Virus record (IMG/VR): IMGVR_UViG_3300042864_000095
Location: 1-30,422 of that record
DNA from: a virus
Strand: one strand, 5' to 3'
DNA length: 30,422 bases
The notes beneath the pieces are model-generated. The model saw only the letters and a program-made list of their open reading frames with translations, had not been told where the DNA came from and ran no database searches. The position numbers and the translations under genes were made by a program. Shown in pieces: positions 1 through 30,422 of the stretch; within the stretch, counting starts at the first letter, position 1; the number at the start of each line of letters is the position of its first letter.

Positions 1-27
1 GTGGACCGTTCTAGCCTAAATAAAGCA

Positions 28-58
28 GAGAGCCTAGGTGAAACATCCTAGGCTCTTA
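28..58 (+). terminator. Perfect 10-bp hairpin (terminator or operator)
   Basis: The arms 29-38 (AGAGCCTAGG) and 47-56 (CCTAGGCTCT) are perfectly complementary around an 8-base loop. Only a short T-poor tail follows, so intrinsic termination is plausible but not certain. The hairpin ends two bases before an extended -10 promoter and covers where a -35 box would lie, so an operator role is possible. Any gene ending upstream (stops at 12-14 or 17-19) is too short here to identify. Confidence 0.6.
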
Positions 59-67
59 TGCTATAAT
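59..67 (+). promoter_or_regulatory. Extended -10 promoter of the oxygenase island
   Basis: TGC followed by TATAAT (62-67) is a consensus extended -10. No -35 hexamer is seen. The ATG of the first oxygenase is at 75, seven bases after the -10, which is where transcription should begin, so this mRNA is predicted to be leaderless. Confidence 0.7.
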
Positions 68-74
68 TGAGGAT

Positions 75-809
75 ATGAATACTTGGCTAACAAAAGATAG
101 ATCAGAAACAGACTCAAATAGAATGCCTTCCAGGGTAACTTCTAGCGGTATCGTGGTAACAAATCCAGCATTAGGCATTAATGTTTATAATAATGCTATT
201 AGCGAATCCCTGTGTGATTTTATTATTAGTACATTAGAAGATAACCTTAACGGTCAGACCAGGTATACTTGGCAGGGAGCTAGGGTAACAGAGGCTGATG
301 ATGTACTAGAAGAGGCTAGGAAGTGCCTAGACTTTAAGGTAAGTTCTCAAAATCTTGGTCCTAAAGATAGCGACAATGCAAAGCTATACGAAATGCACGA
401 ACTAGCATTCAGATCAATTCAGCCAAATGTTGATGACTATGGTCGTTATTGGGGAGTTGGAGTTAACTTCTTTGAGGCATTTAACTTTGTAAAGTATGAT
501 GGTGCAGGAACTCACTTTAAGGTACATGCTGACCACGGCCCAGCATATGTAACTACTATTTCTGTAGTAGCATATATCAATGATGACTATGAGGGCGGAG
601 AGTTGTACTTCCCAAGATTTAATCTAACCCTTAAGCCAAAGAAGGGCGACATCATGGTATTCCCATCAACATATATTTATGAGCATGCATCTAATGATAT
701 GATTTCTGGTACGAAGTATGCCATCGTTATTATGACTGATTACAACGACCGTGGTGGACTAAGAAACTTTAACTATCGTCAAGAAGACATGAATAGACTA
801 ACTTATTAA
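75..809 (+). CDS. 2OG-Fe(II) dioxygenase, prolyl-4-hydroxylase type (paralog 1)
   Basis: This 244-residue protein has a double-stranded beta-helix dioxygenase core in its C-terminal half. The iron ligands are visible as H151-x-D153 and H204, and K214 is in the position that binds the 2-oxoglutarate carboxylate. The strand-turn NDDYEGGELYF at 169-179 is the signature shared with the other five copies. The family uses Fe(II), O2 and 2-oxoglutarate to hydroxylate protein side chains or small molecules; the substrate here is unknown. The N-terminal ~100 residues are less conserved. The start is the ATG seven bases after a -10 box with no Shine-Dalgarno, so it is probably translated leaderless. 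It heads the island and is followed after 10 bases by paralog 2. Confidence 0.9.
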   Translation: MNTWLTKDRSETDSNRMPSRVTSSGIVVTNPALGINVYNNAISESLCDFIISTLEDNLNGQTRYTWQGARVTEADDVLEEARKCLDFKVSSQNLGPKDSDNAKLYEMHELAFRSIQPNVDDYGRYWGVGVNFFEAFNFVKYDGAGTHFKVHADHGPAYVTTISVVAYINDDYEGGELYFPRFNLTLKPKKGDIMVFPSTYIYEHASNDMISGTKYAIVIMTDYNDRGGLRNFNYRQEDMNRLTY

Positions 810-819
810 GGAGAATTTA

Positions 820-1524
820 ATGTCTGATCAAGAAGATCTAAATAAAAGAATTCAAGATTTTTACAAAATAGATAAAATTACATGGTCCTCTATCGAAGAC
901 TTTGGAGATGGCATTATCGTTTATCGTGATGTTCTTCCAAAAAACATGGATATTATTAATAGACTTGAAGAAGTTTTAGACGATCCAAATAATTTTTATG
1001 AGTACCAAGAGGCTATGGTTGGCTATGGTATGAAGATTCCAGAATACCGTGACTGTAAAGATTTTAAGTATAAAAAGTCAGATATTGCTGAACACCAGGG
1101 CGAGGCAGCAGATAAGTTACGTAAGCTTTGGGACGATGTTTACTATCGTCAGCTACAGGCTGTAAAGCACTATTGCAAAATGCACAACATTGGCGAGCTC
1201 AGATATTGGGAAGCAATGAACTTTATTAAGTATGGTCCAGGACAGCACTTCCAGGAACACCACGACAACGGGTATTCCTATAACTGTGTCCTTTCCGCAG
1301 TATCTTACCCAAACGATGATTACGAGGGTGGAGAACTTTTCTTTAGGCTTCAAAACCTAAATATTAAAGCAAAGGCTGGAGACCTATATCTTTTCCCATC
1401 TAACTTTATGTATCCGCATAGGGCTATGCCAGTACACTCTGGAGTCAAGTATTCAATTGTAACAATGCTTGATTATTCCGACAAATACCACAAGCCAGAA
1501 TTTTATACGGAAACGGGTAATTAG
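820..1524 (+). CDS. 2OG-Fe(II) dioxygenase, prolyl-4-hydroxylase type (paralog 2)
   Basis: This 234-residue protein has the same fold as its upstream neighbour. Iron ligands are H147-x-D149 and H200, with K210 as the 2-oxoglutarate lysine, and NDDYEGGELFF lies at 165-175. It is most like paralog 1: both have a long N-terminal part and end shortly after a D-Y-S/N-D stretch, so the two probably arose by tandem duplication. AAGGAG at 808-813 gives a normally spaced ribosome binding site for the ATG. Its TAG stop overlaps the GTG start of the next gene by one base, which suggests translational coupling. The substrate is unknown. Confidence 0.9.
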   Translation: MSDQEDLNKRIQDFYKIDKITWSSIEDFGDGIIVYRDVLPKNMDIINRLEEVLDDPNNFYEYQEAMVGYGMKIPEYRDCKDFKYKKSDIAEHQGEAADKLRKLWDDVYYRQLQAVKHYCKMHNIGELRYWEAMNFIKYGPGQHFQEHHDNGYSYNCVLSAVSYPNDDYEGGELFFRLQNLNIKAKAGDLYLFPSNFMYPHRAMPVHSGVKYSIVTMLDYSDKYHKPEFYTETGN

Positions 1525-2234
1525 TGAAAGATATAGCTGTCTATCGACTAGGTAGCAATTCTGCAAATATAGATCAGCTACCACTTAAAAGGGATTGGAT
1601 GGACCTAACCTTTGATAGACATGCATATCAATGTTTTCCAGTTTCTTTAGCAAATCGTTTAGGTTGGTATATATCGTTTCCAGAAGATATATCTTTTATT
1701 TGGGACGGAATAAATGATTCAACTGCTGGACACGTATCAATACTATCTGGAGAAAAATATGTTCATCCAAATAGGGGGAATAGAACTATAAGTTTTAATA
1801 CTGGAGTATATTTTTCATCTAAGAAAAACGTATCACTTCTAACAATGCCAGTGCCAAATCAGTTTATAGAGGGAACACAGTGCTTCACAACCCTCTTAAG
1901 CACATCAGTTTTAGAGAATGACTTTCCAGTAGCCTGGATAGTAAATAAGCCAAATGAGGTTATCACTATTCCAGCAAACACTCCAATTGCTGCAATTCTG
2001 CCAATATCTTTAAATGATGTGCAATCTTATAATCTTAAGGTTATAGAAGGGATCCCAGAATTGTGGAAAACTCGTGAGTGGTCAGAAAGAATGGGTGATC
2101 GGGCAAAAGCCTCTGAAGCAAAAAATTCAGTAGGAGATTGGACACACTACTATCGTGATGCAGTTGATCATAATGGAGATTCTGTTGGTGAGCACGAGGC
2201 CAAGAAGATTATAATGAAAGTTATAAATGACTAA
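1524..2234 (+). CDS. DUF6065 family protein
   Basis: The 236-residue product matches my memory of DUF6065: an N-terminal R-D-W-M-D motif (24-28), then H-A-Y-Q-C-F-P and A-N-R-L-G-W (33-48), later a W-x-V/N-K-P strand and an I-P-A-N-T-P-I-A-A-I-L-P strand near 148-159. It is beta-rich with no signal peptide or membrane segment. The biochemical role of the family is not known to me. It begins with GTG overlapping the previous stop and ends overlapping the next ATG (ATGACTAA), so it is cotranslated with the oxygenases. A small-molecule or glycan-related role beside hydroxylases would be a guess. Confidence 0.72.
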   Translation: MKDIAVYRLGSNSANIDQLPLKRDWMDLTFDRHAYQCFPVSLANRLGWYISFPEDISFIWDGINDSTAGHVSILSGEKYVHPNRGNRTISFNTGVYFSSKKNVSLLTMPVPNQFIEGTQCFTTLLSTSVLENDFPVAWIVNKPNEVITIPANTPIAAILPISLNDVQSYNLKVIEGIPELWKTREWSERMGDRAKASEAKNSVGDWTHYYRDAVDHNGDSVGEHEAKKIIMKVIND

Positions 2235-2955
2235 ATCTATTAGGTTTATTTCAAATAGGTCTTGGCTAACCACAGACAGCTCATCAAAGCCAACGCCCAC
2301 TAGTAAGTCTATTCCAGTCTGGTATAAAGACGCTGACAGGTATGCAATGAGGCCAGATGGTGAGCCATGGATAGGACAAGATGGTGGTAGGGTTGTTACA
2401 TGGAAAGCTTGCCCTGCACTCTATGATATCATGACAACTGGATATGTTTATAGAACACCATGTGATATTGAGTTTTATCTTAATGATTCTGGAGTAATTT
2501 CAGTAAAAATTTTAGATGATCAGTACAAGGATTTTATTCAGGCTAGAGATCCAATGCCACAGTTTGAGATTCCTTGGGGGTACTATGAGAATCACTTTGC
2601 ATGGTGGGCAGACTGGGCAGTTGAGTTGCCTTCTGGATATAGTGCACTGTACTCACAACCATTTAACAGGTTTGACTTACCATTCTTAACTACTAGCGGA
2701 ATCATTGATAATGACAAGGTTCATTTGCCAGGAACTATGCCATTTTTTATAGCCAAGGGTTTTACTGGTGTAATTCCAGCAGGAACCCCATATGCACAAA
2801 TAGTTCCGTTTAAGCGTGAAGACTGGAAGTCGGAGATAGTGATAGAGGACCCAAAGGAACTTTATACAAAGAATATGGCAAATACCTTTAAGTATAGAAA
2901 GCCTAGTGGTGGCATATATCAGCGTGATGTTTGGGAAAGACGCAAGTACGAGTAA
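2227..2955 (+). CDS. Beta-rich DUF6065-like protein of unknown function
   Basis: This 242-residue protein is rich in aromatic residues and strands. It opens with a K-S-I-P-V-W-Y-K-D segment near residue 28. Its later half has a strand reading I-P-A-G-T-P-Y-A-Q-I-V-P, closely resembling the I-P-A-N-T-P-I-A-A-I-L-P strand of the upstream DUF6065 protein, so the two are probably distant paralogs with a jelly-roll-like fold. No catalytic signature is recognised. It starts inside the end of the previous gene (8-base overlap) and is the last gene before an internal promoter. It could be an enzyme working with the oxygenases or a virion decoration protein; the sequence does not decide. Confidence 0.6.
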   Translation: MTKSIRFISNRSWLTTDSSSKPTPTSKSIPVWYKDADRYAMRPDGEPWIGQDGGRVVTWKACPALYDIMTTGYVYRTPCDIEFYLNDSGVISVKILDDQYKDFIQARDPMPQFEIPWGYYENHFAWWADWAVELPSGYSALYSQPFNRFDLPFLTTSGIIDNDKVHLPGTMPFFIAKGFTGVIPAGTPYAQIVPFKREDWKSEIVIEDPKELYTKNMANTFKYRKPSGGIYQRDVWERRKYE

Positions 2956-2957
2956 CG

Positions 2958-2966
2958 TGCTATAAT
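2958..2966 (+). promoter_or_regulatory. Extended -10 promoter, second oxygenase operon
   Basis: TGC plus TATAAT (2961-2966) lies directly after the preceding stop codon. The ATG at 2973 follows the -10 by six bases, predicting a leaderless transcript. No -35 element or Shine-Dalgarno is present. Confidence 0.7.
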
Positions 2967-2972
2967 TAATTT

Positions 2973-3656
2973 ATGGAAAATCAATATACTAATAACCACA
3001 ACGACAACCCCGTATCAATAACACCATCTGGTTTTTTTGGCAACGGACCAGAAATGATTGGAACCCTTGAAAACTTTTTAACGGAAGAAGAGCTTCAGGC
3101 ATTAAATGGATTTATTCGCAATAATGAAGCCTGGGATGTTACTCAAACACACTACAATGAAGACGGAACTGTGATATATGATTCTGGATATTGGGACGGT
3201 CGTGTAGCAACTTATCCAACAATTAATCAAACAAGTCCTGAGACAGTACAAATGATTAGATCAATCGTTAAAAGATTGAAGGTTGAGATTGATAAGTTCT
3301 TTAATGTAAGTGCTTCTCCAACATCGCCAGCACTTGTCCGCTGGCTTCCAGGTAATTTACAGATGCCTCACGCAGACAAAGAATTGCATGAGGGAGAGAA
3401 TGCAGGAAAGCCTAATGATTTTCCTTGGTACGACATTGCTACAATTATCTATCTAAATGACGACTATGAAGGCGGAGAGCTATATTTTCCAAACCAGGGA
3501 ATCCAGTTTAAGCCGAAGCGTGGAGCTGCCTACTTCTTCCCTGGAGACATGAACTATATTCATGGCATAACTAAAATAGAGTCTGGAATCAGGTATACCT
3601 GCCCATTCTTCTGGACTATCACTGCTCACAATAATTCGGAGGTAGACAATGTCTGA
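2973..3656 (+). CDS. 2OG-Fe(II) dioxygenase, prolyl-4-hydroxylase type (paralog 3)
   Basis: The 227-residue protein has H133-x-D135 and H197 as iron ligands and R207 as the 2-oxoglutarate anchor. NDDYEGGELYF is at 162-172. Compared with paralogs 1 and 2 it has the arginine form of the co-substrate site and a P-H-A-D metal motif preceded by W-L-P-G, as in paralog 5. It starts a second transcription unit with a leaderless-type ATG. Its end overlaps the next gene by eight bases. The likely role is side-chain hydroxylation of a protein or glycan; no target is identifiable. Confidence 0.9.
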   Translation: MENQYTNNHNDNPVSITPSGFFGNGPEMIGTLENFLTEEELQALNGFIRNNEAWDVTQTHYNEDGTVIYDSGYWDGRVATYPTINQTSPETVQMIRSIVKRLKVEIDKFFNVSASPTSPALVRWLPGNLQMPHADKELHEGENAGKPNDFPWYDIATIIYLNDDYEGGELYFPNQGIQFKPKRGAAYFFPGDMNYIHGITKIESGIRYTCPFFWTITAHNNSEVDNV

Positions 3657-4374
3657 TATTGTCAATAAAGATAGTTTTATATATTATAAGGATGAACCAA
3701 TAGAAAATAGTATTCTTGGAATTAAGGATAATAGGATAGTAGAGATTCCAAGCTTTGTAAGTCCAGAAGATGCAAAAAATATGATCAACTACTTTGAGGC
3801 AAAGGCTGAGATGTGGGGAGATATTGCTTTCTACGGTTCTTCTGGCATGGGATTACAGCCAAACGACCCAATGCTTGCAGACTATAACTTACCTGGAGAT
3901 TTTTTTGATAACTTGCGTGAGCAGTTTAAGTCTCATGTAGAAGCCGTATTTGGTAGAGAGGTTAAGGCAAACACCTCTCATGCTCAGAAGTGGGATGTTG
4001 GTGGATTTGCTAACCCACATTCTGACAATTCTGATAACCACGGAGAGCCTAACGCCTTTGAAATTAACAAGTATGTTGCAATCCTATATCTAAATGGAGA
4101 TTATGAAGGTGGAGATCTTTATTTCCCAGATCACGACATCTCGTTCAAGCCAACTCCATATGCACTAATTACTTTCCCTGGTGGGGTAGAGAATATCCAT
4201 GGAGTTACAGAAATTACCTCTGGAACTAGATACACTATGGTCTCTTTCTGGGACTTTGCTGACGCAGAATATTCTGAAGAAAAGAAGACCTGGTGGGAAG
4301 AAGAGACAAAGAGAGTTAGAGATCAGCAGGCTAAGCAAAAAGAGGAGTGGTCTAAGGGCAATAAGCTTGCCTAA
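3649..4374 (+). CDS. 2OG-Fe(II) dioxygenase, prolyl-4-hydroxylase type (paralog 4)
   Basis: This 241-residue protein keeps H124-x-D126, H184 and R194. The shared turn is altered to NGDYEGGDLYF (149-159). After the core it has a highly charged, probably helical tail of about 40 residues rich in E, K and W, absent from paralogs 1-3 but echoed in paralog 5, which marks 4 and 5 as the closest pair. The tail might dock the enzyme to a partner; that is an inference. The start lies inside the previous gene and the stop is five bases before the next ATG. Confidence 0.9.
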   Translation: MSDIVNKDSFIYYKDEPIENSILGIKDNRIVEIPSFVSPEDAKNMINYFEAKAEMWGDIAFYGSSGMGLQPNDPMLADYNLPGDFFDNLREQFKSHVEAVFGREVKANTSHAQKWDVGGFANPHSDNSDNHGEPNAFEINKYVAILYLNGDYEGGDLYFPDHDISFKPTPYALITFPGGVENIHGVTEITSGTRYTMVSFWDFADAEYSEEKKTWWEEETKRVRDQQAKQKEEWSKGNKLA

Positions 4375-4379
4375 TAATT

Positions 4380-5030
4380 ATGGAAAAGATTATTCACAAA
4401 CACGATATAGTAGAGTTTCAAAACTTTTTGTCAAGCGATGAATGCCAGAAGCTTATAGAATACTATGATGCTGGAGATTCTTTGTGGCAAGAGACTTGTT
4501 TTTTTAATGCTCGTGTAATGGACCCAAATGGACCAAAGAGTCAGCTTGGTATTGAGCTATTTAATACAAACTTTTTTGAAGAGCTAAGGCAATCTCTAAA
4601 AAACATTGCTGAAGATGTTATGGGTAGACCAGTTAGAAATCTTACACTGAGTGCCCACAAATGGCTTCCAGGGGCTTATGCAGGAGACCACGCAGACAAT
4701 GCAGAGCTAGATGGAACTCCAAATGCCTGGCAAGATAATAAGCTTGTTACAATTATTTATCTTAATGATAACTATGAAGGCGGAAACCTGGCATTTAGAG
4801 ATCACAACATTTCTATTGCACCAAAGGCAGGAACGGTAATTGTATTCGATGTTGGCATTGATAATGTTCACTCAGTAACTGAGGTTACATCTGGAGAGCG
4901 TTATACGATGCTTCTATCTTGGGACTATGCAGATATAGACTATCCAGAAGGATTTCTAGAAGAACTTGCAAGATTAAAGATGGCCGAGCAGCCAAAGCAG
5001 GACGAGCAAAAGAAGCAGTGGAATTCCTAA
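4380..5030 (+). CDS. 2OG-Fe(II) dioxygenase, prolyl-4-hydroxylase type (paralog 5)
   Basis: This 216-residue protein retains H104-x-D106, H164 and R174. The turn motif has drifted to NDNYEGGNLAF (129-139), so the active-site rim differs from the other copies and the substrate may too. A K/Q/E-rich tail follows the core, as in paralog 4. There is no recognisable Shine-Dalgarno in the five-base gap, so translation probably depends on coupling. The stop codon abuts the ATG of paralog 6. Confidence 0.9.
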   Translation: MEKIIHKHDIVEFQNFLSSDECQKLIEYYDAGDSLWQETCFFNARVMDPNGPKSQLGIELFNTNFFEELRQSLKNIAEDVMGRPVRNLTLSAHKWLPGAYAGDHADNAELDGTPNAWQDNKLVTIIYLNDNYEGGNLAFRDHNISIAPKAGTVIVFDVGIDNVHSVTEVTSGERYTMLLSWDYADIDYPEGFLEELARLKMAEQPKQDEQKKQWNS

Positions 5031-5621
5031 ATGTCATCTAAGCCTGTAGTGTTTGCAGAAAAAATATTTTATTACGAGTCTGTTATTGAAGACCCAAAAG
5101 GTTTAGTAGATGCTATTGAGCTATCAAATGACGATCTGTCTGAAACCTCATTAATATCTAACTGGCATTCCTGGTCATCTAGTAATGGTTCTTATGTGTT
5201 TGGTGAAAGAAAAATCACAAATCCAGATGCCTTTATTTCAGCAGCTGAAAATGTAAAGCTTATTTTTTCACTATTGAAGGATACCCTTTTAGAATATGGC
5301 CAAGATTACGCAAATACTCTTGGGGTAAGCTTGGGATCACAAATGCCAATAAGTATAAGCAAGTATTTTACTGGAGCATCTATGGGTCCACACACAGACT
5401 CATCACCAAATCCAACAACAGAGCATATTTCTGCTGTGCTATATCTTAACGATGACTATTCTGGTGGAGAGATTGCTTTTCCAGATCAGGGCATAGTTAT
5501 TAAGCCAACTGCTGGAAGCCTAGTAATTTTCCCATCAATACCCCCATTTTTCCACGAATCTAGAGAGATTACGAGTGGAACAAAGTACATGTCGCCAGCC
5601 TTTTGGCATTTATTAGATTAG
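5031..5621 (+). CDS. 2OG-Fe(II) dioxygenase, prolyl-4-hydroxylase type (paralog 6)
   Basis: At 196 residues this is the shortest and most divergent copy. It has H121-x-D123 (in G-P-H-T-D-S), H175 and K184, with NDDYSGGEIAF at 140-150. The N-terminal half is shorter than in the other copies and starts V-F-A-E-K-I-F-Y-Y-E, a layout common in standalone phage hydroxylases. The ATG follows the previous TAA with no gap. It is the last gene of the island and directly precedes the LamG-domain virion protein, which makes that protein a natural candidate substrate, though nothing in the sequence proves it. Confidence 0.88.
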   Translation: MSSKPVVFAEKIFYYESVIEDPKGLVDAIELSNDDLSETSLISNWHSWSSSNGSYVFGERKITNPDAFISAAENVKLIFSLLKDTLLEYGQDYANTLGVSLGSQMPISISKYFTGASMGPHTDSSPNPTTEHISAVLYLNDDYSGGEIAFPDQGIVIKPTAGSLVIFPSIPPFFHESREITSGTKYMSPAFWHLLD

Positions 5622-5625
5622 TCTG

Positions 5626-5634
5626 TGGTAAACT
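5626..5634 (+). promoter_or_regulatory. Possible extended -10 promoter upstream of the LamG protein gene
   Basis: TGG plus TAAACT (5629-5634) fits the TGN extended -10 pattern used elsewhere but is weaker. It lies five bases after the previous stop. The predicted start of transcription near 5641 would leave a leader of only about 8 bases before ATG 5649. Confidence 0.4.
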
Positions 5635-5648
5635 ATAGGTGGTGAACA

Positions 5649-8600
5649 ATGTCTAATCCATCTAATCTTTACGCAGAAAAAGTCTTTTCTGAACATCCTA
5701 TTGCCCTTTGGCCACTAGATGATTCTGCTGACTATATTTCTCTAATTTCTGAGAACCAGAGAGATATGGAATCTTGGCAGATTGATAATGGAGTAGCAGA
5801 GCTTGTAGGGGAAATTATTGACGAGCCGTTTCCTACAAGTCATGTATCTAAAATAACTGTAGACGATACTTCTGGAAGAGAGTTTTATGTAACATCTGTT
5901 AGCCCAGACATCGTTTCTTTTGATGCTTTGAGTCAGGAGCTATCGACAATAAATGTTGGTGTTTTCCTATATTCCAATACACCATATGTTTCTGGATTTG
6001 ATATTGGCTATGAATATTATGATAGCGTTAGTGGAGCTGTTATACAAGACTTAAAGTTTTTCTCTACTGAAATATATCAAAACTGGATCTTTGTATCAGA
6101 AACCTTTACGCCAGTAATACAATCATCAATGATGAGGCTCGTTGTTCGTGCCAGGTTCTACGAGGGTGACGATGCAGAAAATTATAGCTTCTTAGTAAAT
6201 GGTATATCTTTGGGTCAATGGTCCGAAGAGTTTAATTCATCGTCTTTAGGACAAGATCTTGTATCAATACCACAAGATATTTTTGGAGAGTCTGGCCTTT
6301 TTGGAATTCCAGTACAGTCATATGGTCTTCAAAATTTTGACGGGTATTATATTGTAGAAAACTATGCACTTAAAGCTAAAAATAGTGGCTTTCCTATGGT
6401 TTATGGAACTAACAATGTAACTACTATGCAGGGCGTAGGAAGCAGCAAGCCATCGCTTATTTTGCCATCGCTAGGCTTTTTGAATGAGTCTGGAAAATAC
6501 AAAGATTACACCGTTGAGTTCTGGATCAGAGCTAACTCAGATAGCGTTATTGATAAAAAGATCTTTGGTAGCATCAGAGGTACTGATGGTGTTTATGTTG
6601 GTGGACCATTTATTTCTTTTAAAGTAGGCGATAACTTTATTAAGCACTTTGTTGGTGAGTGGTATAGGCCAATGCTTGTTCAGCTCAGATACTCTTCATC
6701 ATCAATATCAATGATTATTAATGGTGAGCAGGTTGGAGAAGTCTTTATAGACGCTACTGAAATTGAGATGACAGGAACAACCTCCACTATCAATAACATT
6801 ACGGTAGATAATGACTGGATGGCGTTTTGGTCATACCAAGATGTGTCTCCAGTAGAGATAGATGCAGTTGCAATATATGGATATAAGGTACCACTTCAAG
6901 TTGCTAAAAGAAGGTTTGTTTATGGTCAAGGTGTTGAGTTTCCAGAAAATATAAACAACTCTTATAGCGGAAGCTCTGTATTCATAGACTATCCATTTTC
7001 TAAGTATTCCAAAAACTATAGCTATCCAAATATTGGTAAGTGGTCACAGGGTGCCTATGATAATTTAAGAATAAATGGAAATACCGTATCATTTCCAGAG
7101 TATAGCAATGCCTCAGCAGTTTTTAATAACAAAACTCAGGATCAGTGGCTTAATGATGTTAAACTAATTCAAAATGGAGATGCTAGCATAATTTCTCTTA
7201 AGCCAAGCTCTGCGTGGAATAATACAAACGGATATATTTATGTAAACAATTTTTCCTTATCTTCTAGCCAGGCAAAAGCTTTTTATGTTACGTGCAAAGA
7301 AGTATCATCAGTCCCATCACAAACAAAGCAAACAGTACTTTTGATAGAGGATAATGTCTTTGGATCATACTTTGAGATAGCTATATCTCAGGATAAGATA
7401 GAGTACATTCTAAAAGATGGAGATGGAATCACCATAGTAGAGTCAAAAGACAGATACTTCTTGGGAGAAGACTTTGCTATTGGTATAGATATACAAAGAT
7501 TCTCTGATTACTATGGTGAAAAGGTTGCACAGTTTTTCGGAAGACTGTCAAATATGTCTTTGTATGTAGGTGGAAGAAAAGATTTTACTCAAACATTTAC
7601 TGGACATATTTATTCTATTGGTGTATGCTCAGAAAAGAATTTGTCTGAAATACAGTCTATTTTTGGTGAGTCTGGACTGCTCTTTACTGATGAATTTATA
7701 GATGGAAACACTCTTTCTCCAACTGCAGATGCAGAGTTTTACAACACTGCTGTATACGAATTTCTTTATGATGGCGGAACTCTTGGACAATATGCTAACA
7801 GCATAATCTTCTCTCATATAGCAAGTTATCACCTATCTCTGGTAGATTCTCAAATTTCTGGATTTGGTTTGGCTGTAGGTTCAAACTCTTACTGGCAAGA
7901 TTATGTTCCTTTATCCACATTTGCTAAGTTAGTTTCTGATGCCAGGGGAGATAGCAGGCTAGACCTAGACTTCCTACAGTTTAATATTGACTACCCAGCA
8001 CCATCTATTTTTATTCAAGAACAAACAACGGGATCGTGGAGCTACGAGGAGTTGGCTTCTGAATACTCTACGCCAGTTCAAAGATCATATGAATCTCTAG
8101 ATAATCATTTGTTTACAGGGTTTGATAGCTATGAAGATTTGAAAAACAGGGCTGAAAATACTTATAAGTATGACACATCTTCTTCAATTGTAAAAACATA
8201 TGTTACGTTCCAGCTGATAGAGGATAGCCCAAATAAAAATTTAAACTCCTTTGTTAATGAAGAGAGGCCATCAAAGGACGGAATACTAAAACCAGGAGAT
8301 AACTGGCTAAATACAAAGTATGAAGTGGTAGATAATATGATTATCTATCCACCAAGCTCAGTATCTTTTGAGGACCTTGCAATAGTAACTCATATTGAAG
8401 CAAAGACCTTAAGCATTGTAGACACACCGATAGCAATTAGGAGATTAGAGTATTGCTCACTCTCACTTTCTGAAACATCTGCAACTGCTATTGGAACAAG
8501 GTTTGGAAATGACATCTATCCATATAGAAAAGACGGATTTTACTTTACATATAATCAAGATAATCCTTTTACAATTTATAAAGGTAGCACACCATATCTT

Positions 8601-9347
8601 TACATGACAAGAAACAGCGGAATAACTATAAAGGGACAGTATGACCCAATGGTAAATCGTGGAATAGCTGTTCCAATAAACCAATCAAGATCTGACAATC
8701 ACAAGGTAATTGCTATGCAAATGTCTCTCAGGTTTGATCAAGACTTTTTTCCATACGCTCCAACACAAATCTTTGAGTTGCAAAGCAAAAACTCTTATAT
8801 TAAGTTTTATATGGTTGCCACTCACCCATCTGGAAAACGTGCAAAAATCTATGCCGTTAATTCCAGGGGACAAGTAGAAAATGGCCTAGCCTTTTACTTG
8901 AATGGAAAACTAGTAAAGGATCCAACCATTACAATTAAAGAGTGGTCAACTCTTGGAATTAGGTTTGCAAATACTCAAGATTTTAATAATTATGAGGGTG
9001 CTTTACGTATAAATGGTCCACTAACGTTTAATAGCCTGTCTTACTACAAGTCTACAAATCTACAAGAAGTACAGAATGTTGTTGAAAGACCATGGTTTAA
9101 GGTAGAAAAAGCTGGAGCACTAACGCTAGATTGGAACTACTGGAACGCAATCCCATATCTTTGGGAAGAGGTATTGGTTATATCAACCACTAGCTACTAT
9201 GGAGTAGACCCATCTGATATCTATAAGGCTTATACAGGAACCAATAAAATTATCGTAGATGACTCAATAGAGACAACATTTGGTGACTATGCCTATAAGT
9301 TCTATCAAAATGTTTCATGGAAGACTAATACCTATCAAGCCGTATAG
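5649..9347 (+). CDS. Large LamG/concanavalin A-like virion protein
   Basis: The 1232-residue protein opens with H-P-I-A-L-W-P-L-D-D, the typical start of LamG-type jelly-roll modules. Three such modules can be seen: about 285-425 (Y-T-V-E-F-W-I-R followed by I-N-G-E-Q-V), about 510-670, and about 1018-1140 (F-Y-L-N-G-K-L-V). It is rich in S, N and Y, contains no signal peptide or membrane segment and ends without a peptidase or lyase motif. It probably builds a virion surface structure that binds host or environmental glycans, such as a fiber or appendage. It sits unusually upstream of the portal, away from the tail-tip genes. An AGGTGG ribosome binding site (5637-5642) supports the ATG. Confidence 0.75.
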   Translation: MSNPSNLYAEKVFSEHPIALWPLDDSADYISLISENQRDMESWQIDNGVAELVGEIIDEPFPTSHVSKITVDDTSGREFYVTSVSPDIVSFDALSQELSTINVGVFLYSNTPYVSGFDIGYEYYDSVSGAVIQDLKFFSTEIYQNWIFVSETFTPVIQSSMMRLVVRARFYEGDDAENYSFLVNGISLGQWSEEFNSSSLGQDLVSIPQDIFGESGLFGIPVQSYGLQNFDGYYIVENYALKAKNSGFPMVYGTNNVTTMQGVGSSKPSLILPSLGFLNESGKYKDYTVEFWIRANSDSVIDKKIFGSIRGTDGVYVGGPFISFKVGDNFIKHFVGEWYRPMLVQLRYSSSSISMIINGEQVGEVFIDATEIEMTGTTSTINNITVDNDWMAFWSYQDVSPVEIDAVAIYGYKVPLQVAKRRFVYGQGVEFPENINNSYSGSSVFIDYPFSKYSKNYSYPNIGKWSQGAYDNLRINGNTVSFPEYSNASAVFNNKTQDQWLNDVKLIQNGDASIISLKPSSAWNNTNGYIYVNNFSLSSSQAKAFYVTCKEVSSVPSQTKQTVLLIEDNVFGSYFEIAISQDKIEYILKDGDGITIVESKDRYFLGEDFAIGIDIQRFSDYYGEKVAQFFGRLSNMSLYVGGRKDFTQTFTGHIYSIGVCSEKNLSEIQSIFGESGLLFTDEFIDGNTLSPTADAEFYNTAVYEFLYDGGTLGQYANSIIFSHIASYHLSLVDSQISGFGLAVGSNSYWQDYVPLSTFAKLVSDARGDSRLDLDFLQFNIDYPAPSIFIQEQTTGSWSYEELASEYSTPVQRSYESLDNHLFTGFDSYEDLKNRAENTYKYDTSSSIVKTYVTFQLIEDSPNKNLNSFVNEERPSKDGILKPGDNWLNTKYEVVDNMIIYPPSSVSFEDLAIVTHIEAKTLSIVDTPIAIRRLEYCSLSLSETSATAIGTRFGNDIYPYRKDGFYFTYNQDNPFTIYKGSTPYLYMTRNSGITIKGQYDPMVNRGIAVPINQSRSDNHKVIAMQMSLRFDQDFFPYAPTQIFELQSKNSYIKFYMVATHPSGKRAKIYAVNSRGQVENGLAFYLNGKLVKDPTITIKEWSTLGIRFANTQDFNNYEGALRINGPLTFNSLSYYKSTNLQEVQNVVERPWFKVEKAGALTLDWNYWNAIPYLWEEVLVISTTSYYGVDPSDIYKAYTGTNKIIVDDSIETTFGDYAYKFYQNVSWKTNTYQAV

Positions 9348-9349
9348 TA

Positions 9350-9358
9350 TGGTATACT
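9350..9358 (+). promoter_or_regulatory. Extended -10 promoter of the portal operon
   Basis: TGG plus TATACT (9353-9358) starts just after the stop of the LamG gene. The ATG at 9366 follows by seven bases, again predicting a leaderless mRNA. Confidence 0.65.
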
Positions 9359-9365
9359 ATTGGTT

Positions 9366-9734
9366 ATGAATAAGGAAAATCTCAATCAAATTGGTAATTC
9401 AAAGGTAACAGTCCTAGATAAAAACTATGATTGGGGTATCTATGTTTGGCAGAGAGAAAACGGTAAATGGTTTACGGATGGTGAGGGAAACATCCTAAAC
9501 ATTCCGTCCCATAGGGGTGACGAAATACAGCTGCATAAGCTTCGCCAAGCTGCAGCACATCACGGTGAGCCTAACGGCAAGCCAATCTTCTTTCCAGGAA
9601 TGGGAAGGGTAACAGATGAAGAATATTCAGAACAAGTAGACAGAATGAAGCAAGGTCTAATCCCAAACCTCAATGACCTTGGTGCAGTTAAGGCAGCCCA
9701 GGATACACTAAGGCTATATGGAGATGAAGGCTAA
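9366..9734 (+). CDS. Small conserved phage protein upstream of portal
   Basis: This 122-residue product has no enzymatic motif that I recognise. It has a W-G-I-Y-V-W-Q strand near residue 23, an A-A-A-H-H-G-E-P-N-G-K-P region near 62-73 and an ending compatible with a helix. I chose ATG 9366 over the in-frame TTG at 9360 because the ATG lies at the expected transcription start and the TTG has no ribosome binding site. Its TAA overlaps the portal ATG (TAATG), so it is coupled to portal production. It might be a packaging or portal-associated factor; this rests on position alone. Confidence 0.75.
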   Translation: MNKENLNQIGNSKVTVLDKNYDWGIYVWQRENGKWFTDGEGNILNIPSHRGDEIQLHKLRQAAAHHGEPNGKPIFFPGMGRVTDEEYSEQVDRMKQGLIPNLNDLGAVKAAQDTLRLYGDEG

Positions 9735-11362
9735 TGTCAGAAGAACTTTACATTAGAGATATTGGTTTGCCAGATTTTGGAAACCAGGAAGATATTTTTA
9801 AGGCACAGGACCCTTTTAATAAAGAGTGGGATCAGCTAAAAAACCTAGCTGGGATAGAGAAAAACTTTAAGCGTCGTTCTGAAAGAATGGCAAAAGCTTA
9901 TGAAACTCAGATTCCAAAGGATCTAGATGTAAATAGCCCACTCTATCTTGACAGTGCATACTCGGTTAGCCGTGGTATCGATGGCTCCAGATCCAAAGAA
10001 ATTAACCCAGGAAGCGTATATCGTAATGGTTATGGTATGTTTGATGTTATCACCCCACCCTGGAATCTATACGAATTGGCTAACTTCTACGACACATCAT
10101 TTGCTAACCACGCAGCTATTGATGCTAAGGTAGAGAACATCGTTGGCCTTGGGTATGACTTCCACGTTTCTGATCGTACAATGATGGCCATTGAAGCTAA
10201 TGATAATGACTCAGCACGTGAGAAGGCCCGTCGCCGTATTGAGCGTATGAAGATTGAGCTTCGTGACTGGGTCGAAAACCTTAATGACGAAGAGTCTTTT
10301 ACAAATGTAATGATGAAGGTTCTAACTGATTACGAGGCAACTGGAAACGGGTATCTAGAAATTGGTAGAACTACCCTAGGTCAGATCGGATATGTTGGAC
10401 ATATTCCATCTACTACTATGCGTGTTCGCAGACTAAAGGATGGTTACGTTCAGATTATTGGTCACAAGGTTGTTTACTTCCGAAACTTCGGGGCAAAGAA
10501 TGTAAACCCAATTACTGGTGATCCACGTCCAAATGAGATTATTCACTTTAAGCAATACTCTCCACTAAACACTTACTACGGTATTCCAGACATCATGTCT
10601 GCTGTGTCATCGCTACATGGAGACCAGCTAGCCTCACAGTACAACATTGACTACTTTAGCAACAAGGCTGTGCCACGATATGTTGTAACTCTTAAGGGTG
10701 CAAAGCTATCCTCTGAAGCCGAAGACAAGCTCTTTAGATTCCTTCAGACAAACTTGAAGGGGCAGTCACACAGAACCCTATACATTCCTCTGCCTGGAGA
10801 CACTGACCAAAATAAGGTAGAGTTTGAAATGAAACCTATTGAGAATGGTGTCCAGGAGGCATCGTTTAATGAGTATAGGCTTCGCAACCGTGACGACATT
10901 CTAGTTGCACACCAAGTTCCACTATCTAAGATTGGTGGGTCTGACGCTTCTAACATTGCAGCTGCACTTGCTCAGGACCGTACCTTTAAAGAGCAGGTGG
11001 CTAGGCCAATGCAAAGAAATATTGAAAAGCTTATCGGCAGAATTATTAGGGAAAAGACAGACATCCTTGAGCTAAAGTTCAACGAACTAACTCTTACAGA
11101 TGAAGTTACTCAGTCACAGATTCTTGAGAGATACGTAAAGACACAGATCATGGTTCCTAATGAGGCACGTGAAGTTCTTGGCTTGCCACAACGTCCAGAT
11201 GGAGATGATCCATTTGAGATGTCTTCACGTCAGGCTACAGATGCTAGGGCTAACTTAGCAGGCAATCGTGAAAGAGATGCAGAGCGTACAAACAATCAAT
11301 CAGATGGTCCAGCAACAACTTCTGGAAGAAATCCTCAAGGTGAGGGAAATTCTTCAGAATAA
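9734..11362 (+). CDS. Portal protein
   Basis: The 542-residue protein has the HK97/PBSX-type portal layout. The N-terminal wing includes the D-Y-E-A-T-G-N-G-Y-L-E-I motif (about 199-210) typical of the family. The middle has H-F-K-Q-Y-S-P-L-N-T-Y-Y-G-I-P-D (about 273-288), followed by a stem and clip region with S-Q-Y-N-I-D-Y-F-S-N. The C-terminal part has V-P-L-S-K-I-G-G and a long helix, then a disordered, polar tail. Twelve copies form the ring through which DNA enters the capsid. The length is normal. It overlaps the preceding gene by one base and is separated from the protease gene by a 67-base promoter-bearing gap. Confidence 0.92.
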   Translation: MSEELYIRDIGLPDFGNQEDIFKAQDPFNKEWDQLKNLAGIEKNFKRRSERMAKAYETQIPKDLDVNSPLYLDSAYSVSRGIDGSRSKEINPGSVYRNGYGMFDVITPPWNLYELANFYDTSFANHAAIDAKVENIVGLGYDFHVSDRTMMAIEANDNDSAREKARRRIERMKIELRDWVENLNDEESFTNVMMKVLTDYEATGNGYLEIGRTTLGQIGYVGHIPSTTMRVRRLKDGYVQIIGHKVVYFRNFGAKNVNPITGDPRPNEIIHFKQYSPLNTYYGIPDIMSAVSSLHGDQLASQYNIDYFSNKAVPRYVVTLKGAKLSSEAEDKLFRFLQTNLKGQSHRTLYIPLPGDTDQNKVEFEMKPIENGVQEASFNEYRLRNRDDILVAHQVPLSKIGGSDASNIAAALAQDRTFKEQVARPMQRNIEKLIGRIIREKTDILELKFNELTLTDEVTQSQILERYVKTQIMVPNEAREVLGLPQRPDGDDPFEMSSRQATDARANLAGNRERDAERTNNQSDGPATTSGRNPQGEGNSSE

Positions 11363-11364
11363 TC

Positions 11365-11373
11365 TGATATAAT
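11365..11373 (+). promoter_or_regulatory. Extended -10 promoter, distal, for protease/capsid
   Basis: TGA plus TATAAT (11368-11373) overlaps the end of the portal operon. It would produce a leader of about 50 bases before ATG 11430. Confidence 0.55.
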
Positions 11374-11414
11374 AGTTTCTTACACAAATATAACAATTTA
11401 ATAAAAACGTACAT

Positions 11415-11420
11415 TATAAT
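11415..11420 (+). promoter_or_regulatory. Second -10 box, proximal, for protease/capsid
   Basis: A perfect TATAAT without the TG extension lies nine bases before ATG 11430, with AAGG at 11422-11425 between. Together with the box at 11368 it suggests tandem promoters for the capsid unit. Confidence 0.45.
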
Positions 11421-11429
11421 TAAGGTAGT

Positions 11430-12770
11430 ATGACTATATCAAAGGCTCAATGGGACACAGAGGGAGACAACGTCCGTCTCTCAATGCCCTTCAGTAAGGT
11501 AGATCAGGAACGACGCATCGTTTCTGGATTTGCCACACTCGATAACGTTGATAAGCAGTCTGACATTGTTACTACCGATGCATCTCTAAAAGCATTCGCC
11601 AAGTTCCGTGGTAACATTCGTGAAATGCACCAGCCACTATCTGTTGGCAAGATGGTTTCCTTCAAGGAAGATAAGTACTTTGATTCTGAAACCAAGAAGT
11701 TCTACACAGGTGTTTATGTTTCTGCATATGTTTCAAAGGGTGCTCAAGATACTTGGGAAAAGGTTCTGGATGGTACCCTTTCTGGTTTTTCTATTGGTGG
11801 TCGTATGAATAAGTATGAAGATGCTTATGATGAGAAGATGGATAAGACTATTCGCATTATTAAAGAATATGACCTTATTGAGCTATCCCTTGTAGACAAC
11901 CCAGCAAACCAGTTTGCGAACATTCTTTCAGTACAGAAGGTTGATGGTGTAGATGTGATTAAGGGAGACAGCCTGGACACTGAGTTTGAGAATGTGTTCT
12001 GGGATAATTCAAACGGTATCGTAAAGGTATCCGATTCAGACGTAGAGGTAAGCCCTATTGATGGCACTCCGATGAAGAATATTGGTTTCGTTGAAAAGAA
12101 TGACAACGAGAAAACAGAAATGATAAAGTTCTTAGTTGATAGTGCTAAAGGCATTAATCTTTCTAAGATGACGAAGGAGGAAGATCCTATGAACGAAACA
12201 ACTGAAGATGTCGTTAATAATGACGACGTAGTTGAAGAAGCAAAGGTCGCTCCAGAGGCAGATACCGCAACCGAAGACACCGTAGAAAAGTCCTATTCTG
12301 AGGACAAGACTATGGAAGAGAAGTCTATGGACGAAGAGACAGTTAAGTCTGAAGACATGGATGAAGATGATGTTAACGGCGATTCAGATCCTGAGGAGGA
12401 AATGGATAAGTCTGCAGACAAAGAAAAGTCTGTTGAAGAGGTATCTAAGTCAGAGGATGTCGTTGCAGCAGCAGTTGCTGAAATTCGTGACGGCATCACA
12501 ACAGCCTTTAGCGATCTAACATCAGTAGTCAAGTCACTAAATGACGAGATTGCTGACCTAAAGAAGTCTCTCGGTCTGGTTAACGCCAAGCTAAACGATG
12601 CTGAGAGTGACTTCAACAATATTGGAAAGCGTATTGATGCCGTAGAGGCAGATACAGCTTTCCGTAAGTCTGGCGATCTAGGCGAGATCGTACAGGAACA
12701 GCCTGCGAAGCAGGTTGAAAAATCCCTATGGGGCGGACGTTTCCTCAAAACTGCCGACTTATTTAATTAA
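11430..12770 (+). CDS. Prohead protease (S78/XkdF-like) with C-terminal scaffold domain
   Basis: The 446-residue protein has a protease of about 180 residues and a long acidic scaffold. The catalytic residues are clear: H67 (R-E-M-H-Q-P), S121 (S-G-F-S-I-G-G) and E151 (L-I-E-L-S-L-V-D-N-P-A-N). Their spacing is close to that of HK97 gp4. From about 250 the sequence is very rich in D, E, V and S, and 345-412 looks like a coiled coil. The protein should shape the procapsid and then cleave itself and the scaffold. It is located between portal and capsid, as in many siphoviruses. An internal start at codon 254 probably gives scaffold alone. Confidence 0.9.
   Translation: MTISKAQWDTEGDNVRLSMPFSKVDQERRIVSGFATLDNVDKQSDIVTTDASLKAFAKFRGNIREMHQPLSVGKMVSFKEDKYFDSETKKFYTGVYVSAYVSKGAQDTWEKVLDGTLSGFSIGGRMNKYEDAYDEKMDKTIRIIKEYDLIELSLVDNPANQFANILSVQKVDGVDVIKGDSLDTEFENVFWDNSNGIVKVSDSDVEVSPIDGTPMKNIGFVEKNDNEKTEMIKFLVDSAKGINLSKMTKEEDPMNETTEDVVNNDDVVEEAKVAPEADTATEDTVEKSYSEDKTMEEKSMDEETVKSEDMDEDDVNGDSDPEEEMDKSADKEKSVEEVSKSEDVVAAAVAEIRDGITTAFSDLTSVVKSLNDEIADLKKSLGLVNAKLNDAESDFNNIGKRIDAVEADTAFRKSGDLGEIVQEQPAKQVEKSLWGGRFLKTADLFN
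12174..12180 (+). promoter_or_regulatory. Internal ribosome binding site in the protease gene
   Basis: AAGGAGG lies eight bases before an in-frame ATG (12189), exactly at the junction between the protease and the acidic scaffold region. K-E-E codons could create the same bases by chance, so the site is a strong candidate rather than proven. Confidence 0.55.
12189..12770 (+). CDS. Nested scaffold protein (internal start in the protease gene)
   Basis: Starting at codon 254 of the protease gene in the same frame, this would be a 193-residue acidic protein with the whole coiled-coil part (parent residues about 345-412) and no protease. It would resemble the way lambda makes Nu3 scaffold inside the C gene. 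The evidence is the AAGGAGG with good spacing and the fit to the domain boundary. It would assemble the procapsid interior and be removed by the protease. Confidence 0.55.
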   Translation: MNETTEDVVNNDDVVEEAKVAPEADTATEDTVEKSYSEDKTMEEKSMDEETVKSEDMDEDDVNGDSDPEEEMDKSADKEKSVEEVSKSEDVVAAAVAEIRDGITTAFSDLTSVVKSLNDEIADLKKSLGLVNAKLNDAESDFNNIGKRIDAVEADTAFRKSGDLGEIVQEQPAKQVEKSLWGGRFLKTADLFN

Positions 12771-12784
12771 GACACAAATCACTT

Positions 12785-12793
12785 AGGAGGTGA
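12785..12793 (+). promoter_or_regulatory. Consensus Shine-Dalgarno of the major capsid gene
   Basis: AGGAGGTGA is fully complementary to the canonical 16S rRNA 3' end and lies four bases before the ATG (12798). It is the strongest site in the window, fitting the most abundant virion protein. Confidence 0.85.
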
Positions 12794-12797
12794 CAAT

Positions 12798-13928
12798 ATG
12801 TCGGAAGAGATTATCAAAAACCAGCCAGGAGAATCTGGCGAACTAGGTGGCACAGCTCCTGGTCTTTATCAAGGTCAGGGTGCATTCGCATCTGGTGGCA
12901 TTGGTGGTGTAACAGATCCAGGTCCTAACACACTTGGAAACATTCCAAACGCTGAATATGGTCTAACAACTGGACCAAACGCTGTAAATCCTTCGGGTGA
13001 TGCAGGTAGTGGTATTCTACGCCCTGAACAGGCACGTCGTTTTATTGACTACGTATGGGATGCAACTGTACTCGCCAAGGACGGTCGTCGTGTAACTATG
13101 CGAGCGAACACCATGGAACTCGAGAAGGTCAATGTTGGAGAGCGTGTAATCCGTGCAGCTGCTCAGGCTGTTGGTACATACGACAACACTGGTGCTCAGT
13201 TCTCGAAGGTTGAGCTATCAACCAAGAAGCTACGTCTCGACTGGGAGGTCTCAGCTGAGGCTCTCGAAGATGGTATTGAGGGTGCAGCCCTTGAGGACCA
13301 CCTAGTACGTTTGATGACAAACGCATTTGCGAATGACATCGAAGACCTAGCAATTAACGGTACTGGCACAGGCAGCAACGCATTCCTAAACATTATGGAA
13401 GGTTTTGTAAACCGTGTTAAGACCAACGGAGACGCACACGAGGCTGTTGTAACAGTAGCTGACAATGCATGGACTCCAGACGTTATGCAGGACATCATCT
13501 TGGCAATGCCACGTAAGTACCGTGCGATCAAGTCTAACTTGAAGTTCTACGCAGGTACCGATGCATTCCAGGGTATTGTTAAGAATAACGGTACACTATC
13601 TGACGCTATTGCTGAGGCACTAGGCAAGAATGGTAACACCTATGCTAACACACAGGCTTACCTAGACGGCCAGGGCCAGACATTCGGTGGTGCTCGCACT
13701 ACCCGTGTTCTAGGTATTGATGTTCAGGAAGTTCCTTACTACCCTGATGGCTATGTCGACTTGACATTCCCACAGAACCGTGTATGGGGATTCCAGCGTG
13801 ACATCACAGTAAACCGTCAGTACCAGCCAAAGAAGGACACCATTGAATACACAGTATTCGTCCGCTTTGGTGTACAGTGGGAAGAAGAGGACGCTATTGC
13901 GTTCGCTGACTCTGCTGCTGACAGCTAA
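12798..13928 (+). CDS. Major capsid protein (HK97 fold)
   Basis: The 376-residue protein follows the protease/scaffold gene and has features of HK97-like capsid subunits. A Gly/Pro-rich N-arm (about 1-70) is followed by R-P-E-Q-A-R-R-F-I-D-Y, then the E-loop and spine-helix region (E-V-S-A-E-A-L-E-D near 150) and a D-L-A-I-N-G-T-G-T-G segment near 186-195. The C-terminus is an R-D-I-T-V-N-R-Q-Y-Q beta strand with an E-Y-T-V-F-V-R-F-G strand, both typical P-domain elements. Codons prefer C-ending forms (GAC, AAC, TTC) more than neighbouring genes do, consistent with high expression. A strong terminator follows directly. Confidence 0.9.
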   Translation: MSEEIIKNQPGESGELGGTAPGLYQGQGAFASGGIGGVTDPGPNTLGNIPNAEYGLTTGPNAVNPSGDAGSGILRPEQARRFIDYVWDATVLAKDGRRVTMRANTMELEKVNVGERVIRAAAQAVGTYDNTGAQFSKVELSTKKLRLDWEVSAEALEDGIEGAALEDHLVRLMTNAFANDIEDLAINGTGTGSNAFLNIMEGFVNRVKTNGDAHEAVVTVADNAWTPDVMQDIILAMPRKYRAIKSNLKFYAGTDAFQGIVKNNGTLSDAIAEALGKNGNTYANTQAYLDGQGQTFGGARTTRVLGIDVQEVPYYPDGYVDLTFPQNRVWGFQRDITVNRQYQPKKDTIEYTVFVRFGVQWEEEDAIAFADSAADS

Positions 13929-13944
13929 ACTGTAAGCAAAAATT

Positions 13945-13981
13945 GAGGGGGCAGGGGCATCTAGCCTCTGCCCTCTTTTTC
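13945..13981 (+). terminator. Intrinsic terminator after the capsid gene
   Basis: A G/C-rich stem pairs 13945-13958 with 13964-13975 (one bulge and one wobble) around a short loop. A run of T follows at 13976-13980. It closes the protease-capsid unit. Confidence 0.85.
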
Positions 13982-13988
13982 ATTAATC

Positions 13989-13997
13989 TGTTATAAT
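13989..13997 (+). promoter_or_regulatory. Extended -10 promoter of the connector operon
   Basis: TGT plus TATAAT (13992-13997) lies eight bases after the T-run of the capsid terminator. Transcription should start near 14004, giving a leader of about 17 bases with a ribosome binding site. Confidence 0.7.
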
Positions 13998-14020
13998 TAT
14001 GAATGACAAAGGAGAATATT

Positions 14021-14536
14021 ATGTCTGAAGAAATCAAAAACGAAGACACTGTCGAAGAGACTCCAGTTGTTCCTGCAATGCTTCAGGAAGGTGAGCCAGT
14101 CATTTCAGCTGAAAAGGCAGAAGAGTTTAAGGCTATTATCGAAGAGATCGTTGCAAAGAATACTGAAGAGGCTGTTGAAGAGCCAGTAATTGAAGATGTA
14201 AAGCCAGTAAAGGCTGAAGAGCCTAAGAATGTTATTTCTTCTGGTAGCCAGAATTCTGGAAAGCCAGCTGAACAAGTAGCAGGTATCACTTCTGTAGAGA
14301 ACGGTGTCATTGGCACTGGAAAAGTAACAAGGAAGCCAAAGCCAGAACCTGCAAAGGAAGCTGCTAAGGAAGATAAGGTTGCCGTATTCTCTACCAAGAA
14401 TGTAACCTGGAGTGGTGTTGGCAAGGTTTACCGTGGCTACAACATTGTTACTAAGCAGGCTGCTGATAAGTGGATTACTCGTGACCACGCTAGACTAGCA
14501 ACACCAGAAGAGGTTGCAAGGGAGTTTGGCAAGTAA
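14021..14536 (+). CDS. Acidic protein with a conserved C-terminal domain, capsid-associated candidate
   Basis: The 171-residue product is acidic and Glu/Ala/Val/Pro-rich up to about 115 and looks disordered. A compact C-terminal module follows (about 123-171): N-V-T-W-S-G-V-G-K-V-Y-R-G-Y-N-I-V and then A-T-P-E-E-V-A-R-E-F-G-K. Similar C-terminal modules occur in small proteins next to the capsid genes of other phages, as far as I recall, so a head decoration or fiber anchor is possible. I chose ATG 14021 because AAAGGAG lies six bases upstream; the in-frame ATG at 14003 has no such site but is close to the predicted transcription start, so a leaderless longer form cannot be excluded. Confidence 0.7.
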   Translation: MSEEIKNEDTVEETPVVPAMLQEGEPVISAEKAEEFKAIIEEIVAKNTEEAVEEPVIEDVKPVKAEEPKNVISSGSQNSGKPAEQVAGITSVENGVIGTGKVTRKPKPEPAKEAAKEDKVAVFSTKNVTWSGVGKVYRGYNIVTKQAADKWITRDHARLATPEEVAREFGK

Positions 14537-14537
14537 C

Positions 14538-15410
14538 ATGGAAATCTTGAGGGTTCCGCCATATCAAGTTCAGGCGGTAATAGAAGTTGGTGCCCCAGCA
14601 GGGACATATGAATATACTGTTACAGATATGGCGGACCTCTCGGTAGTTACAGGAAGTGCTATATCCTCAAATCAATCTATTGTTGTAATCAATCTACCAT
14701 CTGATTACGACAATGAATACTCTATCTCTATAGATGGAGAAGAGCACCTAGTTACTGTTGTTAGACCTTATGTTGACGCAAACACAAAGGGAACAACTGC
14801 TAGTGAAGTAGCAGACTACAAGAAGCATGAAGAGCTTGCCAGGGCCATCATAGACTCAGTTGTAGCTGATGGATTTTATTACAAGAAGGGTGTCCACGAG
14901 ACCACTGGCCTAGGTGCTGACATTCTTCCAATCTGGCCAGATCTAAGACAGATCATAGCCATTTATGAAAACAATGCACTGGTATTTGATGCAGAAAATG
15001 CAGAAGACTACTCTGTGCAATACGAGCTGAATAAGCTTGGCATCCAGCAAAAATATACTGGTGTTATCAACCGTAGTGAGTCTGCACCAAACATGCTGCC
15101 AGCAGGTGGCTCAGACATGCTAGATTTAAATTTTGTGTATCGTGGATTCCCTAAGGGATTCGACTACTCTATTGTTGGACTGTTTGGATACAAGAAGATT
15201 CCATCAGAAATTGTAAGGGCAACAGAATTGCTAATTGAAGATATTGCTTGCGGTAAGCTAGACTACTACAAGCGTTATATCTCTGACTACAACACAGATC
15301 AGTTTAAGATTAAGTTTGATTCTGGACTGTTTGAAGGAACAGGAAATATTTTGGTAGACAAGATTCTGTCTAAGTATCTTAAGCCAATCATAACACTTGG
15401 AGTATTATAA
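14538..15410 (+). CDS. Head-tail connector (adaptor) with an N-terminal Ig-like domain
   Basis: This 290-residue protein ends with a helical connector domain (about 95-290). That part includes long helices, E-I-V-R-A-T-E-L-L-I-E-D near 226 and a G-K-L-D-Y-Y-K-R segment, which resemble gp6-type adaptors that dock under the portal. The first ~85 residues form a small beta sandwich (P-A-G-T-Y-E-Y-T-V-T-D and similar strands) that the usual adaptor lacks. ATG 14538 lies one base after the previous stop; a TTG at 14514 is in frame but without a site. It precedes the head-closure gene by one base. Confidence 0.7.
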   Translation: MEILRVPPYQVQAVIEVGAPAGTYEYTVTDMADLSVVTGSAISSNQSIVVINLPSDYDNEYSISIDGEEHLVTVVRPYVDANTKGTTASEVADYKKHEELARAIIDSVVADGFYYKKGVHETTGLGADILPIWPDLRQIIAIYENNALVFDAENAEDYSVQYELNKLGIQQKYTGVINRSESAPNMLPAGGSDMLDLNFVYRGFPKGFDYSIVGLFGYKKIPSEIVRATELLIEDIACGKLDYYKRYISDYNTDQFKIKFDSGLFEGTGNILVDKILSKYLKPIITLGVL

Positions 15411-15411
15411 A

Positions 15412-15861
15412 ATGGCATGTGGCGATCTCACAGACTTTATGTTTCCAATGCAGGCGGATATCTACTATCCAATTGTTGAGCAGGGATCGCTAGGAAATGT
15501 CAAGAAGACTTGGATTTTAGATAAGTCTGTAGCCGTAAGCTTTACCCCAGCTGGTAGTGCATTTAAGGAAGAAGTAGTTCCTAACGTAAACATTACAAAA
15601 GAAAATCTGCTTATTGGTAGGGCAAAAGGTGACGTCAGAATCTCATCACGTGAATCAAATAACGCAGTTACAAATGTTATTATCACAAACATTAAAGACA
15701 AAAACTGCAATCCTATTTATGTTGAAACATCTGGTCCAAGAGTTGGAAAGTCCACAATCTTTGAGATTGCTGCACAGGATCCATTTACTGGTCCATTCGG
15801 AAATGTAGAGTATTACAGAATTGTGTTGCGTAGATCTGAAAACCAGGCGGTAGATGTCTAA
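15412..15861 (+). CDS. Head closure (stopper) protein candidate
   Basis: This 149-residue beta-rich protein fits the place and size of a head-closure protein that plugs the portal channel after packaging. It has several strands (I-Y-Y-P-I-V-E-Q-G near 16 and Y-Y-R-I-V-L-R-R near the C-terminus) but no motif that fixes the function. ATG 15412 is chosen over the in-frame TTG at 15397 because it starts right after the TAA of the connector. Its stop overlaps the next ATG (TAATG). Confidence 0.6.
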   Translation: MACGDLTDFMFPMQADIYYPIVEQGSLGNVKKTWILDKSVAVSFTPAGSAFKEEVVPNVNITKENLLIGRAKGDVRISSRESNNAVTNVIITNIKDKNCNPIYVETSGPRVGKSTIFEIAAQDPFTGPFGNVEYYRIVLRRSENQAVDV

Positions 15862-16523
15862 TGCTGAATCTAACAATTGATAGTAAAAAGTTTGACAAAG
15901 ACATGCAGAATGTTATTCAGTATAGCCTAGGTTTTTTTGAGGGTGTAAAGCAGGGGACTCCAGCATTCTTAAGAGGGCTTGGGATTTCTGTTGTTGAAGA
16001 TTTGAAGCAGTACATTGATGCTAACGCAAGAGTTAATCCATCATTATTGCATCACATGTATGAGTGGAATGAGACTGGTTCTCCAAACGCAAGACTATTT
16101 GATATTGAAGTTGTACCAGCAGGAAACACTGTATCTTTTGCATCAACCTTTAGGCAGTCATCCTCTATCAAGGATGGTTCTAGAGTTCCATTTTATGACA
16201 AGGCTAGAATTATGGAATACGGAATTCCAGTAACTATTGTTCCACGTAGTCGTGTACTTGTTTTTGAAGATGGTGGCGAAACAGTTTTTACCTCTAACCC
16301 AGTTACAGTTTCCAACCCAGGTGGAGATGTAGCTGGAGAATATGAAAGAGTATTTAAGTCATTCTTTACTAACTACTTTACTCAGTCATATATTCAGTCA
16401 GCTGGTATACTATCATATCTAGGATCACCAACAGACTTTTATACCAACATGTCTACTAGAGGTGGTAGGTCTAAGGGTGCAGCAGTTGGAAGAACCTGGA
16501 TTACTAAGGCAGGAGAACTATAA
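15861..16523 (+). CDS. HK97 gp10-like neck protein
   Basis: At 220 residues this protein has the N-terminal helical layout of gp10-like proteins (V-V-E-D-L-K-Q-Y-I-D-A-N-A-R-V near 49-63), followed by a beta domain with R-I-M-E-Y-G-I-P and V-F-E-D-G-G. Gp10-like proteins act at the head-tail junction. It overlaps its neighbours by one base at both ends, which indicates a tightly coupled neck operon. The assignment combines fold features and position. Confidence 0.65.
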   Translation: MLNLTIDSKKFDKDMQNVIQYSLGFFEGVKQGTPAFLRGLGISVVEDLKQYIDANARVNPSLLHHMYEWNETGSPNARLFDIEVVPAGNTVSFASTFRQSSSIKDGSRVPFYDKARIMEYGIPVTIVPRSRVLVFEDGGETVFTSNPVTVSNPGGDVAGEYERVFKSFFTNYFTQSYIQSAGILSYLGSPTDFYTNMSTRGGRSKGAAVGRTWITKAGEL

Positions 16524-17107
16524 TGGCTATTTCATACCCACCTATTTTTATTAATGATTATCTTTCTGCAAAGATTCCAGCAATTCTTGGTCCACAAAGA
16601 TTTAGCACAGGTCTTATGAGATTTTTTCCAACAGCTCCAACTGACCTAGAGGCTCTTACAGAAACCTTCCCAGAAGCGTCTACTGATGTTTTTGCGGTAT
16701 ATGACAGAATGTTTAAGATGCGTCGTAAGCCATTTCCACATATCAAGGAAGAGCAGTTACTATATTATTTCTACAAGATGCACAGTGACCCAGAAGCCTT
16801 GATCTTTGCAACTCAGGTTGTTCAAGATCTTTTAGATCGTGGAGATGAGTCTGCAGAAGAAATTAATCTTTGGATTAGCGAACAGCTTGATCCAGTAACT
16901 AAGTTATATAAAAGTGAATTCTTGCCAGTATATTTCCACGACCTAAAGATTTTTCAGTTAGAAGAAACTAGGGACATCGTTGACTTTGGTACTGCTAGAA
17001 CCTATGCTGGTAATAAAATTATTATTGATTATAAGTATCACACCAAGGGATATCCAAAACCAGAAACTGGTCTAGGAAATACTTCCTATAATGACACTGC
17101 ACTATAA
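16523..17107 (+). CDS. Tail terminator/completion protein candidate
   Basis: The 194-residue product occupies the place where tail terminator proteins normally lie, between the gp10-like protein and the major tail protein. It has mixed helices and strands with F-K-M-R-R-K-P-F-P-H-I near 68 and L-K-I-F-Q-L-E-E-T-R-D-I near 142-153. No diagnostic motif was found. It would cap the tail tube and bind the head connector if the positional call is right. Confidence 0.55.
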   Translation: MAISYPPIFINDYLSAKIPAILGPQRFSTGLMRFFPTAPTDLEALTETFPEASTDVFAVYDRMFKMRRKPFPHIKEEQLLYYFYKMHSDPEALIFATQVVQDLLDRGDESAEEINLWISEQLDPVTKLYKSEFLPVYFHDLKIFQLEETRDIVDFGTARTYAGNKIIIDYKYHTKGYPKPETGLGNTSYNDTAL

Positions 17108-17112
17108 ATACG

Positions 17113-17121
17113 TGGTATAAT
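17113..17121 (+). promoter_or_regulatory. Extended -10 promoter of the major tail protein gene
   Basis: TGG plus TATAAT (17116-17121) gives a leader of about 49 bases. GAGGTGA at 17164-17170 is well spaced to ATG 17177. A weak -35-like ATGACA is at 17091-17096, 19 bases away. Confidence 0.65.
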
Positions 17122-17176
17122 TAGCGTGAGGAAACATCGCCCACTTATTCCATATAGAAAAAAGAGGTGAAAAATT

Positions 17177-17800
17177 ATGGCATATACACGTGGTAATAGC
17201 TCACAAATTATTGTTGGTGCAGCTGCTCTATTTACACACGAGGATGGCGTTCTAGCGGACGCTGACCTACCAGCCTACGAAGCTGACGTATCGTACAGAG
17301 AGACTCTTTCTGACGACGCAGACTTCCGTAACGTTGGTTACACAATGAATGGTCTAGAGATCCAGTTCCAGCCTGACTTCGGTGAGGTTCAGGTTGACCA
17401 GGTTCTAGACGTTGCAAAGTTGTACAAGCAGGGCATGCAGGTAAACCTAAACACTACCTTTGCTGAAGCTACCCTAGAAAACCTTCTATTTGCACTAGCT
17501 GCAAATGATGGCGACCTATCCACTGTTGCTGGTAACCCAACCCTAAACCTGTCCGCAGGTGACATCGGTGAGTGCCCAGTAGAGCGTGGTCTAGTTGCAG
17601 TTGGTCCTGGTACAGGTGACTGTGCAGCTTCGGACCAGATCGAGCGTGTTTACGTAGCTTACCGTGCTCTCTCTATCGAGAGCGTAACAGTAGGTGCAAA
17701 GCGTGATGAGGCAACAATGTTCGAGGTATCGTTCCGTTTGCTTCCAAACGACAGTGCATCCTACGGTAAGATTGTAGACCGTACGATCCCAGCAAGCTAA
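17177..17800 (+). CDS. Major tail protein (tail tube)
   Basis: The 207-residue protein has the expected size and position for a siphoviral tube subunit, with an N-terminal arm, a strand-rich core and a C-terminal strand pair (F-E-V-S-F-R-L-L-P-N-D near 181-191). Codons resemble those of the capsid gene, indicating high expression. It has its own strong promoter, a good ribosome binding site and a downstream terminator, so it can be overproduced relative to other genes. Two cysteines near 133 and 148 lie in a loop and are unusual for the set. Confidence 0.8.
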   Translation: MAYTRGNSSQIIVGAAALFTHEDGVLADADLPAYEADVSYRETLSDDADFRNVGYTMNGLEIQFQPDFGEVQVDQVLDVAKLYKQGMQVNLNTTFAEATLENLLFALAANDGDLSTVAGNPTLNLSAGDIGECPVERGLVAVGPGTGDCAASDQIERVYVAYRALSIESVTVGAKRDEATMFEVSFRLLPNDSASYGKIVDRTIPAS

Positions 17801-17822
17801 TAGCTTAAATATAACTTAATAG

Positions 17823-17861
17823 AACTGCCCTGGCATTAACTTGCTGGGGCAGTTTGCTTTT
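17823..17861 (+). terminator. Intrinsic terminator after the major tail protein
   Basis: A 13-bp stem (17823-17835 with 17842-17854, two G-T wobbles) is followed by TGCTTTT. The T-run reaches into the next promoter. Confidence 0.8.
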
Positions 17862-17869
17862 GGTATACT
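17861..17869 (+). promoter_or_regulatory. Extended -10 promoter of the tail chaperone gene
   Basis: TGG plus TATACT (17864-17869) begins in the T-run of the preceding terminator. ATG 17876 lies six bases after the -10, so the transcript is predicted to be leaderless and there is no room for a Shine-Dalgarno. Confidence 0.7.
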
Positions 17870-17875
17870 ATATAG

Positions 17876-18571
17876 ATGCCTAATAAAGTTTATGAATCAG
17901 CCACGGTAAGACTGATTGACAATACCGAGTTGTTCATAACTCCTCTAAAAATAAAATACCTTCGTGACTTCATGACTACCTTTGAAAAGATGGAGGGTGT
18001 CCAGAATGAAGACGAAACGCTAGACATACTTCTAGAATGTACAAGAATTGCTATGCGTCAGTATTACCCAGAACTCAAAACAATAGAAGAGGTAGAGGAC
18101 AACGTAGACATAAGCACCATGTATAAGGTCCTTGAAATTGCTGCAGGTATTAAGATTAACGGAGAGTCTGAAGAAAAGGTGTCCGATCAGGCTATGGAAA
18201 GCTCCCCTAAGTGGAGTGAGATGGACATAGTATCTCTAGAGTCTGAAGTGTTTTTACTTGGTATTTGGAAAGACTATGATGAACTAGAAACATGTCTATC
18301 TATGCCAGAATTAACAACTACCTTAAATGCAAAGAGGGAGTCTGACTATAAAGAGAAGAAGTTTTTGGCAGCAATGCAAGGAGTAGATCTTGATAAGCAA
18401 ACAGGTAAAGACGATGGCAATGCCTGGGAAAAGATGAAGGCAAAGTTTTTTAGTGGTGGTAAGACATCTAACTCTAACGACATTACTGCACTACAGGGAT
18501 ATAATGCTCAAAAGGCTGGGTTTGGTATCGGTATGGGGCTTGGTTATGAAGATTTAACCAAAAAACCATAA
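17876..18571 (+). CDS. Tail assembly chaperone, long (GT-like) form
   Basis: The 231-residue protein has an N-terminal G-like domain (1-105) with L-I-D-N-T-E-L near 13-19, and a C-terminal extension (about 106-231) with L-L-G-I-W-K-D-Y-D-E-L-E near 123-134. The G-like part is paralogous to the next gene. In most siphoviruses a -1 frameshift makes the long form from one gene; here it is a complete continuous reading frame. The protein should bind the tape measure during tail assembly. Its mRNA appears leaderless. Confidence 0.75.
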   Translation: MPNKVYESATVRLIDNTELFITPLKIKYLRDFMTTFEKMEGVQNEDETLDILLECTRIAMRQYYPELKTIEEVEDNVDISTMYKVLEIAAGIKINGESEEKVSDQAMESSPKWSEMDIVSLESEVFLLGIWKDYDELETCLSMPELTTTLNAKRESDYKEKKFLAAMQGVDLDKQTGKDDGNAWEKMKAKFFSGGKTSNSNDITALQGYNAQKAGFGIGMGLGYEDLTKKP

Positions 18572-18578
18572 CCCCATA

Positions 18579-18587
18579 TGGTATAAT
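18579..18587 (+). promoter_or_regulatory. Extended -10 promoter before the short chaperone
   Basis: TGG plus TATAAT (18582-18587) starts eight bases after the stop of the long chaperone. The expected transcript begins near 18594 and includes AGGAGG at 18608-18613. Confidence 0.65.
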
Positions 18588-18619
18588 AAATCTTATAAAT
18601 AATGCTCAGGAGGCACAAT

Positions 18620-18946
18620 ATGGCTGTAACAGTCAATGAAGAAAAGGTTATCAAGCTAATCGACGGAACAGAGATCACCGTAAGACCACTTAAGATCTCT
18701 CTATTGCGTAGCTTTATGAAGAAGTTTGCAGTTATTGCTACAGTTGCTGATGATAATGACAAGGCAATGGATGTACTTATGGAGTGTGTCCAGATTGCAA
18801 TGAAGCAGTATAAGCCAGATCTTGCAGAAGATTTGGAAAAGCTAGAGGAAAGCTTGGACCTTCCTACAGTGTACAAGATCGTAGAAGAGGCATCGGGTAT
18901 TAACCTTGGAGATACTGCACTGATGGGAGCCTTGCCTACCAGCTAG
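18620..18946 (+). CDS. Tail assembly chaperone, short (G-like) form
   Basis: The 108-residue protein matches the N-terminal part of the upstream gene along its whole length (L-I-D-G-T-E near 14, P-L-K-I-S-L-L-R-S-F-M near 24-34, Y-K-I near 91), without the T-like extension. I chose ATG 18620 because AGGAGG (18608-18613) lies six bases upstream; the in-frame ATG at 18602 has no such site. It has its own promoter and stronger ribosome binding site, which would make the short form more abundant than the long form, as frameshifting does elsewhere. The tape measure gene follows after 21 bases. Confidence 0.75.
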   Translation: MAVTVNEEKVIKLIDGTEITVRPLKISLLRSFMKKFAVIATVADDNDKAMDVLMECVQIAMKQYKPDLAEDLEKLEESLDLPTVYKIVEEASGINLGDTALMGALPTS

Positions 18947-18967
18947 CCTAGAGGAGTAAATTAGGTA

Positions 18968-21900
18968 ATGGCTGATATAGAATCAAATATTAGATTTGGA
19001 GTAGATACCTCCGATGCTATAGCATCTATCAAGATGCTGCAGTCTCAGATATCAGCCTTCCAACGTCAGATGTCCTCGTCTTCTGCTGCCAATGCAGAAT
19101 CTGCTAGAAAGCTAAGACGGGGTCTTCTAGACGACCTAAATGCTACAGGCCAGTGGTCAGCCTCAATTAAGACCATCCAAAGCTCATCGGATTCTTTTAC
19201 CAGAGCACTAGAAAAGAACAAGCTCTCCATGGGAGAGTACTTCAGCTATGCTGCCTCTCAGACAAAGACTTTCGGTGGGCTTTTCCGTTCTGAGTTCAAC
19301 ACCATTGAAAAGGTTGCTCGTGAACGAGTAAAGGATCTTCAGACACAATACATTTCCCTTGGCCGTGATGCCAACGGTGCACTAAAGTCTATCGCTGTAA
19401 GACCACTCCGTCTTGACATGGAAAGCCTTGCTACTCAGACAGCAATGAATGCTCAGAGACAGCAGGTATTCAATCAGCTACTAAAGCAGGGATCTACAAA
19501 CCTTCTAAACTTTGGTAAGAATACCCAGTGGGCTGGTCGTCAGCTTATGGTTGGTTTTACAATTCCACTGTCCATCTTTGGAAACATGGCTTCCAAGACC
19601 TTCATGGAACTTGAGCAGCAAGCAATTAGATTTAAGCGTGTTTATGGTGACCTATTTACAACACCAGACGAAGCAAATGAAATGCTTGAGACTCTTAAGG
19701 AACTTGGAAAAGAGTTTACAAAGTATGGTGTCGCTGTTGAGAAGACTCTTGGTCTTGCTGCTGATGCAGCTGCTATGGGTAAGACTGGAACTGAACTTCT
19801 TGACCAGGTAACAGAAGCCAACAGGTTGGCAGTACTTGGTAACGTAGAACAGGCTCAGGCTCTTGAGACTACTATCTCCCTTACAAATGCTTTCGGAATT
19901 GCAACAGAACAGCTAGCAAGCAAGATTGACTTCCTTAACGCAGTTGAAAACCAAACTGTAACATCTATTGAAGACTTGACCATTGCTGTTCCAAAGGCAG
20001 GTCCAGTTATCCAGCAGCTTGGTGGAGACGTAGAAGACCTAGCCTTCTTCCTGACAGCTATGAAGGAAGGTGGAATTAATGCTTCTGAAGGTGCTAACGC
20101 ACTAAAGTCAGGTCTTGCATCCATCATTAACCCAACTGCTCAGGCATCCACAATGCTCAAGGTATTCGGAATTAATCTTCAAGAGATTAATGCTGCTAAC
20201 CGTGGAGACGTAAAGGGTCTTGTACTTGACTTTGCAGAGGCACTAGATAGGCTAGATCCTTCTCAACGTGCCCAGGCTATTGAACAGCTGTTTGGTAAGT
20301 TCCAGTTTGCTCGTCTATCTACATTGTTCCAGAACGTAATCCAGGACGGTACACAGGCACAACGAGTCCTAGAGCTAACAAATGCTACTACACAAGAGCT
20401 AGCTCAGTTATCAAATAAAGAGTTAAAGAGCGTAGAAGAGTCTACGACATTTAGATTTAGAAAAGCTATCGAAGAGTTCCAGCTTGCCATTGCTCCAGTA
20501 GGAGAGCAGTTCCTCAAGCTAATTACTCCAATTATTGAATTTGCTACTGGCATTATTGAAAAGTTTAATGGGCTAAGCGATGGTGCTAAGTCATTTATAA
20601 CAGGACTAACAGTCTTGTTTGGTGCAATTGGTCCTATTGCAATTATGACATTTGGTCTACTAGCCAACGGTATTGCAAATATTATTAAGGGCTTTACCTT
20701 TATTCGTGAACTATTTATGAAGACTGGAAAGCAGTCAACAGTACTTGGTGAGCAACTAGACTATATGACTACTGAGCAGCTCAATGCAGCAGCTGTAGCA
20801 GCTTCCCTAGAACAGGTTCACTCAAACCTTATCCAGGTATTCTCTACTGAGGCAGGAGCTGTAAAGAATCTTGGAGACGTATATCGTCAGGCATTTAATG
20901 AGCAGCAAAGGTTTGATACTGGAAGACGCATTGCTCAGGGGGCTGGCCTAAAGCTTGCTTCTGGTATTGTTTCTGTTCCTGGACCTAAGGGAGCTGGTGA
21001 TATTGTTCCAGCAGTCCTATCTCCAGGAGAGGCTGTAATCCCAGCTGATGCAGCAAAGAAGTATGCTCCTATTATTCAGGGCATGATTGCAGGAAACCTT
21101 CCTGGATTTAGCCAAGGTGTAATGCTGGGAATGCCTAGATCTGGAAAGAGCACTCAAAGAAACAGAGAAGCTGCTCAGCAAATCTATGAAATGTTTAAGC
21201 AGAGTAGTTATGCCAATGTGCCACCTACTGAGTATGGACATCAGCTATCTCCAACTTCTGGTCACAGCTTCCCAATTTTTGGTCTTGGTGGAGTTTACAT
21301 GGGACCAAATGGACAAAAGGTTTTCGTAAAGCCAGTAATGGACGAGAAGGCTGCTGTTGCAGAAATGAGAGCAACAGAGATTGCTCGTAAGGCTCATGGT
21401 CTAAAGGCACCAGAGCAAAGAATCGTCGTTATTCGTGACCCACAAGATCCTACTAGACAAAGAAGATTCCTAGCTCTTGAGTCTGCACTAGACGCAACAT
21501 TTATTAACAATGACCCAATGGCTATGTTTAATGAAGACCAGTACTTCAAGCAGCTAGTTGCATCACTGCTTCGTGTTGACAAAGATTTATCAGCCTCCAA
21601 CGTCTTTGGAGATGTTGTTGCAGACGTAGGTCCTGCAGGTGTATTCTCTAGAGCATCTGGTCTAAGAGACTATGCAGAAAACCTTCCATCTATGGAAGAG
21701 CAGGCAATGATTAATTTGCTAGGAATCAAGGGTGGAGCAAAGAGGGCATTTGCTGAATCTACACTTGCATTGATGCAAAACCTAACCCCTCAGCAGTATC
21801 ACCAGAGGATGATTGGAGAAATCCAAAGAGTGCTTCCTTTGCTAGAGCAGACTGTTACAGGATTTAGGCTATCTAATCCACAAGAAGCTAAGGCTTACCA

Positions 21901-24900
21901 GGATATGATTGCTAGATTACGCCAAGGCCTAGCTGTTGACTGGTCCAAGTTCCACGCTATCCATTCTGCAGTTAAGCCATCTAAGCCAAAGCAGACTGGA
22001 ACAGCAATCCCAGGATATGCTAATGGTGTTGTAAGTGTGCCAGGTCCAAAGGGTGCTGGAGATGTTATGCCAGCTATGCTTACCCCAGGAGAAGCTGTAA
22101 TTCCTGCAGAGATGGCAAAGAGGTATGCACCTATTATTGAGGCAATGATTGCTGGAAATATTCCTGGATTCAGCCGTGGAAAGATCGGAAGTCAGTCAAA
22201 GAGATTTGGTCAAGAAGGTGAGTTTTCTGCACAAGCATCACACTTTGGAATGTTTACTCCATCCGAGCTAGCAGACACTCTTGAAGAGCTAAAAGATGAG
22301 CTTGGAGATTTTGTAGTTGATGTTTTTGTTCTAGGCGACAAGCTAGAGGATGGAACTAGGGAAGTTTCAAAGATTACAACTCAGCTTGCTGATTTGGATA
22401 TTGAGGGTAAAGATTTTGCAGCAGGAGGAATGACCTATGCTGGAACCACCACCATTGAGCAAAAGGATCGTAATCAGGCATACAATGCTGCAGGTATTAG
22501 AGGTGCTGCATTTACGCTAGAAGAGGCTGCTGAGTCTGGAAAGTTGGCTGCTGCTGCACTAGCATCTGGAAGTAGAGCGTCTCAGCGGTATGCAGATCAG
22601 CTTCAAATTCTAGTTGCAGAGGGCAAAGAGGCAGAAATACTACTTTCAGACTCTAGTTCTATACAGAATAGATACAACTTTATGATAGAGAATGCTAGGA
22701 AGGCACTAGAAGAATCTCTATTATCTCAGGGAAAAGTAAAAAGTGTTGAAGAAGCTAGGGCTATGGCTTCTGAGAGATTAGCAGATGTTCAAGATCAGGT
22801 TGCTCAGCTTCAAGCACAAGGTCTTGATGAGGAACAGCTATTGCAAAAGCTAAAGCAAAAGCTAGCAGTAGCAATGTTAAAATCTGGAACTGGAGAGTTT
22901 GGTGTTGGACCTAGTGGAACAGGTGGTGGGGATCTCAGAGATGTTTTGACTGGAAGAGGCCGTAGCCATCTACGTAGGCAGTTCGGTCCAGAAGAAGATC
23001 CAAATTCTAGAAAATTTGCCTACGGTGGAAGGTCTACTGCTGTAGTGGCTTCTGCTTTTGTTAGCGATATGGCTGAGCAGGGTACTGATTTTGCAGAAGC
23101 AGCACTTCAGTCATTTAGTTCTGCTTTTAGGGCTGCTCTAAAACGTGCTTTGGGAATTAATTCCCCATCTGCAGAATATGAAGCTATCTCGCAGAGCGTA
23201 ACTGCTGGTGTCCGCCTGGGCACTGATGATGCCATGCAAGCTGGAGAAGATCTTGCCGAAGCTACGGCAGCAGGAACTCGAATGGGGGCTGCAGGGGCAT
23301 CTGGAGCTGTCAGGGTTGGAAGAAGAAGGGTTACAACAAATCCAGAAGCTATAGCTTCCTATCAAGCAGATCAGCAGATGCAGACCCAGACTAAGCAGGG
23401 ACCCCGTAGAGCGTCTAGGCCATCAACAGATCTTGGAAAAGAAGAAAGAGAAAGAGCACAGGCTACGGCACAGGCTACCGTTGCTACTGAAGAGCAGACC
23501 ACTTCTATAAAGTCTTCTCAGGCTAGAATGGATAGACTTAACAGCACTATTATGCAGGGAACATTTGCACTAACTTCCCTAGCTGGTGTTGGAGTTATGG
23601 CTGGAGGAGCTATTGGTGAGATCTCTCAGAAAATATTTGAGTTCTCTGGACTTCTATTTGCTTTGATGCAAGTTACTCAGCTTTTGACACAGGCAAAGAT
23701 AGTAGAGCTCGCACAGTCTAGAATATCAGTTGCTCAGCAAGCTATGGCATTTGCTACATATGGAACTGGTATTGCAGCATCTACTGGATTTGCTGGATCG
23801 CTAGTTAGGGCTGGTATAGCTGTAAGTGCGTTCTTGGGACCAGTTGGCTGGGTAGTTCTAGGTCTAACTGCTTTAGCAGGAATTATTGCACTTATAGTTG
23901 GAGCTCAAGAGGAACAGAAAAAGAAGATTGAGGGTCTTGGTAATGCAGCATTCTTGACCTCTGAAAAGATGAAGAAGGCATCAGCCCTTCTAGGTTTTGA
24001 TGCTAAGACTAATTCATTTGGACAAAACATCACAGAAGGTACAGCAGCAGCAAGAAATGCTGATGAAGCTAGCAAGATTGAAACTCTACGTGCCGATGAA
24101 GGATTTAAAACTGATTTTGCATCCGAGATTCAAGGAATTAAGGATGCCACTAAGGCTGAGGCTGAAACCGCACTGTCTGCAGTAGCTATGCAAATGTTCT
24201 CTGTTGGTGCACCACAAGATGCTGTAGATGCTTATGTTCGTGCAATAGCACAAGAGGCTGAAAGAACTGACCTAAACCTTGAGTTTGCAAATATTGATTT
24301 TGCCAAGCAGGGTAAGGATAAGATTATTGCAAATGCAAAGTCAATGGCTGAAGATTACCAGAAGGCGTTCAAAGAAGGAACCTCAACTATTGTTACTCAA
24401 GATCAGACTGGTGGCAATAGAAAAGTCGTAACATCTATGACTGACGAGGCCAAGTCAAGTATGCAGGCATTCTCTGGAACTATCGCTGCTTCATTTAGTG
24501 CACTAAAGGATGGTTTTGCAAATGGCCTGGTAAGTGCAGCTGACTTTAATGAAGGTCTCCAGGGAGTTATGACATCCCTTAGTGGCCTAGGAGAAGCAGA
24601 GCTTGGTCTAGTTCTTCCAGACCTATACAAGAAGCTTGGTGTAGAAGATCTGATGAAGGAAATTCCTTTGGTCCAGGATCAACTTCTATTGCTCCAGGCA
24701 GATGCAGCTGGCATACAGATTCCAGAAACAGACAAGAATGCACTTAAGAATGCAGACAAGAGTGCTAAGGCAGCCTCTGTTGCACTTAGGGTTCGTACAA
24801 AGCTTAAGCAGCAAGTTGAACAGCATGCAGTTGCTCAAGAGAAGGTCAATAAAAAGATAGAGGAAGAAGCTCTTATAAATGAGCAAATTGCTTCCGCTAA

Positions 24901-27238
24901 CGTTGCTCTTGCAGACAGGGTTGTCCAGTTAGAGAACCAGCAGTATGCCTACGACTATCTGATTCAGCAAGGATATACTGCAGCAGAAGCATTTGACCTA
25001 GCAGGAGATGCTGGTTTGGCTGCAGGTATTAAGGCAGCAACAGGTGCTGGCGTTGCAGCAAGTGAGTGGACTGACATGAAGAACCTACTTGATCAGGTTC
25101 TAAAACTAGAAAAGACTGCTCCAACTGGCCCTGGCGGTGGCGGAGATAAGAGTCCTCTACAGCAAGCAATTGAGTCGCTACAGGATCAAAGAAAAGAAAT
25201 TCTGGAATCTAACGCTGCATTTAATAAGTTGCGTAAGGCAGGCTTTGACACTGCTGATGCTATGAAGGCTGCAGAGGATCCAATTCTAGCAGCTGCTTTA
25301 GCTACCACTAAGGTTGGAACCAAGCAGTGGACTGACCTAATTAATAGAATTAAGGAAACTCAGAGACTGCTTTCCAAGAAGGAGATGCAGGACCTACTTC
25401 GTGGCGGTAAGGTTGAGATTGCAGAAAAACGTGCACAAGCTACAGTAGCAAATGCACTGACAACCCTTGGATATACTGCTGAGCAGATTGATAATGTTTT
25501 GTCAGATCAAGAGTTTACTAATACCCTAGCTGATGACCTAAAGGATGGTAGCATCAATGCAAAGGAAGTTTTGCAGAGACTAGCTCAACTTAAGCAGATG
25601 GCAAGAATTGATGTAGATATTGCATTTGCTACAAAGGAAGGTGCTGCTGACGAATTCCAGAAGCGTTATGACAAGGTCGTAGGTTACCTAGAAGCTCAGA
25701 AGCAGGTTATTGAGGTAGACTTCCAAGTACAAACAGCTGATGAAAATGCAGTCATTCGTGATGCAGAAAATGAAATAGCAGGCATTCAGTATAAGATAGA
25801 CGACCTTGAAGCACAATTAACTGGTATTGAAGAACAAGAGGGTGTCATAAATGAAGAGTATGACAAGCGTAAGAAAGCCCTTGATGATGTTGCTAAGGCT
25901 AACGATGTTATTGCAAGACAGCAGAAGAACCAGCTAACTCTAGCAGATGCACTTTCTCAGGGTGACATTGCTGCAGCTGCAAAGGCAGCTCAGGATATGC
26001 GAGCTCAGTCTGCACAAGACTCTATTGCAAATCAGGGAGATCTTCTTGAGCTATCAAAGGAGCAGCAGCTAGCTAACTTGAGATCTAAAGATGGTAGATC
26101 TAGAAAGCAAATCGAAGATGAAATTAAGAAGCTAAAGAATGACATCTTTGTAATTGAAGAAGAAAGACTTGAAGTAGCTCGTGAATCAATCCGAGAGGCT
26201 GAATATGATAAAGCAGTTAGCCTAGAATCCATTAATGCTCAAATTCTCAGATGGGATGTCCTTGCAGCCAAAGTAAATGAGGCAAAGCTAAGATTAACTC
26301 CAGATGAAATGAAGGCAATGGAATACCAGGCAGGCCTTATTGCTGACCTTCTTGATGACTGGAATAATATTGAAGACAAGACAGCAATTCTAAAAATCCT
26401 TAAGCAGACTGTTGACGAGGAGCTTGGTACTGGTGATACTAGTCAAGATGGCAAAAAGGAAACAACTACTGTTGATGGCAAGAAGGAAACAACTACAACA
26501 ACTTCCTCTAGTTCGTCTTCGTCAGATACCACTAAGGGCCCAGGCCCACAGCCACCATACAGCCCAGGTGCTGGAAAAACATGGAAGGTTGTAAACAACA
26601 AGTGGACTGCAGTTGATCTGCCAGGTCCAGGACCTATGCCACCATACAGTCCAGGTGCTGGTAAGAAGTGGCAGCTAGTTGGAAATAAGTGGACAGCAGT
26701 TTCCGCACAAGGAAGTTCAGGCTCAGGCTCAACACAGCCAACAGTATCAATGCCATCACTAGTTCCACCAATGCCACCAGTTAGCCCTGGAGTTGGAAAG
26801 AAATGGGAGCTAGTAAACAACCAATGGAAGGCAGTAACTATTCCAAAAACTGGTATGCAGACTATCAACGATGCGATGAACTGGCTTGGAGACATTACTG
26901 GATTTAAGAGCAACATGAACAGTCTTGGAATCAAGATGGCTTCTGGTGGAATGGTTAAGTACATGGCTGATGGAGGGCTATTCAGCTCTTTGGGAACAGA
27001 TGTAGTTCCTTCAATGCTTACTCCAGGAGAGTTTGTTGTTCGCAGAAATGCTGTAAATAATTTTGGAGTTGACAGACTAAAGGCAATAAACTCTGGCACA
27101 TACAATGGCGATTCAGTGTATAATTATGAAGTAAACATTAATGTACAAAGCAATGCTAATGCAGATCAGATTGCGTCTTCCGTTATTGGAAAGATTAAGC
27201 AGATTGACTCTCAGCGTATCAAGGGGAATAGATTCTAA
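18968..27238 (+). CDS. Tape measure protein with an inserted kinase-like domain
   Basis: This 2756-residue protein sets tail length and probably enters the host envelope. In order: a helical N-terminus; a TP901-type core (about 210-510, with V-P-K-A-G-P-V-I and E-G-G-I-N-A-S-E); a hydrophobic segment at 542-577; repeat A (664-717); a kinase-like domain (about 719-1017); repeat B (1018-1071); helices; an L-G-I-N-S-P-S motif near 1394; hydrophobic segments near 1553-1575 and 1617-1647; long helical stretches to 2490; a T/S linker; three Pro/Trp repeats (2524-2625); and a last P-S-M-L-T-P-G-E segment (2658-2710). No lytic domain is seen. GAGGAG at 18951-18956 is 11 bases upstream. At 1.5 Å per residue the tail would be near 410 nm, less if domains are globular. 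Confidence 0.92.
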   Translation: MADIESNIRFGVDTSDAIASIKMLQSQISAFQRQMSSSSAANAESARKLRRGLLDDLNATGQWSASIKTIQSSSDSFTRALEKNKLSMGEYFSYAASQTKTFGGLFRSEFNTIEKVARERVKDLQTQYISLGRDANGALKSIAVRPLRLDMESLATQTAMNAQRQQVFNQLLKQGSTNLLNFGKNTQWAGRQLMVGFTIPLSIFGNMASKTFMELEQQAIRFKRVYGDLFTTPDEANEMLETLKELGKEFTKYGVAVEKTLGLAADAAAMGKTGTELLDQVTEANRLAVLGNVEQAQALETTISLTNAFGIATEQLASKIDFLNAVENQTVTSIEDLTIAVPKAGPVIQQLGGDVEDLAFFLTAMKEGGINASEGANALKSGLASIINPTAQASTMLKVFGINLQEINAANRGDVKGLVLDFAEALDRLDPSQRAQAIEQLFGKFQFARLSTLFQNVIQDGTQAQRVLELTNATTQELAQLSNKELKSVEESTTFRFRKAIEEFQLAIAPVGEQFLKLITPIIEFATGIIEKFNGLSDGAKSFITGLTVLFGAIGPIAIMTFGLLANGIANIIKGFTFIRELFMKTGKQSTVLGEQLDYMTTEQLNAAAVAASLEQVHSNLIQVFSTEAGAVKNLGDVYRQAFNEQQRFDTGRRIAQGAGLKLASGIVSVPGPKGAGDIVPAVLSPGEAVIPADAAKKYAPIIQGMIAGNLPGFSQGVMLGMPRSGKSTQRNREAAQQIYEMFKQSSYANVPPTEYGHQLSPTSGHSFPIFGLGGVYMGPNGQKVFVKPVMDEKAAVAEMRATEIARKAHGLKAPEQRIVVIRDPQDPTRQRRFLALESALDATFINNDPMAMFNEDQYFKQLVASLLRVDKDLSASNVFGDVVADVGPAGVFSRASGLRDYAENLPSMEEQAMINLLGIKGGAKRAFAESTLALMQNLTPQQYHQRMIGEIQRVLPLLEQTVTGFRLSNPQEAKAYQDMIARLRQGLAVDWSKFHAIHSAVKPSKPKQTGTAIPGYANGVVSVPGPKGAGDVMPAMLTPGEAVIPAEMAKRYAPIIEAMIAGNIPGFSRGKIGSQSKRFGQEGEFSAQASHFGMFTPSELADTLEELKDELGDFVVDVFVLGDKLEDGTREVSKITTQLADLDIEGKDFAAGGMTYAGTTTIEQKDRNQAYNAAGIRGAAFTLEEAAESGKLAAAALASGSRASQRYADQLQILVAEGKEAEILLSDSSSIQNRYNFMIENARKALEESLLSQGKVKSVEEARAMASERLADVQDQVAQLQAQGLDEEQLLQKLKQKLAVAMLKSGTGEFGVGPSGTGGGDLRDVLTGRGRSHLRRQFGPEEDPNSRKFAYGGRSTAVVASAFVSDMAEQGTDFAEAALQSFSSAFRAALKRALGINSPSAEYEAISQSVTAGVRLGTDDAMQAGEDLAEATAAGTRMGAAGASGAVRVGRRRVTTNPEAIASYQADQQMQTQTKQGPRRASRPSTDLGKEERERAQATAQATVATEEQTTSIKSSQARMDRLNSTIMQGTFALTSLAGVGVMAGGAIGEISQKIFEFSGLLFALMQVTQLLTQAKIVELAQSRISVAQQAMAFATYGTGIAASTGFAGSLVRAGIAVSAFLGPVGWVVLGLTALAGIIALIVGAQEEQKKKIEGLGNAAFLTSEKMKKASALLGFDAKTNSFGQNITEGTAAARNADEASKIETLRADEGFKTDFASEIQGIKDATKAEAETALSAVAMQMFSVGAPQDAVDAYVRAIAQEAERTDLNLEFANIDFAKQGKDKIIANAKSMAEDYQKAFKEGTSTIVTQDQTGGNRKVVTSMTDEAKSSMQAFSGTIAASFSALKDGFANGLVSAADFNEGLQGVMTSLSGLGEAELGLVLPDLYKKLGVEDLMKEIPLVQDQLLLLQADAAGIQIPETDKNALKNADKSAKAASVALRVRTKLKQQVEQHAVAQEKVNKKIEEEALINEQIASANVALADRVVQLENQQYAYDYLIQQGYTAAEAFDLAGDAGLAAGIKAATGAGVAASEWTDMKNLLDQVLKLEKTAPTGPGGGGDKSPLQQAIESLQDQRKEILESNAAFNKLRKAGFDTADAMKAAEDPILAAALATTKVGTKQWTDLINRIKETQRLLSKKEMQDLLRGGKVEIAEKRAQATVANALTTLGYTAEQIDNVLSDQEFTNTLADDLKDGSINAKEVLQRLAQLKQMARIDVDIAFATKEGAADEFQKRYDKVVGYLEAQKQVIEVDFQVQTADENAVIRDAENEIAGIQYKIDDLEAQLTGIEEQEGVINEEYDKRKKALDDVAKANDVIARQQKNQLTLADALSQGDIAAAAKAAQDMRAQSAQDSIANQGDLLELSKEQQLANLRSKDGRSRKQIEDEIKKLKNDIFVIEEERLEVARESIREAEYDKAVSLESINAQILRWDVLAAKVNEAKLRLTPDEMKAMEYQAGLIADLLDDWNNIEDKTAILKILKQTVDEELGTGDTSQDGKKETTTVDGKKETTTTTSSSSSSSDTTKGPGPQPPYSPGAGKTWKVVNNKWTAVDLPGPGPMPPYSPGAGKKWQLVGNKWTAVSAQGSSGSGSTQPTVSMPSLVPPMPPVSPGVGKKWELVNNQWKAVTIPKTGMQTINDAMNWLGDITGFKSNMNSLGIKMASGGMVKYMADGGLFSSLGTDVVPSMLTPGEFVVRRNAVNNFGVDRLKAINSGTYNGDSVYNYEVNINVQSNANADQIASSVIGKIKQIDSQRIKGNRF
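20957..21118 (+). repeat. 54-residue repeat A in the tape measure
   Basis: Codons 664-717 encode a segment with V-P-G-P-K-G-A-G-D, L-S-P-G-E-A-V-I-P-A and Y-A-P-I-I. It is 41/54 identical by my count to repeat B at 22019. The PGE core is common in tape measure proteins. Confidence 0.9.
21119..22018 (+). other. Kinase-like domain embedded in the tape measure
   Basis: Codons about 718-1017 show protein-kinase-fold elements in the right order: a Gly-rich turn (F-G-L-G-G-V-Y-M-G, about 770-778), a candidate lysine K788 (V-F-V-K-P), helix C with E799 or E804, a hinge-like A-L-E838, a catalytic-loop-like D873-L-S-A-S-N878 and a metal-binding-like D886-V-G888. The spacing from N878 to D886 is short. 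Families with a reduced fold (HipA, lipid-kinase-like or Fam20-like) are possible relatives. Activity is unproven; it could be a degenerate domain. It lies exactly between repeats A and B. Confidence 0.6.
22019..22180 (+). repeat. 54-residue repeat B in the tape measure
   Basis: Codons 1018-1071 repeat the segment at 20957-21118, with 13 differences in 54 residues, nearly all conservative. A more divergent third PGE-type copy is at 26939. Confidence 0.9.
26447..26530 (+). repeat. Low-complexity D-G-K-K-E-T-T-T and Thr/Ser linker
   Basis: The coding sequence repeats D-G-K-K-E-T-T-T twice and continues with a Thr and Ser run. It looks like a flexible linker that separates the helical rod from the Pro/Trp repeats. 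Confidence 0.75.
26537..26840 (+). repeat. Three Pro/Trp-rich repeats near the tape measure C-terminus
   Basis: Copies start near 26537, 26621 and 26765. Each has a proline cluster (P-P-Y-S-P-G-A-G or P-P-V-S-P-G-V-G), then K-x-W-x-x-V-x-N-x-W-x-A-V. They differ by substitutions and the third is separated by a Ser/Gly linker. Confidence 0.85.
26939..27102 (+). repeat. Third, divergent PGE-type segment in the tape measure
   Basis: This segment has A-S-G-G, D-V-V-P-S-M-L-T-P-G-E-F-V-V-R-R and N-N-F-G. It shares the PGE core with repeats A and B but not their later half. Confidence 0.7.
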
Positions 27239-27879
27239 TGGCTAGTGAATCATACATGGTTGGTCGCAAGAAGTACCAGCGTCCACAGGCAATGATGTGG
27301 TCAGATAATTCTGGTACCTTGGTTGATGGGCTGTACGTTCCAAACGGATTTGAGGTTGGTTCAGACCCTGGAGCTGAAACCAACGAGGCATTGTTCGATC
27401 AGTTCTTAATCCTTTCTGACGATAATCGTGGACCAATAGACTTTAAGCCAACAAGAATTGAAAACAGAAAGCGTATGGTAAATGGTAGGATGCGTTCTTA
27501 CCACATTGCAGACAAGCTAACTATTTCAACCTCGTGGGACATGCTTCCATCTAGGGCATATTACCTAAGACCTAACTTTAATCAGGAGACTGGAAAGTCT
27601 GAGTACTACAACAACAGAAGTCTTGAGTATACTACGGATGGTGGTGCAGGTGGTGTTGATCTTCTAGACTGGTACGAAAACCATCAAGGACCTTTCTGGG
27701 TGTACCTTGCTTATGATAAGCATTCTGCATTTGGTAATGATGACGGTGCCTATGGACACCTAGGGCAGTATAACCAGCTTATTGAGATGTACATTGCTGA
27801 CTTTTCATATTCTGTAGTCAAGCGTGGTGGGAGCAACTATGACTTCTGGAATATCTCTTTAACGCTGGAAGAGGTGTAA
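27238..27879 (+). CDS. Distal-tail-like protein (minor tail protein)
   Basis: This 213-residue protein follows the tape measure in the place of a distal tail protein. It is beta-rich and has a G-P-F-W-V-Y-L-A-Y-D-K region near 150-160 and S-Y-S-V-V-K-R-G-G near 190. It overlaps the tape measure stop by one base (TAATG) and abuts the hub gene. The role, forming the ring that joins tube and tail tip, is inferred from order; no family-specific motif was identified. Confidence 0.6.
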   Translation: MASESYMVGRKKYQRPQAMMWSDNSGTLVDGLYVPNGFEVGSDPGAETNEALFDQFLILSDDNRGPIDFKPTRIENRKRMVNGRMRSYHIADKLTISTSWDMLPSRAYYLRPNFNQETGKSEYYNNRSLEYTTDGGAGGVDLLDWYENHQGPFWVYLAYDKHSAFGNDDGAYGHLGQYNQLIEMYIADFSYSVVKRGGSNYDFWNISLTLEEV

Positions 27880-30422
27880 ATGTTTCAAGACAATGATTTA
27901 AAAAATCACTTAGAGACTTCTTCCACTATTAGAACTCAGTCTGCAGTAATTGCTGAGTGGAACATGAATCTTGCAGAAAATATTTCTTTGGTTGGTAACT
28001 ATAGATATAGGCCAACTGAGGGACCATCAACTAAGTATGGTTTGCCAATCGGCTCTTTTGATCAGAATGACTCTGGTAACTTCTACACCAATGCTACAGA
28101 TGCAGACGTAGTAATTGATGGAGGTTTGGATGACGACAACGAAACCCCACTAGCCTTTACAAGCAAAAAAGAAAAAGAGAAGATGCTCTACTCTCTTGAG
28201 GACTGCTTTGGCAAGTTTAGACCACGATCTGGAATTAACAAGCTACGCTACTTTCCTGGGGCATACAGTCATTTTACAAACATAAACATGATTCGCAGAC
28301 CACGTTACTATATGGCACATAAAGATGATGCCTTTAAGTATTGGTCTTCGTTTAGAACAGAGGCAGGCATTGAGAGAGGTATTGCAAACAAGCTAGTTAA
28401 TGGTCAATACTTTATCGATGACACATCCCCATTTGTAGTTTATAAAAATATTATTCCATCTAACCGCATTGTTGTAAAGATGCAGACAAATGTTGGCGAG
28501 GTTGACCTAGGTCCATTTGGCACAACGTCTGGATCATTCCAGGATCCATTCTTTGGTAATGCTAACAGAACAACTCCAGTCAGATGGAAGGTTCAGACTC
28601 TGAAGGACAACAACTGGATAGATGCAGTTTCGTTTAACCTAGGCTCATCTAGAAGAGACGGCACACCAATCATTGGCTCAGATGGCTATGTTGAACTTTC
28701 TTACGGTCTAATTATTCCAGAAAAGTACCGTGATATTTTTATCAAGGCAGAAGAGTACTTTACTGAAAGCTTCCTTCCAGAGGAGTCTGTAAACGGATAC
28801 GCATACCTTATTAGAAACAACGAGTCAGACGTAGGAACTTTCCACATCTGGATAAGCTCTACAGGAAGCTATGAGACATTTGTTCCACAATATGGATGGT
28901 ATCTTGAAGAGTCTTCTGTAGACAGACTTACCAACTTTGTTAATGATTTAACTGCACCAGAAACATATGTAGACCCAATATCTGGAAAGACTAAGTATCG
29001 TGAGTTCGATGAAATTTCTGGTCTAAGAATTGTAGTAGATACAATGAACAAGGTTGACGCAATTCTTGATCTTATAGAGCTGTCTCCAAGATTAGCTGTA
29101 AATCTTTCTGAAAAGACTGAGTCTTTTAGTCTTACCAAGGCAGCATCTGACGTAGGCAATAGTGGTATGCCAGTAGGGCAGCTACTTGCTGGAGTTGGAT
29201 CGCTAACGCTTTTTGATTATGACTTAGCCTTTAGTTCGCTAAACTTAACAAGCATAGTTTCTAAATACCTGTCTAAGAATATTCAGTTTAAGTTTTACGA
29301 GGTTATCGTAGACGTAGATGGATATGACTACTACGTTCCAATCAAGACGATGTATTCCGAGGGTATTCCTGAGCTAAGTAGCAACGATAGATCAGTACAG
29401 CTTACGCTCAGAGACATGTTCTTCTACTTTGAGTCTAAGTCAGCACCACAGATTCTAATTCAAAATGCATCAGTTAGCTATGCAGTATCATTGCTACTAG
29501 ACTCAATTGGATTTTCCAACTATGTGTTTAAGAGATTATCTACAGAATCAGAATCAATCATTCCATACTTCTTTGTTTCACCAGACAAAACAATTGCAGA
29601 AGTTCTTAATGACATTGCTGTATCAACTCAAACCGCAATGTTCTTTGACGAGTACAACAACCTTGTTCTTATGAGCAAGGAATACATGCTTCCACAAAAT
29701 ACTACGGAGAGGCCAACAGACATTACCCTGTATGGCTCTAACGACTTTGAGCGTGATGGCCTAATTAACAACAAGTCTACAAAGCCAAAGCTAGCAAACA
29801 TTATTGAGCTAAGCTCTCAGCAAGACCAAGTATTTAATGATGGTAGGGTCTCGTATACTAACAGATACATTCAAAGATCTTATGGATCACTACGCCAGGC
29901 ATCTATGATTGACAAGGATAAGACTTGGATATATAAGCCAGCCTTGCTCTGGGAAGTAGCAGGAACTGAGAATACTAAGTCTGTTAATGATGTTGTTAAT
30001 AATCAGTCTAGCTTTGTGTTGGGAGCAATTCCACTAGAGTCAGCACTATCAGCTACCGTTCCATTCGTGCAAAACGGTATTCTTCAAAACAACATTATGA
30101 ATTTTGGCGAAAGCGTCTATTGGATTACAAGATACAACGGATACTTCTATGCTAATGGTGAGATCATTAAGTTTGATGCTGTAGAGTATGAGATTCCAGG
30201 CGTGAGCCGTAATGTATTCCAGAGAACTGATAACGGGCAGGTTAGTGCATCTACTGTAGCTGGATCTGCAATTGGCAGGGTATGGATTACTAGCGTTAGA
30301 GAATATCAGAAGTATTTTGCCAAGTTGCCATTTAATGGAAAGATGTATCCTACAGGTCGTGTAAGAATCTACTCTGAGCCAAACTATGTAACTGTGAATG
30401 GTGTAGAGAGACTAGCTGATGG
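27880..30422 (+). CDS. Tail hub/minor tail protein, partial at the right edge
   Basis: An open frame of 847 codons continues past the end of the window with no stop. The ATG follows the previous stop directly. The N-terminal ~300 residues are beta-rich. Farther on there is S-P-D-K-T-I-A-E-V-L-N-D-I-A near 567 followed by F-F-D-E-Y-N-N-L-V-L-M, the pattern of hub proteins, where an adhesin-type gp27-like domain sits at the tail tip. It probably takes part in host recognition or puncture; no enzymatic domain is visible in the portion present. Confidence 0.7.
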   Translation, partial: MFQDNDLKNHLETSSTIRTQSAVIAEWNMNLAENISLVGNYRYRPTEGPSTKYGLPIGSFDQNDSGNFYTNATDADVVIDGGLDDDNETPLAFTSKKEKEKMLYSLEDCFGKFRPRSGINKLRYFPGAYSHFTNINMIRRPRYYMAHKDDAFKYWSSFRTEAGIERGIANKLVNGQYFIDDTSPFVVYKNIIPSNRIVVKMQTNVGEVDLGPFGTTSGSFQDPFFGNANRTTPVRWKVQTLKDNNWIDAVSFNLGSSRRDGTPIIGSDGYVELSYGLIIPEKYRDIFIKAEEYFTESFLPEESVNGYAYLIRNNESDVGTFHIWISSTGSYETFVPQYGWYLEESSVDRLTNFVNDLTAPETYVDPISGKTKYREFDEISGLRIVVDTMNKVDAILDLIELSPRLAVNLSEKTESFSLTKAASDVGNSGMPVGQLLAGVGSLTLFDYDLAFSSLNLTSIVSKYLSKNIQFKFYEVIVDVDGYDYYVPIKTMYSEGIPELSSNDRSVQLTLRDMFFYFESKSAPQILIQNASVSYAVSLLLDSIGFSNYVFKRLSTESESIIPYFFVSPDKTIAEVLNDIAVSTQTAMFFDEYNNLVLMSKEYMLPQNTTERPTDITLYGSNDFERDGLINNKSTKPKLANIIELSSQQDQVFNDGRVSYTNRYIQRSYGSLRQASMIDKDKTWIYKPALLWEVAGTENTKSVNDVVNNQSSFVLGAIPLESALSATVPFVQNGILQNNIMNFGESVYWITRYNGYFYANGEIIKFDAVEYEIPGVSRNVFQRTDNGQVSASTVAGSAIGRVWITSVREYQKYFAKLPFNGKMYPTGRVRIYSEPNYVTVNGVERLAD

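What the first reader, a model, noticed from the sequence alone, without database searches (positions are those of the whole stretch)
75..5621. Island of six intact, paralogous 2OG-Fe(II) dioxygenases interleaved with two DUF6065-like proteins
Seen in sequence: six copies in two operons, all with HxD...H and an R/K residue, and the shared NDDYEGGELYF-type turn drifting between copies. Single dioxygenases are common in aquatic phages; six retained, diverged copies within 5.6 kb of a late operon are unusual and argue for different substrates and selection. Adjacent DUF6065 proteins in the same coupled operon suggest a joint pathway or a joint virion modification system.
Basis: partly seen in the sequence, partly recalled or inferred. 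Interest (0 to 1): 0.88.

Follow-up and report, generated by a model that had tools for sequence, protein, structure and literature searches.

The report
Phage proline-hydroxylase array with Pro/Phe-repeat partner
An uncultured phage carries six prolyl-hydroxylase-like enzymes in one operon next to a surface-type protein ending in a proline/phenylalanine repeat; across hundreds of uncultured phage contigs the repeat protein and the enzymes occur together, so the phages probably hydroxylate one of their own surface proteins, which tailed phages are not known to do.

Summary
In detail: 75-5621 encodes six intact 2OG-Fe(II) oxygenases, one DUF6065 protein and a distant relative of it (phrog_7084), in one tight operon. 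All six keep HxD...H plus R/K, are under strong purifying selection and form six old orthologous groups. Their nearest solved relatives are prolyl (and collagen lysyl) hydroxylases; the oxA model's 50 best fold matches are nearly all prolyl hydroxylases.

The key lies just outside the window, whose first 14 bases are the end of an upstream gene. In sister contigs that gene encodes an Fn3 protein ending in a Pro/Phe repeat (PFFPPFFPPFFP...; 'FFP'). It sits upstream of the array in 89 of 105 loci. A blind scan for DNA encoding PFFPPFFP gave contigs with oxygenases and DUF6065/7084 nearby in 44 of 48 usable cases; collagen-repeat controls gave 1 and 0 of 32. Among 20 head-module relatives only the one with FFP has an array (nine enzymes). 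The cassette also occurs in phages lacking this head module.

Best explanation (0.72): a dedicated hydroxylation line for the phage's own Pro/Phe-repeat surface protein. Enzyme-substrate pairing, virion location and the roles of the two dUTPase-fold proteins are inferred. No paper found describes it.

The parts
1..14 (+). 3' end (...GPF stop) of the Fn3 + Pro/Phe-repeat ('FFP') gene, the candidate substrate; whole gene seen in near-identical contigs L010 (1794-2558, 255 aa) and L012 (451-1215)
   Evidence: window bases 1-30 found in L010 and L012 at the gene's end; fn3 hit E=2.8e-6
28..57 (+). strong hairpin, terminator-like, between the FFP gene and the enzyme operon
   Evidence: dG -26.5 kcal/mol, z -5.9; long stems in this gap in 38/51 distinct loci vs 46/373 other gaps
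38..67 (+). possible promoter of the enzyme operon (extended -10 TGCTATAAT), overlapping the hairpin
   Evidence: consensus match 10/12; number of matches in the region is at chance level, so weak evidence
75..809 (+). oxA, 2OG-Fe(II) oxygenase, prolyl-hydroxylase-like
   Evidence: PF13640 E=1.6e-10; best solved relative prolyl 4-hydroxylase E=3e-7; fold matches nearly all prolyl hydroxylases; dN/dS 0.03
820..1524 (+). oxB, 2OG-Fe(II) oxygenase
   Evidence: PF13640 E=2.3e-13; P4H / lysyl hydroxylase weak matches; dN/dS 0.04
1524..2234 (+). DUF6065 protein (GTG start), predicted dUTPase-like fold
   Evidence: PF19541 E=1.2e-27; model pLDDT 88; VIA-align Z about 11 to dUTPases
2227..2955 (+). 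phrog_7084 protein, distant DUF6065 relative
   Evidence: phrog_7084 E=8e-33; hhalign with DUF6065 probability 89%
2973..3656 (+). oxC, 2OG-Fe(II) oxygenase
   Evidence: PF13640 E=3e-7; prolyl 3-hydroxylase 1 E=4e-6
3649..4374 (+). oxD, 2OG-Fe(II) oxygenase
   Evidence: PF13640 E=2.5e-7; with oxE profile, prolyl 3-hydroxylase 1 E=1.8e-12
4380..5030 (+). oxE, 2OG-Fe(II) oxygenase
   Evidence: PF13640 E=7e-12; joint profile with oxD
5031..5621 (+). oxF, 2OG-Fe(II) oxygenase
   Evidence: PF13640 E=2e-11; prolyl 4-hydroxylase E=4e-7; dN/dS 0.085

Best explanation
The island is a post-translational modification line. The phage makes an Fn3-domain surface protein whose C-terminal tail is a Pro/Phe repeat (PFFPPFFPPFFPPSFPYFPPFFP...), as the last gene of a tail-fibre/virion-surface gene group. 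A terminator-like hairpin follows it, and a separate operon then supplies six prolyl-hydroxylase-like oxygenases that hydroxylate the repeat, probably at different prolines or ring carbons (both P4H-like and P3H-like relatives are present). The DUF6065 and phrog_7084 proteins, which seem to share a dUTPase-like fold, are dedicated partners, most likely helping to bind or present the repeat. The product would be a hydroxylated, stiffened fibre-like appendage. SHOWN by computation: gene content, intact catalytic residues, purifying selection, prolyl-hydroxylase relationship, mutual co-occurrence of repeat protein and array. INFERRED: that the tail is the substrate, that proline is the residue hydroxylated, that the protein is in the virion, and the role of the two dUTPase-fold proteins (low confidence).
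For: FFP gene upstream of oxA in 89/105 loci; by a repeat-motif test only 4 cassette loci with upstream sequence lacked it, and one of these carries it frameshifted. Blind reverse search from FFP DNA: 44/48 usable contigs have oxygenases and DUF6065/7084, versus 1/32 and 0/32 for collagen-repeat contigs (Fisher 1e-16, 3e-18); 34/38 after removing similar FFP proteins. Nearest oxygenase is downstream on the same strand within 2 kb for 175 of 209. Of 20 head-module relatives, the only FFP carrier has 9 oxygenases; the other 19 have none to three. 13 of 18 long cassette contigs lack this head module's protease at E<=0.001 yet all carry 2OG genes, 16 of them four or more. Repeat number correlates with enzyme number (Spearman 0.50, n=76). 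Solved relatives are prolyl/lysyl hydroxylases. dN/dS 0.03-0.085, like the portal. Upstream genes resemble tail fibre/virion proteins. A Sinorhizobium DUF6065 gene follows a polyproline autotransporter gene and an Ochrobactrum one lies about 0.1 kb after a collagen-like gene.
Against: No biochemical data. 2OG fold similarity does not fix the substrate; Phe, another residue or a host protein remain possible. FFP contigs share ancestry, so the correlation and counts are not fully independent. 4/48 usable FFP contigs show no oxygenase nearby. DUF6065 also occurs in bacteria without a Pro-rich neighbour. Virion location is judged from neighbours only. In the window itself only the last codons of the FFP gene are present.
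Confidence: 0.72

Rival explanations
1. The oxygenases act on host targets (for instance hydroxylating EF-Tu, or consuming 2-oxoglutarate to steer host metabolism), as proposed for cyanophage 2OG genes; the repeat protein is only a neighbour.
For: Bacterial P4Hs bound to or modifying EF-Tu are among the top fold matches (5v7y, 4iw3); cyanophage papers propose a metabolic role (PMC9602691, PMC3037559); head-module relatives without FFP sometimes have one to three 2OG genes.
Against: Does not explain why contigs found only by FFP DNA nearly all carry the array, or why relatives without FFP lack arrays.
Confidence: 0.12
2. DNA or nucleotide modification: the oxygenases oxidise bases and the dUTPase-fold proteins handle nucleotides.
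For: Weak Tet_JBP scores for three enzymes; DUF6065 has a dUTPase-like fold; phrog_7084 relatives lie by thymidylate synthase or near ribonucleotide reductase in haloviruses.
Against: Tet_JBP scores are far below cut-off and cover only the generic core; solved relatives are prolyl/lysyl hydroxylases; dUTPase active-site motifs are not evident in DUF6065; FFP linkage is unexplained.
Confidence: 0.06
3. Hitch-hiking: the repeat protein and the array share a variable tail-fibre region and travel together without acting on each other.
For: Both lie in a variable region (arrays present or absent among head-module relatives); many contigs share ancestry.
Against: Association persists across 38 dissimilar FFP proteins, reordered cassettes and phages lacking this head module; collagen-like phage proteins show no such link.
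Confidence: 0.1

Closest known systems
Collagen-type prolyl 4- and 3-hydroxylases acting on Pro-rich repeats (B. anthracis P4H, Chlamydomonas P4H-1, P3H1)
   Same: Nearest solved relatives by sequence and, for oxA, by fold; repetitive Pro-rich partner
   Different: Partner is a Phe/Pro repeat without Gly-X-Y; many enzymes per array (up to 12 counted per locus); phage-encoded; with two dUTPase-fold proteins
Viral prolyl hydroxylase vCPH of chlorella virus PBCV-1 (5c5t); giant-virus collagen modification (from memory)
   Same: Virus-encoded P4H-fold enzyme
   Different: Eukaryotic giant viruses; not an array beside a tail-fibre-type Fn3 repeat protein
Multiple 2OG-Fe(II) oxygenases of cyanophages (S-SCSM1, 24 genes; PMC9602691)
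   Same: Same superfamily; many copies in one phage
   Different: Mostly scattered; no DUF6065 match in cultured phages; no FFP repeat tail in the three stretches examined (about 149 of 229 kb); proposed role metabolic
DUF6065 (PF19541)
   Same: 1524-2234 is a member
   Different: Bacterial members seen here stand without oxygenases nearby; function unknown; no paper found
Stanwilliamsviridae (Streptomyces phages such as Comrade)
   Same: Head-tail gene order and head protease, 43% identical
   Different: Comrade has no oxygenase, DUF6065 or FFP gene annotated at this place

Membership tests
2OG-FeII_Oxy_3 (PF13640) | profile score over curated cut-off | tested here: met
   all six, 31.6-51.3 bits vs 27
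2OG-FeII_Oxy_3 (PF13640) | HxD...H iron triad and R/K for 2OG | tested here: met
   six of six; 840 of 920 distinct relatives
Prolyl hydroxylases | nearest structural neighbours are prolyl hydroxylases | tested here: met
   oxA Foldseek top 50 almost all prolyl hydroxylases; profile searches for all six
Prolyl hydroxylases | hydroxylation of peptidyl proline | not testable with these tools
   needs an enzyme assay
DUF6065 (PF19541) | profile score over cut-off, 1524-2234 | tested here: met
   97.3 vs 26.6 bits
DUF6065 (PF19541) | profile score over cut-off, 2227-2955 | tested here: not met
   no Pfam family at E 0.1; distant relation only
dUTPase | dUTPase fold | tested here: met
   DUF6065 model, Z about 11, 110-123 residues aligned; not modelled for phrog_7084
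dUTPase | catalytic motifs | tested here: inconclusive
   by eye on consensus: absent in DUF6065; phrog_7084 has partial resemblance (SGIIDND, AGTPYAQ)
Collagen-like proteins | Gly-X-Y repeats in the partner | tested here: not met
   tail is 38% P and 37% F

The most novel reading that the evidence does not exclude
Widespread aquatic phages run a dedicated multi-enzyme hydroxylation line, with two dUTPase-fold accessory proteins, that turns a genetically encoded Phe/Pro repeat into a hydroxyproline-rich virion appendage: a phage counterpart of collagen or extensin maturation, and the first function for DUF6065.
Probability: 0.5. Interest if true: 0.92.

Novelty: new variant of a known kind. 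Interest (0 to 1): 0.83.

Why it matters
Phage 2OG oxygenases are among the commonest unexplained auxiliary genes in water, usually assigned to host metabolism. A specific, neighbouring, co-inherited substrate candidate makes their function directly testable, gives DUF6065 a context, and suggests that phages hydroxylate their own surface proteins. It also offers compact enzymes for making hydroxylated Pro-rich polymers.

Tried and rejected
DUF6065 versus solved structures by sequence: nothing; same for phrog_7084. tblastn of DUF6065 and of the FFP protein against cultured phages: no match (BLAST masks low complexity, so the repeat itself was not searched). Literature for DUF6065 and PFFPPFF: none. 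Bacterial DUF6065 neighbours as a general test of a proline link: two of four lineages only, so suggestive. Head-protease loci as a co-occurrence test failed at first because the flank was too short; redone on whole contigs. S-SCSM1, three stretches checked for an FFP-like partner: none, apart from a (PR)n tract in a virion protein.

Full report
WHAT IS THERE. The window is a 30.4-kb virus record carrying a head-tail gene block: portal, head protease, MCP-like protein, tape measure, minor tail. Its head protease is 43% identical to that of Streptomyces phages of the Stanwilliamsviridae. At 75-5621 lie six oxygenase genes (oxA-oxF), a DUF6065 gene and a phrog_7084 gene. All six oxygenases pass PF13640 and have complete HxD...H + R/K sets. 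They are 18-41% identical to one another.

ARE THE COPIES REAL ENZYMES? Against the nearest relative (L014), dN/dS is 0.031-0.085 for all six, in the range of the portal (0.036) and head protease. A tree of 72 sequences recovers six groups, each with a single origin, A/B/F against C/D/E: the copies are old paralogues kept separately in many phages, not recent duplicates. 840 of 920 distinct relatives keep the catalytic pattern. The nearest solved structures by profile are prolyl 4-hydroxylase, prolyl 3-hydroxylase 1 and collagen lysyl hydroxylase. The oxA model (pLDDT 79) finds prolyl hydroxylases in almost all its top 50 matches, including one bound to a (Ser-Pro)5 peptide and the viral vCPH.

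THE MISSING PIECE. DUF6065 and phrog_7084 relatives in IMG/VR bring up the same cassette, oxA-oxB-DUF6065-7084-oxC plus a variable number of further oxygenases, up to 12 counted per locus. The gene before oxA is the clue. In 89 of 105 loci it encodes a proline-rich protein; full sequences show an Fn3 domain and a C-terminal repeat such as PFFPPFFPPFFPPSFPYFPPFFPFFP. Some versions end in a Hint-type domain. In L010 and L012, contigs near-identical to the window, it is 255 aa; the window's first 14 bases are its last codons. Repeat regions are 38% Pro and 37% Phe.

RECIPROCAL TEST. I searched viral contigs for DNA encoding PFFPPFFP, with no reference to oxygenases. Of 48 stretches with at least 4 kb downstream, 44 have oxygenases within 5 kb and 44 have DUF6065/7084 within 8 kb. 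The same procedure with a collagen-repeat pattern gave 1 and 0 of 32 (Fisher 1e-16 and 3e-18). After removing similar FFP proteins, 34 of 38 have oxygenases.

PRESENCE AND ABSENCE. Of 20 contigs fetched for the head protease, one has the FFP pattern, and it has nine 2OG genes; the other 19 have none to three and no FFP. Conversely, 13 of 18 long cassette-bearing contigs, up to 154 kb, show no match to this head protease, while all carry 2OG genes and 16 carry four or more. The cassette therefore seems to move between phage backgrounds with its repeat protein (contigs may be fragments, so absence is not proof). Gene order also differs between lineages. Repeat number and enzyme number correlate (Spearman 0.50, n=76), a figure inflated by shared ancestry to an unknown degree.

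REGULATION AND PLACE. Between the FFP stop and oxA lies a hairpin of -26.5 kcal/mol, z -5.9, with an extended -10-like TGCTATAAT. Long stems fill this gap in 38 of 51 distinct loci versus 46 of 373 other gaps, and several have a T run like an intrinsic terminator. The FFP gene thus looks like the end of one transcription unit and the enzymes another. Genes before FFP in L014 and L084 resemble tail fibre, Mtd_N and head-decoration/virion proteins, so a virion surface role is likely but not shown.

THE TWO ACCESSORY PROTEINS. The DUF6065 model (pLDDT 88) matches dUTPases at Z about 11. Its Foldseek scores are modest and the catalytic motifs are not evident. Phrog_7084 is a distant relative and has partial motif resemblance by eye. 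In bacteria a DUF6065 gene follows a polyproline autotransporter gene in Sinorhizobium and lies about 0.1 kb after a collagen-like gene in Ochrobactrum, but two other lineages show no such neighbour. A role in binding or presenting Pro-rich tracts is my best guess, with low confidence.

NOVELTY. DUF6065 and this repeat are absent from the searched literature, and neither the DUF6065 nor the FFP protein matched cultured phages. Cyanophages with many 2OG genes are known (24 in S-SCSM1, PMC9602691) with a metabolic role proposed, and phage 2OG oxygenases have been noted to resemble human prolyl hydroxylase EGLN3 (PMC12774648). What seems new is the dedicated array with a repetitive substrate candidate. 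Chemically it would be a variant of collagen/extensin-type hydroxylation; as a phage system it would be new.

Noticed in passing
L313:601-11655: Two tandem Fn3-FFP proteins followed by eleven oxygenases, DUF6065 and 7084, then a short-chain dehydrogenase-like gene.
   Followed up: no
L039:1366-2640, L110:6290-7621: FFP proteins in many phages end in a Hint/intein-like domain (...GYLVHNK), suggesting self-cleavage after the repeat.
   Followed up: partly
L234:5448-8729: Sinorhizobium DUF6065 gene directly after an autotransporter with a tract of about 30 prolines; the S. meliloti DUF6065 matches are often split into several pieces, as if frameshifted.
   Followed up: partly
L009:7836-8720, L008:7827-8696: Phrog_7084 relatives in haloviruses lie beside thymidylate synthase (HSTV-2) or near ribonucleotide reductase (HF2).
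   Followed up: no
L495:30680-35144 and L493:23462-31273 (S-SCSM1): Cultured cyanophage with four 2OG genes in a row next to tail fibre genes; elsewhere a virion protein with a (PR)n tract.
   Followed up: partly
window 5649-9347: 1232-aa protein directly after the array, no Pfam or PHROG match, diverging faster than its neighbours (63% identity to L016 versus 88% for the portal).
   Followed up: no
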